A DNA stretch of 64,000 nt, from NCBI RefSeq assembly GCF_003665155.1, contig NZ_RCFQ01000002.1, positions 62,001 to 126,000 on the forward strand, written 5' to 3'. Positions 1-64,000 of this stretch are shown here, piece after piece. Every line of letters begins with the position of its first letter. The first letter of the stretch is position 1. Position numbers and translations under genes: made by a program. The notes below the pieces were generated by a model. That model searched no databases and was not told the DNA's origin. It worked only from the letters and a program-made list of their open reading frames with translations. The DNA is from Mariprofundus sp. EBB-1. Its GTDB lineage: Bacteria; Pseudomonadota; Zetaproteobacteria; Mariprofundales; Mariprofundaceae.

Positions 1-55
1 GGATGCGATGCCTCGTTGGGCATTGAAGCGGTAGTAAACGTCAATTGGATGATCG

Positions 56-835
56 TTAATGAAGGTCCCTTCGTTCAAAAACAAGCATGCATATGATTAA
101 TAAGAAGCCAATTTCACCAAAGGAATATAGAAAAATATTCATCATGGTTTCTTGGTTATATGTTTCTATATAACCGGCAGCATTTCGTAGATTAACGGCC
201 TCAAGGTTTGGTAGTAAGTAGTAAATGATTTCTGTTATCCAATGAAGATACGGTGAATCGGATTGCTGTCCAAATTGTTGAATTGTGAAGGTGAAACGAC
301 CAGCAACATCGATACTCAAGCTGAGAAGAATAGCGAGAAAAAGACTGGATGCTTGTGCAAATATCATAGCAATAGCAATGATCAACCATGTCTCTAGAAC
401 GGTGGCAATGCATGCTTGTATTACAGATGGCCAGAACGGTGTGCCAACAAGGGAAGCGAGTAGCATAAGCAGCAGGCACATAAGCGTTGTTAGCCCTCCA
501 ATGATAGTAGCTAGTCCAATGAACTTTCCTACAATATATTGCCAGCGTGATGAAATGCGGGTGAGTAGTACATATAGCATTCTCCCTTCTTTTTCCTGTT
601 GTATGCTTTGGATAGTCAACACAATAGCCATCAAACTACTGAGTATAGAAATGCTGCCCAAGCCTATATCAAGAACCATCATCTCTGTGCGTCCCATGGT
701 GACAGATGCAAGGGATGTTGCTGTTAGTAGAATGATCATCAGAAACAAGAGCACGCTGTACATAACCTTGTTTCGTAGCACTTCAGAAAAAGTCATTCTG
801 GCAATAGCAAAGATAGGGGGAAATGTGTTGTTCAT
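56..835 (-). CDS. ABC-2 type permease, PilI-like, of the pilus locus
   Basis: A 259-residue polytopic inner-membrane protein with about six hydrophobic segments: near residues 25-50, 55-75, 105-135, 140-175, 205-225 and 235-252. An acidic/basic loop (QQEKEGRMLYVLLTRISSR) after the second segment is typical of ABC-2 permeases that contact their ATPase. Its start codon overlaps the stop of the upstream ATPase gene by 4 bp, so the two should form one transporter. Last complete gene of a minus-strand operon that begins with type IV pilins. In Myxococcus xanthus pilG-pilH-pilI directly follow pilA, and PilH/PilI form an ABC transporter needed for pilus assembly; this gene occupies the PilI place. 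The substrate is unknown. The PilI assignment rests on context, not on a sequence search. The 55 bases beyond its stop hold no gene that can be called. Confidence 0.8.
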   Translation of the reverse strand: MNNTFPPIFAIARMTFSEVLRNKVMYSVLLFLMIILLTATSLASVTMGRTEMMVLDIGLGSISILSSLMAIVLTIQSIQQEKEGRMLYVLLTRISSRWQYIVGKFIGLATIIGGLTTLMCLLLMLLASLVGTPFWPSVIQACIATVLETWLIIAIAMIFAQASSLFLAILLSLSIDVAGRFTFTIQQFGQQSDSPYLHWITEIIYYLLPNLEAVNLRNAAGYIETYNQETMMNIFLYSFGEIGFLLIICMLVFERRDLH

Positions 836-1755
836 TGAGCGGATCCATGGTTCAGTATATTGATAAATGCATCTTCTAATGTATGGCGCTGTTTTTCGAC
901 TGCAAGGAGTTTAGTTTCTGTTGATGATAATATAAGTTGGATGATGTCATCGCGTTCTTTTTGGTTTTCAACTATCAATTGATAGCTGTTGTCTGTGAGT
1001 GGTTTTAGTTCAGTGTGTTTTCTTATGATTGGCTCCCCTTGCAAGGAGATGACCCATTTTTGTTCAAAATCCAATAACTTGGACATTGATCCCTGATAGG
1101 AAATATGCCCTTTGTTTAAAATAATTACCTGTTCACAAATTGCTTCTGCATCAGGTAGAATATGGGAAGAAAAGAGCAGTGTGGCTCCGTTGTTTTTAGC
1201 CTCAAGTAGCACATTTCTGACCAGTTCCCGGCCGAGTGGATCAAGGCCGGAAAGCGGTTCATCAAGCAGAATGAATTCAGGCTCATGTAGCATTGCTTGC
1301 GCTAAGCCAACGCGTTGAACCTGGCCTTTTGAACAGGCATGGAGCGGTTGATGTAGAATATCCGAGAAAAGTAATTTTTCAGCCCAATTGTGAATGATAA
1401 GTGGTAAATCTTTTTTTCTGATTCCAGATATTTGTGCTAACCCCGTTAACAATTCGGAAGGTGTTAGGTTTTTATAAAAGTAGGGTTGTTCTGGCATGAA
1501 ACCAATAGATTTGGCTGGTAAACCATGTTGGATGGGGTTTCCATTGTATAAAATGTTACCTTGGTTGGCTTTGCATAAGCCACATAGGATTCTGAATGTA
1601 CTGGTTTTTCCTGCGCCGTTGGGCCCCAAATAAGCTGTTGATACCCCTCTAGGAATATCAAAGCTGACCCGGTCTAAAATACACTTTTGTTTCTGGAGAA
1701 CATGTCCGGTAGGCACTGTTAGAGAAAGATCTTTTACTTCTAAAATTGGACTCAT
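832..1755 (-). CDS. ABC transporter ATPase, PilH-like
   Basis: A 307-residue ABC ATPase of the ABC-2 export type. Walker A is LGPNGAGKTSTF near residue 43, the signature is a variant (CSKGQVQRVG instead of LSGGQ), Walker B is FILLDEPLSGLDP, and the switch histidine is in SSHILPDAE. About 80 residues after the core form the C-terminal domain common in NodI/CcmA-type exporters. It overlaps the upstream TPR gene and the downstream permease gene by 4 bp each (ATGA), so all three are likely translated together. By gene order it corresponds to Myxococcus PilH. The transported substrate cannot be read from the sequence. Confidence 0.85.
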   Translation of the reverse strand: MSPILEVKDLSLTVPTGHVLQKQKCILDRVSFDIPRGVSTAYLGPNGAGKTSTFRILCGLCKANQGNILYNGNPIQHGLPAKSIGFMPEQPYFYKNLTPSELLTGLAQISGIRKKDLPLIIHNWAEKLLFSDILHQPLHACSKGQVQRVGLAQAMLHEPEFILLDEPLSGLDPLGRELVRNVLLEAKNNGATLLFSSHILPDAEAICEQVIILNKGHISYQGSMSKLLDFEQKWVISLQGEPIIRKHTELKPLTDNSYQLIVENQKERDDIIQLILSSTETKLLAVEKQRHTLEDAFINILNHGSAQ

Positions 1756-2645
1756 TGCTGATTGTGTCCTGTGGTTGTTGGCTTGCGTTTGGGTGGCGTG
1801 AACACTTTATATCGTTGATTACTGGCGCTACTCACGATTGTTCCATCGTTGTGCACAACAATGGTTCCACCATCTGCCAGTCTGGTAGGGATCACATAAC
1901 CTTTATTTCGTAACTGAAGTAAATCGCGCTTATTGTTAAAACGAAAGCTGAGGGTATTTAACCATTTATCTATTTGCTGCAGTGTTTTTTCAGTGAGAAG
2001 TGTGTGTTGTTGTTTCAGGAGCTGTTTACTGAGATTTGGATCTTGGTTATCAAGAATGAGGCGCTGCAGAAATGATAATGCAGTATCAATATGTCCCGAT
2101 TCAGTTTGCATGCGTAAAGCAAGGTTGGTGACGATTGGTGGGGCACCATCTATTTGTGCGGCCTGACTAAAACGGCGCCCAGCCTCTTCATAGTTGTGAT
2201 CAAACCAATAGGCATTGAATCCGCGATAATAGAGCCAGCGCCAGTCGTTAGGAAACTGACGAATGGCACGTTCAAGAATGGGTTTACTTAGTTTTGTGTT
2301 GTTGGTGTTCCATGGAATGGCAAAGGATGCCAAGTAGTATGCATGTTCTGCATTTGGATTGAGTTGAATGATGTTCAAGAGTAACTTGTTTAGATAGCTA
2401 TAATCAGCATGAGCAATACTGCTTCCAAAATAGGAAAGAGTTTTGATCCATAGCATGCTTGCGAAGAGGTTCTGGTAGCCAAGGCTTATTTTTTCTGAGA
2501 GTTGTGGTGAGGGTAGTTGGCTTTGTAGTTCAATGTAAGTTGCATTTCCTCTGCTCGATGTAAGTCGTGCGTTGAAGAGGATGGATGCAGTGAGGAAGAA
2601 TAGGCAGCAAAGGAGAGCTGCGTACTTTTGACTACCAGATTTCAA
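1752..2645 (-). CDS. TPR-like membrane-anchored protein in the pilus operon
   Basis: A 297-residue protein with one N-terminal hydrophobic segment (about residues 8-25, a signal anchor or uncleaved signal). The following helical region (about 85-200) looks like tetratricopeptide repeats, with motifs such as NAEHAYYLASF, WRWLYYRGFNAYWFDHNYEEA and GHIDTALSFLQRL. The C-terminal 60 residues are basic and include a VVHNDGTIVS segment. It probably faces the periplasm as an adaptor. Its start overlaps the end of the oligosaccharyltransferase gene by 14 bp and its end overlaps the ATPase gene by 4 bp. In Myxococcus the gene before pilH-pilI is pilG, of unknown biochemistry; this may be a functional counterpart, but homology is not shown here. 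Confidence 0.7.
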   Translation of the reverse strand: MKSGSQKYAALLCCLFFLTASILFNARLTSSRGNATYIELQSQLPSPQLSEKISLGYQNLFASMLWIKTLSYFGSSIAHADYSYLNKLLLNIIQLNPNAEHAYYLASFAIPWNTNNTKLSKPILERAIRQFPNDWRWLYYRGFNAYWFDHNYEEAGRRFSQAAQIDGAPPIVTNLALRMQTESGHIDTALSFLQRLILDNQDPNLSKQLLKQQHTLLTEKTLQQIDKWLNTLSFRFNNKRDLLQLRNKGYVIPTRLADGGTIVVHNDGTIVSSASNQRYKVFTPPKRKPTTTGHNQQ

Positions 2646-4380
2646 TTTGCTCTCCTTGTTTGTGACCTAGTGTTACATGATTGGTTAATTTTTGGCTAAC
2701 TTCAAGCGTTGGATAGGCTTGATTATGTAGCTCAATTAAATATTTTTCAGTGAAAATATCATCTTTTAAATGGGCAATAAGAATCCGGTAGCGTAGAGAC
2801 TGGCTGCTTTGATGCTGAAACCAGTATCGAAAAGCCAGGTTTTCACTTCCTATCCAGGTATTGTTTGAAGCATTAGTGGTCTGTAATTTTAAGAAATACC
2901 ATTGCAGGGCTGCTCGGGATGACCAGGGGGAATCAATAGCGATAGCCATGGGTTGAATGAAAGATTCAGTCTGTATTGATTGGTTTATGTTTTTCTCTGC
3001 AGTAAATAATGTAAATGTAAACCACTGCCAGTTGTAAGCTAGAAATATGGCGGGGAGTAGTAATAAGGCGATAGAGAGTGGGGGGGTAGTCTTAACATTG
3101 TGGACGCGTGCTTTTGTGAATAGTGCAGCTGCATAGAGTGCGAAAAGAACTAGAAAAAAGCCTTGCAGTAATGCAACGCTTACCATGCTTTGGGTGGTCA
3201 TCAGGATTAATCCTAATCCCGCCTGAGTTTGACCTGATTCAATATTAAACTCTTGATCTAGATAAATATCCCAACACTTTTTCCCAATCATTATCATGAG
3301 CCCGATGATTGCGATACCTCCAGCAATTCCCCATTCAAGCAGAAATTGAAGCAGTGAGTTATGTGCCCAAAGGTTTCCTCCTGATAATTGCGTAGAAGCA
3401 ATTTCTGCCCATTCCGGATGCTGTAGGAGGGAGGGAATCAAGATCTCAGTTCCGTATGAAATGAGATTACCTGCACCAATGCCTAGCCAAATATGTTCCA
3501 GAAAAAGGCGCGTTGACATATCCCAAATAAGTAGGCGGATTTGGGTGCCTGTTGTTTCAAATCGGTTGAATAGCGTGGGTATATCGGATGCGGGAAATGC
3601 ATGCCAGTAACTAACGATGCAAAATGCGATCACTATGGTGGATAGTATCTTGATACATAGTGTTGTTTTTTGTTTGCTGATAAAAAGAAGCATTGTGACA
3701 GCCAAAACCAAAAGAATGCTGCTACTTCTGCTGCTGGTGGCAAGGAGTCCTGCGCAGGGAAGTATTGAGGCAATAAGCCAGGGTAAATACCTTTGTGCTT
3801 TATTGCACTCTGACCACAGTGCTGTGCAGACTAAGATCAGGAACAGACCTTGCATATTTGTTTGAAGAAGCACGCCAGCATAGTGGCTGGGATAATCTTG
3901 CCAGATAGGGAATAACTCAAAACCGGGAGTGAAGGGGAGTTGGAATTGTTGCGCAACAGCAAAGACAACATAAAAATTTCCAATACAGGCTAATAATATT
4001 TTCCAATTGGCGCTACCAATTAGTTGTGCCGCAGATGCACCTGACATGCGAAAAATGAGCCAGGACGATGCAATGTATAAAGCCATTTGCCAGGCTCTCC
4101 ATGGGTTACGCAGATCCATGAACAGCAGTTGAATGCAAATTGGAATGATAAGCAGGGCAAAGAATATCCAGGCCATTGTACTGTTCGTTTGAATATTCTG
4201 ATCTTGATTTGTTGCCATGACTGCAGCAGCAATAAGAGCTGTCACGAATGCAAGCAAATCCATGGCAATGTATGAATCGAGAATATTGGGCCAAAAAAGC
4301 GGTGATAGGAAAAAAACTAACCAGCAGGTGATAATTGCTTTCGAGGTGTGAAGAGATTGCGTTAGCGTAGATTGAGACAT
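2632..4380 (-). CDS. O-antigen ligase / PglL-type O-oligosaccharyltransferase
   Basis: A 582-residue integral membrane protein with about a dozen hydrophobic segments and a large periplasmic loop carrying GNLWAHNSLLQFLLEWGIAGG near residue 340. This is the Wzy_C-type signature, with the conserved histidine, shared by WaaL ligases, Wzy polymerases and PglL/TfpO pilin glycosyltransferases. The C-terminal 150 residues form a soluble domain, as in PglL-like enzymes. Lying directly downstream of two pilin genes, it most likely transfers a lipid-linked glycan to pilin Ser/Thr. A lipopolysaccharide ligase is the alternative, but no LPS genes are nearby. The gap to the second pilin gene is only 35 bp, so co-transcription is likely. 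Confidence 0.75.
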   Translation of the reverse strand: MSQSTLTQSLHTSKAIITCWLVFFLSPLFWPNILDSYIAMDLLAFVTALIAAAVMATNQDQNIQTNSTMAWIFFALLIIPICIQLLFMDLRNPWRAWQMALYIASSWLIFRMSGASAAQLIGSANWKILLACIGNFYVVFAVAQQFQLPFTPGFELFPIWQDYPSHYAGVLLQTNMQGLFLILVCTALWSECNKAQRYLPWLIASILPCAGLLATSSRSSSILLVLAVTMLLFISKQKTTLCIKILSTIVIAFCIVSYWHAFPASDIPTLFNRFETTGTQIRLLIWDMSTRLFLEHIWLGIGAGNLISYGTEILIPSLLQHPEWAEIASTQLSGGNLWAHNSLLQFLLEWGIAGGIAIIGLMIMIGKKCWDIYLDQEFNIESGQTQAGLGLILMTTQSMVSVALLQGFFLVLFALYAAALFTKARVHNVKTTPPLSIALLLLPAIFLAYNWQWFTFTLFTAEKNINQSIQTESFIQPMAIAIDSPWSSRAALQWYFLKLQTTNASNNTWIGSENLAFRYWFQHQSSQSLRYRILIAHLKDDIFTEKYLIELHNQAYPTLEVSQKLTNHVTLGHKQGEQIEIW

Positions 4381-4415
4381 GGGGTGTTATTCATGACACT
4401 GACGTTTCAGTTTGT

Positions 4416-4832
4416 TTAGCAGCCTATATCGTATAAACCGATTGCTTTACTTGTCTCTGACATATTGCCTTGTTGAGATGTAGTGTAGGTGGCATCACCA
4501 TTTTTATGCTGCGCTTTCGCAGTGAAGTCATTAGATGCTGCACCTGTTACAGATGCGCATACTAATTCGCTTAATCTGGCACTGGCTAGGTTGGGAAGAG
4601 ATGCTTGATAGCCCTCAGTGGGAGTCAGATTAACATATGCATTATTGTCGGAATAATAAGCTTCTTCACTGGTCTGGATGTTCCGCAGGTCAGATTCTGC
4701 TGAGGAATTGAATGAGCCCGTTCGATAGGACATAAACTGAGGGATGGCAATAGATGCTAAAATGCCAATGGCAGCCACTACAATTATCAACTCAATCAGT
4801 GTGAATCCATTAGATGTTTCTGTTTTACTCAT
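4416..4832 (-). CDS. pilA: Type IV major-pilin-like protein, second copy with Cys pair
   Basis: A 138-residue prepilin. A short leader ends in Gly before FTLIELIIVVAAIGIL, the class III signal cleaved and N-methylated by PilD, with the conserved Glu at mature position 5. The globular part has two cysteines (in LVCAS and at the extreme C-terminus, DIGC) that could form the D-region disulfide of type IVa pilins. The neighbouring pilin has none. It is closely related to that copy at the N-terminus but diverges after about residue 60. The Shine-Dalgarno site is modest (GGTGAT). It lies downstream of a strong terminator, so it is expected to be less expressed than the first copy or to have its own promoter. 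Confidence 0.9.
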   Translation of the reverse strand: MSKTETSNGFTLIELIIVVAAIGILASIAIPQFMSYRTGSFNSSAESDLRNIQTSEEAYYSDNNAYVNLTPTEGYQASLPNLASARLSELVCASVTGAASNDFTAKAQHKNGDATYTTSQQGNMSETSKAIGLYDIGC

Positions 4833-4936
4833 AAATCACCATGCTTAACCTTGAATGTTATTGCGAAAATGTATGTGAAAATATAGTGATGAAGGCCATC
4901 AAACAGAATGAACGTTTATGTTTGACGGTATGACAT

Positions 4937-4973
4937 AAAAAAGCAGGGACCCGACCTAGCCGGATCCCTGCTG
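4937..4973 (-). terminator. Rho-independent terminator after the first pilin gene
   Basis: On the minus strand the arm AGCAGGGA pairs with TCCCTGCT (4965-4972 with 4942-4949). Partial inner pairing (CCGG/CGGG) surrounds a short loop, and a run of T residues follows. It lies 16-52 bases after the stop of the first pilin gene and before the second, so it would let the major pilin be made in excess over the rest of the operon. Confidence 0.8.
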
Positions 4974-4988
4974 CTTTCGAGGTTGTGC

Positions 4989-5411
4989 TTAGAAGAGTGC
5001 AGTTCCTGCACTAGAGGCAGCTTCAGTAATGCCGGTTGATGCAGTACCCGTGTATGTTTTATCGCCGTTAAGGTGTTTGCTCGCCATGGTGTAATCGGTA
5101 GCTGTTACCGTTCCAGCAGTAGCTTTTACGCCTTTGGAGAGCTTAGCACCAGGCAGGCTGGTGATAGTGTTTGTGGCGGCAGTATCAGAACCTGAATCGG
5201 CAAAAGAAACATATGCTTGCGTATCTGCATATGCACCTTCCTGAGCAGTCATGAGGTTACGCATATCGGCTTCTGCTGTGCCATTGAATGCTTTAACACG
5301 GTAGCTTGAGAACTGTGGAATAGCGATCGCTGCCAGAATACCGATAATGGCAACAACGATCATCAATTCGATCAGTGTAAAGCCCTTTTCTTGTTTGAAG
5401 ATATTAGTCAT
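4989..5411 (-). CDS. pilA: Type IV pilin (major pilin candidate)
   Basis: A 140-residue prepilin with an 11-residue leader ending in Gly, then FTLIELMIVVAIIGILA and IPQFSSYR, the standard N-methylated type IVa helix. The C-terminal globular part is rich in Ala, Thr, Gly and Ser and contains no cysteine, so it cannot form the usual D-region disulfide. Abundant Ser/Thr would suit the O-glycosyltransferase encoded downstream. It has a good Shine-Dalgarno site (CAGGAGAAA), a sigma-54 type promoter about 60 bp upstream, and a strong terminator just after the stop. Together these make it the likely highly expressed major pilin. Confidence 0.92.
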   Translation of the reverse strand: MTNIFKQEKGFTLIELMIVVAIIGILAAIAIPQFSSYRVKAFNGTAEADMRNLMTAQEGAYADTQAYVSFADSGSDTAATNTITSLPGAKLSKGVKATAGTVTATDYTMASKHLNGDKTYTGTASTGITEAASSAGTALF

Positions 5412-5473
5412 AAGATTTTTTCTCCTGTTGATGTTGTTTTGTCACTTTCAATACATAGTGATGGGTGTATTGG

Positions 5474-5489
5474 AGCAATGTGTATGCCA
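5474..5489 (-). promoter_or_regulatory. Sigma-54 (-24/-12) promoter of the first pilin gene
   Basis: The minus strand reads TGGCATACACATTGCT, with GG and GC separated by exactly 10 bases, close to the RpoN consensus TGGCAC-N5-TTGCA. The predicted start would be about 12 bases further on, giving a leader of roughly 50 nt before the pilin ATG. Sigma-54 control with PilS/PilR is usual for type IV pilin genes. No PilR gene is in this window. Confidence 0.8.
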
Positions 5490-5639
5490 AACAAAATGGC
5501 TCTATTCTCTGGTTTGTTGCGCATGAGTGACGATAAGTGTCACCTTCACCTGCCCTGTTTGGTCAGTTTCGGATAATACATATTTTTACTGACAAGTTAA
5601 GGGAATGCTGATTAGCTTGGCGAGAATAACAAAGGTGAA

Positions 5640-6008
5640 ATGATGGCTGTAAAATTATTTAAGTTAAGAAATGTGCCGGATGATGAAGCGGAAGATATCC
5701 GGCAGCTGTTATTGCAGCATGAAATAAGTTTTTATGAGACAGATGCCGGAGGGTGGGGCATTTCTGTGCCTGCGATCTGGCTTCATGATGAGGGCTGTTT
5801 TGAGCAGGCTAAGGGTTTAATCGAGGCCTATCAGCGTGAAAGAGCTGAGCACGCACGCACTGCCTACCAATTGCAAAAAGAGCAGGGCGAAGAAGAGACT
5901 GTTATCGATAGAATTAGACAGCAGCCTTTGCGTTTTGCGCTGTTTATGGTGATGGGCTTGTTTGTGGTCTATGTAAGCTTGGCACCGTTTGTCGATTTTC
6001 TTCAATAA
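5640..6008 (+). CDS. DUF6164-like small membrane protein
   Basis: A 122-residue protein. The N-terminal domain (about 1-60) starts MMAVKLFKLRNVPDDEAEDI and resembles the DUF2007/DUF6164 signal-transducing small domains. A charged helical linker rich in Gln/Glu follows, then one C-terminal transmembrane helix (about residues 97-118). Function unknown. It stands alone between the pilus locus and the envelope operon; ATG could be at either of the first two Met codons (5640 or 5643). The family name is from memory of the N-terminal pattern and should be treated as tentative. Confidence 0.7.
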   Translation: MMAVKLFKLRNVPDDEAEDIRQLLLQHEISFYETDAGGWGISVPAIWLHDEGCFEQAKGLIEAYQRERAEHARTAYQLQKEQGEEETVIDRIRQQPLRFALFMVMGLFVVYVSLAPFVDFLQ

Positions 6009-6056
6009 AATTAGAGAGGTACTGATCTGTTGCCATCCTGGTAAAAATCAGTTCGT

Positions 6057-6147
6057 ACAGACAAAAGCGCGATTGTGTCTGTGCTGAATCAATCCGCGCT
6101 TCCCTACCTGAAATATATGTACCTTCGGGTCAGGGCGTAGAGAAGCG
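6057..6147 (+). other. Candidate structured leader RNA ahead of the envelope operon
   Basis: Two adjacent stem-loops lie 40-130 bases upstream of the LolA-like gene. The first pairs ACAGACA (6057-6063) with TGTCTGT (6076-6082). The second pairs CGCTTC (6097-6102) with GAAGCG (6142-6147); inside it TAC/GTA, CTG/CAG and an ACC-TTCG-GGT tetraloop hairpin can stack with bulges. It could be a 5' UTR element or the 3' end of the upstream transcript. It matches no riboswitch class I can recall. Confidence 0.35.
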
Positions 6148-6186
6148 TGTCTTCACCTTTTTGTTGTATTGGCTTACTATTAAGTC

Positions 6187-6957
6187 ATGAATATGATCTA
6201 TCTGCTATTAATCACTCTGTTGTCTGTGCTGCCTCTCTCTGCACAGGCTGCTGATGATCAGGGTGAGCAGGTTCAAACAGCACAACAGGTGACTGCCCGC
6301 GATCTGGTAAGGCGATTACAGGATCGCTTGCGATCTGATAGCAGTATAACCAGATATAATATGCGCATTGAAACAGCCGACTGGCAGCGTGAAGTGGAGA
6401 TGGATGCCTGGGATGATCGTGCTAAGAAACGTTTCTTTATTCGGATCCTTGCGCCAAAAAAAGATAAGAACACCACTTGGCTGAAAAACGGTGGAAACCT
6501 TTGGATGTATCTGCCCAAACTTGAGCGCGATATCCGTATTCCTCCATCGATGATGCTGTCCAATTGGATGGGGTCTGATTTTACCAATGATGATCTGGTG
6601 AAGATGGAGTCTGTGGTGGAAGATTATACCCATCGGGTGCTCTCTGAGCAGGATGGTGTGTATGCTGTGGAATCAATACCGCGCCTCGATGCGCCTGTGG
6701 TATGGGGTAAAATAGTTCGCCTCATCAGGCATGATGCGATGCCCTTATCTGAAGACTATTTCGATGAACATGGCGCACATATACGGCATCTTGCCTTTGA
6801 TCGTATTCAGATGATGGGAGGGCGTGAAATCCCGACACGCTGGATCATGCAAGCCGATGATAGCCCCGATAAACGTACGATTATGATTCTGGAAAAGGTC
6901 ACGTTCGATGCAGTGATTGAAGAAAATATCTTCACACGCAGGAATATGCGCCACTAA
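6187..6957 (+). CDS. LolA-like outer membrane lipoprotein-sorting protein
   Basis: A 256-residue exported protein. The signal peptide is about residues 1-21, ending SLSAQA. The mature part has the beta-rich pattern of the LolA/LppX-like family: WQREVEMDAWDD, RFFIRILAPKKDKNTTWL, GGNLWMYLPKLERDIRIPP and NWMGSDFTNDDLV are characteristic of the LolA-like set found beside MacB-type permeases. It probably carries a lipid or lipid-modified cargo across the periplasm. It is the first gene of a compact operon with two permeases, an ATPase and an outer-membrane barrel, and its stop overlaps the next start (TAATG). Confidence 0.85.
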   Translation: MNMIYLLLITLLSVLPLSAQAADDQGEQVQTAQQVTARDLVRRLQDRLRSDSSITRYNMRIETADWQREVEMDAWDDRAKKRFFIRILAPKKDKNTTWLKNGGNLWMYLPKLERDIRIPPSMMLSNWMGSDFTNDDLVKMESVVEDYTHRVLSEQDGVYAVESIPRLDAPVVWGKIVRLIRHDAMPLSEDYFDEHGAHIRHLAFDRIQMMGGREIPTRWIMQADDSPDKRTIMILEKVTFDAVIEENIFTRRNMRH

Positions 6958-8174
6958 TGTTGGCTCTGGCCTGGCGCAATGTGTTGCGCAATGGACGCCG
7001 CAGTTTGATCACTATCTCCGCTGTGGCGCTTGGCCTTGCATCGTTGATATTTTTATGGGGTTTTAATGATGGGGTGCACAACACCATGATGCGTAACCTG
7101 CAGCAGGTGATCGTTGGTAGTGTGCAAATCCATGCCGAAGGTTTTTTTCATCACCCCAAGCTGGTGAAAACCGTGCCGGATGCAGCATCGGTTATCAATA
7201 TTATCAAAGATAGTGGCATTGATCAGTATGCGTATCGTTTACGCACCTTCGCGTTGGCGGCTGGTCGTGAGACTTCGGAAGGTCTTATTTTATTGGGAAT
7301 AGAGCCTGAAATGGAAGGTCAAACAACACGCATTGATCAGAAGGTGGATCAGGGGCGCTTTCTTCAGAACAATGAAGAGGCGGCATGTGTACTGGGTGAA
7401 ACTACGGCACGTAACCTGAATTTGACGTTGGGTGATGACGTGGTGTTGTTGACCGAGGATCTGTATGGATCGCTGGCGGCAGAGAAACTCACGCTGGTCG
7501 GCATTATTTCCAGTGGGGAGATGGGCATTGATCGTGGTTTGGCGATCATACCACTTGGCTTTATGCAGCAGATGACCGGAATGCAGGGCAGGTATTCAGA
7601 AATCGTACTGCAACTGCCGACCGACCAGCTTGAATCAACTACGGCTCAACTCAAACAGGCATTGGCAGCGAAGCGTGCAAGCTATGAAGTGCTGCGCTGG
7701 TACGATATGTATCCGATGATGAAGCAGTGGGTGGAGTTGGAAAATGCTTTTTATTATATATTCCTTTCTATCGTACTGGTGATTATTGCAGCAGGCATCA
7801 TGAATACGGTATTGATGAGCATGCTGGAGCGCATGCGTGAATTTGGCGTGATGATGGCTTTAGGTTGTGGGCGTGTGAAGATGGCAGGTATGGTGGTGGC
7901 AGAATCCTTACTACTTGGTGTTGCAGGTATTTTGATGGGCTCGATCATCGGCTTGGCGCTGGTCTATTATTTTCAGACGGCAGGCATTGATCTTTCCGGT
8001 CAGATGGATTCGATGGCACGCTTTTATATCAATCCGGTCATTCATACGGAAATTGATGGCGAACATTTATGGGATACGATACTGGCGGTGCTGGGGGCGA
8101 CACTGGTGGCTGCAATATGGCCCTCTATTCGCGTGGCAAGGCTGGAGCCTGTGGAGGCTATCCATCATGTCTGA
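6957..8174 (+). CDS. MacB/LolCE-type ABC permease (first of pair)
   Basis: A 405-residue permease with the MacB/FtsX layout: one N-terminal transmembrane helix (about 17-38), a large periplasmic domain (about 40-265) and three C-terminal helices (about 270-295, 320-345, 365-390). The motif MLERMREFGVMMALGCG after the second helix is the usual coupling region of LolC/E-like permeases. The N-terminal NVLRNGRRSLITISAVALG is also typical. It pairs with the second permease downstream and the LolD-like ATPase to form a lipid or lipoprotein-handling mechanotransmission transporter. It may move cargo together with the LolA-like protein encoded just upstream. Confidence 0.88.
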   Translation: MLALAWRNVLRNGRRSLITISAVALGLASLIFLWGFNDGVHNTMMRNLQQVIVGSVQIHAEGFFHHPKLVKTVPDAASVINIIKDSGIDQYAYRLRTFALAAGRETSEGLILLGIEPEMEGQTTRIDQKVDQGRFLQNNEEAACVLGETTARNLNLTLGDDVVLLTEDLYGSLAAEKLTLVGIISSGEMGIDRGLAIIPLGFMQQMTGMQGRYSEIVLQLPTDQLESTTAQLKQALAAKRASYEVLRWYDMYPMMKQWVELENAFYYIFLSIVLVIIAAGIMNTVLMSMLERMREFGVMMALGCGRVKMAGMVVAESLLLGVAGILMGSIIGLALVYYFQTAGIDLSGQMDSMARFYINPVIHTEIDGEHLWDTILAVLGATLVAAIWPSIRVARLEPVEAIHHV

Positions 8175-8198
8175 GGGAATCCTGTCATTATCTATTTT

Positions 8199-8306
8199 AC
8201 CGCAAAGCTCGCTAAGTTGCGCAAAGCAAGATAAATCAAGTTCAGTGATGAATGAGCACATGTTTTCTAATGTTCTCTCTTTGCGTGCCTTCGCGACCTT
8301 TGCGGT
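8199..8306. repeat. Imperfect inverted repeat between the two permease genes
   Basis: Two 28-bp arms, ACCGCAAAGCTCGCTAAGTT... (8199-8226) and the complement of 8279-8306, match at most positions, including identical ACCGCAAAG and GCAAAG ends. They enclose about 52 bp with no gene. The spacer between the permease genes is otherwise not needed in an operon. The arm sequence (CTTTGCG...CTTTGCGGT) resembles dispersed intergenic palindromes seen in many proteobacteria, so this may be a small non-autonomous or REP-like element. Confidence 0.6.
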
Positions 8307-8326
8307 TCAATGTCTTGGGGACGCAG

Positions 8327-9604
8327 ATGGATAATCTGTCTATTTATCTCAAGCTTGGTTGGCGCAATCTGTGGTTTCATCCTTTGCGTACAGTACTTAC
8401 ATCGGCGGCGCTTGCTGTTGGCATAGCCGCACTGACATTTCTTTCAGCCATGGATGATGGCTGGATGCAGCAGATCAAAACGAATTTTGCACTAACGGTG
8501 ACCGGTCATATCCAGATTCATGCGGCAGGTTTTGAAGATAGCCGAAAATTGTCACAACGCATCGAATCACCACAGCAGGTGATAACAAGCATAAGCCGTG
8601 AGGCCGGGATACAGGCAATAGCGCAACGCGTGCGCGTATCTGGACTTGCATCCAGTGCCGGTTCCAATGCAGGAGCGTTCATTTATGGCGTAGAGCCTGA
8701 AAAAGAGAAAGCTATAAGTCGATTGGCCTCATTTGTAAATAAGGGGCGCTGGCTGCCGGATGGAGATGAGCGGGGGGCTGTGTTGGGGGATGTGCTGGCT
8801 GATCGTTTGGGTGTTGCCATGGGCGATAAACTGGTGTTGATGGCTGCAGTACCCGGTGGTGATATTGCTTCAGAGGTGTTCAGGGTGCGTGGGTTACTGC
8901 ATTCAGGTGTGATGGAAGTGGATGATATGATTGTCATTGTGCCATTGAAAACAGCACAGCATTGGCTAGGTCTGGGGAATGCAGTCACCGATATTGTGAT
9001 TCGAGCCGACAGTTTTGAGCAGGTGACGCCGATGGCTGATGGCATCAAATCCATGTTGTCAGCACAGGCGGTGAATGGAGCTGATCAAAAGGGCCTGCCC
9101 TCCGGGCAAATATTAGAAACCTTGCGCTGGAATGATATTGACCCTATGGCTGAGCAGTGGGCCGATTTTGCCGATGCATATACGTGGATTGTACTGTTGA
9201 TTGTGATTGTTGTGGTGCTGGTTGAAGTGCTCAATACGATGTTGATGAGTATGCATGAACGGGTGCGCGAATTCGGCTTGATGGGGGCGCTGGGGGTAAT
9301 GCCTGCTCAGGTGTTTGCCATGGTGATCTGGGAGACGGTGATTCTGGTGTTGATCGGCGGTTTGGCAGGGTTTGTGATCGGTGGTGGCCTGTCGCTATGG
9401 TATGGCCAGCAGGGAATAGATTTGTCTCAGTTCGCGGTGGCATTTTCGTTTATGTATATGGATCCGGTGATACACCCGGTACTGGAGCTCGATAGCATGC
9501 TGCGTATCTTGGGTGCGGCCATTATCGGGGCAATGATTGCCGGGTTGATTCCGGCCTGGAAAGCGTCAAAACTAGAACCAGTCCATGCGCTTAGGGAGTT
9601 GTAA
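8327..9604 (+). CDS. MacB/LolCE-type ABC permease (second of pair)
   Basis: A 425-residue permease with the same four-helix MacB layout as its upstream neighbour: N-terminal RTVLTSAALAVGIAALTFL, a periplasmic domain to about residue 285, three C-terminal helices, and the coupling motif MHERVREFGLMGALGV. The ATG at 8327 is chosen because it follows a purine-rich GGGGACG site and aligns with the first permease. The frame is open upstream to 8252, but that part lies in a repeat element and looks non-coding. The stop codon overlaps the ATG of the ATPase gene (TAATG). Probably one half of a heterodimeric permease. Confidence 0.87.
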   Translation: MDNLSIYLKLGWRNLWFHPLRTVLTSAALAVGIAALTFLSAMDDGWMQQIKTNFALTVTGHIQIHAAGFEDSRKLSQRIESPQQVITSISREAGIQAIAQRVRVSGLASSAGSNAGAFIYGVEPEKEKAISRLASFVNKGRWLPDGDERGAVLGDVLADRLGVAMGDKLVLMAAVPGGDIASEVFRVRGLLHSGVMEVDDMIVIVPLKTAQHWLGLGNAVTDIVIRADSFEQVTPMADGIKSMLSAQAVNGADQKGLPSGQILETLRWNDIDPMAEQWADFADAYTWIVLLIVIVVVLVEVLNTMLMSMHERVREFGLMGALGVMPAQVFAMVIWETVILVLIGGLAGFVIGGGLSLWYGQQGIDLSQFAVAFSFMYMDPVIHPVLELDSMLRILGAAIIGAMIAGLIPAWKASKLEPVHALREL

Positions 9605-10326
9605 TGTCTGATACATTGATTTCTGCCAGTGGTTTAACACGTTATTATGAAAGTGGTGAGATGAAGGTTGCAGCACTTGCCGGTGTTGATCTGACAATTG
9701 AACGTGGGGCATATGTGGTGCTGGCGGGTCGATCCGGTTCCGGTAAAACAACATTATTGAACATGCTCGGTGGCTTGGATCGTCCGGATACCGGAAGCCT
9801 TATGATTGCCGGTGATGATGTGTTGGTAAAATCGACAGCAGAGCGGGCGGCGTTTCGTTTGCATCATCTGGGATTCGTGTTTCAGTCTTATAATCTTATT
9901 CGCGTGTTAAGTGCGCGAGAAAATGTCGCGTATGTGTTGCAGTTACAGGGTATGGAAAAAAAAGAGCGGTTTGCCTTGGCCGATCACTGGATGGCTGAGG
10001 TGGGGCTTCAGGGATTTGAAAACAGGCGGCCGGATCAAATGTCGGGTGGCCAGCAGCAGCGTGTGGCAGTGGCCAGGGCGTTGGCTTCTAATCCCGACCT
10101 GGTGTTGGCGGATGAACCAACCGCCAATCTGGATTCGCATACAGGTGAATCATTGATGGCTCTGATGCGCCGCTTGAATGAGCAGCAGGGCACAACGTTT
10201 GTGATTGCTTCGCATGATCCTGCGGTGATTGCCTCTGCTCGTACATTGGTCAATATGCAGGATGGGCAGATTGTTTCAGTTGAGGGCAAAGACACCGAGG
10301 CAGTTAAAGGCGATACAGTTAGCTAA
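9604..10326 (+). CDS. LolD/MacB-type ABC transporter ATPase
   Basis: A 240-residue ATPase. Walker A is AGRSGSGKTTLLNMLGG, the Q-loop is FVFQSYNLI, the signature is MSGGQQQRVAVARAL, Walker B is LVLADEPTANLDS and the switch His is in IASHDPAVI. The ANLDS form of Walker B is typical of the LolD/MacB/FtsE group. It energises the two permeases encoded immediately upstream. Overlaps with genes on both sides (TAATG at the start, 1 bp at the end) show tight coupling. Confidence 0.92.
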   Translation: MSDTLISASGLTRYYESGEMKVAALAGVDLTIERGAYVVLAGRSGSGKTTLLNMLGGLDRPDTGSLMIAGDDVLVKSTAERAAFRLHHLGFVFQSYNLIRVLSARENVAYVLQLQGMEKKERFALADHWMAEVGLQGFENRRPDQMSGGQQQRVAVARALASNPDLVLADEPTANLDSHTGESLMALMRRLNEQQGTTFVIASHDPAVIASARTLVNMQDGQIVSVEGKDTEAVKGDTVS

Positions 10327-11495
10327 TGGCGGATGCTGTATTTTCGATGTGCTTAATGCGATTGTCTTTTAGGGGTAAAATTTTATCTCTTTTTTATGCT
10401 GTTGTGTTATGTGCTACACCTGTTTTGGCGGTGGAACTATCAGGACAGTACACCAACCTGTTGTTTCAAACGCAGGATACGTTTGGCAATAGCCGTACAA
10501 CAGACCTTAATCGTTTGCGCCTGCAAGTAGAGGGGGAGAGTGAAACTGGGCCGGGCATGATGCGGTTTCATCTGGTCTATGATCATGAGCTGTTGTGGGG
10601 CGCTATGCTGGCTGATCCTGTAGTGAATGCCGGGCTGAATAGGCCTGATGCAACGTGGCTGGATGGCAGTATGACGCTGACTCAGTCCCGACATACAAAC
10701 TGGAGACATGCATTATATCGTGGCTGGATTTCTTATGATGTAGCAGATGTCAGCCTTAAAGTGGGGCGTCAGCGCGTTGCCTGGGGATCAGGCCGTATCT
10801 GGAATCCGACAGATCGTTTTAATCCGGTGCAGCCGACTGCGTTGGAGCTGGATCAAAAGCTGGGTGTGGATGCAGCTGCATTGCAGTGGAATTATTCTCA
10901 TAGTGCGTATGTGTTGGCTGTCGCTTCACCTGCGAGTGTGGCCAATGCTGCGGTGCGCAAACTGGCTTTGAGATGGCAGGATACATGGGGTGATTTTGAT
11001 CTGTCGATGATGGTGGGGCGTATTGCTGATGAATCTATCCTGGGGATGGATGTGACAGGCAATTTGCGTGATGCAGGCATACGCGTGGAATGGATGCAGG
11101 CTAAGAATCCACGCGAGGGTGCTTATGGGCAAATTGTTGCTGGCCTTGATTACACATGGAATAACAGTTGGTTCCCCAATGGTTTATATACGGCCATAGA
11201 ATACTTTTATAATGGGGCGGCAGGTTTAGTGGTGAGTCAGGATCGCATTAGTGGATTGTCTAATCATTTGCTTGGTGCGCAATTGGCTTACGATCTCACG
11301 CCACTTTGGCGTGCCGAAATATTGTTTATTTCTGATATGCAGAAATCCGGTTCGTTCACCATGCCATCCATAACATGGTCCGTTGCTGAAGATCTTGAAG
11401 TGCAATGTTTTACCCAGTTACCTCAGGGTAATGCGGGCAGTGAATTTGCGCGTCTGGAAGCACTGTATGCTGTTCGTGCTGATTGGTATTTTTAA
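10326..11495 (+). CDS. Outer-membrane beta-barrel protein (porin-like)
   Basis: A 389-residue protein with an N-terminal signal (hydrophobic segment about residues 18-35, cleavage after PVLA). The mature part has alternating hydrophobic/polar strands ending in aromatic RADWYF, a C-terminal Phe as in BAM-assembled barrels. VGRQRVAWGSGRIWNPTDRF is a motif shared with DUF1302-like and alginate-export-like barrels. As last gene of the LolA-like/MacB-like operon it may be the outer-membrane end point of the transport route. It is not recognised as a named protein. It ends six bases from the stop of the convergent queC. Confidence 0.8.
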   Translation: MADAVFSMCLMRLSFRGKILSLFYAVVLCATPVLAVELSGQYTNLLFQTQDTFGNSRTTDLNRLRLQVEGESETGPGMMRFHLVYDHELLWGAMLADPVVNAGLNRPDATWLDGSMTLTQSRHTNWRHALYRGWISYDVADVSLKVGRQRVAWGSGRIWNPTDRFNPVQPTALELDQKLGVDAAALQWNYSHSAYVLAVASPASVANAAVRKLALRWQDTWGDFDLSMMVGRIADESILGMDVTGNLRDAGIRVEWMQAKNPREGAYGQIVAGLDYTWNNSWFPNGLYTAIEYFYNGAAGLVVSQDRISGLSNHLLGAQLAYDLTPLWRAEILFISDMQKSGSFTMPSITWSVAEDLEVQCFTQLPQGNAGSEFARLEALYAVRADWYF

Positions 11496-11501
11496 AGGCC
11501 C

Positions 11502-12194
11502 TTACTGCTCAGGATAAGGTAGCGGATCTTGTTGGCCAAGGTCGCTAAACCCCTGTTGTCTGAAGAAGCAGGAATCACAGTGGCCACATGGTGCACCATC
11601 AGGCAGAGGGTCGTAGCAGGAACGCGTCAGGCCATAATCCAGTCCTAGTTTGAGACCTAAAGCGATGATTTCGGATTTTTTCAGGGTAATCAGTGGCGCT
11701 GCAATTTCCAGATCACCACCTTCACTGCCAGCTTTAGTACCTAGCAGGGCAGTGCGTACAAATGAATGCATAAATTCTGGGCGACAGTCCGGATAGCCGG
11801 AGTAATCCACAATATTGGCTCCGATCACTAAACGTGTTGCCTGTACAGCTTCTGCCAGGCCTGCAGCCAAGGATAGAAAAATAAGGTTGCGAGCTGGCAC
11901 ATAGGTGCTGGGAATCTCTGCTGTATCGGCATGGTCTTTGGGTACGGGCATATCCGATGTGAGGGCAGAATGACCGATGCTACGTAGATCAACCTTTATC
12001 ACACGATGGTCGGTGACGCCGAAGGCACGCGCTACCTGTTCGGAGGCCTCCAGTTCAATACGGTGGCGCTGACCATAATCAAAGGCGACAGTGTGGCATT
12101 CCCACCCTTGTTCTCTCACTGCCCATGCCAGTGCTGTGCTGGAATCCAGGCCGCCTGAAAGTAGGACGACTGCTTTTTTGCTTGTTGTATTCAT
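11502..12194 (-). CDS. queC: 7-cyano-7-deazaguanine synthase
   Basis: A 230-residue enzyme that converts 7-carboxy-7-deazaguanine to preQ0 with ATP and ammonia, in queuosine tRNA modification. The PP-loop VVLLSGGLDSSTALAWA is at the N-terminus. The zinc-binding cysteines lie at the C-terminus in CYDPLPDGAPCGHCDSCF, giving the usual four-Cys site. Its length is standard. It lies 25 bp downstream of queE on the same strand and is surely co-transcribed; queD and queF are not in this window. Confidence 0.96.
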   Translation of the reverse strand: MNTTSKKAVVLLSGGLDSSTALAWAVREQGWECHTVAFDYGQRHRIELEASEQVARAFGVTDHRVIKVDLRSIGHSALTSDMPVPKDHADTAEIPSTYVPARNLIFLSLAAGLAEAVQATRLVIGANIVDYSGYPDCRPEFMHSFVRTALLGTKAGSEGGDLEIAAPLITLKKSEIIALGLKLGLDYGLTRSCYDPLPDGAPCGHCDSCFFRQQGFSDLGQQDPLPYPEQ

Positions 12195-12219
12195 TGTTGT
12201 GTACCCATAAACCTTGTAG

Positions 12220-12858
12220 TTAAACGCCTTCGGCTTCCGAGCCCCAGATCACTTTATGCATTTGCATCTGCATGCGGGCTGGCAGACGATCCTCTAATAA
12301 CCATGCGCATAAATCGGCGGCTGAAATATCACCCCATGCAGGAGATAGCAGGACAGGCACATCATCCAGGCCTAGTTTGTGTTCACGGATAAAATCACGT
12401 GCCCACTCATAGTCACTGCGATCAGTCAGTACGATCTTTATTTCATCACCTGCGACAAGATGTTGCAGGTTTTGCAGGTGATTGCGTTGTACTTCACCGC
12501 TGCCCGGTGTTTTGATATCGACAATACGGCGAATGCCAGCCGGCACCGATGCTATGGAGTAAGCGCCGGATGTTTCCAGTTGCACGAAACAATCCAATTC
12601 GGATAAGCGTTTTAAGAGTGTATTGCAGTGACGTTGTGCCAGTGGCTCTCCACCGGTTAGCAATACCAATGGGCGATTGTGTTGTTTCACCTGATGTATA
12701 ATTTCATCGATGTTTATCCATTGACCGCTATCGGTTGGAATGGCTTTAGGCGTGTCACAATAAGAACACCTGAGTGGGCATCCTGCCAGGCGAATGAATG
12801 TGCAAGGCAGTCCGGCCAGAGTGCTTTCTCCCTGGACGCTGTCATACATTTCATACAT
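12220..12858 (-). CDS. queE: 7-carboxy-7-deazaguanine synthase
   Basis: A 212-residue radical SAM enzyme that rearranges 6-carboxytetrahydropterin into 7-carboxy-7-deazaguanine. The family hallmark YDSVQGES stands at the N-terminus. The cluster-binding motif is CPLRCSYC (CX3CX2C). The SAM-binding LLTGGEPL follows. It starts 23 bp after the stop of the cpoB gene, so the queuosine genes probably sit in the Tol-Pal operon, an arrangement frequent in proteobacteria. Confidence 0.95.
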   Translation of the reverse strand: MYEMYDSVQGESTLAGLPCTFIRLAGCPLRCSYCDTPKAIPTDSGQWINIDEIIHQVKQHNRPLVLLTGGEPLAQRHCNTLLKRLSELDCFVQLETSGAYSIASVPAGIRRIVDIKTPGSGEVQRNHLQNLQHLVAGDEIKIVLTDRSDYEWARDFIREHKLGLDDVPVLLSPAWGDISAADLCAWLLEDRLPARMQMQMHKVIWGSEAEGV

Positions 12859-12881
12859 TCGAAGGCGGTACGAAGAAGCAG

Positions 12882-13781
12882 TTATTGCGGATTCTCCGTA
12901 ATGGTTGTTTCAGAGGGTTCCGGAGTGTTTTCTTGTGGTGCTTCCGGGCTGGCTGGCAGATTGGCTAAGGCAGAGCGCGCTTGTTCGGTGAGACTGGAGT
13001 CGGCATGGCTCTGAATCAGACGGTGGTAATAATTTCGGGCATCAGTGTGCTTGTTTTGTTGTTGGGCAATTTGACCGAGTTTGAGTAAAGCACCGGCATG
13101 TTTGACACTGTTGGGATAGTGGTCTGCCACATATTTAAATGCATTGTGTGCTTTGGCATGATCACCTTGGGCAAAACGTGTTTCACCAAGCCAGTACCAT
13201 GCTTGATCAGCATATTCACCATTCGGATAGGAATCGAGTTGTTGATTGAAGGCTGTAGATGCCTCGTCAAAACGGCCGCTTTTTAGTGCAAGATAGGCGG
13301 CGGTATAAGCATTTTTTTCAGCCTCTGCCAACGCTGCACGGTCAACTGCTGGCTTAATTGGAGCAGGAGTGGGTGCTACAGCGGGCAATTCGGCAATAGG
13401 TGTAGGGTGTTTGATGGTGGCTTTCTTAGTCGGCTTTTTGATCTTTTTCTTCGCGATAACTTTTTTTGGACGGTGCAACTCTTCTACATGGCTGGATAGT
13501 GAAGCAATGGTTGCTAAATGTTGAATGTTCACCTGCTCCAGCGCTTCAATTTTTTGTTGTAAGCTCTCAATTGCAATACTTTGCTGGCGTAAGCTGTTGG
13601 CAGAAACCTGCTGTTCATGTTGAATGGCTTGAATATCAGATTGTATCTGAGGCTTGTCTTGAGGCCAGTTGATCTTTTTATCACCACTGGCACATGCCGT
13701 TAATACAGTTGCGCACAAGCAAATAACGGCCAGCGGATGAACCGCTAGCCGTTGTTTGATGTACAATGGATCATAATGCAT
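12882..13781 (-). CDS. cpoB: Tol-Pal system protein CpoB/YbgF-like, predicted lipoprotein
   Basis: A 299-residue cell-division coordinator. A signal sequence ends in the lipobox LTAC (Cys about residue 30), so this version may be lipid-anchored; E. coli CpoB is soluble. A coiled-coil trimerisation segment (about 55-95, Gln/Glu-rich) follows. Next is a basic Lys/Pro linker (about 105-150), then three tetratricopeptide repeats (about 160-270: NAYTAAYLALKSGRFDEA, YADQAWYWLGETRFAQGD, AGALLKLGQIAQQQ). Gene order tolB-pal-cpoB is standard. The tail is rich in Pro, Glu and Thr. Confidence 0.9.
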   Translation of the reverse strand: MHYDPLYIKQRLAVHPLAVICLCATVLTACASGDKKINWPQDKPQIQSDIQAIQHEQQVSANSLRQQSIAIESLQQKIEALEQVNIQHLATIASLSSHVEELHRPKKVIAKKKIKKPTKKATIKHPTPIAELPAVAPTPAPIKPAVDRAALAEAEKNAYTAAYLALKSGRFDEASTAFNQQLDSYPNGEYADQAWYWLGETRFAQGDHAKAHNAFKYVADHYPNSVKHAGALLKLGQIAQQQNKHTDARNYYHRLIQSHADSSLTEQARSALANLPASPEAPQENTPEPSETTITENPQ

Positions 13782-13792
13782 GAAGCGTGTTT

Positions 13793-14311
13793 TTAACGGA
13801 TAACAATGTCACCCCGACGGTTTTGTGCCCAGCAGGCATTGCCGCTGCCGCTACATGCTGGACGTTCTTCACCAAAAGAGACGGTGTCAACATTGCTGGC
13901 ATTTACGCCGCGAGCGGTCAGGTAGTCACGTACGCTGTCGGCGCGCTGCTGACCCAGAGCCAGATTGTATTCACGGCTACCGCGTTGGTCACAGTTGCCT
14001 TCGATAGTGATTTTAGTAGAGCTGTTTGCATTTAACCATGCTGCATAAGCTTCCAGAGTGGCTTGGGCTGCACCATCAAGTGCTGCGCTGTCGAATGCAA
14101 AATGCACTGCAGTTGCAGATGGTTTAGCTGCGTCACTAGAAGTGCTAACGCCGTGAGTAGAAGGGGTTGATGTTGTGCTGCTGTGTGTAGGTGTAGCGTT
14201 GGTGTTGGAATCAGTACTTTCTACCACATGTTTATTACAGCCAGCAAATAGCATTGTTGCTGCTGCCAAGGCGATCATGACGGTTTTAGATTTTGAACGG
14301 TTTGTGAACAT
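13793..14311 (-). CDS. pal: Peptidoglycan-associated lipoprotein
   Basis: A 172-residue outer-membrane lipoprotein. The signal ends in the lipobox LFAGC. A Ser/Thr-rich linker follows, then the OmpA-like peptidoglycan-binding domain with VHFAFDSAAL, TIEGNCDQRGSREYNLALGQQRADSV and SFGEERPACSG. The start at 14311 is preferred over an in-frame Met 20 codons upstream because AGGGAGA lies just ahead of it and the signal peptide begins there. With TolB and CpoB it links outer membrane and cell wall during constriction. Confidence 0.95.
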   Translation of the reverse strand: MFTNRSKSKTVMIALAAATMLFAGCNKHVVESTDSNTNATPTHSSTTSTPSTHGVSTSSDAAKPSATAVHFAFDSAALDGAAQATLEAYAAWLNANSSTKITIEGNCDQRGSREYNLALGQQRADSVRDYLTARGVNASNVDTVSFGEERPACSGSGNACWAQNRRGDIVIR

Positions 14312-14407
14312 AAATTTTCTCCCTAGGTAGATTATGATGTCGCATAGTGACATTTGGGTGATTTCAGTCAACCCATTAGCTTATTTAGCTAGATGGGGTG
14401 TTTGCCT

Positions 14408-15703
14408 TTAATGGCGTGACCATGCTGGATCAGATGCATCAATATTACTAGAAGTGATTGCTTCTGCCTTGCCTCCCCAACTTGGGACACGATAAATGCG
14501 ACGTATATTATATTTCTCTACCGAATACAGAAGCATCTGGCCATTGGGTGACCATGTCGGCGATTCAATACGTTTTTCCTCTGCCAGATAGCGAATATCA
14601 GACCCGTCAATACGTACGGTGGCGACGGCAAAAGTCCAGCCTTTCTTCGAAATCATTGCGATTCTGTCTCCCAGTGGTGACCACGAAGGGGAAGTGTTAT
14701 AGCTACCTTTAGTGCTGACCAGTATGGTTTTGCCGCCCGAGACGGCTTTGCGATACACTTGCGGGCCACCTGTGCGGTTGCTGACAAATGCGATCGACTT
14801 GCCATCCGGTGACCAAGTAGGGGTGGTATCGATGCCTTTATTGTGGGTGAACTGGCGCCATGTTCCTTTTTTGATGTCATAAATATGAATGTCGGTGTTG
14901 CCCGTGTAGGAAAGCGTTGCGGCAACAAAACGGCCATCGGGTGAAAATTCTGGCGTGCTATTGAGGCCTTTGAAATTGCCAAAGGCTGTTCTTTTACCGC
15001 TGCGAAGATTGAAAAATTCTAGTCTTGGGTGATTGCCAACATAGGTGTTGAGTGCAACCTGGTGACCGTTTGGAGACCAGTCCGGAGATAGCAGCAGGGT
15101 GAAATTTTGACCAACGGCCTGTTTGTTGGCGCCGTCCTGATCCATGTAAACCAAATCAGAATACTCACCGTGTTTACTTACATATAACAGATGACTGGTG
15201 AAATAGCCGGGGATGCCCAGTGCTGCTTTATAAATTTGATCTGCAACACGATGCGCTAACAGGCGCATATTCGCGTTTGTTCCTTCTACGCTGAGTGCGA
15301 TCAGTTTTTTGTTGCGGAATGGGTCATGCACCTGAATGTTGACGGTGACTCTGTCTGTTCCGGATTGGTGAATGCTACAGAGAGCAAGGATTTCTGTTCC
15401 TATCAGTGTCCAGTCACTGTAATCAATCTGCTGTATTGCTTCAGCGGGACTGGCTATAAAGGCCATGGGATCAATGATGTTAAATGATTGACTGGATGTG
15501 AGATCATTTTTGGCAATTTGATATAATAAAAGGCGCTGTTTTGTTGCCAGGCCGGAATCTGTTGCCACACCGGGATCAGACGCTGTATTGATGACAAGCG
15601 CCAGTTGTAAGGGACGATAATCGGATTGGTAAATATCAAAATCAGCAGCAAAGAGCTGAGTGTTGAGAAATAGAGATAAGATAAATGTGAGTATATAACG
15701 CAT
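14408..15703 (-). CDS. tolB: Tol-Pal system protein TolB
   Basis: A 431-residue periplasmic protein with a signal peptide (about residues 1-19, ending LFAA). The N-terminal domain (about 20-150) begins FDIYQSDYRPLQLALVI. A six-bladed beta-propeller follows, with repeated WSPDGKSIAFVSNR, WSPLGDRIAMIS and FSPDGRFVAATLS motifs. TolB binds Pal and is driven by TolA. tolQ, tolR and tolA are not in this window. It is the first gene of the minus-strand tolB-pal-cpoB-queE-queC block and lies divergent from the DUF4390/ntrY operon. Confidence 0.95.
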   Translation of the reverse strand: MRYILTFILSLFLNTQLFAADFDIYQSDYRPLQLALVINTASDPGVATDSGLATKQRLLLYQIAKNDLTSSQSFNIIDPMAFIASPAEAIQQIDYSDWTLIGTEILALCSIHQSGTDRVTVNIQVHDPFRNKKLIALSVEGTNANMRLLAHRVADQIYKAALGIPGYFTSHLLYVSKHGEYSDLVYMDQDGANKQAVGQNFTLLLSPDWSPNGHQVALNTYVGNHPRLEFFNLRSGKRTAFGNFKGLNSTPEFSPDGRFVAATLSYTGNTDIHIYDIKKGTWRQFTHNKGIDTTPTWSPDGKSIAFVSNRTGGPQVYRKAVSGGKTILVSTKGSYNTSPSWSPLGDRIAMISKKGWTFAVATVRIDGSDIRYLAEEKRIESPTWSPNGQMLLYSVEKYNIRRIYRVPSWGGKAEAITSSNIDASDPAWSRH

Positions 15704-15942
15704 AGCAGCTTTCTAGCGTTGCGGTGGCTGTAAAACAAGGTGGAAGAAATACTATGCTGCTTTTACGGCGCTTGTAGCTTGGTAAGGGGAAATGGTATAT
15801 CTGTGATTGCCGTGGACGCTTGCTTCATATGTTGGCAGGGCGTGTCAGTTGCGTATTTGTTGTATGATGTGATGATAAATCATACAGTCGCATGTTCTCG
15901 GATTGTACTTTCCGACGGTGGGATCAAAAAAGGGGAGAAGGC

Positions 15943-15996
15943 ATGCGCAACGTGTCAATGTCAGACGTTGGAGTTACACTCCGTCCTGATGAATAA
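15943..15996 (+). CDS. Possible 17-residue leader peptide before the DUF4390 gene
   Basis: ATG at 15943 follows a strong Shine-Dalgarno site (AGGGGAGAAGGC). It encodes MRNVSMSDVGVTLRPDE and stops at TAA 15994-15996, overlapping the proposed ATG of the next gene at 15989. The next gene has only a distant GGAG, so its translation could be coupled to this ORF. No homolog is known to me; it may also be chance. Confidence 0.3.
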   Translation: MRNVSMSDVGVTLRPDE

Positions 15997-16552
15997 TTGG
16001 TTTCAAAAATGCAATAGGCCTATCCTGATTTTAAGTGGGACGCTGATGGCTGTTCTGATGATGATGCAAGCGAGTTTTGCTGAAGATGCATCCGATACGC
16101 TGCATATTCAAATTAAAGAGAAGGTTATTTATTGCTCTGCTGAACTGAGTGTGAAAAACAGCGTCTTCAAGCTTCCTATGCAGGATGGCATTGCTGTGGC
16201 GACAGAGTGGCATGTGAAAATTGGCAAGGTGCGTCAATATTGGTTGAATGAGAGCATTGGCAATATTACAGTGATGCGCCGTGTTGAACCGGATCTGCTC
16301 ACACACAGTTGGTTGTTGGTTGATGTATCCAGCGGTATTTCTCAACGTGTGTACAGTATCGATGATGCCATAGTATTTCTTTCCGTTTTGAAACATTTCC
16401 CTGTGTTGGATAGAAGTTTGTTGCTGACAAATGTGCCCTATCGGGCGGCTGTAAATGTTAATATTCATGTTGGAGCCATCAATCCGGCCTGGTGGGCAAG
16501 TTTGTGGCCAACAACGGCAGCTTCCATGCGAAAGGATTTCACCCTGCCGTGA
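15989..16552 (+). CDS. DUF4390 domain protein, exported
   Basis: A 187-residue protein with a signal peptide (about residues 10-32, ending ASFA) and a beta-rich domain of the DUF4390 type: KVRQYWLNESIGNITVMRRV, LLVDVSSGISQRVYSIDDAI and the C-terminal INPAWWASLWPTTAASM pattern seen in proteins encoded just before NtrY-type kinases. The frame is open 83 codons further upstream, but that part has no signal-like start; ATG 15989 puts the signal peptide at the N-terminus. The TGA overlaps a GTG that may start ntrY. It may be a periplasmic input to the kinase. Confidence 0.75.
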   Translation: MNNWFQKCNRPILILSGTLMAVLMMMQASFAEDASDTLHIQIKEKVIYCSAELSVKNSVFKLPMQDGIAVATEWHVKIGKVRQYWLNESIGNITVMRRVEPDLLTHSWLLVDVSSGISQRVYSIDDAIVFLSVLKHFPVLDRSLLLTNVPYRAAVNVNIHVGAINPAWWASLWPTTAASMRKDFTLP

Positions 16553-18705
16553 ATCGAGTGAATGCGATGCGACTGGTGCCTCTGTTAATGGCATCGTTAC
16601 TGTTAACGGCGACCGTGATGTTGTGGCCTTCCACTGATAGTGGGGGCGGCTTGCTGGCATGGGTAAATGTCAGTTTGATGTTGTTGATGGCCCTTTTGTT
16701 GGTTCAATATGGTATTCGATTGCTACGCGAGACTGGAGAACCAGCGCCGGGTTCGCGCTTGCGTGCCAAGCTTGTGATTGCCTTGGTGACGATGCTGCTT
16801 GTACCCGCGATGGTGATTCAAATGGCCGCCAGTCAGATGGTAGATAAGGGTATGGATGTCTGGTTTGATGTGCGTGTGGATACATTGCTGGATCGTGCTC
16901 TTAATCTCGCTCAGGGTTTTTATGAGCGTGTTGAAAAGGATATGAAACGTGATTTACTCGATTACATCTCTGATGCCGCACTATTGGCGGCGGTGACGGG
17001 TAACATGGATTACCGTACAAGCAATGTCTATTTAACTGAAATGAGTAAGGCTGAGGGTTGGCAAAAAGTTGAACTTTTTGATGTCAACGAACGGCAAATT
17101 GGAGGCATTCAAGCAGGAGAGCTCACTGCATTGCAAGCCAGTCCATTGAATAGTACAGCCCGTCTGGCGATGCGTTTGGGGCGCGTGGTCACTGAATTGG
17201 TGATGCATAAAAATGGAGAAGTCGCGGTGGGTTATGCACCGTTGGTGGGGCCAGTTTCAGTCCTCGGTTTATTGAGGGTAGAGGTGCAGTTGCCTGCTGG
17301 CGTGATTCAAAATGCTCGATCTGTAGAGGAAGATTATCGCAATTATCGCCAATTAGAGCGTAATCGCCAAACGATCAGAAGCACGTTTACGCATGTGATG
17401 CTCTTTGTGACATTGGTAGTGGTGTTATTGGCCGGTGTAGTGGCGCTGTTGTTTGCACGACGGCTGACTGCACCTGTTGGAGAATTGGCTGAGGCATTGC
17501 ATCGGATTACAGAGGGTGATCTGGATGTGGAAATCGCGCATTCACCGCGTGATGAACTGGGTTCACTTGGGCGATCATTTAATACGATGGCCAATCGATT
17601 AAAACAAAATGTTGAGGCCATTGAACAGGCTCAGTTGGACTTAACCAGTGCGCTTGATAGCAGTCGCCAACGCCAGTATGTGTTGGAATCGTTGTTGGCG
17701 AACCTGCACTCCGGTGTGGTTTTAATAGATTCCGAACATCGTGTGCGTCTGCTTAATCAGGCTGTGAGAGATATCCTTCAATTACCGAAGGAGTGGAAAC
17801 CCAGTGCCGATTTTGCTGAACTCAGTTTGGGAAATATGCACGATATTGGTGACTTTTACGATGAATTACGCCATCAGGAAGAAGATTATTTGCAGCGAGA
17901 GTTTGATATGGCTCTCTCTGAAGGTAGAACGCTGCATGTGTTGGCGCGCGGCGCGCGCTTGAGTGCCAGTGGAACGGCTTTCTCGGGTTACTTGCTGGTG
18001 ATTGATGATATTTCAGAGTTGGCAGAGGCTCAGAAAAACAAAGCCTGGGCCGAAGTGGCCAGACGTTTGGCGCATGAAATTAAAAACCCGTTAACACCGA
18101 TTAAATTGTCTGCAGAACGTTTGCAACGCCGTTTTCGTAAACAGGTGGATAATGAACAGGTGTTTGATGTGTGTACCAAGGCCATTATTGATCAGACGGA
18201 ACGACTACAGCGCCTGATTTCTGATTTTTCGACCTTGGCTCGTATGCCTCAGCCAAAATTACGCGAAGTGCCGGTGAATACCTTGTTATCGGATATGTAT
18301 GAGTTGTTTCATAGCTATCGAAGAATTTCTGTTAAAATTATTGAAGATGAACATGCGCTTTGTCAGTGTGATCCTGATCAGGTGAGGCAGGTATTGATCA
18401 ATCTGATGGACAATGCTGTTTCCGCAACCGATGAAACATGTGCGATTCGCGTATATGCGGTGGTTAGTGATGCGTTTGCTGAATGGCATGTGGAAGATGA
18501 TGGTGATGGTATTGATGCTGAGAATGCCACCAAACTGTTTGAAGCCTATTATTCCACCAAGTCAGATGGTTCCGGTTTGGGACTGGCTATCGCTAAGCGT
18601 ATTGCCGAAGATCATGGTGGTGATCTAAAACTACTCTCTTTAGCTGGACCTACACATTTTTGTTTGAAATTACCCCGCCATGTGCAAGAGAAGGAGGCGA
18701 CATGA
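16549..18705 (+). CDS. ntrY: NtrY-type sensor histidine kinase
   Basis: About 718 residues. Two or three N-terminal helices (about 8-30, 35-55, 75-95) come first, then a periplasmic sensor region to about 285, another helix (about 290-315), HAMP (about 315-365, RRLTAPVGELAEALHRI), PAS (about 390-500), HisKA with LAHEIKNPLTPIKLSAERL, and HATPase_c with LMDNAV, DDGDGID and GSGLGLAI. GTG 16549 overlaps the previous stop; ATG 16567 and ATG 16492 are alternatives. NtrY phosphorylates NtrX and in other proteobacteria responds to nitrogen or redox state. Its stop overlaps the ntrX start (ATGA). Confidence 0.92.
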   Translation: MNRVNAMRLVPLLMASLLLTATVMLWPSTDSGGGLLAWVNVSLMLLMALLLVQYGIRLLRETGEPAPGSRLRAKLVIALVTMLLVPAMVIQMAASQMVDKGMDVWFDVRVDTLLDRALNLAQGFYERVEKDMKRDLLDYISDAALLAAVTGNMDYRTSNVYLTEMSKAEGWQKVELFDVNERQIGGIQAGELTALQASPLNSTARLAMRLGRVVTELVMHKNGEVAVGYAPLVGPVSVLGLLRVEVQLPAGVIQNARSVEEDYRNYRQLERNRQTIRSTFTHVMLFVTLVVVLLAGVVALLFARRLTAPVGELAEALHRITEGDLDVEIAHSPRDELGSLGRSFNTMANRLKQNVEAIEQAQLDLTSALDSSRQRQYVLESLLANLHSGVVLIDSEHRVRLLNQAVRDILQLPKEWKPSADFAELSLGNMHDIGDFYDELRHQEEDYLQREFDMALSEGRTLHVLARGARLSASGTAFSGYLLVIDDISELAEAQKNKAWAEVARRLAHEIKNPLTPIKLSAERLQRRFRKQVDNEQVFDVCTKAIIDQTERLQRLISDFSTLARMPQPKLREVPVNTLLSDMYELFHSYRRISVKIIEDEHALCQCDPDQVRQVLINLMDNAVSATDETCAIRVYAVVSDAFAEWHVEDDGDGIDAENATKLFEAYYSTKSDGSGLGLAIAKRIAEDHGGDLKLLSLAGPTHFCLKLPRHVQEKEAT

Positions 18706-20126
18706 CTGCGCGTATCATGATTGTAGATGATGAAGAACCGATTCGTGATTCCTTGCAGGGACTGTTTGAGGATGAAGAATATCTGGTAGTAAGTGCCGCA
18801 TCAGGTGAAGAAGCGATTGCCCGATTGCGTAAGCAGCCGGTGGATTGTGTATTGTTGGATATCTGGATGCCGGGCATTGATGGTTTGGAAACCTTGAATC
18901 GTATTCAGCAGATGGATGCGCATTTACCTGTTATTATGATGTCGGGTCATGCCACTATTGATACGGCTGTAAGAGCAACCAGACAAGGTGCATTTGATTT
19001 TGTTGAGAAGCCGTTGTCGTTTGATCGTTTGATGATTCTGGCTCGCAATGCGGTGCACAAACGCAGAGTAGAACAGGAAAATCGCGACCTGAAACGTCAG
19101 GATGTGGTGCATTATAGTCAGCAGGAGTTGATAGGCGATAGTGCTGCGATCTCTGAAGTAAGAACATTGATTAAGCGTATTGCTCTCTCTGATGCTCCTG
19201 TGTTGCTGTTGGGTGAACACGGTACGGGCAAAGCTGTGGCGGCGCGTATGTTGCATGCTGCTTCAAAAAGAAAAGAGGCCCCTTTTATTGAAGTGAATAC
19301 CGCCAGCGTCGCTGCGGGAAGAATGGATTCTGAACTCTTTGGCCATGAGAAAGGTGCTTTTTCAGGTGCTTTGCATGCGCAAAGAGGCAGCTTTGAAGCG
19401 GCTCATCATGGCTCGTTGTTTTTTGATGAAGTGACTGAGCTGAGTATGGCGGCACAGGCGAAGGTGTTGCGGGTCCTGCAGGAGCGCGTGATCCAGCGCT
19501 TGGGTAATCCCACGCCGCTTCCGAGTAATGTACGTTTGATTGCTGCCAGCACTAAAGATCTTGATCAGGCCTTGCATGAAGAAAAGCTCAGGGAAGATTT
19601 TTATTATCGCTTGAATGTCGTGTCGATTCGTATGCCTGCACTTCATCAACGCTTTGAAGACTTACCTCTGCTATTGGAGACCCTGGCTGATGAGCAGGCC
19701 AAAATATTGGGTGGCGAGGCAGTACGTTTTGAAGCCGATGTGGTTGAAGCGCTTAAATTATATACATGGCCCGGCAATGTGCGTGAGCTGCGTAATTATA
19801 TTGAACGCTGTCATATTCTGATGCCGGGTGAACAGATGACGCTGTCAACGATGTTGCCTCCGGATCAATCTTCTACCCAGACTGCTTCAGCACAAGCTAC
19901 ATATGGAGAGGATGGCCGGTTTTCTCAACATGTAAGTGATGATGAGCATGTTGAAAACTTTCATGATGCACGTGAAGCGTTTGAACGTATTTACTTGCTT
20001 CAGCATTTGGATAAACATGACTGGAATATCAGCCGTACATCTGCAGATATTGGAATGGAACGTAGTCAGTTACATCGCAAAATAAAATCATTCGGGCTAG
20101 TGCCACCAGAGAAGGGATCCTCATGA
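18702..20126 (+). CDS. ntrX: NtrX-type sigma-54 response regulator
   Basis: A 474-residue regulator. Receiver (about 1-120) with DDEE and the phospho-acceptor Asp in VLLDIWMPG; AAA+ domain (about 140-375) with Walker A GEHGTGKAVAA and Walker B SLFFDEV; Fis-type HTH at the C-terminus (WNISRTSADIGMERSQLHRKI). The sigma-54 contact loop reads GAFSGA instead of GAFTGA, so activation of sigma-54 holoenzyme may be weak or altered. ATG 18702 follows AAGGAGG and overlaps the ntrY stop. The same sigma factor would serve the pilin promoter at 5.5 kb, though a direct link is not shown. Confidence 0.92.
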   Translation: MTARIMIVDDEEPIRDSLQGLFEDEEYLVVSAASGEEAIARLRKQPVDCVLLDIWMPGIDGLETLNRIQQMDAHLPVIMMSGHATIDTAVRATRQGAFDFVEKPLSFDRLMILARNAVHKRRVEQENRDLKRQDVVHYSQQELIGDSAAISEVRTLIKRIALSDAPVLLLGEHGTGKAVAARMLHAASKRKEAPFIEVNTASVAAGRMDSELFGHEKGAFSGALHAQRGSFEAAHHGSLFFDEVTELSMAAQAKVLRVLQERVIQRLGNPTPLPSNVRLIAASTKDLDQALHEEKLREDFYYRLNVVSIRMPALHQRFEDLPLLLETLADEQAKILGGEAVRFEADVVEALKLYTWPGNVRELRNYIERCHILMPGEQMTLSTMLPPDQSSTQTASAQATYGEDGRFSQHVSDDEHVENFHDAREAFERIYLLQHLDKHDWNISRTSADIGMERSQLHRKIKSFGLVPPEKGSS

Positions 20127-21496
20127 AAAATGTTGTCATTTTAGGGGCTGGAGAGGTGGGCTACCATATTGCCAGCCGGCTCTCTTCAGAGGGTAATAAC
20201 GTGTCCGTGGTGGATCAGGATGAAGATCGCTTACAAGTGATTGCAGATGCTATGGATGTGAAAACCGTCTGTGGTATGGCTTCGCACCCAAGTGTTCTGG
20301 AGCATGCCGGAGCAGCCAATGCGGATCTGTTAATTGCTGTAACCACCAATGATGAAGTGAATATGCTGGCCTGTCAGGTGGCGCATTCACTATTTAAAGT
20401 GCCTACCAAGTTAGCTCGTGTGCGTGAACCGGATTATGCTAACTATTCTGGTTTGATCGGTCGTGATGATCTGCCTATCGATGTCATTATATCGCCGGAA
20501 GGGGAGGCCGCTAAGGTGGTGATGGGGCGCTTGAATGTATCGAGTGCTCTGGATGCGAGAGAGTTTTTTAATGGCGCTATTCAGCTGGTTGAATTTACCG
20601 TTCGGCCAAAGAGTAATCTGGCCGGCTTGTCATTGATGGATTTACCTGAAGTGATGGGAGACTTACGTGTGTATGTGGTCGCCCATGAACATAATGGGCG
20701 CTGGCGCGTTCCTAATGGTCAAACGGTACTGCTGGCCGGTGATAGTATTTATGTGGCGGTAGCAAAAGATCAGCTTGATCCATTGATGGGCGTGCTTGAT
20801 TTTGCCTGTCACTCTCCTCAGGGACGTAATGTGCTTATGGTTGGTGGTGGTCACATCGGTTTTATTGTTGCCAAGGAACTGGAAAAAGTCGGTTCTCTGG
20901 TGAAGGTGATAGAGTTTAATAAAGCCAGAGCTGAGTGGTTGTCTGATCAATTTGATAACGTTGTTGTGATTCAGGGTGATGCTTTGGATCAAAAATTATT
21001 GGAAGAAGAGAACATTGATAAGATGGATGATTTTCTTGCCATGACCAATGATGATGAGACAAATATTCTCAGTAGTTTAATTGCCAAACGTTATGGTGTT
21101 CCGCATGTGGTGACGCTGGTGAATCGTTCTATTTACGGACAGTTGGTGCGCCAAATTGGTTTGGATGTGACGGTATCTCCGCGCCTGTCGACTGTGGCAT
21201 CTATGTTGAGCTTTGTGCGTAAGGGAAAAATTCATGGCATGGCATCGTTGGCCGATGGCAACCTGGAAGTGTTGGAAGCGGAGGCGCTGGAAACCAGTGC
21301 TATTTTGAACACACCGCTGCGTTTACTGAATTTGCCGGAGGATACAGTGGTTGGTGCCATTTTGCGTGATGGCAAAGTGATTGTGCCCAATGGTGATATG
21401 GAAGTTGAAAGTCATGATCATGTGCTGATTGTCACAACCAGTGCATCGGTTGTAGAAGTAGAGAAGCTGTTCGAAGTGCACCTGGAGTTCTTTTAA
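20123..21496 (+). CDS. trkA: Trk potassium uptake regulatory subunit
   Basis: A 457-residue cytoplasmic NAD-binding protein with two RCK_N/RCK_C pairs. The first Rossmann fold starts VVILGAGEVGYHIASRL (residues 4-20) and the second VLMVGGGHIGFIVAKEL (about 237). The C-terminal TrkA_C domains are about 150-220 and 375-455. TrkA gates TrkH-type K+ channels in response to nucleotides. It overlaps the ntrX stop (ATGA) and is followed after 3 bp by trkH. The ntrYX-trkAH order is common in alphaproteobacteria and relatives. Confidence 0.95.
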   Translation: MKNVVILGAGEVGYHIASRLSSEGNNVSVVDQDEDRLQVIADAMDVKTVCGMASHPSVLEHAGAANADLLIAVTTNDEVNMLACQVAHSLFKVPTKLARVREPDYANYSGLIGRDDLPIDVIISPEGEAAKVVMGRLNVSSALDAREFFNGAIQLVEFTVRPKSNLAGLSLMDLPEVMGDLRVYVVAHEHNGRWRVPNGQTVLLAGDSIYVAVAKDQLDPLMGVLDFACHSPQGRNVLMVGGGHIGFIVAKELEKVGSLVKVIEFNKARAEWLSDQFDNVVVIQGDALDQKLLEEENIDKMDDFLAMTNDDETNILSSLIAKRYGVPHVVTLVNRSIYGQLVRQIGLDVTVSPRLSTVASMLSFVRKGKIHGMASLADGNLEVLEAEALETSAILNTPLRLLNLPEDTVVGAILRDGKVIVPNGDMEVESHDHVLIVTTSASVVEVEKLFEVHLEFF

Positions 21497-21499
21497 ACC

Positions 21500-22939
21500 A
21501 TGCATCCTTTGGGTGTGTTATGGACCATTGGTGTGCTTGTAGCTCTGTATGGGGCAAGCATGCTGGTGCCAGCCTTGGTGGCGATCTATTACGATGCGGG
21601 ACACATTGCCGAGTTTCTCGAAGCTGGCGCGATTGTGATTCTGATTGGTTTGAGCATGATGCGATTCGGCGGCGGAGCACCTGAGCGCTTAACCCATCGT
21701 GATGGTTTTCTGATCGTTGCTTTGGCGTGGTTGGTACTTGCATTGATTGGAGCCGTACCGTTCTGGACAACGGGTACGCTGCCTTCGATGGTGGATGCCA
21801 TGTTTGAGTCTGCTTCTGGCCTTACAACTACAGGCGCGACTGTTTTATCAGGTATTGATGATCTGCCCCGCTCAATCCTATTCTGGCGTTCCATGCAGGA
21901 GTGGTTGGGAGGCATGGGAATCATCGTTTTGGCTGTAGCGGTTATGCCGTTGTTGGGTGTGGGTGGTATGCAGCTATTCAAGGCGGAAACGCCGGGCCCG
22001 GTGAAAGATAAATTGACGGCGCGTGTGACAGAAACGGCTAAGCTATTATGGTTTCTATATCTTGGTATGACAGTCATCTGTGCCATAGCGTATGACCTGG
22101 GTGGTATGAATACCTTTGACGCCATTAATCATGCTATGTGTACGGTAGCCATTGGTGGGTTCTCTACCCATGATGCTAGTTTTGGCTATTTTGATAGTCC
22201 TACATTGAAACTGATTGGTGTGTTTTTTATGGTGCTGGCCGGGATCAATTTTACGCTGCACTTTGCAGCAGCACTGCGTGGGTTTTCTCTGCGCACCTAT
22301 TTCAGAGATGAAGAGTTCAGAACCTATATTATCTGGATCGCTGTGTTGGTGATGTTGATTAATTTTTTGCTACTTTCTAGTAGTGATGATGAGGCCATTG
22401 ATGTGTTGTTTAATGTGGTTTCGATTGCAACGACAACAGGCTTTGCTGTTAGTGATTATAATTTATGGCCGGCTGGCGCCACGCTGTTGTTATTGTTAAC
22501 CATGTTTGTTGGTGCATGTGCCGGTTCAACCGGTGGCGGCATGAAAGTAGTGCGTATTTTACTGCTGTTTCGTCAGGGCTTACGCGAAATTCGGCGGCTG
22601 GTGCATCCGCATGGTGTCATTCATGTGAAGATGGGAAATCAACGCATTTCAGCCGACGTTACTGAGGCTTTGTGGGGGTTCGCAGTACTGTTCATTGTCT
22701 GTTATCTCATTGTTGCCGTGTTGGTGGCAATCTCAGGTGTTGATATGGTGACAGCGTTTACTGCTGCTGCTGCCTGTATTACCAATACGGGCCCCGGTTT
22801 TGGTGATGTGGGTCCATATAGTAATTATCAGTCTTTGCCCGATATGGCGAAATCGGTGTTGATTTTTGGCATGTTGCTGGGACGGTTGGAAATTTATACG
22901 TTCTTTGTGCTTTTAATACCAGAATTCTGGCGTAACTGA
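21500..22939 (+). CDS. trkH: Trk potassium uptake channel subunit
   Basis: A 479-residue membrane protein of the TrkH/KtrB superfamily with repeated helix-pore-helix units. Selectivity-filter-like motifs are ASGLTTTGATV, CTVAIGGFSTHDASFG, VSIATTTGFAVSDY and ACITNTGPGFGDVGP. Other typical features are the cytoplasmic RRLVHPHGVIHVKMG loop and GAVPFW near the N-terminus. It imports K+ together with TrkA. It is the last gene of the ntrYX operon. Confidence 0.95.
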   Translation: MHPLGVLWTIGVLVALYGASMLVPALVAIYYDAGHIAEFLEAGAIVILIGLSMMRFGGGAPERLTHRDGFLIVALAWLVLALIGAVPFWTTGTLPSMVDAMFESASGLTTTGATVLSGIDDLPRSILFWRSMQEWLGGMGIIVLAVAVMPLLGVGGMQLFKAETPGPVKDKLTARVTETAKLLWFLYLGMTVICAIAYDLGGMNTFDAINHAMCTVAIGGFSTHDASFGYFDSPTLKLIGVFFMVLAGINFTLHFAAALRGFSLRTYFRDEEFRTYIIWIAVLVMLINFLLLSSSDDEAIDVLFNVVSIATTTGFAVSDYNLWPAGATLLLLLTMFVGACAGSTGGGMKVVRILLLFRQGLREIRRLVHPHGVIHVKMGNQRISADVTEALWGFAVLFIVCYLIVAVLVAISGVDMVTAFTAAAACITNTGPGFGDVGPYSNYQSLPDMAKSVLIFGMLLGRLEIYTFFVLLIPEFWRN

Positions 22940-23001
22940 TGTAACTGTTCATCTCACCACTTTTTTTTCTGATGGCTGCGTTGAAAATGTTTGCTTATGA
23001 C

Positions 23002-23100
23002 GAACAGGATGTTCAAATGCCGCGTAGCACAGGACGTGCGAGAGCGGCCAGCAAGTAGGCTCCGCTTTTTCGCCTTGCCCTCAGAAAAACAAGCGGCAAG
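23002..23100. repeat. Palindrome-rich intergenic element after trkH
   Basis: Three neighbouring inverted repeats occupy the 212 bp between trkH and pepA. They are GAACAGGATGTTC (23002-23014); GCCGC...GCAC...GTGC...GCGGC (23019-23048, nested 5-bp and 4-bp stems); and CTTGCC...GGCAAG (about 23074-23100). The composite, with its CAGGATGT and CAGGACGT cores, looks like a dispersed repeat unit rather than a terminator, since no T-run follows. No second copy was found in this window by eye. Confidence 0.5.
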
Positions 23101-23151
23101 CTGAATCAGTTACTTGTTTGACAGCGTGTTTTTATTTTTGAGGTGTTTTTT

Positions 23152-24654
23152 ATGATTGAATTGAATGTGAAAGTAGGGTCTGCGCATACACAGCGTGATG
23201 ATGCAGTGGTGTTGCCGTTGTTGGATGGGCGTAAGTTAACAGCTTCGGGCCAGGCATTGCAGCAGGCTACTGGGGACGTGTTATCTAATTTCCTGGAAAA
23301 GTGTGATTGCATGGGTTCATTCGGGAGCAGTAGAACTCTGTATGATGTGGAAGGTACAGATACGCAGCGCGTGATGTTGTTCGGTGTCGGAGATGAACAG
23401 AAACTCACTCTGCATAAACTGCGTGTATTGGCTGCAAAAGCAGCACGTAAGCTTGATAAGAGTGGGGCGCGTGATGTCTCCCTGTTTTTAACGGAATTGA
23501 ATGTGGGCGGTGCTTCATTAACCGATAAGGTTCAGGCCATTGCTGAAGGGGTGGAGCTGGGACTGTATCGTTTTGAAAAGTATCAGCATAAAAAAGATGA
23601 GCAAGATCGTGGACTGCGCTCAGTAACTATTATGCTTCCTTCACAAACTGATCTGGAGGCGGCTGAGTCTGCGTTGATGCGCGCCCGAGCCGTTGCTGCA
23701 GGTACCAACTTTGCACGCGATCTGTCCAATGAACCGGGCAATGTATGTACACCGGCATTTCTTGGTGATCAGGCCGCAGCATTAAGGCATGAAAAACTCA
23801 ATGTAACGGTGATGGATAAAGCAGCTATTGAAGAGGCTGGTTTTAATGCGCTGTTGGCTGTGAATCAGGGCTCTGCCAAAGAACCGCGTTTTATCATTCT
23901 GGATTATAAGGGTGGCAAAGCAGGCGATGCACCGATTGCACTGGTGGGCAAAGGTTTAACCTTTGATGCCGGTGGTATCTCCATCAAACCCGGTGCGCAG
24001 ATGGAAGAAATGAAATTTGATATGTGTGGTTCAGCTGCTGTGCTGGGCATATTCAAAGCGATCACAGCCATGAATCTACCGATCAATGTGCTGGGCGTGA
24101 TTCCATCGACTGAAAACCTGTTGGGTTCGGCTGCTTACAAACCGGGTGATATTCTGGTGGGCTATAAAAAAGATATCACGATTGAAATCCAGAATACCGA
24201 TGCGGAAGGTCGTATCATATTATCGGATGCATTGGCCTATGCCGCTGAGCAAAAACCAGCTGAAATTATCGATTTTGCCACCCTGACCGGTGCTTGTGTG
24301 GTTGCATTGGGTGCGCATGCAAGTGGTCTGATGGGTACAGGTGAAACACTTAAGCAAGATTTGAAAGTATCTGGTGATCATACCTATGATCGTGTATGGG
24401 AACTGCCCATGCATGAGGAGTATCAGGAGCAGATCAAGTCCGATATTGCGGATATAAGGAATATTGGTGGGCGAGATGCGGGCACGATTACCGCAGCTTG
24501 TTTCCTCTCACGTTTTGTGGGTGATGTGCCCTGGGCGCATCTGGATATTGCCGGCACAGCCTGGAATATGAAGGGCAATGATATTTCTGCCAAAGGTGGA
24601 ACGGGTGCCGGTGTGCGTCTGGTTGTTGATTACTTGAGTAGAAAAGCCGGGTAA
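23152..24654 (+). CDS. pepA: Leucyl aminopeptidase (M17 family)
   Basis: A 500-residue cytosolic metallo-aminopeptidase releasing N-terminal residues from peptides; in some bacteria PepA also acts as a DNA-binding protein. The catalytic C-terminal domain shows GKGLTFDAGGISIKP, KFDMCGSAAVLG and the signature NTDAEGRIILSDAL, with the metal-binding Asp, Lys and Glu residues in place. The N-terminal domain (about 1-165) is more divergent. ATG 23152 is chosen because GAGGTG precedes it by 7-9 bases; a GTG three codons earlier overlaps that site. Confidence 0.95.
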   Translation: MIELNVKVGSAHTQRDDAVVLPLLDGRKLTASGQALQQATGDVLSNFLEKCDCMGSFGSSRTLYDVEGTDTQRVMLFGVGDEQKLTLHKLRVLAAKAARKLDKSGARDVSLFLTELNVGGASLTDKVQAIAEGVELGLYRFEKYQHKKDEQDRGLRSVTIMLPSQTDLEAAESALMRARAVAAGTNFARDLSNEPGNVCTPAFLGDQAAALRHEKLNVTVMDKAAIEEAGFNALLAVNQGSAKEPRFIILDYKGGKAGDAPIALVGKGLTFDAGGISIKPGAQMEEMKFDMCGSAAVLGIFKAITAMNLPINVLGVIPSTENLLGSAAYKPGDILVGYKKDITIEIQNTDAEGRIILSDALAYAAEQKPAEIIDFATLTGACVVALGAHASGLMGTGETLKQDLKVSGDHTYDRVWELPMHEEYQEQIKSDIADIRNIGGRDAGTITAACFLSRFVGDVPWAHLDIAGTAWNMKGNDISAKGGTGAGVRLVVDYLSRKAG

Positions 24655-24984
24655 TTATTATAGCTCTTTTATTCAGCGTGCACAAACTGACAATGTTTGT
24701 GCATGCTGGGTTACATTATACCTGTACATTGTGAATGACTTTGCTTCCGGCAACATATGGCTACGATCATGCAAGCACTATTTTCACCAAGTATATATTA
24801 ATTCAGACTTTTTTAGACAAGCTGGAATTATATACAGGTAAGATTTTGCGTCTACGAAAGCAGGGCAGGAAACGCAACGTTGACAAATGAATACACTGTC
24901 CCCGATTTCCACAGTGGTTGAATTTTTCCGCGGCCCTAAGCCTCATGCAATGAGACTCATCGGGATACTTTGCATTAACTAACT
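24655..24984. other. Intergenic stretch between pepA and the lipoprotein gene
   Basis: No gene seen in 330 bp. An 8-bp perfect hairpin GCACAAAC/GTTTGTGC lies at 24680-24702 just after pepA but lacks a T-run; it may still end the pepA transcript. At 24891-24910 the phrase ATACACTGTCCCCGATTTC resembles motifs often seen around REP-associated transposase remnants, but no transposase is present. Confidence 0.4.
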
Positions 24985-25938
24985 TTAGTACATTGTTCCG
25001 GTTCCGTCTGGATCTATGTAAAGATTATTCATCAATCTACCGCTCCATTTTGCGCGTAAAGTTGCGTTGCTATTATTATTTGTGCTGGCGTTATCCCAAA
25101 AGCTAAAGCCGAACTTCTCTCTGTGAAAAAAAGGACCAACGTGTCCTCCCCAAAAACCCTCGCTTCCAAGGTATCCACAGAAAGCCCTCGACCATTTGAT
25201 AGACCAAGGGATATTTGACTTGGGGGCGCTGGTAGTGCCCTCAGCACCAGCTTGTATAGCGCACCCAGGATGCCCAACTGGCAGATAAGGTGCCTGATCT
25301 GCATAGGCAGGAATGAAAGTTGCTCCGCAGTGTGGATTTGTTCCGCCCTGGCAAGGGCCGTAAGCAGATCCCACGGTTCCAGGATATTTGGCGTCCCACT
25401 TGGTGGTGAACTTTCTCTCCTGACCCCAAAGTGCGCGCGCAAACATGCAATAATCTTTTTTTACTTTTTGAGCCGGGTTTGTATAGCCAACCAGTGCTCG
25501 CACATGGTTAATTGCAATTCTGTGCCATTCATCGACCTCAGCCTTCGTGGGGTTCATGTTGTTCGCAAAGGGTTGGGTCGCGTAAAAAACCTCCCTGATA
25601 CCTCTAATTTGATCACCGGTTGGGCAGATGGCAGCGGCTAATTGAGTTCTTGTCAAAGTTTCCGGGTTGTAGACAGTTCCATTCCATTGGGCACTTTGCC
25701 AAGAAGCTGGGGTTAACCAGCCGATACCATTCGGATCATGAGAGGTGTTGATGCCGCTTGCCAATGGCTTGATGGAAAATGTAGCCCACGCAGCCTGGCT
25801 TGGGGTGTACTGGGGTGTGTTGTTCCCGCCAGCACTAGCACTACTCGCACCAGTACCACCACCACCTCCTCCACAGGAAACAACTCCAATGCTTAATAAA
25901 CCTATTAAAAAAGCACTAATCAATGTATTCACTTTCAT
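24985..25938 (-). CDS. Unknown Cys-containing lipoprotein with a poly-Gly anchor linker
   Basis: A 317-residue predicted lipoprotein. The signal ends GVVSC and is followed at once by six Gly and a Gly/Ser/Ala linker. No Asp stands at +2, so outer-membrane sorting is expected. The globular part contains six further cysteines, suitable for disulfides, and is rich in Trp, His and aromatic residues (EVDEWHRIAINHVRALVGY, GGHVGPFFHREKFGFSFWD). The INHVRALVGY stretch is faintly like CAP/SCP-type domains, but I do not recognise the family. The gene is isolated between two gene-poor stretches with a GGGGTAAG ribosome site, which suggests an accessory or acquired gene. Confidence 0.7.
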   Translation of the reverse strand: MKVNTLISAFLIGLLSIGVVSCGGGGGGTGASSASAGGNNTPQYTPSQAAWATFSIKPLASGINTSHDPNGIGWLTPASWQSAQWNGTVYNPETLTRTQLAAAICPTGDQIRGIREVFYATQPFANNMNPTKAEVDEWHRIAINHVRALVGYTNPAQKVKKDYCMFARALWGQERKFTTKWDAKYPGTVGSAYGPCQGGTNPHCGATFIPAYADQAPYLPVGHPGCAIQAGAEGTTSAPKSNIPWSIKWSRAFCGYLGSEGFWGGHVGPFFHREKFGFSFWDNASTNNNSNATLRAKWSGRLMNNLYIDPDGTGTMY

Positions 25939-26625
25939 ATTATCTTACCCCTATCATTCGTGGAAGGCTTAAGTTCAGCTTTGAATTTTGACTTTCTGTT
26001 GGCAGAATCAGCAAAGTAATTATTGCGGAGCCAAAGTAAGTTCCATGGCTGCTCTATTCATGTTCCTTGGCAGACTCTCATATGCCCGCACAAACAGGGT
26101 TCAGATCAATATAAGACACCATTCAAGTAGGTGATTGGCCGTATTTCTAGACTGTTGATTCATATAGGTAATTGTGATGCCTTATTTAGAGTGGAATAAT
26201 TCATCTGTATGCGCAGCAGCAGCCTCCCCGAGTAACGTGATGGAACAACGAAATCGGCATGATGTGCTTGAGATGAATAAAAAACCGAAAATAATTTGTT
26301 GCAAGGGTACATCATCTTTCGAAGGCTATGCATAGTGATTAGGGCAATCAGTGAGGATGGTCACTAGTCGGTATTTGTTTTGATGTAAAATATTGACAGC
26401 TACTCACCTTCTAGGAAAAACTGAATTACTTCAGTTTGATTACAGCTCACTAATGTAGCTTATTAGCTCCGTTATACGCCGATCACCAAAGACAGAAGTC
26501 GGTCAAAACTAGATCCTCAAAGGCACCTAGAATAAGTTAGATTGATGATAACGTATGTATCTCGCCAACTTTGTTTGTAGAGGTACACCATAATGTTTTA
26601 CAATATTGGTAAAAAAGGCTCATTC
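25939..26625. other. Gene-poor stretch of 687 bp
   Basis: No convincing gene, repeat or RNA seen. It must contain the promoter of the poly-Gly lipoprotein gene on its left side and the transcript end of the MipA gene on its right. A 52-codon frame (26177-26335) exists but lacks support. Base composition is AT-rich and looks like eroded sequence. Confidence 0.4.
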
Positions 26626-27492
26626 CTAATCAGCAATATCGTTTGAGACTTTTTTTTCAGATTGCCAGATGCTATAGCTAACACCCACGACTGCGGTTAG
26701 ATAATTCTTATCCTTCACGAGCGGGCTATTGGCGACAACACCGGTGGAAAGATTGCGATAACGTGTGGAGGCGAAAACGGTAACACGGTCAGACCAGCGA
26801 TGGCTGACAGATACAGAGACAAACATCGAATGCAGCCCTCCCTTGGCCTGATAGGCCGCACGCGTTGCCGTGGCATACTGCGGAGCTACGCCATAGTAGG
26901 TTCTATTGAATTTCTCAGAAGTGTAAAGAGCACCTAGGCCAATGCGATATTGAGTGTTGGCATCTGGGTTCAACTGCCATTGTAGCTCAGGCTCGGATAG
27001 CCATCCCAATGATTGTCCTCTGGTGTCGATCGACCAGCGCCAAGGTAATCGGAATCGTATACCTGAGGTGTCTGACTCCATGATCTGCCAGTTTAAACGG
27101 GGCCCGAACTGAAATGAGAACTTCAACTCTGGCATACCTGCCCGCGCCCTGTTGTTGTTGCGAACCGACAGGCCGCCTCCAAAGGAGGCATCCAGGGTGA
27201 GGCGCTTGAGACCTAAAATTTCTGCTCGGATGCCACCGCGATCCACGTTGACGCGGTCTCCCCTGTAGACGAAATATGGCAGAGGTAAAGCCAGTTGATA
27301 ACGCTCGTTACTGCCCATGTACTGAGGTAGAGATATTGCACCGAGGGCAACACCAACCTCCCATTTGGGAAGATTTTCAGTGGCTTTTGCAAGGCCGGGC
27401 AGACTCAATAGAAGGATAATGAATGTGCAGAAATAATGTCTGAAAAGAAGGCTATGAAAATTATTTTTGGCATATATATGGTGGATTAGCAT
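26626..27492 (-). CDS. MipA/OmpV family outer membrane protein
   Basis: A 288-residue barrel protein with a signal peptide (about residues 20-38, ending GLAKA). The mature part starts ENLPKWEVGVALGAISLPQYMGSN, the usual MipA/OmpV entry, followed by alternating strands such as LPLPYFVYRGDRV and GLGALYTSEKF. MipA-like proteins are structural outer-membrane proteins linked to murein hydrolases or metal/stress responses. It lies 3 bp downstream of the glutathione peroxidase gene, so the two form an operon divergent from the LitR-like regulator. It extends six residues past a typical aromatic C-terminal strand (SYSIW). Confidence 0.88.
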   Translation of the reverse strand: MLIHHIYAKNNFHSLLFRHYFCTFIILLLSLPGLAKATENLPKWEVGVALGAISLPQYMGSNERYQLALPLPYFVYRGDRVNVDRGGIRAEILGLKRLTLDASFGGGLSVRNNNRARAGMPELKFSFQFGPRLNWQIMESDTSGIRFRLPWRWSIDTRGQSLGWLSEPELQWQLNPDANTQYRIGLGALYTSEKFNRTYYGVAPQYATATRAAYQAKGGLHSMFVSVSVSHRWSDRVTVFASTRYRNLSTGVVANSPLVKDKNYLTAVVGVSYSIWQSEKKVSNDIAD

Positions 27493-27495
27493 GAT

Positions 27496-28056
27496 CTATT
27501 GCTCCTTCAGAGCTTGTCTAATATCGGATAAAAACCTCTTACTATTCGGCTCCGTGTTACTGCCGTAACTGGCAATAAGGCCGCCATCGCGGCCGATTAG
27601 ATACTTATGGAAGTTCCATTGCGGATACTGGCCTGCGGCAGTGGCGAGGCTTGTATAAAATGGCGAGGCGATGCCGGCGCGTACATGTGATTTGGCAAAC
27701 ATCGGAAACTTCACATCATAGGTGAGACTGCAGAATGATTTGACCTCGGCTTCGGTTCCGGGCTCCTGTTTGCCGAAGTCATTCGACGGGAAACCCAGCA
27801 CAACCAATCCCTTTTCCTGAAAGTTACTGTACAGCTGTTCCAGTCCTTCGTACTGGCGCGTGTAGGCACAGTGGCTTGCCGTATTTACCACAAGAAGCAC
27901 TTTTCCTAGGTAGCGATTACAAAGATTGACGGGCTGATGCTCAACCAGCGTCTGTACCTTGTAATTCAGTATTGGCGGGCATGCTTCTGCTGCCAGCGTT
28001 GGGGTTGTCATTGCCGGGATTGCCATGCTCAGTGTTAGCCATAATAGATAACGCAT
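27496..28056 (-). CDS. Glutathione peroxidase family protein, exported
   Basis: A 186-residue thiol peroxidase of the GPx/BtuE family with a signal peptide (about 1-22, ending TLAA), so it acts in the periplasm. The peroxidatic residue is Cys63 in NTASHCAYT (a Cys, not Sec); the Gln in FGKQEPG and the Trp in WNFHKYL complete the catalytic set. ATG 28056 is chosen because ACAGGAG precedes it and the signal peptide starts there. The promoter overlaps the TGTA-box operator shared with the LitR-like gene, so it is probably co-regulated with the light island as a defence against photo-generated peroxides. Confidence 0.92.
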   Translation of the reverse strand: MRYLLWLTLSMAIPAMTTPTLAAEACPPILNYKVQTLVEHQPVNLCNRYLGKVLLVVNTASHCAYTRQYEGLEQLYSNFQEKGLVVLGFPSNDFGKQEPGTEAEVKSFCSLTYDVKFPMFAKSHVRAGIASPFYTSLATAAGQYPQWNFHKYLIGRDGGLIASYGSNTEPNSKRFLSDIRQALKEQ

Positions 28057-28088
28057 TTGATTCTCCTGTAGCTGCAAATGTAATGTTT

Positions 28089-28139
28089 TGTATAAGTTCT
28101 GTACAGTTTTAGTTGAATTTATTGTACATTCTTTGTATG
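28089..28139. promoter_or_regulatory. LitR/CarH-type operator of TGTA boxes between gpx and litR-like genes
   Basis: Four boxes in the same orientation: TGTATA at 28089, TGTACA at 28100, TGTACA at 28123 and TGTATG at 28134, i.e. offsets of 11, 23 and 11 bp. Known CarH/LitR operators are tandem direct repeats with an 11-bp period. On the minus strand a promoter for gpx fits over them: -35 TTCAAC (28112-28117), a 17-bp spacer and -10 TATACA (28089-28094), so a bound regulator would block it. Confidence 0.75.
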
Positions 28140-29033
28140 CTTCGCTGTATGTCTGCACTCGCCCACCTTCCCGATACCAAACAATTTCCTATTCGCCATG
28201 TGGCGCAGGTAACCGGTGTTTTGCCCGTGACCTTGCGAGCCTGGGAGCGTCGTTATGGGCTGATTAAGCCCGAACGCACACCCAAGGGGCATCGCCTTTA
28301 TTCCGAGGCTGATATTCAGACAGTTCATCAGATTGTTCGTCTGATTGATCAGGGCATATCGGTTGGCCGGGTTCGCCAGTCGCTATCCGGTATCGGTAAG
28401 GAAGAGGATACAGTTTCCGACTGGCCGGAATTCCGGGAGCAGTTATTGCGCTCACTGTATGGCTTGAATGCGATGCAGGCGCTTGCCGTGTTGCGCCGGG
28501 TCGGTGCGCTCTACCCGCTGCATGCGCTGCTGGGTGAATTGATCCGACCTGCATTGTTGCAGTTGCAGCATTCTGAAGCATCAGGTCGCTGGGCCTTTCG
28601 TTCCATGTTGATGCAGGCGATCCACCTGTACATGGATCAGCGCACGGTCGGTGTCGAGGTTAATACTAGGCAGCAGCCCATCCTGATTAGTCGTTGTCTG
28701 GCTGCGGGTGACGATCTGCAGGCGAGGGTGTTCGAGGCACAGGCCAGAGAAGCAGGACTGGATCTGCGCTGGATTGGTTCGGCACCGAGCCCGCTGGCGT
28801 TTGCTGATCTGTTGCAAACCAGCGGGGCAGGCGGTGGCCTGCTTTGGGAGGATGCCGAGCCGGTTGATGACTGGGCGGCACAGCTGCAGCAGTTGAAACA
28901 TGCCTCACCCGTTCCGTTGGCTGTGGCAGGAGATTTTTCCCTGCGCCACGTCACGCGCCTGCAGGAATTGGCAGTGCCCGTGTTAGCACAGGATGCAACC
29001 GCCGCTCTGCAGATGCTACGTACATGGAAATAA
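28137..29033 (+). CDS. litR: MerR-family LitR/CarH-like regulator with degenerate cobalamin module
   Basis: About 298 residues. The MerR HTH (about 18-85) includes VTLRAWERRYGLIKPERT and GHRLYS, a hallmark of the CarA/CarH/LitR group. The C-terminal half matches the helix-bundle plus B12-binding layout in length, but key residues are changed. The CarH Wx9EH motif reads W152-x9-I-H163, keeping His but losing Glu. The DxHxxG cobalamin ligand region reads AAGDDLQARV, without the axial His. It therefore probably does not bind adenosylcobalamin, like class II LitR proteins that rely on a partner photoreceptor. There is no clear ribosome site; ATG 28149 is an alternative. It heads the photolyase/BLUF operon. 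Confidence 0.85.
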   Translation: MLRCMSALAHLPDTKQFPIRHVAQVTGVLPVTLRAWERRYGLIKPERTPKGHRLYSEADIQTVHQIVRLIDQGISVGRVRQSLSGIGKEEDTVSDWPEFREQLLRSLYGLNAMQALAVLRRVGALYPLHALLGELIRPALLQLQHSEASGRWAFRSMLMQAIHLYMDQRTVGVEVNTRQQPILISRCLAAGDDLQARVFEAQAREAGLDLRWIGSAPSPLAFADLLQTSGAGGGLLWEDAEPVDDWAAQLQQLKHASPVPLAVAGDFSLRHVTRLQELAVPVLAQDATAALQMLRTWK

Positions 29034-29047
29034 CTGGAGGAAACATT

Positions 29048-29311
29048 ATGACTCATCGAATACATCGTAACGGATTGATTTTTGCAGCAACTATCCTGCT
29101 AGGTTTGTCTCTTGCCGATATCGCACTGGCTACCCCTTCATTTTCCCGTCAGGTGAATGCGGACTGCCGTACCTGTCATTTTCAAAGCATGCACGCCCTG
29201 AATAAATTCGGTCGTGCGTTCAAGAGCAATGCCTTCAACCTCAACAAGCAGATGAGGCAGGAGCTGAATCAACGCCGGAAGAGTAAGGCTGTTACTGACC
29301 GTGTAGGCTGA
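29048..29311 (+). CDS. Mini c-type cytochrome-like protein, one CxxCH
   Basis: An 87-residue exported protein: signal peptide about 1-28 (ending ALA), then PSFSRQVNADCRTCHFQSM with one heme-attachment motif C40-R-T-C43-H44, then ALNKFGRAFKSNAF. This last block matches the N-terminal region of larger heme proteins with a CxxCH-x-FP-LT-FGR-FK pattern, but here it stands alone and ends soon after in a basic tail. A strong ribosome site (TGGAGGAAAC) precedes ATG 29048. It lies 14 bp after the regulator gene and 6 bp before the photolyase GTG. Role unknown; perhaps an electron carrier or heme sensor of the light operon. Confidence 0.75.
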   Translation: MTHRIHRNGLIFAATILLGLSLADIALATPSFSRQVNADCRTCHFQSMHALNKFGRAFKSNAFNLNKQMRQELNQRRKSKAVTDRVG

Positions 29312-29317
29312 TTCGTT

Positions 29318-30733
29318 GTGCAAGCGCCTTCTTTGACATACCACCATGCGCTGGTTTGGCTGCGCCGTGATTTGCGCCTGCATGATCATACAGCCCTGCT
29401 GGCAGCGTTGCGGCAAAGCCGTAACGTCAGTCTCTGTTTTGTGCTTGATCCTGCACAAACGACTGAGCATGACTGGCATAGTAGCCCGGGGCTGGCATTC
29501 ATGCTTGAAAGCCTTCTCCTGCTTGATGATGAGCTGGCTGCGCTCGGTTCGGGCCTTATCATTCTGCAAGGTAAACCGGAGGATGCGCTGGCCGAAGCCA
29601 TTGACCACGGCGATTTTGATGCCTTGTTTCTGAACCTGGACTATACCCCCTTTGCCATCCGGCGGGATGCAACAATCACCGCGCTATGTGAACGCCGGGG
29701 CATACCATTGCATACCAGCCACGATGCCCTGCTGACTATTCCCGGCGAAGTGCTGACGGGTAGCGGGAAGCCATATCAGGTATTCACGCCATTTCATCGA
29801 ACGGCTGCCGCGCTGCCGGTGGCGATGCCGCAGCCATGTGAGCATGCCGGCAAGCTGGCTCCCATCTCCGTACAGCTTAGAAACGATTACCGGCAAATCC
29901 TGTTAGCGCTTAAGCGCCGTGCATCACCGGTCGCCGCCGGCAGAGGCGGGGCGATGACTACGCTTGATCAACTGGCAGGCCTGCAGGATTATCAGACCAC
30001 GCGTGATATGCCGGCACTCGATGCCACCAGTCACCTGTCGGTGCATTTGAAGTTCGGTACCTTGTCCGTGCGCGAGGCGTACCATGCCATGCAACAGTAT
30101 CTGGATTCCACGCACCCTTTGTTGCGCCAACTTTACTGGCGCGATTTTTTCAGCCACATCGCATTTCATCACCCGCAGGTGTTCGGTTCGGCATTTCAGC
30201 AGCGGTTTGAGCATATTGAGTGGCGGCATGACGAGCGTGATTTCGAGGCCTGGTGCACGGGTAAAACCGGCTTTCCCATTGTTGATGCCGGCATGCGCGA
30301 GCTCAGCGAGACCGGCTTTATGCACAATCGTGTCCGCATGATTACCGCATCCTTTCTGGTCAAGGATCTGCATATCGACTGGCGTTGGGGTGAGGCATGG
30401 TTTGCCCGTCATCTGGCGGACTACGATCCGGCCGTGAATAATGGTAACTGGCAGTGGGCTGCATCCACCGGCTGTGATGCACAACCCTGGTTTCGTATTT
30501 TCAACCCATGGTTGCAGCAACAGCGTTTTGATGCCGAATGCGTTTACATAAAACGCTGGCTGCCTGAACTGGCCGGGCTTTCAGCCGCCGCAATTCATCA
30601 ATGGCAGAAGCATCCGCCGAGCGACCATGCCTATCCACAACCCATCGTCGATCATGCCACGCAGTCCCGGCTGGCGAAAGCCATGTTCAAAAGCGCCCAT
30701 GACAAGGAGGCTGTCAATGACCACAGATTGTAA
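29318..30733 (+). CDS. phrB: Deoxyribodipyrimidine photolyase (class I CPD)
   Basis: A 471-residue FAD enzyme that splits UV-induced cyclobutane dimers using blue light. The N-terminal antenna-binding domain starts LVWLRRDLRLHDHTALL. The C-terminal FAD domain has LRQLYWRDFFSHIAFHHP, GFPIVDAGMRELSETGFMHNR, DWRWGEAWFARHLADYDPA and NNGNWQWAASTGCDAQPWFRIF, retaining the Trp chain and substrate-contact residues. It starts with GTG; no better ATG exists. It overlaps the next gene by 17 bp. Confidence 0.96.
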   Translation: MQAPSLTYHHALVWLRRDLRLHDHTALLAALRQSRNVSLCFVLDPAQTTEHDWHSSPGLAFMLESLLLLDDELAALGSGLIILQGKPEDALAEAIDHGDFDALFLNLDYTPFAIRRDATITALCERRGIPLHTSHDALLTIPGEVLTGSGKPYQVFTPFHRTAAALPVAMPQPCEHAGKLAPISVQLRNDYRQILLALKRRASPVAAGRGGAMTTLDQLAGLQDYQTTRDMPALDATSHLSVHLKFGTLSVREAYHAMQQYLDSTHPLLRQLYWRDFFSHIAFHHPQVFGSAFQQRFEHIEWRHDERDFEAWCTGKTGFPIVDAGMRELSETGFMHNRVRMITASFLVKDLHIDWRWGEAWFARHLADYDPAVNNGNWQWAASTGCDAQPWFRIFNPWLQQQRFDAECVYIKRWLPELAGLSAAAIHQWQKHPPSDHAYPQPIVDHATQSRLAKAMFKSAHDKEAVNDHRL

Positions 30734-31673
30734 ACCACGAGTGGTAGTAAGCCGCTGCCTCGGATTCGAGTCATGCCGCTATAATGGCCAGATGCTCGCT
30801 GATAATCTTATCGAACGGCTGAAATCCCATGTCGAAATAATCACCGTCTGCCCGGAAGCGGATATCGGACTTGGCACGCCCCGTACTCCCGTGCGCCTGG
30901 TTAAACAGCAGGGCGAAATTATGATGATTCAGCCCTCAACGGGGGAGGATGTCAGTCAAGCCATGCACGCCTACAATCAGTCAACCATGGCCGGGCTTTC
31001 GGATATCGACGGTTTTATCATGAAAAGCCGATCACCATCCTGTGGGCCTGCAGGCGTGAAGGTGTATGCGTCATCGGGAAAGGGTGCTACTGCCGAAAAA
31101 GGTGTTGGCCTGTTTGCTCAGGTTGCCATGCAGCGTTTTCCGTTTGCCGCCATTGAGGATGAGGGTCGCCTGAAGAACTTCCATCTGCGCGAAGCCTTCC
31201 TGATGCGGCTGTTTGCGCTGGCGCGGCTGCGTCAGTTGATTGCCGAGCCATCCGTGGCCGGATTGACAACCTTTCATGCCAGTCACAAGTTGCTGATGAT
31301 GTGCTTCCATCAGGAGATGATGCGCCAGTGTGGTCGTATCGCCAGTAACGGTGACGGGCTGCCCCTGGCAGTCATGGTGGAGCGGTATGCCGGCGTATTT
31401 CGGGAGGCCCTGAACCGTCAGCCCGGACAAAGGAATATTATCAATGCCCTCTATCATGGCTATGGCTGGATTTCCGAAGGCTTGTCGGCGGCTGACAAGA
31501 AGCTGTTTCTCGATGCTATGGAAGAGTACCGGGATGATCGGGTCACATTGGCAACCATGCTGCATCTACTTAAGTCTTATGTGGCACGCTTTGCTCATGA
31601 TTACCTTGGTTCGCAGCACATTCTCGAACCTTATCCGCGTGACCTGTTTAATCTGTCGGATTCCGGTCGATGA
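30717..31673 (+). CDS. DUF523 plus DUF1722 (YbgA-like) protein
   Basis: A 318-residue two-domain protein. The N-terminal DUF523 domain (about 1-150) has VVVSRCLGFESCRYNG, CPEADIGLGTPRTPVRLV and SRSPSCGPAGVKVY with several conserved Cys that could bind a metal or cluster. The C-terminal DUF1722 domain (about 195-310) has FHASHKLLMMCFHQ and LPLAVMVERYAGVF. DUF523-DUF1722 proteins often neighbour photolyase genes and are part of LitR-type light regulons in several bacteria. A perfect AAGGAGG site precedes ATG 30717, inside the photolyase end. It overlaps the next gene by 4 bp. Confidence 0.92.
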   Translation: MTTDCKPRVVVSRCLGFESCRYNGQMLADNLIERLKSHVEIITVCPEADIGLGTPRTPVRLVKQQGEIMMIQPSTGEDVSQAMHAYNQSTMAGLSDIDGFIMKSRSPSCGPAGVKVYASSGKGATAEKGVGLFAQVAMQRFPFAAIEDEGRLKNFHLREAFLMRLFALARLRQLIAEPSVAGLTTFHASHKLLMMCFHQEMMRQCGRIASNGDGLPLAVMVERYAGVFREALNRQPGQRNIINALYHGYGWISEGLSAADKKLFLDAMEEYRDDRVTLATMLHLLKSYVARFAHDYLGSQHILEPYPRDLFNLSDSGR

Positions 31674-32269
31674 AACTGGTGCAGCCGGAAGGGGGGTGTA
31701 TCGATGACGTGTTCCATACGTCCTATCGAATCGATCAGCATGATTGCATTTATGCCGTAGGCGATACATGGCAGTCGGTGGCAGAACAGAACCGGGTTGG
31801 TGATAGCTGCGGACTCGGCACGCTGCAGGGGAAGTCGGTGTTCGAGCAGTTCAGCGATGCAGAAACGCGGATGATTTATGCCAAACTATTCGAACGCGTT
31901 CGGGCATCAGGGCAAGCCGTTTGCTTCCGGATTCATTGCGATGCATTGCATCTGGTTCGCATTCTTGAGACCCGTATCCTACCGTTGTCCGATAAACATC
32001 TGGAGGTGGGGTTCAGGGTAGTCAGCGAGCAGGAACGAGACCCTGCTGTAGTGATTGAGCTCTGCGGGCTTGAAAAACCATTTATTACCATGTGCAGCTA
32101 TTGCGGTAATCTGAAAAATCGTGATGGCGAGTGGCAACCACTGGAAGAAGAAATCAGTGCCAGTGACCTGTTTAATGTCCGGGATCTACCCTCAATCAGC
32201 CATGGTATTTGCGCCGACTGTAAAGAAAATTTTCTTATGCAGCTTGCTGCCTACAGGATGAGAGCATGA
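31670..32269 (+). CDS. PAS-like protein with C-terminal CxxC-CxxC module
   Basis: A 199-residue cytosolic protein. Residues 15-125 have a PAS-like alpha/beta pattern (YRIDQHDCIYAVGDTWQSVA, GLGTLQGKSVFEQF, RILETRILPLSDKHLEVGF). The C-terminal part has CSYCGNLKNRDGEWQPLEEE and SHGICADC (Cys142, 145, 181, 184). This Cys module, usually CxxCK-R---G-W--LE-YI...SHG-C--C, is found at the end of PAS or receiver proteins and looks like a zinc or iron-sulfur site. There is no output kinase. ATGA overlaps on both sides bind it tightly to the operon. It may sense redox state or a cofactor; its function is undetermined. Confidence 0.75.
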   Translation: MKLVQPEGGCIDDVFHTSYRIDQHDCIYAVGDTWQSVAEQNRVGDSCGLGTLQGKSVFEQFSDAETRMIYAKLFERVRASGQAVCFRIHCDALHLVRILETRILPLSDKHLEVGFRVVSEQERDPAVVIELCGLEKPFITMCSYCGNLKNRDGEWQPLEEEISASDLFNVRDLPSISHGICADCKENFLMQLAAYRMRA

Positions 32270-32820
32270 TTGTTTTTCTGAGAATAATATTTGTCGCGTC
32301 CGTGCTGGCAATCACTGCCACATTCAGTGGCTGTACCGGACTTCCTGCTGGAATCACGCCCGTGTCCCAATTTGAACTGCAGCGCTATCTGGGTACGTGG
32401 CATGAGGTGGCCAGACTCGACCACTCCTTCGAGCGGGGACTGACTCAGGTAAGTGCCGATTATTCACTACGCGATGATGGTGGAGTGAAGGTGCTGAATC
32501 GCGGCTGGGACGATGAAAAACAGCAGTGGAAGGAAGCTGTTGGCAAGGCCTATTTTGTCCGTAACGCCAATGAAGGTTATCTGAAGGTCTCTTTTTTCGG
32601 CCCTTTTTATGGTGCTTATGTAATCTTCTCCTTGGATGCCGACTATCGCTACTCCTTTATTTCCGGGCCGGACAGGGACTATCTGTGGTTTCTTTCGCGT
32701 ACGCCGGATGTACCTCAACCAGTAATGCGGAAATTCATGTCGCAGGCAGCAGCACTGGGCTTCGATACCGATAAGCTTATTATACTAAGCCAGCAGTATA
32801 GTCAGGAGGAGTCCCGATGA
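32266..32820 (+). CDS. blc: Outer membrane lipocalin (Blc-like)
   Basis: A 184-residue lipoprotein with lipobox TFSGC (Cys at about residue 23). The lipocalin fold is marked by LQRYLGTWHEVARLDHSFERG (GxW motif), ADYSLRDDG, and GPFYGAYVIFSLDADYRYSFI, followed by the SRTP..PQPVMRKFMSQAAALGFDTDKLI helix region. Bacterial lipocalins bind fatty acids or lysophospholipids and help in membrane stress or repair. Lipocalin genes occur in LitR-controlled photolyase clusters elsewhere. It overlaps both neighbours by 4 bp. Confidence 0.92.
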   Translation: MIVFLRIIFVASVLAITATFSGCTGLPAGITPVSQFELQRYLGTWHEVARLDHSFERGLTQVSADYSLRDDGGVKVLNRGWDDEKQQWKEAVGKAYFVRNANEGYLKVSFFGPFYGAYVIFSLDADYRYSFISGPDRDYLWFLSRTPDVPQPVMRKFMSQAAALGFDTDKLIILSQQYSQEESR

Positions 32821-33689
32821 TTCGCATTGTTTATGTCAGCGTCGCCACCAAGCCCTTTGACGATAAAGAGTTGCTGCAACTGCTCGCAAGGTGCAGAGCC
32901 AGTAATACCGAGAGGCTTATATCCGGTCAACTGATCTATAGCGATGGAACCTTTATGCAGGTACTCGAAGGGCCGGAAAAAGAGGTGGATGCAACCTACG
33001 CGCGCATTAAAAAGGATACGCGACACACGAATGTCACGTTGCTTGAACGCAACACCATTGATGAAAAACAGTTTCCGGATTGGAGCATGGGTTTTAAAAC
33101 ACTCAACCGTGAACAGCTTGAGGGGATACAAGGTTACAACTACCAGTTCGATGAAGATGTGAACGGTGATAACCCTTTTACCAGTCAGTTGTTTGTCTCC
33201 GAGTTGATGAAAAATGTGAAGAATCAGTATGTGGCCGACATATCACGCGAGGGCGCTGCACTGCATCAGGCCGACACATCGCTGATTGGCTACCTGAACA
33301 AACTGGTTAATTATACGGTACTGGTGCTTGCAGCATTGATGGCCTTTGTGGTGCTTTGCGGTGTCGCCGAAATTGCTGCCGAGCTTTATGTGATGATCAA
33401 AAGTACACCGTATGTACTGCTTAGTATCAGTGGTATTACATCCACCTTTGCCTCTTTCCTGGCTGTGCTGATTGCCATCGATATTTTTATAAATATTTCG
33501 CTCTATGTACGCAAGCATGTGATTGCCGTGCGTCTGGTAGTGGCTACGGCCTTGATGGCTGTGGCACGAAAAATTATTGTTCTTGAATTCGCCGATATCC
33601 AGCCGATGCAGATCATTGCCATGGCCGGACTCGTGGCCGTACTGGGCTTCTGTTATTACTATTTATCACGGTTGAAAGAGAACGATTAA
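32817..33689 (+). CDS. BLUF photoreceptor fused to a PsiE-type membrane domain
   Basis: A 290-residue protein. Residues 1-95 are a BLUF flavin domain with all functional residues: Tyr6, Asn30, Gln48 (GTFMQVLEG), and Trp89/Met91 in FPDWSMGF. Residues about 160-285 contain four hydrophobic helices whose last half (VIAVRLVVATALMAVARKII, then GLVAVLGFCYYYL) matches the phosphate-starvation-inducible PsiE family. So a blue-light sensor is tethered to the inner membrane by a PsiE domain. Most BLUF proteins are short or fused to EAL domains. It is the last gene of the island operon and shares it with a LitR-like regulator lacking cobalamin ligands. Confidence 0.88.
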   Translation: MIRIVYVSVATKPFDDKELLQLLARCRASNTERLISGQLIYSDGTFMQVLEGPEKEVDATYARIKKDTRHTNVTLLERNTIDEKQFPDWSMGFKTLNREQLEGIQGYNYQFDEDVNGDNPFTSQLFVSELMKNVKNQYVADISREGAALHQADTSLIGYLNKLVNYTVLVLAALMAFVVLCGVAEIAAELYVMIKSTPYVLLSISGITSTFASFLAVLIAIDIFINISLYVRKHVIAVRLVVATALMAVARKIIVLEFADIQPMQIIAMAGLVAVLGFCYYYLSRLKEND

Positions 33690-33749
33690 CGGTTTTCTCA
33701 TCATCGATGGATCAATATAGATTACATAAAACACAACAGTAGGAATAAT

Positions 33750-34814
33750 ATGACGTTTACAACAAAAGATAGTTTCAAACATGAAGATGCCGTTTCAACA
33801 GGCGTGCTTCTCACCAACCTGGGTACACCTGATGCTCCCACCAAGGTAGCGCTTAAACGTTATCTGAAAGAATTTCTTTCGGATGTACGGGTGGTGGAAG
33901 AGCCTCGTTGGAAGTGGTGGCTCATCCTTAATGGTATTATTTTAAATATTCGTCCTGCAAAATCTGCCAAGGCCTATGCGAGTGTCTGGACCGAACGCGG
34001 TTCACCACTAATGGTGCACAGTCTGGGTCAACAGAAAGGACTGCAACAACTGTTTGGTGACAGTGTGCATATTGAGTTAGCCATGCGTTATGGCAACCCA
34101 TCAATTGCGTCGGGTTTGCAGAAGCTGCGTGAAAAGGGCTGTACCAGGATTCTGGTGCTTCCGCTTTATCCGCAATATGCCGCTGCCACAACAGGTTCAA
34201 CGTTCGATGCGGTGGCCGATGAACTCAAACTATGGCGCTGTGTTCCAGAACTCCGCATGATTAATGCCTATCATGATTTCGCACCATATATCGAGGCGCT
34301 TGCAGGAAGTGTGCGCAAACAGTGGGATTCCAATGGCAAGCCGGATCGTCTTTTAATGTCCTTTCATGGTATCCCACAGCGTTATTTTGATGAAGGAGAC
34401 CCTTACCCGTGTCTGTGCCGTAAAACCGGACGTCTGTTGGCAGAAGCTCTCGACTTGAGTGAGGGAGAATGGTTTGTCGCCTTCCAATCCCGCTTTGGCC
34501 GGGAAGCATGGATCAAGCCCTATACGGATGAAACACTGAAAAAATGGGCTAAGGAAGGTGTTGGTCGTGTCGATGTCATATGTCCGGGTTTTTCTTCCGA
34601 TTGCCTAGAAACGGTTGAAGAGATTGAAGTGGAAAATCGCGACTATTTCATCGGCGCAGGCGGTAAAGAATTCCATTATATTCCAGCCTTAAATGTGGAT
34701 GAAGCGCATGTAAAAGCATTGGCTGGTCTTATTCAAAAACATATTGTTGGTTGGGCTAAGCCAACAAGACAGGAAGAAACAAAGTTGTTAGTGGTTAACG
34801 GCTCGGAGAGTTGA
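33750..34814 (+). CDS. hemH: Ferrochelatase
   Basis: A 354-residue enzyme that inserts Fe(II) into protoporphyrin IX, the last step of heme synthesis. Family motifs are GVLLTNLGTPDAP, YLKEFLSDVRVVE, GSPLMVHSLGQQ, the active-site His in LLMSFHGIPQRYFDEGDPYPC, FQSRFGREAWIKPYTDETL and the Glu in SDCLETVEEIE. It follows the BLUF gene by 60 bp with its own ribosome site (GTAGGAATAA). It may be separately transcribed, but keeping protoporphyrin, a photosensitiser, low would fit the light-stress theme. Confidence 0.95.
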   Translation: MTFTTKDSFKHEDAVSTGVLLTNLGTPDAPTKVALKRYLKEFLSDVRVVEEPRWKWWLILNGIILNIRPAKSAKAYASVWTERGSPLMVHSLGQQKGLQQLFGDSVHIELAMRYGNPSIASGLQKLREKGCTRILVLPLYPQYAAATTGSTFDAVADELKLWRCVPELRMINAYHDFAPYIEALAGSVRKQWDSNGKPDRLLMSFHGIPQRYFDEGDPYPCLCRKTGRLLAEALDLSEGEWFVAFQSRFGREAWIKPYTDETLKKWAKEGVGRVDVICPGFSSDCLETVEEIEVENRDYFIGAGGKEFHYIPALNVDEAHVKALAGLIQKHIVGWAKPTRQEETKLLVVNGSES

Positions 34815-34958
34815 CTGTTATTAATAAGAGAAAGCACTTAATTGACTAATGTACCTCAATATGCCGGAAGTGGTCGCTCAGATTATCAAGGTAGCCATGC
34901 TTCAAAGAGCAACAGGATAGGGTGCTTTAAGCGTTGTGGTTAGCGGTCTGTTTTTAGT

Positions 34959-35804
34959 CTATTCGGGTACAAGCCAGCCGAAATAGGCTGTGCCTGAGCC
35001 AGCCGTGAGCTTCTCATTGATCCAGTGTAAGGATGTTTGCATGGCTTGTTTGGCATGCCATGGCGGGTTGATAATTAGCATGCCTGAGCCATGCATTTGC
35101 ATATCTGGGAAGTTATCTCCGCAATCAAGTTCAAGCCGCAGAATTTTACGTATGCCGGAGCGCTTGAGTTCCTGGAACAGTTCTTTATGGCGCTCGGCAG
35201 GTAAAAGAGGATACCAGATCACATATACGCCAGCCCGAAAGTGTTGGTGACTGTGGATAATGGATTGGGCAATTTTTTTATATTCAGATTTATCTTCATA
35301 GGATGGGTCGAGAAAAACCATGCCGCGTTTTTCCTTTGGAGGTAATAGTGCACCCAATGCCTCAAATGCATCACGTTTATGCAGCGCAAGTTGGCGACTG
35401 CTTTTGAAACTGTTGCGCAGACCTTCAAACTCTTGTGGGTGCAGGTCGCAGGCGGCAAGGCGATCTTGAGCACGTAACATGGAGGCCAGTAGGGAAGTAG
35501 AACCCGGAAAGCGAGCGAAACTGCCATCGCTATTCTCTGCCTCAATGTGCTTAAACCAACGTGTGATACCTGTAGGAGCATTGGCATGGCGTAATGGCCA
35601 TACTTTACCGATGCCAGTATCAAACTCCCGGTTTTTAAGCGCTTCGGGTGAATGCAGATCGTAGATGCCGCGGCTGGCAAAAGCATCGAATAGAAACATC
35701 GGCGTCTCTTTTTGCTGCATGGCGGTAACAACATCTCCAAGGATGATATGTTTTAACAGATCAGCATGATTTCCAGCGTGGTAGGTATGTTGATAACTAA
35801 GCAT
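34959..35804 (-). CDS. rlmJ: 23S rRNA (adenine(2030)-N6)-methyltransferase
   Basis: A 281-residue SAM-dependent methyltransferase starting MLSYQHTYHAGNHADLLKH, the well-conserved RlmJ N-terminus. The catalytic motif IV is DPSYE (in GMVFLDPSYEDKSEY). The C-terminal GSGMLIINPPW is also typical. It methylates A2030 in 23S rRNA. It is a single gene facing hemH, with no shared operon. Confidence 0.95.
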   Translation of the reverse strand: MLSYQHTYHAGNHADLLKHIILGDVVTAMQQKETPMFLFDAFASRGIYDLHSPEALKNREFDTGIGKVWPLRHANAPTGITRWFKHIEAENSDGSFARFPGSTSLLASMLRAQDRLAACDLHPQEFEGLRNSFKSSRQLALHKRDAFEALGALLPPKEKRGMVFLDPSYEDKSEYKKIAQSIIHSHQHFRAGVYVIWYPLLPAERHKELFQELKRSGIRKILRLELDCGDNFPDMQMHGSGMLIINPPWHAKQAMQTSLHWINEKLTAGSGTAYFGWLVPE

Positions 35805-35895
35805 GGCAGCATGCTGATGTAATGCTCTGATATTACCAGTGGCTAGATTGTAATGTGCGGAAGAATTTAAGCGGTTTGTCGGTTAGCGTTCTGGC

Positions 35896-36660
35896 ATGCG
35901 AATGACTGTTCTTTTCTTATCCCTTGTTACAATGTGTTATATATTTCCAGTTCAGGCCTTAGCCATTATCAATGCTGAAGATTTGGATCTTTCCATGGAT
36001 GATAATGGTGTGGCGGGGAAAATGGATTTCTCCGTTAGTGGTAGCTCAGGCAATAGTGATAAAATGAGCAGTGAAGCGAGTGGTCATTTGATATGGAGGC
36101 ATGCCCAGCATCTGGAAATGCTGGCTGCCAGTATCAATTATGGAAAAAGCAGTGGTGTGCGCGACACCAATAAATCCTTTGTGCATTTTCGCCATCGTTA
36201 TGCATGGAATGAAATGTGGGGCTTGGAAGCATTCACCCAGGCACAGCAGAATGAATTTGCACACCTGAAACTACGCACCTTGTTTGGCGCTGGGGGGCGT
36301 TGGTCTTATCAAAGCCATGGTCTGAGTATGCATGTTGGTGTTGGCAGTTTTTATGAGCGTGAGGTTCTGCGTGTTGTTGCTAATATTGCTCCGGTCACGC
36401 GCCTATGGCGTGGTAATGCATATCTGGCTTTGGGCTATGCATTTGATGAACGAATTCGTATTCAAAATACAATATATTATCAACCTGCCTGGAAAAATCC
36501 GGGTGACTATCGCTTGCTCAATGATACGGCACTCAATGTCGCCCTGAATGATCGTCTGGATTTAAAGCTGGTGATTGAAGCTGCACAGGATTCACAACCA
36601 CCTGCTGGCGTGAATAAAAGTGATGTCAGTTATAAGACAGGCTTGTCATTCCGTTTTTAG
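35896..36660 (+). CDS. DUF481 outer-membrane beta-barrel protein
   Basis: A 254-residue exported protein: signal about residues 1-22 (ending VQALA), then a DUF481-type barrel with SVSGSSGNSDKMSSEASGHL near the mature N-terminus (the NGNT/S-like DUF481 entry) and strands such as GLEAFTQAQQNEF and GAGGRWSY, ending in SFRF with the C-terminal Phe. Some DUF481 proteins are salt- or stress-induced; the role is unknown. It ends 35 bp from the convergent histidine kinase. Confidence 0.85.
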   Translation: MRMTVLFLSLVTMCYIFPVQALAIINAEDLDLSMDDNGVAGKMDFSVSGSSGNSDKMSSEASGHLIWRHAQHLEMLAASINYGKSSGVRDTNKSFVHFRHRYAWNEMWGLEAFTQAQQNEFAHLKLRTLFGAGGRWSYQSHGLSMHVGVGSFYEREVLRVVANIAPVTRLWRGNAYLALGYAFDERIRIQNTIYYQPAWKNPGDYRLLNDTALNVALNDRLDLKLVIEAAQDSQPPAGVNKSDVSYKTGLSFRF

Positions 36661-36695
36661 CATTTTATTCGGGGATACCTGTAATGATGGCTGCT

Positions 36696-38648
36696 TTATG
36701 CGTTTAATAATCTTTGAATCTCTTGAGAAAGCTGCGTCAGCTTGAATGGCTTTTGATACAAAGAGCTATAGTCGAAATCACTGACTTCATGCTTAGCATC
36801 TTCAGGATCGTGGCCGGTAGAAAAGATGAACGGAAGCTTAGGAGCACTTATGCGCATACGCCGTGCAGCTTCCTGACCGGACATGCAGGGCATGACCATA
36901 TCAAGAATAGCCAATTTGATGTCACTCTGATGTGCTTTGAACAGACGCAGAGCTTCATTGCCATCTGCAGCCTGGAGTGTTTGGTAGTTTAGTGCCTTTA
37001 GTGCTTCTACAATCAGTTTTTGTATGACCTTATTATCATCAGCAACAAGAATTAATTCGCCATGCCCCTGATAACTCTCACCCTGGCTAGCCTCATCTTC
37101 TTCAGCAAATTGATCTTTGATCAATGGTAGATAGATATGGAATGTAGTGCCGATGTCCACTTGAGACTCTACTTCTATGATACCTTGATGTTTATGGATG
37201 CAGCCATAGGCCATGGATAGACCAAGGCCAGTTCCATGCCCTGCATCCTTGGTGGTGAAGAAAGGGTCAAATACTTTATTGATGGTTGTATTCGGTATGC
37301 CGCAGCCATTATCGCTAATGCTTAATTTAAGCATGGCATCTTCATGAATACCCGGGTGTTGATCAGCGAAAGCCTGATTTATAATAAAATGTTCCAAGCT
37401 GACTTCAATCTGCCCGGCCGGACGTGACTTGAGAGCATCCCGAGCATTATTCAGTAAATTCATGAGTACTTGTTGTAGTTGCGTAATATCGCCCATGATT
37501 GAGATATTCTGTGTACATATATTTAGTTTTAACTGAATCTGCTCGGGAATGGATATCTTTAATAAACCGATGCTGTCGCTCAACACCTTATTAAAGACCA
37601 GTGATTGCATTTCGCTGTCGTCATTGCGTGAAAAAATCAACAGGTCTTTAATGATTTCTGATGCCTGATATCCCAGTTTTTCGGCTTTGTTGATGCTATC
37701 AAGGGATTTTTCAGGATTAGTGATATTTCTTTTCGCTAGATATAAATGCATGAGAAGACCGGCTAACATATTGTTGAAATCATGCGAGATACCGCCAACT
37801 AATGTGCCAATGGCATCCATTTTCTGGGCTTGTTGGAATTGTGCTTCCAGTGTTTCATATTCAGACATATCTTGTTGAATAGCACTGTAAAATTTGATTT
37901 CATCATGAAGCATGATGGGTACAATGGTCATCAGTGCGGGATATTCCGTACCATTTTTGCGGCGATTGATGATATTGCCTTCCCACACCTTTCCGGATCG
38001 AATGGTGTGCCAGATATTGTGAAAGAAATCTGCATTATGTTTGCCACTATCGAGTATGGACAGACTTTTTCCGAGTACTTCATCGGAGCTGTAACCATTG
38101 ATCTGTTCAAAGGCTTTGTTGACATAGGTCACGCATCCAGCGCGATCAGTGATAATGAATCCTTCGCCAGACTGTTCAATGGCTTGTGATAATGTTTGTA
38201 ATCGAAGGTTTTTCTCTTCCAGTTCAGCTGTGCGTTGTTCCACGCGTGATTCAATGTCGATGTTTAATTGGGCGATCTGTTTTTTTAGTTCTACCTGTTC
38301 AGTGACATCACGCAGCAGGCCTTCAATACCGATGCAGACTTGTTGATGATTCAAAATCGTATGTGCATTGGCTAAGACATGAATGGTATGTCCATCTTTA
38401 TGCAATAATTCAAGTGCATAGTCAGTAACAACAGATTGTGATGTCAGTAGTTCAATGAACTGACTTCGATCTTCTGGATGTTTGTAGAAAAAGGTGGCGG
38501 GCATACCGGTCATTTCACTGCATGTATATCCTGCTACAGTTTTGATTGAAGGACTTATTTCAACTATATTTCCAGATAGATCGGTAGAATAATAGACTTC
38601 ATGCATGGCATTGAGCAGCTTATTATATTTGATTTCATTCTCTTTCAT
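36696..38648 (-). CDS. Hybrid PAS-PAS histidine kinase with C-terminal receiver
   Basis: A 650-residue cytosolic hybrid kinase with no membrane helix. PAS 1 (about 5-120), a short coiled coil (about 120-155), PAS 2 (about 160-275, ITDRAGCVTYVNKAFEQINGY), HisKA with GGISHDFNNM (about 290), HATPase_c (SDNGCGIP, GTGLGLSM) and a receiver (about 530-650) with Asp in LAILDMVMPCMSG. The HDFNN form of the H-box is typical of FlrB/NtrB-like cytosolic kinases. A GGAAG ribosome site precedes the start. Its partner may be the single-domain receiver encoded 200 bp upstream. Confidence 0.92.
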   Translation of the reverse strand: MKENEIKYNKLLNAMHEVYYSTDLSGNIVEISPSIKTVAGYTCSEMTGMPATFFYKHPEDRSQFIELLTSQSVVTDYALELLHKDGHTIHVLANAHTILNHQQVCIGIEGLLRDVTEQVELKKQIAQLNIDIESRVEQRTAELEEKNLRLQTLSQAIEQSGEGFIITDRAGCVTYVNKAFEQINGYSSDEVLGKSLSILDSGKHNADFFHNIWHTIRSGKVWEGNIINRRKNGTEYPALMTIVPIMLHDEIKFYSAIQQDMSEYETLEAQFQQAQKMDAIGTLVGGISHDFNNMLAGLLMHLYLAKRNITNPEKSLDSINKAEKLGYQASEIIKDLLIFSRNDDSEMQSLVFNKVLSDSIGLLKISIPEQIQLKLNICTQNISIMGDITQLQQVLMNLLNNARDALKSRPAGQIEVSLEHFIINQAFADQHPGIHEDAMLKLSISDNGCGIPNTTINKVFDPFFTTKDAGHGTGLGLSMAYGCIHKHQGIIEVESQVDIGTTFHIYLPLIKDQFAEEDEASQGESYQGHGELILVADDNKVIQKLIVEALKALNYQTLQAADGNEALRLFKAHQSDIKLAILDMVMPCMSGQEAARRMRISAPKLPFIFSTGHDPEDAKHEVSDFDYSSLYQKPFKLTQLSQEIQRLLNA

Positions 38649-38857
38649 ATGCTTCCATTTATATCATAAGGTGTGAGGGGAATAGTCAACAGAGCAATGT
38701 GTTTCATTTGTTGTGATCCCCTGATTGTTGTATGAACCTGTGTTGAAATAACTTAAGCAAGAATCGCTTTATTGGAATGTAATACTGTGATCTAAATTAC
38801 ACATGGACGCGCTGATGTTTCCCATTGATCTGAAAACAGCGTGTTTTTAATATATGC

Positions 38858-39229
38858 TTAGCTGCCGGTAGCAATCATGTTTGAAACTATGGTTTGTAAC
38901 TCGTCCATATTGAAAGGTTTGCATAGGATGGCATCAATGCCAAGTTCGGTTGGGTTATATGAATGAGGGTCGTGGAAGAAGCCGGACATTACGATGATTC
39001 TGGCCTTTATTCTGTTATTGCGGATATGCTTGACCAATTCAAAACCACTGATGCCATTCATGACAACATCAGTGATGATGAGTCTTGGCTCACGATAATG
39101 GGTAGATTGCATATGTGTGAGATATGCCTCTGCACTTTGAAAACAGCGAATGGATTTACTGTGTTCACTGAGAGCTGAAGATAGAATCTCTGAAATTACA
39201 GCTTCATCATCAATGATATGAATAGACAT
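38858..39229 (-). CDS. Single-domain response regulator
   Basis: A 123-residue CheY-like receiver: acidic pair IIDDEA at the N-terminus, phospho-acceptor Asp in LIITDVVMNGISG, Ser in IVMSGF and Lys in LCKPFN. No output domain. ATG 39229 is preferred because GGGGAAATT precedes it; an in-frame Met lies ten codons upstream. It sits between a hybrid kinase gene and a divergent LuxR-type regulator, so it may be a shuttle in the same phosphorelay. Confidence 0.88.
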   Translation of the reverse strand: MSIHIIDDEAVISEILSSALSEHSKSIRCFQSAEAYLTHMQSTHYREPRLIITDVVMNGISGFELVKHIRNNRIKARIIVMSGFFHDPHSYNPTELGIDAILCKPFNMDELQTIVSNMIATGS

Positions 39230-39348
39230 AATTTCCCCACCCTGATTATTAAGACTCATTAGTATAGATTACTATTTTTGATGCTGGTATAGCTGTGAGG
39301 TCGTACGACTTTAGTTGTGTTGCATAGCAGAATGAAAGGTTAAGAATC

Positions 39349-39972
39349 ATGCGTATGCAAATTCTTGTGATAGATGATTGTGATATGTTCAGAGAGGGCT
39401 TGGTGGCTTTGCTACATGACTCTTTCCAGAATATAGCAGCCATAGAAGCTGATTGTATCGCGAGCGGGGTTGAAGCAGCCAGGTTACATCATCACACTAT
39501 TGATCTTGTGCTGCTTGATCATGAGCTGCCGGATGGATTGGGTGTGAGTTTGCTGGCAGAGATGCGGGTTGAATACCCTCATCTTTCCATTGCTATTTTA
39601 TCAGCATGGGAAGATCCCGAGCTTATGCAGCGTACATTAAAACTGGGGGCGGTCGGTTATATTCCGAAAAACACTTCCACAGCTATTCTTCTTAGCGCTA
39701 TCCGACTGATTCTTGCAGGCGGGCTTTATATCCCTGAAGGGTTGTTGTCTTATATCACGTCAGAAAAATCACAATCCGAGCTTGCTGTGCAGCATACAGA
39801 GCACTTAACAGGGCGACAGCGTGAGGTTTTAGCTTTGCTGCGGACAGGTCTTTCCAATAAAGAAATTGCCAGAGAGCTATCTATTTCTGAAGCTACTGTG
39901 AAGGCGCATGTCACCATTATTTTAAGGTCTTGCGGGGTTTCATCGCGTACACAACTACAGTATCCAAGGTAG
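39349..39972 (+). CDS. NarL/FixJ-type response regulator
   Basis: A 207-residue regulator: receiver (about 1-120) with Asp in LVLLDHELPDG and Lys in GYIPKNTSTAIL; LuxR HTH (about 147-205) with LTGRQREVLALLRTGLSNKE and ISEATVKAHV. A fair ribosome site (GAAAGGTTAAG) precedes it. Its start lies 119 bp from that of the divergent single-domain receiver, so they share a promoter region. The C-terminus is a few residues short of the typical LuxR end (stops at RTQLQYPR), which may be natural. Confidence 0.92.
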   Translation: MRMQILVIDDCDMFREGLVALLHDSFQNIAAIEADCIASGVEAARLHHHTIDLVLLDHELPDGLGVSLLAEMRVEYPHLSIAILSAWEDPELMQRTLKLGAVGYIPKNTSTAILLSAIRLILAGGLYIPEGLLSYITSEKSQSELAVQHTEHLTGRQREVLALLRTGLSNKEIARELSISEATVKAHVTIILRSCGVSSRTQLQYPR

Positions 39973-40012
39973 CGTTGCTTGCACGACTTATCCTGGCTAA
40001 CTAATTTCGTCC

Positions 40013-40852
40013 TTATTTATCCAGTAGCTGAATGCCATTTTTTTCGAGGCTGATTAACTTTTTCTTATATAAGGCGCCAACGGCTTTTTTATACATCCCT
40101 TTGCTAATGCCGAAGGTCGCATGAATATCTTCCGGTGAACTCTTATCGGTTAAAGCCAGAAATCCATGGTTGCGTGTTAACTTTTCGATGACGATTTGAG
40201 AAATTTCATCGGTCTTTTCACTCGGCCGGAGGTGCAGGCATAGATCGATACGACCATCATCACGGATGTTTTTGATAAAGCCGGCTACATTTTCACCACG
40301 TTTCAAGCCTTTGGGCACTTCATTGTTATGCAACATGCCCCAGTGGCTATGCTCAACAATAACCTGGTAGCCCAGGTCGGTACGATTGGCGATGAACAGG
40401 TTCACAGATTCACCCACTTCGAATTCATCTTCAGATTCACGATGCAGGAAACCATCCAGACGGGCTGAACCAACAATGCGCTGGCTCTCTTCATCTATAT
40501 AGATACGAACAACATACAGCTTACCTTCTTCCATGCGTGGTTTTTGTTCAGGAAATGGCACCAGCAGATCTTTCATTAATCCCCATTGCATGAAAGCGCC
40601 TATATTATTTACTGCTACCGCTTTAAGCAGCGCAAATTCACCGACCATAGCAAAGGGCTCTTCTGTGGTGGCTACGAGTCGGTCTTCAGAATCGCGATAG
40701 ACAAAGACGTCAACTTCGTCGTCAATCTCACATGTTTCAGGTACATAACGGATAGGCATCAAAATTTCACCCAAATCACCGCCATCAAGATAAATACCGA
40801 AATCCAGTTTCTTGATGATGCGCAGTCTGTTCTTATGTCCGATTTCAGCCAT
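40013..40852 (-). CDS. CvfB/YitL-like S1 RNA-binding protein
   Basis: A 279-residue cytosolic protein. Consecutive S1-type OB folds occupy about 1-60, 65-135 and 145-210: DFGIYLDGGDLGEILMPIRYV, NIGAFMQWGLMKDLLVPFPE, GYQVIVEHSHWGMLHNNEV, GFIKNIRDDGRIDLCL. A winged-helix region follows (about 225-279). The layout is that of Staphylococcus CvfB and E. coli-type YitL relatives, which bind RNA and affect virulence or translation regulation. The exact target is unknown. Confidence 0.92.
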   Translation of the reverse strand: MAEIGHKNRLRIIKKLDFGIYLDGGDLGEILMPIRYVPETCEIDDEVDVFVYRDSEDRLVATTEEPFAMVGEFALLKAVAVNNIGAFMQWGLMKDLLVPFPEQKPRMEEGKLYVVRIYIDEESQRIVGSARLDGFLHRESEDEFEVGESVNLFIANRTDLGYQVIVEHSHWGMLHNNEVPKGLKRGENVAGFIKNIRDDGRIDLCLHLRPSEKTDEISQIVIEKLTRNHGFLALTDKSSPEDIHATFGISKGMYKKAVGALYKKKLISLEKNGIQLLDK

Positions 40853-41033
40853 ATCTACCCCGTTTTTCCAGAAATGGGGATGCTAATCATTGATGTGGGC
40901 TTTGAATACGGCTGTGCAGAATGGATACAGGTTGATATAGCCTTTAAAGTGATAGCGCGATGACGTTATAAATACTTGATGGCAGGAGAGAGTCAGGACA
41001 GCTTACTGTGTCATCAGTAGAGGGGGACGATCC

Positions 41034-41111
41034 ATGAACGTATTGCAACAACGGGGAGCTGTTTGGATTCCGGCCTCTGAGATGATGTTGTTGGTGAAGG
41101 TGTTATCATGA
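41034..41111 (+). CDS. 25-residue ORF coupled to the MotB-like gene
   Basis: ATG 41034 follows an excellent ribosome site (AGAGGGGG, 7 bp spacing). It encodes a 25-residue peptide (starts MNVLQQRGAVWIP, ends LLVKVLS) and its TGA overlaps the ATG of the next gene (ATGA). The MotB-like gene has only a weak GGTG site of its own, so this ORF may serve as a translational coupler or encode a small hydrophobic protein. Confidence 0.5.
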   Translation: MNVLQQRGAVWIPASEMMLLVKVLS

Positions 41112-42085
41112 ATAATGGTGGGTTTGTAGATCTGCGTGTGAATGACGAAAGCTCGGAAGGCGAGAGCTTCTGGCCTGCCTTTACCGATATTATGACCGTG
41201 ATTGTGATTATCTTTTTATTGGTGATGATGACTTTGCTGGTAAAAAACATGGATCTGGTCAATCAATTGCGTGCATCGCTGAGTTCGGAGCGTGCAGCAG
41301 CAGCTCAGGCTCAGTCAACCAGTGATACAAATACGGCGCTTAACTTGCGTCTGCGCCAGTTAGAAGAAGAGACATCGATGTTGCATATGCGCTTGATGGA
41401 TCTGGGTGAAGAGCATAATAAAACATTAACGCAGCTCGAAAGCAGTGAGCAGGCAAGCCAACAGTTGAAACAGGATCTATCGACTATTCGACTCGCACAG
41501 GAGATTGCGGTCAATGAGAAGCTACGTTTGCAACAGACCAATACCGAATTAGAAAAAAACAGGTCGGTTCTGCAGCGCAGTGTACTTGCATTGGAAACAA
41601 CACGCTCAGAGCTGGAAAAGAAACAAGCTGAGCTGACAAGTCAGCTTGAACAACGTCTGCAGGAGTTGCTGGAACAGAAAAATCTTTCTCAGCTGCGGGT
41701 AGAAGAGATGGATAAACTGAAAGTCGACCGTGTTCTGGAGCTTGAGCGCTTGAAAAAGCTGGAGAAGGAGTATGCTTCTCTTGAAACACGCTATAATCGC
41801 CTGGTCAGGCCGGCACGCTCGCAGCTTGGAAAAGTGGTCACTTTGGTGCGTTATCAAAAAGTGGATGGCAATTTGAGCATCGAGATTCAATCACCCTCAG
41901 ATGCGAACTATGTGCCTGTAAGTGGTATTGAATTGCATAAACGCCTGGCCGCACTGCAGAAAAAATTTGGTAAAAAGCTCTATGTGCGGATTATATTTCC
42001 TGATGACAGCGGTTTGTCATACACCGAAGCATGGAATTTAACCGAGTCCTTGCTGCGCATGTATGACTACTATTACCAAGAATAG
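41108..42085 (+). CDS. MotB-like single-pass protein with long coiled coil, no MotA partner
   Basis: A 325-residue protein. The segment ESFWPAFTDIMTVIVIIF (about residues 20-37) continues to about 45 as one transmembrane helix and carries Asp27 where MotB/TolR/ExbD/ZorB proteins have the ion-binding Asp (FxDxMT pattern). Residues 50-245 form a Glu/Gln/Leu-rich coiled coil. The C-terminal 75 residues (GNLSIEIQSP, VRIIFPDDSGLSYTEAWNL) do not look like an OmpA peptidoglycan-binding domain. No MotA/ExbB-like gene lies beside it. It may join an unlinked stator or another force-transmitting complex. Confidence 0.8.
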   Translation: MNNGGFVDLRVNDESSEGESFWPAFTDIMTVIVIIFLLVMMTLLVKNMDLVNQLRASLSSERAAAAQAQSTSDTNTALNLRLRQLEEETSMLHMRLMDLGEEHNKTLTQLESSEQASQQLKQDLSTIRLAQEIAVNEKLRLQQTNTELEKNRSVLQRSVLALETTRSELEKKQAELTSQLEQRLQELLEQKNLSQLRVEEMDKLKVDRVLELERLKKLEKEYASLETRYNRLVRPARSQLGKVVTLVRYQKVDGNLSIEIQSPSDANYVPVSGIELHKRLAALQKKFGKKLYVRIIFPDDSGLSYTEAWNLTESLLRMYDYYYQE

Positions 42086-42170
42086 AAATTGAAGAAGATG
42101 CTTATCTTGTACGCATGCAACATATAACTATTTCTCTATGTATGGATGATTTTTTTTGGATCGTTCAATG

Positions 42171-42201
42171 ATAAGGCCTGCCGGAGTGGGGCAGGCCTTA
42201 T
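42171..42201. terminator. Perfect 12-bp hairpin after the MotB-like gene
   Basis: ATAAGGCCTGCC (42171-42182) and GGCAGGCCTTAT (42190-42201) pair perfectly around a 7-nt loop. It stands 86 bp after one stop codon and 64 bp after the stop of the convergent gene. No T-run follows on the plus strand; on the minus strand an A/T-rich tract lies farther off. It is probably a bidirectional transcript end or RNA-stabilising hairpin. Confidence 0.55.
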
Positions 42202-42264
42202 GAAGAGGTGGCTATCGAACAGGTCAAAATCTATCAGGCACGAATGATGATAGAGTTGATTAGA

Positions 42265-42687
42265 TTATGACGAAAAGGCCATTATTTTGCTGATATGACG
42301 TTCGAATGTGCCAATAGATTCACCGTTTTCTTTCATCATTTTGTGTGAAATCCTGATTCGATTGTCTTCTGAAATTGTTTCTTTATCGAAGATCTGACGG
42401 ATGCTGTTTTGTCCGATAAACAGCCATAAATACTGGTGAAACGGGGTGCCATTATTGCTGGTGGTTAAAATGATGTGGATATTGTCTTCTATGATGTCGA
42501 TACCAACACCATCAAAGCTATAATAGAGACGATATGTTTCTGTTTTATCTTGTAAAATGGCTCCGAATTTCAGGGCATGCGGGCCTTCGACATAAAATCC
42601 GTCAAACACTTCGCTTTCAAGATGGTTATTTCCAATCGTCGTTAGTAGCTGCTGTCCAATATGCGCTCGGTTGACTTTTCCTTTCAT
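42265..42687 (-). CDS. Conserved-looking hypothetical protein
   Basis: A 140-residue soluble protein without signal or membrane segment; I do not recognise the family. It alternates beta-like strands (HALKFGAILQDKTETYRLYY, GVGIDIIEDNIHIILTT) with a C-terminal helical part. A good ribosome site (AAGGAGAG) lies in a small palindrome (GAGAAGCTCTC) directly ahead of ATG, which might hide it in the mRNA. It stands alone between convergent and divergent neighbours. Confidence 0.65.
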   Translation of the reverse strand: MKGKVNRAHIGQQLLTTIGNNHLESEVFDGFYVEGPHALKFGAILQDKTETYRLYYSFDGVGIDIIEDNIHIILTTSNNGTPFHQYLWLFIGQNSIRQIFDKETISEDNRIRISHKMMKENGESIGTFERHISKIMAFSS

Positions 42688-42887
42688 AGAGAAGCTCTCC
42701 TTTTTTATGAGTATTTAATATCTAAGTGACTAATCTAAGTGATCAAGCATCGCGGACTCAACCCCCAAGTGCAAACCCGGTGAGTTGAATTTTTGACATG
42801 TTGGTTTTTGTGAAGCTGTTATCATGATGCTTGGTTGTAATTGTTTTCCTTTCATTCGCATGATCATGTTATGATTTCGATCATTAA

Positions 42888-43352
42888 ATGAGATGGTGGG
42901 TGGTTGCATTGGGAAATGGCGCAAACAGAGAACAATTACGTGCACACAGGCAGGTTTTTTGGGATGCATGGCATAAGGCTCAGGCAGATTTACCGCTGAA
43001 TGCTCTGGAGGTGCGCATTGGCCGTGTGATTCAAATGCATCCGGAATATCATCATTTCTTTGATGATATGGATGATTTTCTCGAACGTGATTTTCAGGTG
43101 GATGATGGCATGAATCCATATTTACATCTCTCTCTGCATTTGGCGCTGGAAGAACAAGCTGCTACCAAGCACCCGCCTGAAATGGCAAGAGCGTTGCATC
43201 ACCTGATAACGGCCAACGGTTTGGATCGCCATGATGCATTGCATAAAATTCTCGAAATATTAGCAGAGAGCGTTTATGAATCTCAGCGCACAGGCAGAGA
43301 GCCGGATGTGCTTGTCTATGCAGAGCAGTTGAAAGGATTGGTGAAATTATGA
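42888..43352 (+). CDS. DUF1841 family protein
   Basis: A 154-residue cytosolic protein with the DUF1841 pattern: REQLRAHRQVFWDAWHKAQ, LEVRIGRVIQMHPEYHHFF, NPYLHLSLHLALEEQAATKHP. Function unknown. The start is uncertain: ATG 42888 has no ribosome site, while TTG 42912 follows GGTGGGTGG and would make the protein eight residues shorter. It overlaps the next gene by 4 bp. Confidence 0.85.
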   Translation: MRWWVVALGNGANREQLRAHRQVFWDAWHKAQADLPLNALEVRIGRVIQMHPEYHHFFDDMDDFLERDFQVDDGMNPYLHLSLHLALEEQAATKHPPEMARALHHLITANGLDRHDALHKILEILAESVYESQRTGREPDVLVYAEQLKGLVKL

Positions 43353-43678
43353 TTCGAAGTTTTTTTGTATCACTGTTCTTTTTCTTTGGCCCGGCACTTC
43401 TATTGTTCATGCTGCGTAACCTAATGCTATTGCTGCTTTTGAAAGCAAAAGCCAAACAGGAAAAAGTAGCAGAAGTAGAGGTGATCGATATCACTCCGGT
43501 GAAGAAAGATCGTGCACCAACGTGGTTTTATGCGCTTGTTGTAGTTATTAGTTTAAGTTGCGCTACTACGGTATTTATGAATCTGGAGCGTGGTGGTGCA
43601 GAAGTGCAGCATTATGTGCCAGCGCATACCGATGCATCAGGTAATATTATTCCCGGTGAATGGAAAAGTAAGCCATAG
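43349..43678 (+). CDS. Hypothetical two-helix membrane protein
   Basis: A 109-residue protein with two hydrophobic segments (about 4-32, very rich in Phe and Leu, and 60-78) and a short polar C-terminus (DASGNIIPGEWKSKP). It overlaps the DUF1841 gene by ATGA and precedes the AddB-like gene by 33 bp. The family is not recognised. Its pairing with DUF1841 suggests a shared role. Confidence 0.75.
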   Translation: MIRSFFVSLFFFFGPALLLFMLRNLMLLLLLKAKAKQEKVAEVEVIDITPVKKDRAPTWFYALVVVISLSCATTVFMNLERGGAEVQHYVPAHTDASGNIIPGEWKSKP

Positions 43679-43711
43679 TTGCAACGTTGCCGACTGCTGA
43701 CTTGATATCTG

Positions 43712-46441
43712 ATGAGTAATCAATTGAATCTTCCTTCTATAGATGCGAGCGATGTGTCGGCGAGCCTGAATGCTGGTGCTGTACTGTTAACATCCTCTTC
43801 ACGCTTGGCTCTGGATTGGAAACGGCGGCTGGTTACAGAGCGTGTCGGGCTGGTGTGTGAAACACCTGAAGTGTTTGCATGGCAGGCGTGGCTTAATGCG
43901 CTGACCATGGATATCGCAGCCATGCCGGTTGCACTGAATCGTATGCAGGAGCGATGTCTGTGGGAGCAGACGATCAGCCATGATCTACCTGAAGTATCGA
44001 CAGCTTCGGTGCGTGGATTGGCGGGGCATGCGATAGAGGCTTATGCCTTGATGCAGGATTTTCAGGTAGATATGGCTGAGCTGGCGTTTGGCGGTTCAGA
44101 GGCAGAAGCACTGGCGCGCTGGATAAAGGTGATGCAGTTGCATTTTAGCGATGGTGTTTATGCCGGTCGCATGTTGAGTGCCGATACAGGTTTACAATTG
44201 CTGCAACATATTGAGCAGGTAAATCAGCCTGAAACCATACTGCTGAGCGGTTTTGAGACATATTCACCGCTTCAAAAACGTCTGTTATCTGCGTTGCAAA
44301 GCTCAGGCTGCAACGTGATGCAGCTTAAGGCTGATCTCCCATCAGGTGCGACCACGCTTTTTGCTTGTAGTGATGAAATATCTGAATATCGGCATATTGC
44401 ATCACGTATTAAAACCTTGTTGGAGCAAACTCCGCATCTACGCATTGCTGTGGCAACCAGTGCTGCGATTACGGATCTGTCGGCGTTAACAAGGGAGTTG
44501 GATGATGTGCTGGTGCCAACACATCGTTTGGACCCAACCGATATGACGCGCTCGATCTCTGTCAGCGGGGAGGCCTTATCTGAAACGCCGATGATCAGTC
44601 AATTGATACACGTGCTGGGGTTGGCAGGCAAATCTTCGCTCTCATTCCAGGAGTTTTCGACGCTTCTGTTTTCACCCTGGTTAAAAGATTATACCTCCGA
44701 GCGCCTGGCTCGGGCTGCGTTGGATGCAAAGTATCGTCAATATAACAGGCACAGTTTGAGTCTGAGCAGTTTGATCGACTCACCGGATGTGCGCCAGTTG
44801 CCAGCATTGCAGTCGGTGATCAGGGCTCTGATGCTTTGGGATAAGCGCAGCCGTAGTGCCAACGCATGGGTGAAAGCCGTACATGAGTTATTGAAATCAA
44901 CAGGGTTTGTGCCGCAAGGGCATGAAGATGAGGAACTGCGTAGTAATCGGGACATCCGTCAGATGAATGCATTTCGGGATGTGTTGACCTCTCTGGTAGC
45001 AGTGGATGCGGTTACGTCTAACATCAGCTGGACACAGTTTTTGTCGTTGTTACGCAGAGCTTGTACCGATGTGCGGCTGGTTTCTATGGCCAAGTATAGC
45101 AATGTGGAAGTGATTCCATTGACGCAGATATCCGGCTTGCGTTTTGATCACTTGTTGGTGGCCGCACTGGACGGGGAGTCATTTCCACCAGTTTTCAGAC
45201 CGCAGCCCATGCTTCCAGTTCGCGTGCAGATGAAATATGGCATGCCGATGAGCAGTGGTGCGCAGCTTTTTGAATCGGCTCAACAATTGTGGCAAGCCGT
45301 GCAGTGTGCAGCTCCCTGTGTGGAAATATCCTATGCCAAACAACGGGATGGAAAAGAGCTGTTGCCATCATCGTTTGTAGCTGACTTAGAAGAACACACA
45401 GGTGAAGCCATTATTTCCCTCATCACTGCCTTACCGATGGAGGGCATGGATGATTTATCGGTAGTGCCACTCTCTCCCGAACAGCATGTTAAAGGCGGCA
45501 CATCGATTATTAAAAATCAGTCGTCCTGTCCGTTCAGGGCATTTGCCACTCATCGTTTGGGCATTGCAGCGCTGGGCGAAACATCACCTGGTATTGAAGC
45601 TAGTAGTAAGGGTTCATTGATCCATCTGGCGCTGGAATATATTTGGCAGCAATTACAAACACAGGCAACACTGGCTGCACTTGCTGATGATGCGGTGATG
45701 GAATTGATCCATGCCGCCATTTTGCATGCTTGGAATAGCACATATCTGTCGGTGGATGAGCGGACACGAAGCTTTGAGCAGAAACGCATGTCTGCTGTGT
45801 TGCGCGCGTGGCTGGAGCTGGAACTGGAGCGGCCAGATTTCAGAGTGGAGGCCATTGAACAATCTTATGTGATGCGCTTGCCTGAATTCGCGTGGCAGGG
45901 GCATGATGTGAATGCTGGTGATGCCTCTGAACGCACGCAGTTTGAGGTGAATATTAAAGCCGATCGTATGGATGTGGATGCATCGGGTCGTCGTATTTTG
46001 ATTGATTATAAAACAGGAGCCAGGCAATCCACATCGAAATGGCTGCTGCATGCATCTGATGACGGGGATGCCTCTGCTGAGCGTATTGAAGAGCCTCAGT
46101 TGCCACAATATGCATTGGCTGCTGGACTGGGTGTAGATGATGCGGTGGCGTTTGCACGTGTACGTAGTAGCGACATGGCTTTTGAAGGTCTGTGTGGTGA
46201 CGATATTGGCATCAAAGGTATTGCTGCTTGTGATGGCAAGCGCGGCTTACCGGATGATTGGCAGGATGTGTTGGATGATTGGAAAATGAATATCAATGTG
46301 CTGGCTACAGAGTTTGTAGAAGGGCGTTGTGATGTGTCTCCCCGCAATGCGGCAGCGTGCCAGTATTGCGGCTTTGAGGCGATTTGCAGGATAGATGAGA
46401 TGCGCGTTGATCATGCGCTGGAGCACATTGATGAGCGCTGA
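43712..46441 (+). CDS. AddB-like PD-(D/E)XK nuclease
   Basis: A 909-residue protein resembling the proteobacterial AddB-like recombination nuclease group. The N-terminal part has a helicase-like outline without a Walker A motif. The C-terminal nuclease domain has RILIDYKTGARQ (catalytic Asp and Lys of PD-(D/E)XK) and four cysteines (SSCPFRAF, then CQYCGFEAIC) placed as in the AddB iron-sulfur cluster. It should act with the helicase encoded next in processing double-strand breaks. It overlaps that gene by 11 bp. Confidence 0.88.
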   Translation: MSNQLNLPSIDASDVSASLNAGAVLLTSSSRLALDWKRRLVTERVGLVCETPEVFAWQAWLNALTMDIAAMPVALNRMQERCLWEQTISHDLPEVSTASVRGLAGHAIEAYALMQDFQVDMAELAFGGSEAEALARWIKVMQLHFSDGVYAGRMLSADTGLQLLQHIEQVNQPETILLSGFETYSPLQKRLLSALQSSGCNVMQLKADLPSGATTLFACSDEISEYRHIASRIKTLLEQTPHLRIAVATSAAITDLSALTRELDDVLVPTHRLDPTDMTRSISVSGEALSETPMISQLIHVLGLAGKSSLSFQEFSTLLFSPWLKDYTSERLARAALDAKYRQYNRHSLSLSSLIDSPDVRQLPALQSVIRALMLWDKRSRSANAWVKAVHELLKSTGFVPQGHEDEELRSNRDIRQMNAFRDVLTSLVAVDAVTSNISWTQFLSLLRRACTDVRLVSMAKYSNVEVIPLTQISGLRFDHLLVAALDGESFPPVFRPQPMLPVRVQMKYGMPMSSGAQLFESAQQLWQAVQCAAPCVEISYAKQRDGKELLPSSFVADLEEHTGEAIISLITALPMEGMDDLSVVPLSPEQHVKGGTSIIKNQSSCPFRAFATHRLGIAALGETSPGIEASSKGSLIHLALEYIWQQLQTQATLAALADDAVMELIHAAILHAWNSTYLSVDERTRSFEQKRMSAVLRAWLELELERPDFRVEAIEQSYVMRLPEFAWQGHDVNAGDASERTQFEVNIKADRMDVDASGRRILIDYKTGARQSTSKWLLHASDDGDASAERIEEPQLPQYALAAGLGVDDAVAFARVRSSDMAFEGLCGDDIGIKGIAACDGKRGLPDDWQDVLDDWKMNINVLATEFVEGRCDVSPRNAAACQYCGFEAICRIDEMRVDHALEHIDER

Positions 46442-49400
46442 AGTACGGCTGAAAGCACGCCATCCCGCCGGTTCTTTTCTGGTACAGGCACCGGCAGGCT
46501 CCGGTAAAACAGAACTACTCAGTCAGCGCATTTTAGCTCTGTTGGCGATTGTTGAAGAACCCGAAGAGGTGCTGGCACTTACCTTTACACGAAAAGCGGC
46601 AGCTGAAATGCGTACGCGGGTACTTGAATCACTCATGGCTGCTAAGCCGGATGCTTCAGCATTGCACAAGATGGAAAGCTGGAAACTGGCCCAACAAGTG
46701 ATGCTGCGTTCAGAAGAGAAAGGGTGGCATTTAACGGCGCATCCGACCCGCCTGCGTATCATGACGCTCGATAGTTTGACCTACTCTATAGCACGGCAGC
46801 TGCCTCTGTTATCCGGTTTTGGTGATATGCCAACACCATCGGAGCATGCACAGCTGGCCTATAGGGAGGCTGCCGAGGCAGCCTTGAATGAAACTATGCG
46901 TGATTTTCCTGATGCTGCGGAAGATGTGTTGCTGCATTTGGATCATAATGCGGTAACGCTTATTGCTCTGCTGGCAGATATGTTGGGCAAACGGGAGCAG
47001 TGGCTCGATGAGATTGCCATGCATGGCCGTGATATGGACTCTTTACGCTTGATGCTGGAGCAGAATCTGGCCGATATCATGATGCATAAACTTGATGCCT
47101 GTGATGCATTGGTGCCGATCGATGTGAAAGCGGCGCTGCCCGGATTAATGCGTTTTGCCGGTGAGCAGAAAAAAGATGAGCTGCTTCAACAGATCGGTGC
47201 GTGGCCGAAGGCTTCGCTGGATCTGCTGCCACAATGGCAGTTGATTGCGAATTTTTTATTGACCGCGTCAGGCTCCGATTATCGTAAAGCCGGTGGTGTG
47301 ACGGTGCGTTTGGGGTTCCCGGCTGGTAAAGCCTTTGCGAATGAGAAAGATCAATTCAAGCAACTGCTCGATACTTTGGCAGGCGGTGGTGAACAGGCAT
47401 TGGCGTTGGCAACACTGCTGCATGAGATTCGCCAGATGCCTGATAGTGCGGCTATTGAGAGCACACAATGGCAGGTGCTGGAATCGTTGTTTCTATTGTT
47501 GGTTCTGGCCAATAAACATCTGCAAATATCTGTTGGTAGACAAGGGGAAGCTGATTTCACAGAAATTGCCTTGCGTGCGATGGAGGCACTTGGCGCCAAT
47601 GATGCGGTGCCGGGTGATCTGTTAATGAAACTGGATTACCGCATTCATCATATTCTTGTGGATGAGTTTCAGGATACCTCGTATTTGCAAATGCATCTGT
47701 TGCAATGTCTAACGGCTGGATGGCAGGAGGGAGATGGAATACATCGCAGCCTGTTCATGGTTGGTGATCCGATGCAATCGATCTACAGATTCCGTAAAGC
47801 AGAAGTCGGTCTGTTTCTCAATGCTGCCAATAATGCGGCAGGTTTGCCGTTGGTTGAAGCCTTGCAGCTGGAGCGCAACTTTCGTTCTGCGCCGGCCATT
47901 GTAGATTGGGTGAACCGTGCTTTTCAATGCATTTTCCCTGCCGTACAGGATGTGATCTCCGGTGCCGTAGTACATGCACCTGCCGTAGCTGCATTGGCGC
48001 ATGAAGGCTCTGTAAATCTGCATATTCAACATGCTAAGAATGCCGATGTAGAAGCTGAAACGGTGCGTCGTTTGGTACAGCAGGCATTGGCAACACCTTC
48101 TGCCAGGGGAGAACCACAGCGGATTGGTATTCTGGCGCGTTCGCGTAAGCATTTGCATGCCATTATGCAATCTTTGCAGCTTGCAGGAATTGCCTTTCGC
48201 GCCATCAATATTTTACCGCTGCATGCCAGGCCTGAAGTGCGTTTGTTGCGGGCCTTATTGCGGGCGCTGCTGCATCCGGCTGATCGCGAATCATGGGCTA
48301 CGATTCTCAGAGCGCCATGCTGTGGTCTGGAAAGTTATGATATGGCGGTGTTGCTTGCTGGTCATGATCAGCCTGTCTGGTCGTTGTTACAGGATGATGA
48401 TCTGTTTCAGCAATTAAGCATGGATGCACAGGTGCGCATTAGATCTATGCGCACCATTCTGGAACCATGTTTGGCGATGAGTGGCAAGGTGGCTGTCAGG
48501 GAACTGTTGCAAACGGCATGGTTGCGTATGTCGATGCCAGCAATGATTGATGCGTCGGCCAGTTTGAATGTGGATGCTACGCTGGCATTGATTGGGTCAC
48601 TGGAGCAGGGCGGGCGTATTGATTTTGCTCAGTTGGATGAGCGACTGGAAAAACTCTATGCAACGCCGGATGCAAGCGCATCCGCAGCGCAGGTGGAGTT
48701 GATGACCATGCATGGAGCCAAAGGCTCGCAATGGGATGTGGTTATCTTACCGGGCTTGGGCAACAAGGGCGCTAATGTTGATACACCGCTGTTGGCATTC
48801 AGTGAGGTGCCTGTGGCAGGCGGAGCGATGCCGTTAATGGCGGTGAAAGCCTCAACGCGGCAGAAAGATGCGCTTTATTCCATGGTGAGCAGTGTAGAGA
48901 AGAGCAAAGACAATAATGAGCTACAGCGCCTGCTTTATGTTGCCTGCACGCGCGCTGAAACGCATTTGCATCTGCTTGGTCATGTCTCTGAGGTGAAAGG
49001 AGAAGCGACAACCGGCTCCTTGTTGCACCTTTTGTTATCTGAAGATGAGGGTTGCTTTGGTGCGCAGATGAGGAATGTCGAAGCTGGTGATCAGTCGATT
49101 GCCGGTAATCCATTGGGCTTGAAAAGGGTCAGTCATGCGTTGGATGTGTCAGCGGTGATTTCTGATGATGCAGAACAGGTGGGTATGCATGATCAGGAGG
49201 TTGAATACGTTTGGGCAGGGGCTGAGGCTGCGCCTGTGGGTAACGCAGTGCATGCAGCGTTGCAGCATATTGCGCAGCTGGGTATTGAGCACTGGTCTGA
49301 TGAGCATACGCAACGGGAATTGAATATGTTGAATCGCACGCTGATTGCCGAAGGCTTATCGGGAGGTATGTTGAAGGCTGCCTCCATACGCTGTGCCGAG

Positions 49401-49772
49401 GGTTTGCAGCGTGTGTTAAGCAGTGAGAAGGCTCGATGGATTCTTTCAGATCGACATCAGGATGCACACGCGGAATGGGCATTGAGTTCGGAGAATGATG
49501 GTTTTATTTCGCATAATATTATTGACCGTAGCTTCATTGATGAACAGGGCATACGCTGGATTATCGATTATAAGACGGCCTCACATGAGGGCGGTAGTTT
49601 GGAAATATTTTTAAAGGAAGAGGTGAAACGCCATACTTCACAGCTGCAACGCTATGCTCTTATTTTGAAAAATAGAGAACCTAAGCGAGAGATTAGGGCG
49701 GCTCTTTATTTCCCTATGCTGGATGCATGGTCTGAGCTTGATCTCTGTAAGCTTGACCGGGATTCAGAGTGA
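46431..49772 (+). CDS. AddA-like UvrD/Rep helicase-nuclease
   Basis: A 1113-residue superfamily I helicase. Walker A is VQAPAGSGKTELL, motif Ia is LALTFTRKAAAEM, motif II is HILVDEFQDTS, motif III is MVGDPMQSIYRFRKAEV, motif IV is LERNFRSAPAIVDWVN, motif V is MTMHGAKGSQWDVVI and motif VI is LLYVACTRAETHL. The C-terminal nuclease module has WIIDYKTASH. ATG 46431 lies inside the end of the addB-like gene; an in-frame Met 12 codons upstream is less likely. It resects DNA ends for RecA-dependent repair. Confidence 0.93.
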   Translation: MSAEVRLKARHPAGSFLVQAPAGSGKTELLSQRILALLAIVEEPEEVLALTFTRKAAAEMRTRVLESLMAAKPDASALHKMESWKLAQQVMLRSEEKGWHLTAHPTRLRIMTLDSLTYSIARQLPLLSGFGDMPTPSEHAQLAYREAAEAALNETMRDFPDAAEDVLLHLDHNAVTLIALLADMLGKREQWLDEIAMHGRDMDSLRLMLEQNLADIMMHKLDACDALVPIDVKAALPGLMRFAGEQKKDELLQQIGAWPKASLDLLPQWQLIANFLLTASGSDYRKAGGVTVRLGFPAGKAFANEKDQFKQLLDTLAGGGEQALALATLLHEIRQMPDSAAIESTQWQVLESLFLLLVLANKHLQISVGRQGEADFTEIALRAMEALGANDAVPGDLLMKLDYRIHHILVDEFQDTSYLQMHLLQCLTAGWQEGDGIHRSLFMVGDPMQSIYRFRKAEVGLFLNAANNAAGLPLVEALQLERNFRSAPAIVDWVNRAFQCIFPAVQDVISGAVVHAPAVAALAHEGSVNLHIQHAKNADVEAETVRRLVQQALATPSARGEPQRIGILARSRKHLHAIMQSLQLAGIAFRAINILPLHARPEVRLLRALLRALLHPADRESWATILRAPCCGLESYDMAVLLAGHDQPVWSLLQDDDLFQQLSMDAQVRIRSMRTILEPCLAMSGKVAVRELLQTAWLRMSMPAMIDASASLNVDATLALIGSLEQGGRIDFAQLDERLEKLYATPDASASAAQVELMTMHGAKGSQWDVVILPGLGNKGANVDTPLLAFSEVPVAGGAMPLMAVKASTRQKDALYSMVSSVEKSKDNNELQRLLYVACTRAETHLHLLGHVSEVKGEATTGSLLHLLLSEDEGCFGAQMRNVEAGDQSIAGNPLGLKRVSHALDVSAVISDDAEQVGMHDQEVEYVWAGAEAAPVGNAVHAALQHIAQLGIEHWSDEHTQRELNMLNRTLIAEGLSGGMLKAASIRCAEGLQRVLSSEKARWILSDRHQDAHAEWALSSENDGFISHNIIDRSFIDEQGIRWIIDYKTASHEGGSLEIFLKEEVKRHTSQLQRYALILKNREPKREIRAALYFPMLDAWSELDLCKLDRDSE

Positions 49773-49859
49773 GTTGTTGATTTCCGGCGACATGTTTTTT
49801 TGCACGAATGTTTCTTCAATATCTTTATTATCAGGGCTTTATGGGGTTTCCACAGAGGC

Positions 49860-49880
49860 TGTGGATAACTATGTGGATGA
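49860..49880 (+). promoter_or_regulatory. Paired DnaA-box-like sites
   Basis: TGTGGATAA at 49860-49868 is the complement of the consensus DnaA box TTATCCACA, and TGTGGATGA at 49872-49880 differs by one base. A near match (AGTGGATAA) lies at 50050-50058 and another exact copy inside the next gene at 51102-51110. An AT-rich tract with a palindrome (ACTATAA/TTATAGT, 49962-49982) lies between. No dnaA, dnaN or gyrase gene is close, so this is more likely a DnaA-titrating or regulatory site than an origin. Confidence 0.4.
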
Positions 49881-50050
49881 ATGAAGGCATTGGCCTGCTT
49901 TTATTACATTTCGGTGACATGCGTTCGGAATGCTTAATTATTGGGCATTAATCTTTCATTAACTATAACAGTTGTTTATAGTATTTTACTTAAAGTGAAA
50001 CATCTAAATAATTGCTTATCATCTAGATTATTCTTTAAGGCCTTGAAAAA

Positions 50051-51127
50051 GTGGATAATGTTGAAATGATGATTGTTTTTAAGTCGGATATGGTGTATCA
50101 AGCCAATATGATCAACAAAAAGACACCTGTGTTATTAGTGACGTTTTTTCTTGCTTTTTTACAGATGCTTACAGTGGTGGGGGCGTCTGAAGCGCGCGAT
50201 GAAGAGGTCATCGAATATACTGGCATGTGCGATGCATCGGCAGCGATAGCGATTGATTCATCCACCTTTGTCGTGGCTAATGACGAAGATAATATTTTGA
50301 GATTCTATCGTCATGACGGAATTGAACACGGGCCGATACAAAGCTTCGATCTCGGACCTTTTTTAAACCTGGATGCGAAACATCCGGAAGCCGATATCGA
50401 AGCTGCAGCGCAGATTGGTAATCGTATTTACTGGATCACATCACATGCCAGAAATAAAAAGGGCAAACGTCGATCAAGTCGGTATAAGTTTTTTGCCACG
50501 CAGGTAGATGATTTGGCTGGCGAAGTTGTTGTTAGATTTGTCGGTCGGCCTTATGAGGCACTGGTTGAAGATATGATCCATGCCCCATCACTTCATCGAT
50601 TTGCGCTGCGGCAGGCATCCGGCTTAGCGGCCAAACATTATGGTAGTCTGAATATTGAGGGGCTCAGTACAGCACCGAATGGAGCATTGTTGATCGCTTT
50701 TCGCAGTCCGGTTCCTGATGGCAAAGCATTGCTTATCACGTTGAAAAATCCACAAGATCTGATTATTGGGAAGGCCGCCCGTTTCGGTGATGCGGTGTTG
50801 TTACCACTGCACGGGCTTGGTATTCGCGCTATGGCATTTATGGATCACCTGAATGCCTATATGATTGTAGCTGGCGCTTTTGATGGTCGAGATGCTTTTA
50901 AATTGTTTCTCTGGTCGGGCAGATCATCGGATGAGCCGGTGTTGATCAAGGCAATAGATCTACATGGGTTGCATCCTGAGACTGTGGTTGTTTATCCGCA
51001 TGAGAAGGAGCGGGTTCAGATATTAAGTGATGATGGTATGCGACGTGTGGCAGGAGGCCGCTGTAAAGATGCTGCTATCACGGCACGCAGGTTTCGAAGC
51101 ATGTGGATAACGGTTAAGAAGCGCTGA
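50051..51127 (+). CDS. DUF3616 domain protein, exported
   Basis: About 358 residues from GTG 50051; a start at ATG 50108 would place the signal peptide (NKKTPVLLVTFFLAFLQMLT...) at the N-terminus. The mature part is a DUF3616-like beta-propeller: YTGMCDASAAIAIDSSTFVV, ANDEDNILRFYRHDG, DIEAAAQIGNRIYWITSHAR, and the GSLNIEGLSTAPNGALLIAF blade. The function of the family is unknown; proteins of this type are secreted and may bind a polymer. It ends on the base before the convergent phosphatase gene. Confidence 0.85.
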   Translation: MDNVEMMIVFKSDMVYQANMINKKTPVLLVTFFLAFLQMLTVVGASEARDEEVIEYTGMCDASAAIAIDSSTFVVANDEDNILRFYRHDGIEHGPIQSFDLGPFLNLDAKHPEADIEAAAQIGNRIYWITSHARNKKGKRRSSRYKFFATQVDDLAGEVVVRFVGRPYEALVEDMIHAPSLHRFALRQASGLAAKHYGSLNIEGLSTAPNGALLIAFRSPVPDGKALLITLKNPQDLIIGKAARFGDAVLLPLHGLGIRAMAFMDHLNAYMIVAGAFDGRDAFKLFLWSGRSSDEPVLIKAIDLHGLHPETVVVYPHEKERVQILSDDGMRRVAGGRCKDAAITARRFRSMWITVKKR

Positions 51128-51817
51128 TTAGATATCGCTGTTCAGTATAAAAGTGCCATCACTGACTTCTTTGAGCTTAATGATTTTAGCATTACTGAGT
51201 TGATACCAGCCATCAGGTTGTAAGCCCTGAAGCAGCTCAATGATGCGCGTGCCGGAGTGATAATCACCAATCACCAAAATGTGTTGGCCTGAATTGCCAA
51301 ATGTACGAATGATCTTATCCGCTGCGAATGTTGTCTGAGTGATCCCTTCATCATAACTCTGGGTATAATACCTGTAGTGGGAGTGAGCATCAGGAAAGAT
51401 GAAGAAGGGTTTCATTTGCCTGTGAAGTTTAATCTTTGATCCGAATTTTAACCGGGCTGTATGTTGGATGGCTGGTTTTTTTTGCCAGCAGCACTCATCA
51501 AGGCTTGGCCATATCTCAGCAGTGCGTTTTGCTTGTTTCAGGAAAGGCAGAATGGTTTTTAGCGCGCGCTGTTGTGGGCCAACAATAATGTGATCGATGT
51601 CGAGCTGTTGCAGCTGTTTTGTAAGGCGTTGTACCTGTTGTTCTCCTGCCTTGGAAAGTGTGCGATCATTATTGATATTCGCAGTGCCAGTGGCATTGCT
51701 CATGGTTTCTGCATGGCGTACAAAATAGATCTCGGTTGCATGCGAGGTGAAGGTTTCAGCCCCGGCCTGAGTGCTTGCACAGAAAAGGGTGATGATGATC
51801 GGTAGTATTTTTAACAT
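51128..51817 (-). CDS. Exported histidine phosphatase superfamily protein
   Basis: A 229-residue protein with a signal peptide (about 1-20, ending AGA). The catalytic N-terminal RHAET (YFVRHAETMSNATGT) and a second His in VIGDYHSGTR identify the phosphoglycerate-mutase-like fold; SKAGEQQVQRL is also typical. Four residues in GDYHSG replace the usual GHS/GHN. Two Cys are adjacent (ECCW). It is periplasmic and of unknown substrate. Confidence 0.85.
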   Translation of the reverse strand: MLKILPIIITLFCASTQAGAETFTSHATEIYFVRHAETMSNATGTANINNDRTLSKAGEQQVQRLTKQLQQLDIDHIIVGPQQRALKTILPFLKQAKRTAEIWPSLDECCWQKKPAIQHTARLKFGSKIKLHRQMKPFFIFPDAHSHYRYYTQSYDEGITQTTFAADKIIRTFGNSGQHILVIGDYHSGTRIIELLQGLQPDGWYQLSNAKIIKLKEVSDGTFILNSDI

Positions 51818-51888
51818 TAGCGTAGCTTATCCAAGAAAATAAGATCAGGCAAAAACGGATGGTTGATTCGGATGATTGCCGATAATGT

Positions 51889-53091
51889 TTATGACTCGAC
51901 TATGGCCATGGCTGCGGCATAAGCGGAAGACCAGGCCCACTGAAAATTGAAGCCACCGAGATGGCCGGTGACATCGACCACCTCTCCAATGAAATAGAGG
52001 CCGGGGATCTTTTTGGATTCCATGCTTTTTGAAGAGAGCTCGTTGGTATCCACGCCGCCCACGGTCACTTCAGCAGTGCGATATCCTTCGGTGCCATTGG
52101 GTTTGAGTTGCCAGTCCTGCAGTAGCGAGATAATCAGTAGTAGTTGTTTTTTGTTGAGTTGACGGATTTTTGTCTCGCCCAACTCTCCGGCCATTAATAA
52201 TTGTACCAGACGCTTGGGTAGTAGCTCAGATAACACCGTTGTGAGTTGTGCATCCGGGCGTTGCTCTTTTAGTGCGAGCAGGGTGTTGATGCCAAGCTTC
52301 GGCAGTAGATTGATTGTAAGCGTGTCGCCCGGTTCCCAGTATGATGAGATTTGCAGTATGGCTGGGCCTGAAAGGCCACGGTGGGTGAATAGCATCGCTT
52401 CACTGAAGGCGTGGGGGCCGCAACTGACAGTGACATCAAGCGAAATGCCTGCCAATGATTTTAAGGACTCTTTTTCCTGGCCTGTAAAGGTGAAGGGTAC
52501 TAGCCCTGCAACAGGTTGATTGACGTTCAGGCCAAAGCGTTCGGCAAGCGTAATGCCAAAAGGGGTAGCGCCCATCTTGGGGATAGAGAGGCCGCCGGTG
52601 GCAATGACCAGCGATGTTGAAGTGAATGTGCCGCGATCACTCTCGACAGTGAATTGATGATTCTTTTCCGTGATGGTGTTGACCTTGGCATTGAGCTGGA
52701 TGCGCACACCATATTCACGGCAGGGGGCCATGAGCATTTCCAGAATTTCTTTGGCCGAATCATCACAGAATAGCTGGCCATGTTTGCGTTCGTGGTAGGA
52801 GATCTCTGCCGCTTCAACCATGTTGATAAAATCCTGCGCGCTAAATCGGGCCAGAGCAGACTTACAAAAGTGAGGATTGGCCGAAATAAAATGATTTGGA
52901 GTGGTTAAACGGTTGGTGAAATTGCAACGTCCACCGCCGGAGATCAGGATCTTTTTTCCTACCTTGTCAGCATGATCGAGTATCAACACGGATTGCCCCA
53001 TCTGCGCCGCAGTCGCTGCACACATCAATCCGGCGGCACCTGCACCAATGATAATGATGTCGTATGTGTTAGAGGTCATCGTGAAATCCAT
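51889..53091 (-). CDS. HI0933/YhiN-family flavoprotein
   Basis: A 400-residue FAD-binding protein. The N-terminal dinucleotide fold is IIIIGAGAAGLMCAATAA; family motifs include KILISGGGRCNFTN, GLSIPKMGATPFG, SGPAILQISSYW and the C-terminal GLYFIGEVVDVTGHLGGFN, then QWAWSSAYAAA. Such proteins are putative NAD(P)/FAD oxidoreductases (BaiN-like) without a settled function. ATG 53079 is an alternative start. It lies 22 bp from the tRNA gene. Confidence 0.92.
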   Translation of the reverse strand: MDFTMTSNTYDIIIIGAGAAGLMCAATAAQMGQSVLILDHADKVGKKILISGGGRCNFTNRLTTPNHFISANPHFCKSALARFSAQDFINMVEAAEISYHERKHGQLFCDDSAKEILEMLMAPCREYGVRIQLNAKVNTITEKNHQFTVESDRGTFTSTSLVIATGGLSIPKMGATPFGITLAERFGLNVNQPVAGLVPFTFTGQEKESLKSLAGISLDVTVSCGPHAFSEAMLFTHRGLSGPAILQISSYWEPGDTLTINLLPKLGINTLLALKEQRPDAQLTTVLSELLPKRLVQLLMAGELGETKIRQLNKKQLLLIISLLQDWQLKPNGTEGYRTAEVTVGGVDTNELSSKSMESKKIPGLYFIGEVVDVTGHLGGFNFQWAWSSAYAAAMAIVES

Positions 53092-53113
53092 TGTGTTGTG
53101 ATCTGTCTGTTTT

Positions 53114-53187
53114 TGGAGCGGGTGAAGGGAATCGAACCCTCGTTCTCAGCTTGGGAAGCTGCTTTACTACCATTGTAAGACACCCGC
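53114..53187 (-). tRNA. tRNA-Gly (anticodon CCC)
   Basis: A 74-nt cloverleaf on the minus strand. The acceptor arm is GCGGGTG/CACCCGC, the D arm contains AATGGTAG, the anticodon loop reads TTCCCAA with anticodon CCC, the T arm is GAGGGTTCGATTCCCTT, and the 3' end is TCCA with CCA encoded. It closely resembles E. coli glyU. It reads GGG codons. Confidence 0.93.
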
Positions 53188-53531
53188 AATCTTACGCTTG
53201 TAAGATGTTTCGAATGGTGGCCTTTTTCTGTTTACTTGGAAACCATGCATCTGTTTGGAGTGGTCGCCAAAAGCAGGGGGGGGGGAATTCAGCAGTGTTA
53301 CCAATATGGGGGTGAAGCAATATAGTGCAGAAATCACAACATTCACTATGGAAATGCTAATTTCTTGCAGGAGAGTAATCTTACACGGGCCATGCCCGAA
53401 GGGGGCTACACATAAAAGTGTAGCATGAAACCAACCATTTATATGGCCTGTTAGTAGCCCATCCGTGGGCTGCAAGGAAATATCGAATCATTCAACATTT
53501 CCTATACCCATGTTAAGCAATGAAGGTTTAG
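53188..53531. other. Intergenic stretch with a 10-G tract between tRNA-Gly and the nitrilase gene
   Basis: 344 bp without a gene. It contains an uninterrupted run of ten G at 53276-53285 and a 7-bp hairpin GCTACAC/GTGTAGC (53405-53424) next to a GGGC-CAT-GCCC palindrome. No direct repeat of the tRNA 3' end and no integrase were seen. Confidence 0.5.
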
Positions 53532-54467
53532 CTACTCAAACTCAACTGGTCTTTGAGGTTGCGTATTGACGTGAAGTGTAAAAATATCTGGTCTTGCATA
53601 ATGGCCTGCGACATCGAGCGCGCGTTTTGCAATGTCAGCAAGGTTTGGATCCACATCGGCATAGAGTAGGCCCTTCTCTTGATGCATTGGACCAGCCAAA
53701 ATTTCACCACCTGGCGAGATCACTACAGAATCTCCGGGGTTGATCCATTCTTCTGAAAAGGGATACAAAGTGTCTCTATTCGGAAAGTCCGTGGGTATAT
53801 CACTGTTCGCCAAAACGACACCACTGCCTATAACCCAGCAACGACCTTCACGTGCAATATGCTGCAGCGATCCAATCCAGTTATCGCCACTGTCATAGGT
53901 AGGTGCAATGTAAATTTCTATACCTTGAGCGTAGAGGCTGTACCTTGCCAGAGGCATATAATTTTCCCAGCACAACAATGTACCAATCCTTCCACAAGGA
54001 GTATCAACCACTTTCAACCCGGTGCCATCTCCAAAGCCCCATACCATACGTTCAGGATTGGTTGGCATTAACTTGCGATGGCGATTAATAATATTTCCTT
54101 CTGGCCCAATAATGACGACAGTGTTGTATAGGGTTGCCTTGCTAAGGTTTCCATCTCTTTCATTAAGGCCACACACGATTGTTATTGCGTGCTTCTTTGC
54201 TATTTCGCAAAGCGGCATTAGTTGATCGGAATTGAGATCGACAGCACTGTCTAACAAACGAGCATGTAAAGACTCATTTAAATCCCAATCTCCACCAGGT
54301 CGGAGTCGCCATATCCAGGCAGGATAACCTGAAATAAACGCCTCTGGGAAAATCACCATCTCTGCGCCATTGGCTACTGCCTGGTCAATCATAAGAACAG
54401 CCTTTTCAATTGTCTTTTTACGATCTAACAGTATAGAAGATTCTTGAACGATTGCGATTTTACCCAT
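53532..54467 (-). CDS. Nitrilase (C-N hydrolase family)
   Basis: A 311-residue cytosolic enzyme. Catalytic triad Glu42 (FPEAFISGYP), Lys132 (HRKLMPTNPER) and Cys166 (LLCWENYMPLARYSLYAQG), with the CWENYMPL context that marks true nitrilases (branch 1), which hydrolyse nitriles or cyanide to acids. ATG 54467 follows AGTAGGAGT; the frame is open 14 codons upstream without support. It is slightly shorter than many nitrilases, which have a longer C-terminal tail. It stands alone beside a tRNA gene and looks like an accessory gene. Confidence 0.92.
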   Translation of the reverse strand: MGKIAIVQESSILLDRKKTIEKAVLMIDQAVANGAEMVIFPEAFISGYPAWIWRLRPGGDWDLNESLHARLLDSAVDLNSDQLMPLCEIAKKHAITIVCGLNERDGNLSKATLYNTVVIIGPEGNIINRHRKLMPTNPERMVWGFGDGTGLKVVDTPCGRIGTLLCWENYMPLARYSLYAQGIEIYIAPTYDSGDNWIGSLQHIAREGRCWVIGSGVVLANSDIPTDFPNRDTLYPFSEEWINPGDSVVISPGGEILAGPMHQEKGLLYADVDPNLADIAKRALDVAGHYARPDIFTLHVNTQPQRPVEFE

Positions 54468-54697
54468 GGCAAATACTCCTACTGAATATTTAATGCACAA
54501 TATAACCAAGCTAAATAGTAGGCTATTCTCTATTGAGACTCAAATTCGCTATGTTGGGAGCTAAATGAAGACTCAGCCACCATATCCATAGCATATACAG
54601 ATAGTTCGTATGTCAGCTCTCTGGATTGACGCTAATCAGTAGATTTCTCATAAGTCCGACAGGCTTCTGGAGATGCTTTTATGTGGTGGTGGCGAGA

Positions 54698-55282
54698 TTA
54701 CGCTGGCGTGACTGGAATAAGTCGCGTCGTTGTTTGATCATGTTGCAGGCGTTTCCAGCTGGCGTAGGGCATGTGCATGTCGCGGGTGGCAGCAATGGGC
54801 AGGTTGAGGGCATGGGCGATAAGCATGCGCATGCTGCCGGAGTGGCCTACCACTAGAATATGACCGTCCGTCATGTTGCTGGTGGTTTCTTGCCACCATT
54901 CTGCAATACGCTCACGCAACTCTTCTGGAGATTCTCCACCGGGAGGACGCATGCCGGTTGGGTCCTGACGCCATTGCTGGATCAACCCCGGTGAAATTTG
55001 TTCAATTTCCTCGATGGTTTTATCTTCCCATGCACCATAATGCATTTCGGCAATGCGTGGTTCGATGATGCATGGAATATCTGCACGTTTGGCCCAGTCG
55101 GTAGCCGCTGTAGCGCAGCGGGAGAGTGGGGATGTGATGATGCACTCCACCTGTTCTGACAGTGGCTGCCATACCTGATCCATTGCCAGGCGTCCTTGGC
55201 TGGTAAGCTCCGCTTCAATTTGACCGCGATATTTTATGCCGCCTTGTAGGGCGCCGTGGCGTAGCACATCGATAGTTAACAT
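54698..55282 (-). CDS. Histidine phosphatase (CobC/GpmB-like)
   Basis: A 194-residue phosphoglycerate-mutase-fold phosphatase. N-terminal VLRHGALQGGIKYRG, IITSPLSRCATAA, EMHYGAWEDKTIEEI, GGESPEELRERIAEW and LVVGHSGSMRML provide the two catalytic His, the Arg and the Glu. The YRGQIEAELTSQG stretch resembles alpha-ribazole phosphatases of cobalamin synthesis, but no other cobalamin gene is close, so the substrate is left open. Confidence 0.88.
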   Translation of the reverse strand: MLTIDVLRHGALQGGIKYRGQIEAELTSQGRLAMDQVWQPLSEQVECIITSPLSRCATAATDWAKRADIPCIIEPRIAEMHYGAWEDKTIEEIEQISPGLIQQWRQDPTGMRPPGGESPEELRERIAEWWQETTSNMTDGHILVVGHSGSMRMLIAHALNLPIAATRDMHMPYASWKRLQHDQTTTRLIPVTPA

Positions 55283-55553
55283 CTTATCCCCTATATTTTA
55301 CAGGTGTTGTGTAGATTTAAAATCCGCTATGGTATCGACCGAACTGTAAAACAGAGCGGTATGTTATTTCAGGTGCGAAATATTGACGCATGCTGCAATG
55401 CTGGCAACTGTGGCGTTGTATAGGTTTATTTATGCTAAGTTTCGATTACAAATCAATTGCTTGCGAAGTGAGTTGTTGATTTTCGCTCCCGCCCATGGGG
55501 GCGATGATGACTTTAAAACGCATCACAATAACGCGTTGCAATGAAAGGAATGA

Positions 55554-56150
55554 ATGATGACTGACGATTTTGACATCGAAGACAAGAAGAATATCGAAGC
55601 GATGGGTTTTGTGCGTGGCATGCTTGAATACATTGGTGAAGATGTGAACAGGGAAGGTTTGTTAGAGACTCCTGCACGTGTTTTAGCGGCGATGGGTGAA
55701 CATTTCTCCGGTTATAAAGAAGATCCGCGTGAGCATCTACTGAAAACCTTTGAAGAGGTTGAGGGTTATGATGAAGTGGTGCTGGTTTCAGACATTGAAG
55801 TACATAGTCATTGCGAGCATCACATGGTTCCATTTATAGGTAAGGCGCACGTGGCTTATATTCCGCGTGATCGTGTGGTCGGCCTCTCCAAGCTCGCACG
55901 CGTGGTGAATGGTTTCGCCAAACGTTTGCAAGTGCAGGAAAAATTGACCATGCAGATTGCCAATGCCATTGAAGAGGTGTTGGATCCTAAAGGGGTGGCG
56001 GTCATTATTCAGTGTCAGCATTTCTGTATGTGTCACCGTGGGGTACATAAACCTGATTCATGGACCACAACATCGAAATTGACCGGTTCATTTTTGAAGA
56101 ATCCATCCTCACGCCTGGAACTGTTTCAACTGATAGGCATGAAAAAATAG
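55554..56150 (+). CDS. folE: GTP cyclohydrolase I
   Basis: A 198-residue enzyme converting GTP to 7,8-dihydroneopterin triphosphate for folate and queuosine. Zinc ligands are seen in [17 protein letters not shown] and [47 protein letters not shown] and [16 protein letters not shown] are the typical blocks. A second ATG at 55557 follows immediately; AAAGGAATG serves as ribosome site. Its product also feeds the QueD-QueE-QueC route encoded at 11.5-12.9 kb. Confidence 0.96.
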
Positions 56151-56157
56151 CGGGTGT

Positions 56158-56610
56158 TTAGAAGGGAGAAGATATTTTTCCTTTTTTTACAATGATCGGA
56201 TTTTTCTGGCCTGCCTGGTAGCTTTCTATCAGAGCTTGTTGGATATCGGGCTGCTGCATCAGGTCAGAAATATTGAGATGCTGTTCAGCAATAGCCTCAA
56301 TCTCAGAGAGAATGCGCATCTTATGCCACGCATGGGTAAAGCCTTCAAAGTCGAGTGTTCCATCTGTAAAAAAATCACAAGCTAGGCCGGTGGGCTCTGA
56401 ATACACAATCGCATGCATCACCATTACATCATACTCATGCCGATAGGCATCCAGATCAATGGAAGCACCAAGCAATACATATAGATAGTTCAATGGCTGC
56501 TTCTTTAGCATCATCGTATGCAGGTCAACCGTAATAGATGGTTCGAAGCGCTTGCCACGAAAGTCGAAACTGATACTGGCGATAACAGTTGCTGTCTGTG
56601 TGTTGTTCAT
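56158..56610 (-). CDS. Conserved hypothetical protein downstream of cbbR
   Basis: A 150-residue soluble protein, mixed alpha/beta (TATVIASISFDFRGKRFEPS, YEHDV-like YRHEYDVMVMHAIVYSEPT), then helical. The family is not recognised. Its ATG overlaps the cbbR stop (ATGA), which implies joint translation and a possible role in RuBisCO or carbon-fixation control. The convergent end of folE is 7 bp away. Confidence 0.75.
   Translation of the reverse strand: MNNTQTATVIASISFDFRGKRFEPSITVDLHTMMLKKQPLNYLYVLLGASIDLDAYRHEYDVMVMHAIVYSEPTGLACDFFTDGTLDFEGFTHAWHKMRILSEIEAIAEQHLNISDLMQQPDIQQALIESYQAGQKNPIIVKKGKISSPF
56162..56188 (+). terminator. Probable folE terminator
   Basis: AAGGGAGAA (56162-56170) can pair with TTTTTCCTT (56175-56183) with two G-U pairs, followed by further T residues to 56188. 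It begins 12 bases after the folE stop and lies within the last codons of the convergent gene. Confidence 0.45.
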
Positions 56611-57545
56611 GTGTTCTCCATAGATGAAGGGTTGTTTATCGGGGTGATATCAATCAATTCTTTGGCATGCTGCAAGACAAAGTTTTTGAAAGCTTCCGGA
56701 ATGGCTGCAAAACGCTTTCCGGTTCGGTGCACAATATGCCATTGGCGCATGATTGGGAAATCTTCGACATTGAGAATGTTTAATCGTTTGAGTGCCAGTT
56801 CCATCTCGATGGTGTGCAGTGATACAATGCCGAGCCCAAGTTCAGCCATCACGGCCTGTTTAATGGCTTCGGAACGGTTCATTTCCATGCCGGTAATCAG
56901 TTGCAGATCATGCTTGGCAAAGAATCGTTCAACTGCGATGCGTGTGCCTGAATCAGCCTCACGCACAATAAAGTGTTCATCGGCAACTTCTGCCAATGGA
57001 ATGTGTTCGCGTTTAGCAAGAGGGTGGCTGGGCGCGGCAATGACCACAAGCGGGTTATCTATAAATGGTATGCCATTGATTTTTTTGTTTTGTGGAGGGC
57101 GTCCCATAATGACCATGTCGGTGATATTATTATCGAGTGCATCAAGCAGGCCTCTGCGATTACTTACATCAAGCGTTACCTGTGCGGCTGGAAACTCTTG
57201 ATGAAAAGCGGCAATGAGTTGAGGGGCAAAATAGTTGGCGGTCGATGCCATGGTGAGGTGTAGTTTGCCGCGTTTCATGCCTTTGAGTTCTTCGATCATC
57301 TCCGATGCTTCTTCCAGTTGTTGGCGAATATTCTGGGCGTAATAGAGTAGCTCTGTACCAGTCTGAGTCGGTGTTACCCTTTTACCATCACGATCAAATA
57401 GTGGCATACCTACCTGTAACTCCATCTGTTTGATCTGCATGGAAACAGCCGGTTGCGTCATAAATAGTGATTTTGCAGCTTCAGTATAACTGAGCTTCTC
57501 TACAATCGCTTCAAGTATAGACAACTGTTTGAGTGTAATGTTCAT
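56607..57545 (-). CDS. cbbR: LysR-type regulator CbbR
   Basis: A 312-residue LysR regulator: N-terminal winged HTH (KQLSILEAIVEKLSYTEAAK, MTQPAVSMQIKQME), linker helix, and a periplasmic-binding-like effector domain (about 90-300). Divergent orientation to a form II RuBisCO gene identifies it as CbbR, which activates Calvin cycle genes in response to metabolites such as RuBP or NADPH. It overlaps the unknown gene downstream. The palindrome at 57602-57626 is a likely binding site. Confidence 0.92.
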   Translation of the reverse strand: MNITLKQLSILEAIVEKLSYTEAAKSLFMTQPAVSMQIKQMELQVGMPLFDRDGKRVTPTQTGTELLYYAQNIRQQLEEASEMIEELKGMKRGKLHLTMASTANYFAPQLIAAFHQEFPAAQVTLDVSNRRGLLDALDNNITDMVIMGRPPQNKKINGIPFIDNPLVVIAAPSHPLAKREHIPLAEVADEHFIVREADSGTRIAVERFFAKHDLQLITGMEMNRSEAIKQAVMAELGLGIVSLHTIEMELALKRLNILNVEDFPIMRQWHIVHRTGKRFAAIPEAFKNFVLQHAKELIDITPINNPSSMENT

Positions 57546-57593
57546 TGTGCACCACCATAAGAAAAAGTTATGGAAGACATCATATGCTCTGAT

Positions 57594-57626
57594 TTTACAT
57601 TATGGAAGTGCTTTCTATACTTCCAT
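57594..57626 (+). promoter_or_regulatory. cbbM promoter overlapped by a LysR-type palindrome
   Basis: -35 TTTACA (57594-57599), a 16-bp spacer and -10 TATACT (57616-57621) give a good sigma-70 promoter. A perfect inverted repeat ATGGAAG-N11-CTTCCAT (57602-57626) lies on it, with another ATGGAAG half-site at 57570-57576. The predicted leader is about 90 nt. Confidence 0.65.
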
Positions 57627-57716
57627 CCATCGCTGAAGAGGTTTATCATCCTCCACCGCGACGGAGAGGGGCGAAAGCTTCTTTGCTCACATAATAAAAC
57701 TGGAGGGAATTCCCTA

Positions 57717-59135
57717 ATGGATCAATCGAATCGTTACGCAGACCTGAGTCTGAATGAAGCAGACCTAATCGCAGGCGGCAAGCACTTGCTTGTTGCTTAT
57801 AAACTAATTCCGGCCGAAGGCTATGGTTTCCTGGAAGTTGCTGCGCATATTGCGGCTGAATCTTCTACCGGTACCAACGTAGAAGTATCTACCACCGATG
57901 ATTTCACACGTAGTGTGGATGCACTGGTATATGACGTAGATGAAACTGCATTTGCTGATGGTAACAGCGTCACGGGTGGCGGTTTGATGAAGGTTGCATA
58001 CCCCGTAGAACTTTTTGATCCAAACTTGATTGATGGTCATTACAATGTATCACATATGTGGTCTTTAATTCTGGGTAATAACCAGGGTATGGGCGATCAT
58101 GTTGGCTTACGTATGTTGGATTTCATGGTTCCTGAATGCATGATTAAAAAATTCGATGGTCCAAGTGCTGGTATTACCGACTTGTGGAAAGTGTTGGGCC
58201 GCCCTGAAGTAGATGGTGGTTATATCTCCGGTACTATCATCAAGCCTAAATTGGGTCTGCGTCCTGATCCATTTGTTAAGGCATGTTACGAGTTCTGGCT
58301 GGGTGGCGATTTCATCAAGAATGATGAACCACAGGCCAACCAGCCTTTCTGTCCAATGGAAACTGTTATTCCTATGGTTGCAGAAACGATGGATCGTGCA
58401 CAGCAGGAAACCGGTGAAGCGAAACTGTTCTCTGCCAATGCAACTGCTGATTTTCATGGTGAGTGTATCAAGCGTGGTGAATTCATCCTTGAGTCGTTTG
58501 CTAAATACGGCAACGAAAAACATGTTGCATTCCTGATCGATGGTTTTGTAACTGGTCCTGCTGGTGTAACCACTGCTCGTCGTGCATTCCCTGATACATT
58601 CTTGCACTTCCATCGTGCTGGTCACGGTGCATTAACCTCTTATAAATCACCAATGGGCATGGATCCACTGTGCTACATGAAACTTGCTCGTCTGCAGGGT
58701 GCTTCCGGTATTCATGTAGGTACTATGGGCTATGGTAAGATGGAAGGTCACGGTAAAGAAACCGTGCTGGCATACATGATCGAGCGTGATGAGTGCATGG
58801 GTCACTACTTCAACCAGAAATGGTATGGCATGAAACCTACCTGCCCAATCATCTCCGGTGGTATGAATGCACTGCGTCTGCCTGGTTTCTTCGAAAACCT
58901 TGGACATGGTAACCTCATCAATACCTGTGGTGGTGGTGCATTCGGTCATATCGATAGTCCTGCATCTGGTGGTAAGTCACTGAATCAGGCATACGATTGC
59001 TGGAAATCCGGTACTGATCCAATCGAATACGCTAAGACTCATAACGAGTTTGCACGTGCATTCGACTCATTCCCGGGCGATGCTGATAAGATCTACGGCG
59101 CTGACTGGCGTGAAAAAGTGGGCGCGCACAAATAA
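57717..59135 (+). CDS. cbbM: Form II RuBisCO large subunit
   Basis: A 472-residue form II ribulose-1,5-bisphosphate carboxylase/oxygenase, active as a dimer or multiples without a small subunit. The N-terminus [20 protein letters not shown] is typical of form II. The carbamylated Lys lies in [11 protein letters not shown]; the active-site loop is in [12 protein letters not shown], and [11 protein letters not shown] and [11 protein letters not shown] bind phosphates. ATG 57717 follows TGGAGGGAA; the frame is open 49 codons upstream but that is untranslated leader. Codons such as GGT and CTG dominate, as in highly expressed genes. No cbbQ/cbbO genes follow. Confidence 0.97.
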
Positions 59136-59161
59136 GCTCCGACTTTTAAGTCAACAAAATG

Positions 59162-59196
59162 AAAAGGCCTCTGCGAAAGCAGGGGCCTTTTTTCTT
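59162..59196 (+). terminator. Rho-independent terminator of cbbM
   Basis: AAGGCCTCTGC (59164-59174) pairs with GCAGGGGCCTT (59179-59189, one G-U pair) across a GAAA tetraloop, followed by six or more T. It lies 27 bases after the cbbM stop. It is very strong, fitting an abundant monocistronic mRNA. Confidence 0.93.
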
Positions 59197-59480
59197 TGTG
59201 ATTATTCTGCTCGCTCCTGATGCGTGATTCCTGCGTTAAAATACTTCAAACCGACGTAAACTTCGTACCTTTTCCTTGGTACTACGCGAATCAGAAATCA
59301 TCTGAACAGTTACAGGGTGCTGTGGCTAAAACCACATTCCCAATTCCGGTTCATCATCTTGCTGAATACAAGTGCGTAATGTGGCTGGCACTGTTTATGC
59401 GCCATTGGATCAGGAAATACCGCTTATATCTGGAGGTCTGTTTAAGTTCGTACATAAAAACAGGTGGTTATAATGCTTTG

Positions 59481-59573
59481 ATGAAAATGCTTCTCTTCCG
59501 TTTTCTGTTGGGATCGGCAACTGTTGCCGTTGCTATAGGAATCTTATTACCTGTTGCGGGGCGAATGTTATGA
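59481..59573 (+). CDS. Possible 30-residue single-helix membrane protein
   Basis: From ATG 59481 it encodes one hydrophobic helix (FRFLLGSATVAVAIGILLP) with short ends. Its stop overlaps the ATG of the next gene (ATGA). AGGTGG lies 14 bases upstream, a poor spacing. The frame is open further upstream to 59220, but that part looks non-coding. Confidence 0.4.
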   Translation: MKMLLFRFLLGSATVAVAIGILLPVAGRML

Positions 59574-59896
59574 AGCTGACGCTGGCGATGGGTGTGCAAT
59601 TCGATAATGGTCAACAGGCCAGTATGGTTGCGTTGAATCTTGGCCAGAACAAACAATCATCAATGCAGGCAGATCAGCGGCGAATCGAAACAACTGAAGC
59701 AATCGAGGCAGCGGTAGTTCGAGCTGACCCGGCTCAAACAGAAGTAGATCAAGGGGGAGGCAACGGCTTGCGTTTCAATCCACCCTCAACCATGCCTGAT
59801 AGAAAGAGCGACCCTCTATTTTTCCTTACCTATAATTTTAACGGTTTAAACGATACGCTGGTGTTTGAGCACAGCTTGGTGGATATCTATGCCTAA
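59570..59896 (+). CDS. Hypothetical 108-residue protein
   Basis: Soluble, without signal or membrane segment; rich in Gln, Asn and Ala in its first two thirds and ending FFLTYNFNGLNDTLVFEH. Not recognised. A GGGGCG site precedes ATG and its start overlaps the upstream small ORF. It overlaps the convergent gene by 4 bp. It may be a real small gene, but the evidence is mainly the open frame and coupling. Confidence 0.5.
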   Translation: MKLTLAMGVQFDNGQQASMVALNLGQNKQSSMQADQRRIETTEAIEAAVVRADPAQTEVDQGGGNGLRFNPPSTMPDRKSDPLFFLTYNFNGLNDTLVFEHSLVDIYA

Positions 59897-60768
59897 CGGT
59901 CGGATGAAAAAACAGAAATGGAGCGAATACCATAATCACCACCGCGATTGCTCATGATTAAGCCGTTGAACGAATCGCGATAATTTTTGTCGCGCGCTTG
60001 AATCAAGCGGCGTCCATCGAGTGAAACAGTCATTAAACCATCAGCGCTGCGTTGCCAGTCAATTTTATGCATATTTCCATCTTCTAACAGCTTGCCGGTA
60101 TCGTAAATATCAATCACGGCAGATCTGTTGCGTTGATAGCGAAGCAGTTTTAATGCTGGCCGCGTACCGGCTTGATACATCAGTCGATAACCAGACTCCA
60201 GGTTTTGCCTTTGGTAAGGGCCAAATTCAAAGCTACCATGCTGCTTACCCCGGCCCAGCGCTGATATCTTTATAGTGATGGAAAAAGCATTGCTGATACT
60301 GACCGCTGTGGATAGATCAGCACGTAAATGCTGGGGGGCCGTTGGTTGAGCTTGTTGGCGTGGTCTGTTGTTGCCAAGAATCATACCGATGATGGCTGCT
60401 TCAGGAGAACTATTGAGTTGCGTTTGTGGCTGTGCTGTTTGGGGATTTAACACACTGCGTAGCCCAATACTGCGTGTCACCCAAAAATCATCGGAGCTGT
60501 TATGCCAAACAGGATTACGCAAGAAATCGCCGTCGCGAAAATTATCAAACAATACCTGTCTATCCCATGGTTGATCATAGCGTGCGCTTAAATCGCGCAA
60601 CTGATCGATCAGGCGATAGTTGGCAGATCGATCACGTTCAGCCTGGTCTGTAAGTATTTTAAGCTCATTTACCAACTTTTGTGTTGTGGCATTACCTGCT
60701 TTAGGTTGAGCCAGAATGGTAGTTGGAGAGATGAGAGCAAGAGAGAAAAAAATGTAAAGAAGTTTCAT
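59893..60768 (-). CDS. Exported lectin-like (LamG/ConA-fold-like) protein
   Basis: A 291-residue protein with a signal peptide (about 1-20, ending ILA). A charged helix follows (about 25-65, TDQAERDRSANYRLIDQLRD). Next is a beta-rich domain beginning LFDNFRDGDFLRNPVWHNSS, the start typical of concanavalin-like glycan-binding domains, with VSLDGRRLIQARDKNY and GLIMSNRGGDYGIRSISVF at its end. It probably works in the periplasm or at the cell surface on a polysaccharide. It is not recognised as a named family. Confidence 0.75.
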   Translation of the reverse strand: MKLLYIFFSLALISPTTILAQPKAGNATTQKLVNELKILTDQAERDRSANYRLIDQLRDLSARYDQPWDRQVLFDNFRDGDFLRNPVWHNSSDDFWVTRSIGLRSVLNPQTAQPQTQLNSSPEAAIIGMILGNNRPRQQAQPTAPQHLRADLSTAVSISNAFSITIKISALGRGKQHGSFEFGPYQRQNLESGYRLMYQAGTRPALKLLRYQRNRSAVIDIYDTGKLLEDGNMHKIDWQRSADGLMTVSLDGRRLIQARDKNYRDSFNGLIMSNRGGDYGIRSISVFSSDR

Positions 60769-60976
60769 GTCTGACTCCTGATGAATGGGTGTCTTTTACT
60801 TATAACAGTGGCCATTGCATGCCTTTTTAAAAAAAGATGGTAACACTATCTGGCTTGCGTTGAAATCAGTCTGCAGAGATGCTGGAAACGTGAAGCAAGC
60901 GGAGGTGGAAGAAATTGTGCTCAGGCTTATAGTTGCGTAGCTATCAGAAACAGGGGAACGAAGCGGGAGTTTCAAC

Positions 60977-62482
60977 ATGACAGATGTGCAGAATAATGGG
61001 TTGTTATCAATAGCAGCATTGATGGAAAGTAGTGGTGCGAAGTTCGGTACCAGTGGTGCGCGCGGCTTGGCTGCCGATATGACCGACCGGGTCTGTTATG
61101 CCTATACGTTGGCGTTTTTACAGGCGCTTGAGAGCAGTGGCGATATTAAGAAGGGCGCACGCGTTGCCATTGCCGGAGACTTTCGTCCCAGTTCACCACG
61201 CATCATGGCTGCAGTGGCCTTGGCAGCCCATGATGCTGGCTGCGAACCTGTCAATTGCGGTTTTATTCCCACACCGGCAGTGGCCAGTTATGCCATGCAT
61301 CGAAATGCGGCATCGATTATGGTGACAGGTAGCCATATTCCTGATGATCGCAATGGTATTAAATTTTATAAACCAGCTGGTGAAATTCTCAAAAGTGATG
61401 AGCAGGCGATGACTGCACGCAGTGTATCGATACCAGCGGGTCTGTTTGATGACGATGGAAATGCGCTTGTTCAGTCACTGTTGCCATCTGTGTTGGATGT
61501 TGCTGAGCGCGAATTTGTGCAGCGTTATGTCGATTTTTTTCCGGAAAACTGTCTCTCAGGTCGCAAGGTTGGTGTGTATCAGCACTCCACTGTAGCGCGT
61601 GATGTGATGGTAGAGATTCTGCAGGGGCTGGGCGCAGAGGTTGCCTGTCTGGGTCGTTCAATAAAATTTATTCCGGTGGATACAGAAGCTATTCGTCCTG
61701 AAGATGTAAAGCTTGCCGCTGATTGGGCCAAAGAATATGACTTTGATTGTATTGTATCTGCCGATGGTGATGGTGATCGGCCGCTGGTCAGTGATGAAAA
61801 TGGCATCTGGTTGCGTGGTGATGTGGCTGGTGTGTTGTGTGCCAAATATTTGCAGGCCAGTTGTGTGGCGACACCAGTGAGCTGCAATAGCGCAGTCGAA
61901 AAGTCCGGCTGGTTTAAGCGCGTGGACCGTACCCGTATTGGCTCTCCTTTTGTTATTGCGGCGATGAACGAAGCGATTGCAGATGGTGCCAGCAGCGTGG
62001 TTGGTTATGAAGCCAATGGTGGTTTTCTTACGGCTACCGATATTGCATTGAATGGCCGTATTTTGCCTGCTTTGCCTACCCGTGATGCAGTCATTGTGCC
62101 ATTAGCCATTTTGATGTTGGCACAGGAGTATAATCTTACTATTTCAGCACTGCTGGAGACATTGCCACAGCGTTTTACCTATAGTGATCGTTTGAAAGAA
62201 TTTCCAACTGCGTTGAGTCAATCGCGATTGAGTGCCCTCAATACCGGTGATACAGCACGTGATATTGCTGCGGCAGAAGCGTTGTTGGGTGCAGCTTTTG
62301 GTTCGGTCGTGGCTATTGATAATACAGATGGTGTGCGTGTTACGTTTGAAAGTGCAGAAGTTGCTCATTTGCGTCCATCCGGAAATGCACCTGAACTGCG
62401 TTGTTACAATGAGGCTGCCAGTGATGCACGTGCTGTTGAAATGAATAGAATCTGTATGGATATCCTGGAAAGTTGGCGGTAA
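60977..62482 (+). CDS. Phosphomannomutase/phosphoglucomutase family enzyme
   Basis: A 501-residue alpha-D-phosphohexomutase. Substrate entry FGTSGARGLAADMT, phosphoserine loop VTGSHIPDDRNGIKFY (Ser119), metal-binding SADGDGDRPLVSD, sugar-recognition VVGYEANGGFLTATD and the C-terminal phosphate loop LRPSGNAPELRCY are all present. It converts hexose-6-phosphate to hexose-1-phosphate for glycan precursors, and may supply sugars for envelope or pilin glycans. Single gene. Confidence 0.92.
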   Translation: MTDVQNNGLLSIAALMESSGAKFGTSGARGLAADMTDRVCYAYTLAFLQALESSGDIKKGARVAIAGDFRPSSPRIMAAVALAAHDAGCEPVNCGFIPTPAVASYAMHRNAASIMVTGSHIPDDRNGIKFYKPAGEILKSDEQAMTARSVSIPAGLFDDDGNALVQSLLPSVLDVAEREFVQRYVDFFPENCLSGRKVGVYQHSTVARDVMVEILQGLGAEVACLGRSIKFIPVDTEAIRPEDVKLAADWAKEYDFDCIVSADGDGDRPLVSDENGIWLRGDVAGVLCAKYLQASCVATPVSCNSAVEKSGWFKRVDRTRIGSPFVIAAMNEAIADGASSVVGYEANGGFLTATDIALNGRILPALPTRDAVIVPLAILMLAQEYNLTISALLETLPQRFTYSDRLKEFPTALSQSRLSALNTGDTARDIAAAEALLGAAFGSVVAIDNTDGVRVTFESAEVAHLRPSGNAPELRCYNEAASDARAVEMNRICMDILESWR

Positions 62483-62578
62483 CGACTTAACAAGGATCGA
62501 CTTCTGATCCTCATATTAATAATGAGGGCGAATTGTCCTGCTAGGTGATCGTTTTTGTCGATGCATATTTTGTGGTAT

Positions 62579-63373
62579 CTATAGCAGTTCAGTTTCTTCT
62601 TGTTTCTTATCTTCTGTTTGCTCTTCTTCAGTTTCTTCTTGTTTGTTGAAATGAATGATTATACCGATAATGGTGGAAATAAGCCCCAGTGTTAATACGA
62701 CGGTTGCAGACGGTGGCAGGTCGAGAAAATGGGCTGTGAGTGTGCCGACTACACTGGCAAGGGCTGCCAGGGCAGTAGCTTGCCATATCGGGCCGTTGTG
62801 ACCATTGCGCCATACGGATAGGGCGGGCATGACCAGGTAAGCGAATACGAGCAATACACCGATAGCATGAATGGCTGGCACGATGATCAGGCTTAATCCG
62901 GCAGAGAAACGTAAACGACCATGATAGGTGTTGCTGTGTGGTGTTAAAGCCAGAGCCAATCCAACGGCTGAAAATGCTACGAGTATTCCAATACCTTCCC
63001 AGTTTACGCCTAGAATACTGCCGAACATCAGCTCCATCAATTGCCCTTCACCATACGGTAGCAGGGATAGTAGAACCATGCCAAGAGAGGCTGCAAAGGC
63101 ATACACTGCACCCATGACAGCCTCTTTGGGTAAGATGGTATCTTCATCCATGGTTGCCATCAGCGCTACGGCAATAGCAGTGGTGATGATGGCGATGAAT
63201 ATGCCAGGCATATGCAGAGCCATGCCGAGCGCATAACCTGTTGCTGCAACCTGCGCCAGAGCCAAATCAACAAATACAATACGTCGTTCCAGTACCCTCT
63301 GCCCCAATACGGGTAGGCTGATAGCAATCACCAGCGTGGCTATTAATACTGTTAATAAAATCATTGGCTCCAC
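62579..63373 (-). CDS. ZnuB-like metal ABC transporter permease with charged tail
   Basis: A 264-residue ABC-3 family permease with about seven hydrophobic helices. Early motifs are LGQRVLERRIVFVDLALAQV and ATGYALGMAL; HAIGVLLVFAYLVMPALS is characteristic of Zn/Mn/Fe chelate permeases. The C-terminal 30 residues are almost only Lys, Gln, Glu and Thr, partly from an 18-bp exact direct repeat (62588-62605 and 62627-62644). It overlaps the binding-protein gene by 13 bp. The metal is likely zinc or manganese. Confidence 0.9.
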   Translation of the reverse strand: MEPMILLTVLIATLVIAISLPVLGQRVLERRIVFVDLALAQVAATGYALGMALHMPGIFIAIITTAIAVALMATMDEDTILPKEAVMGAVYAFAASLGMVLLSLLPYGEGQLMELMFGSILGVNWEGIGILVAFSAVGLALALTPHSNTYHGRLRFSAGLSLIIVPAIHAIGVLLVFAYLVMPALSVWRNGHNGPIWQATALAALASVVGTLTAHFLDLPPSATVVLTLGLISTIIGIIIHFNKQEETEEEQTEDKKQEETELL

Positions 63374-64000
63374 CTCGCGATACGTTCAATCATTCTATCA
63401 AACATACCGATATATCCTTTTGCCCCGAATCCTGCGACCGAATCGGGTAATACCATCAGACGAATACCTGCGGCATCGGCTATGCGTTGGGCAATCGCTT
63501 TGCTATTGTATGGTTCAACCCAGATGAGTTTCACCTTCTTTTGACGAATAATATCGACCAGGTTATCCAGGTGGCGTGTGGATGGTTCGATGCCTGATTT
63601 AGGTTCAACGAACCCAGCTAGTTCAATATTCATGGATTTCATGAAATACACATAGGTGCTGTGGTAGGTAATGATGGCGCCGGTGTGCAGATCCATATAA
63701 TCACGCCAGCGCGGTAATGCGCCTCGAATAGCCGTGACAAATGCGTCAACTCTTTGTTGATATCGCTCAGCATTGACCGGATCTATCTCACTCATACGAA
63801 TAGCCAGTGCTAATGCCACTTTGATGCCAAGCTCCGGATCAAGCCACCAGTAAGGGTTTGTATCTGAAGACCATTGCTCCATGGTGTCGCTGGTCATACC
63901 GCGTGGTACACCAATGGCTTCAATGGCATCATCGCCGCTGAAATAGCCTTGCATGCCAGGTGTTACCTTTGGGTTTTTAGACAGATGGATCAGGGTACTC
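63361..64000 (-). CDS. ZnuA-like metal-binding protein, cut by the window edge
   Basis: The C-terminal about 213 residues of a cluster A-I solute-binding protein; the frame stays open to the right edge, so the start lies outside. Seen are HLSKNPKVTPGM, DTNPYWWLDPELGIKVALAL, TYHSTYVYFMKSMNIELAGF, VEPKSGIEPSTRHLDNLV and IWVEPYNSKAIAQRIADAAG. The His in ITYHS and the Glu in VEPY are typical metal-site positions. It delivers metal to the permease encoded just downstream; the ATPase gene must lie elsewhere or further right. Confidence 0.9.
   Translation of the reverse strand, partial: STLIHLSKNPKVTPGMQGYFSGDDAIEAIGVPRGMTSDTMEQWSSDTNPYWWLDPELGIKVALALAIRMSEIDPVNAERYQQRVDAFVTAIRGALPRWRDYMDLHTGAIITYHSTYVYFMKSMNIELAGFVEPKSGIEPSTRHLDNLVDIIRQKKVKLIWVEPYNSKAIAQRIADAAGIRLMVLPDSVAGFGAKGYIGMFDRMIERIARWSQ

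Follow-up and report, generated by a model that had tools for sequence, protein, structure and literature searches.

A LitR/CarH-fold regulator without cobalamin ligands, encoded in an apparent operon with a BLUF-PsiE protein in Mariprofundus sp. EBB-1

As a natural series, the LitR/CarH proteins show a single repressor scaffold coupled to adenosylcobalamin (AdoCbl), to LOV proteins or, in the related BluR, to a BLUF-EAL protein. The sites bound by CarH proteins consist of tandem 11-bp repeats and overlap the -35 element (PMC9304148). A class II protein, PmlR2 of Pseudomonas mendocina, binds TGTACA-N12-TGTACA and is relieved by the short LOV protein PmSB-LOV (PMC9758184, whose class definitions are followed here). 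In E. coli, the BLUF protein BluF relieves the MerR repressor BluR under blue light (PMC3509220), and in Myxococcus xanthus CarA, a B12-independent CarH paralogue, is relieved by the protein antirepressor CarS. Unlike the Mariprofundus protein described below, CarA keeps the EH and the B12-binding motif and has lost only the Trp region (PMC9304148).

The window analysed in this work (the whole stretch of DNA, 64,000 nucleotides, from the iron-oxidising marine bacterium Mariprofundus sp. EBB-1) carries a litR gene within the following set of features:

27496-28056, minus strand: glutathione peroxidase (GPx), divergent, sharing the operator region (Pfam, synteny)
28089-28139, no strand assigned: predicted LitR operator TGTATA-N5-TGTACA-N17-TGTACA-N5-TGTATG in the litR/GPx intergenic region (sequence)
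28113-28141, plus strand: predicted litR operon promoter, weak, with -35 TTGAAT, a 17-bp spacer containing TGTACA, and -10 TATGCT (sequence reading)
28149-29033, plus strand: LitR/CarH-fold MerR-family regulator without cobalamin ligands (alignments, profiles, structure model)
29024-29311, plus strand: small exported CxxCH protein, kept beside litR in Mariprofundus (ORF, synteny)
29318-30733, plus strand: class I CPD photolyase (domain match)
30717-31673, plus strand: RudS (TudS + DUF1722), tRNA 4-thiouridine eraser (Pfam; function from PMC11417400)
31670-32269, plus strand: protein of 199 aa, judged PAS-like by eye, with CxxC...CxxC at its C-terminus and no Pfam family (ORF)
32266-32820, plus strand: Blc-type lipocalin lipoprotein (domain match)
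32817-33689, plus strand: BLUF-PsiE, a BLUF photosensor with a fused PsiE membrane domain (domain matches, residues)
33750-34814, plus strand: ferrochelatase HemH, 60 bp downstream of bluf (domain match)

The genes from litR to bluf are joined by 4-bp start/stop overlaps or separated by gaps of a few bases and form an apparent operon, possibly including hemH, which may be co-transcribed with them or have its own promoter. RudS removes tRNA 4-thiouridine and is often found in light-responsive operons with LitR (PMC11417400). The CxxCH protein, with a single CxxCH, resembles a c-type cytochrome-like protein truncated to its start. The PAS-like protein, possibly another sensor, was found only in the operon form of EBB-1 (genome G000), G006 and G013. 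A hemH gene also lies near LitR in loci L046, L094 and L103 of unrelated gammaproteobacteria, a position that fits removal of the photosensitiser protoporphyrin.

The litR reading frame comprises 298 codons from the ATG at 28137, from which residues are numbered below, and is also open from a TTG at 28113. The ATG at 28149 is the more likely start, because relatives retain it and the ATG at 28137 falls within one of the operator repeats. LitR is 92, 77, 49, 48 and 43% identical to its five relatives in the genus, and the divergent GPx gene is kept beside it across them; litR is thus very probably a functioning gene. It encodes the genome's only full-length LitR match. At the N-terminus LitR has a canonical MerR helix-turn-helix (Pfam MerR_1, E 1e-15), as had been predicted, containing the recognition helix RxWERRY of class I LitR/CarH in the form LRAWERRYG. 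The DNA-binding residues are nearly invariant across the Mariprofundus proteins, in which the clade-specific C-terminal stretches RWA, ARExGxDxRWxG and LWE are also conserved. There are few cysteines (C4 and C187).

The original prediction held that LitR keeps the W-x9-H part of the CarH motif Wx9EH while lacking its Glu and the cobalamin-ligating His. The residues on which it was based (W152, I162, H163 and G191-D-D-L-Q-A-R197) were read correctly, but the assignment of W152 and H163 did not stand: they are unrelated to W131 and H142 of CarH. LitR was aligned with Thermus thermophilus CarH (TtCarH, sequence taken from pTT27) by MAFFT, the profile of the clade was compared with 15 intact class I proteins by hhalign (probability 100 over 287 columns, with low local confidence at the tryptophan loop), and MAFFT was run on a second set. 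In all three alignments W131 of CarH falls in a 2-residue deletion of the Mariprofundus protein, and E141 and H142 align with R155 and S156, respectively. H163 of LitR lines up with R149 of CarH. The axial ligand H177 aligns with D192, which is not conserved in paralogues.

Because the profile alignment was weak around the tryptophan loop, two structure models were added. For an intact class I protein, the model (pLDDT 91.5) places W144 third from last in helix 3 (125-146) and EH (154-155) at residues 5-6 of helix 4 (150-173). In the AlphaFold model of LitR (pLDDT 90.7) helices 3 and 4 span 128-145 and 151-171; R155-S156 take the place of EH, with W152 and H163 elsewhere inside helix 4. The register equating W152 with W131 and H163 with H142 is ruled out by the alignments and both models. 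R151-W152-A153 is invariant in six Mariprofundus LitR proteins, and position 163 reads H/H/H/N/A/T across the same six. Taking together the helix placement, the alignments and the variability of H163, the W-x9-H pattern is, as judged from sequences and models, a coincidence. The predicted loss of the Glu and the ligating His, on the other hand, proved more complete than claimed. Of the class I motif Wx9EH the Trp is deleted and EH is replaced, and the lower axial His of D/ExHxxG is missing as well, so that W131, E141, H142 and H177 are all absent. A histidine at the axial-ligand position, named in advance as the finding that would speak against the loss, was looked for; this position holds an Asp.

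Neither Pfam B12-binding_2 nor B12-binding matched LitR even at E<=1, while both matched the controls, TtCarH and the class I LitR of the zetaproteobacterium G074. When the LitR model was searched with Foldseek, CarH structures ranked first, and comparison with the isolated cobalamin-binding domain of TtCarH gave a TM of about 0.8, an rmsd of 3.3 A and 16% identity. These results support the proposal that the scaffold was kept and the cobalamin site lost. A CobA/BtuR adenosyltransferase gene is present in the genome, and AdoCbl should be available in the cell; the loss would therefore belong to the regulator itself, and B12 shortage was rejected as its reason. Most likely LitR does not use AdoCbl, even though the cell should make it. 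Like TtCarH, the Mariprofundus protein has a MerR head followed by a helical bundle and a Rossmann-like domain, a predicted operator of 11-bp repeats that overlaps a putative -35 element, and a photolyase gene nearby; it differs in lacking the four AdoCbl signature residues, and the two proteins are only about 22% identical.

When 91 proteins were placed in a maximum-likelihood tree, those of Mariprofundus LitR formed a single clade (100/100) on a branch of 2.4. The clade fell on the B12-less side, apart from six Pseudomonadaceae proteins and with E. coli BluR outside it; because the branch is long, its exact place is uncertain, and with it how often B12 binding was lost. The suggested likeness to class II LitR is supported only loosely. 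With Pseudomonas putida PplR and P. mendocina PmlR2 the Mariprofundus protein shares the LitR scaffold without cobalamin ligands, the company of photolyase and RudS genes, and TGTACA half-sites. It departs from them in not grouping with the Pseudomonas proteins (a separate deep branch, though of unsure placement), in the 11-bp instead of N12 (18-bp) spacing of its predicted operator, and in having BLUF-PsiE as the co-encoded photosensor. The LOV core motif NCRFLQ was not found in the EBB-1 genome by pattern search. Motif matches in G002 (Mariprofundus erugo P3) and G074 lay outside any LOV-like ORF of at least 120 aa and were taken as chance.

The four-site array of the predicted operator had no match in 200 shuffles of the window. 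Related spacing is seen at five other Mariprofundus litR loci, with the inner sites 22 or 23 bp apart and outer sites missing in one or more of them; by sequence, these are tandem 11-bp repeats with a 22-23-bp step in the middle. An 11-bp step occurs upstream of 11 of 16 LitR genes whose products carry the B12 motif and of four of the five Mariprofundus relatives, and such repeats are also visible in the TtCarH upstream region. The other B12-less LitRs compared, 49 in number and mostly from Halomonas, show an 18-bp step in 16 cases, with 11 bp not among the listed steps, and in the six Pseudomonadaceae litR upstream regions examined there were no paired sites. The class II arrangement TGTACA-N12-TGTACA is not present at Mariprofundus litR. 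The Mariprofundus clade thus appears to combine a B12-less protein with a CarH-like DNA site.

The array, conserved in the genus, is not repeated elsewhere in the EBB-1 genome. An operator search for a genome-wide LitR regulon gave no other convincing site, the matches being no commoner than those of a control pattern. The -35 and -10 elements proposed for litR were not recovered by a consensus promoter scan; if they are used, litR would start near-leaderless at 28149.

BLUF-PsiE contains all the BLUF residues Y6, N30, Q48, W89 and M91, in a spacing that we take to be that of AppA and PixD. It is the only BLUF protein of the EBB-1 genome and shares the operon of the only LitR. The two genes are neighbours in four genomes and in two different arrangements: bluf is in the litR operon in EBB-1, G006 and G013, and adjoins the divergent GPx gene in M. 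erugo. Across 78 Zetaproteobacteria genomes the co-occurrence of LitR and BLUF-PsiE has P=3e-4, a value that ignores kinship. In a survey of 398 Pseudomonadota genomes, drawn evenly, Zetaproteobacteria alone had the BLUF-PsiE fusion. A link between BLUF and LitR outside this class was rejected, the BLUF genes of G109 and G375 having unrelated neighbours. A viral fold search gave no convincing match. We found no published description of a LitR-BLUF pair or of a BLUF-PsiE protein in a search that covered few subscription papers.

As in E. coli BluR-BluF, a BLUF gene stands beside that of a MerR regulator without cofactor residues (in the same operon, or near it in G002, G006 and G013), and GTACA half-sites lie over the predicted -35 element and the spacer. 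The differences are that the candidate partner is a membrane BLUF-PsiE and not a BLUF-EAL protein, and that the targets are likely photodamage genes and not biofilm connectors. In G074 a short BLUF protein is encoded in a GPx-short BLUF-photolyase-RudS operon (L142:5980-9411) behind TGTACA-N5-TATACA-N5-TGTATA, and a class I LitR with intact B12 site is encoded elsewhere in that genome (L141). Judging from this 11-bp array, BLUF can be a LitR target rather than a sensor.

On these grounds we consider it very likely that LitR is a B12-independent repressor of a photodamage operon. In the dark, LitR would bind the TGTAYA array at 28089-28139 in a CarH-like 11-bp register and keep the divergent GPx gene as well as the litR-cytX-photolyase-rudS-PAS-blc-bluf(-hemH) operon switched off. 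With all AdoCbl-contacting signature residues gone, light sensing through B12 should be impossible for LitR, and the likeliest input would be the membrane BLUF-PsiE, which, once lit by blue light, would attach to LitR and release it from its DNA sites. This release is modelled on E. coli BluF-BluR and on the short LOV protein-class II LitR pair of P. mendocina; repression, the light response and the LitR-BLUF contact are inferred steps of the model. A B12-independent dark repressor relieved through a co-encoded BLUF protein is the best explanation overall, to which we give not quite an even chance. That BLUF-PsiE itself antagonizes LitR is put forward with somewhat more reserve. More tentative still is the evolutionary reading, according to which the zetaproteobacterial LitR dropped AdoCbl, kept the CarH fold and the 11-bp operator, and gained membrane BLUF-PsiE as blue-light antagonist.

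The most serious competitor, less probable but far from negligible, also takes LitR to be B12-independent and makes BLUF-PsiE merely one of its targets, relief coming from photo-oxidative stress (reactive oxygen, or a porphyrin or other ligand in the emptied LitR pocket) or from a partner encoded elsewhere. Two paralogues, the LitR of G010 and the second one of M. erugo, share the GPx/photolyase/RudS arrangement but have no BLUF gene beside them, and no BLUF was found anywhere in the approximately 99% complete G010 genome. These cases speak against BLUF-PsiE as the antagonist and agree with such a scheme, as do the nearby hemH and the G074 operon, where a BLUF gene follows an 11-bp array and the LitR is of the B12 type. 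A parallel is offered by the V. cholerae MerR gene VCA0056, which acts in a ROS-driven blue-light response without a known photoreceptor and is numbered next to the CPD photolyase VCA0057 (PMC5241685). A direct thiol redox switch is unlikely with so few cysteines, C187 not being kept in paralogues, and this reading gives no reason for bluf to lie in the operon or to adjoin GPx, as it does in four genomes.

The remaining readings fare worse. A decaying or light-independent regulator, with the operon set by other cues, is improbable: the long branch and the patchy distribution (litR in 5 of 23 genus genomes) would suit it, but the near-invariant DNA-binding residues, the conserved C-terminal stretches and the conserved operator argue against it. 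It is very unlikely that LitR is an ordinary class II protein released, like those of Pseudomonas, by a short LOV protein. Such a protein would have the same gene company and no B12 site; against this stand the lack of a LOV core motif (by motif patterns only), the separate clade and the operator geometry. We attach equally little weight to the idea that LitR has kept cobalamin binding in a ligand-free mode and senses light like CarH: the cobalamin-domain fold is kept and an AdoCbl synthesis gene is present, yet all four signature residues and any B12 Pfam match are missing.

If the preferred reading of a dark repressor relieved through BLUF-PsiE is right, a B12-less LitR with a CarH-type operator and a membrane BLUF would uncouple losing the cofactor from altering the operator geometry. 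It would also provide an example, open to experiment, of one sensor replacing another in iron-oxidising bacteria, whose habitats are not usually considered light-exposed.

The G+C content is about 0.55 over positions 28001-32000 of the window and about 0.47 around them; with litR in so few members of the genus, this makes horizontal transfer of the operon core possible. In two genomes without LitR (G093, L139:7747-9907; G026, L140:7603-9721) BLUF-PsiE abuts thiI, the gene for tRNA 4-thiouridine synthase, an occurrence that counts against BLUF-PsiE as the LitR antagonist. With thiI beside BLUF-PsiE there and rudS here, a link of BLUF-PsiE to 4-thiouridine photobiology is suggested, and the repeated connection with this tRNA modification points to a shared near-UV response.
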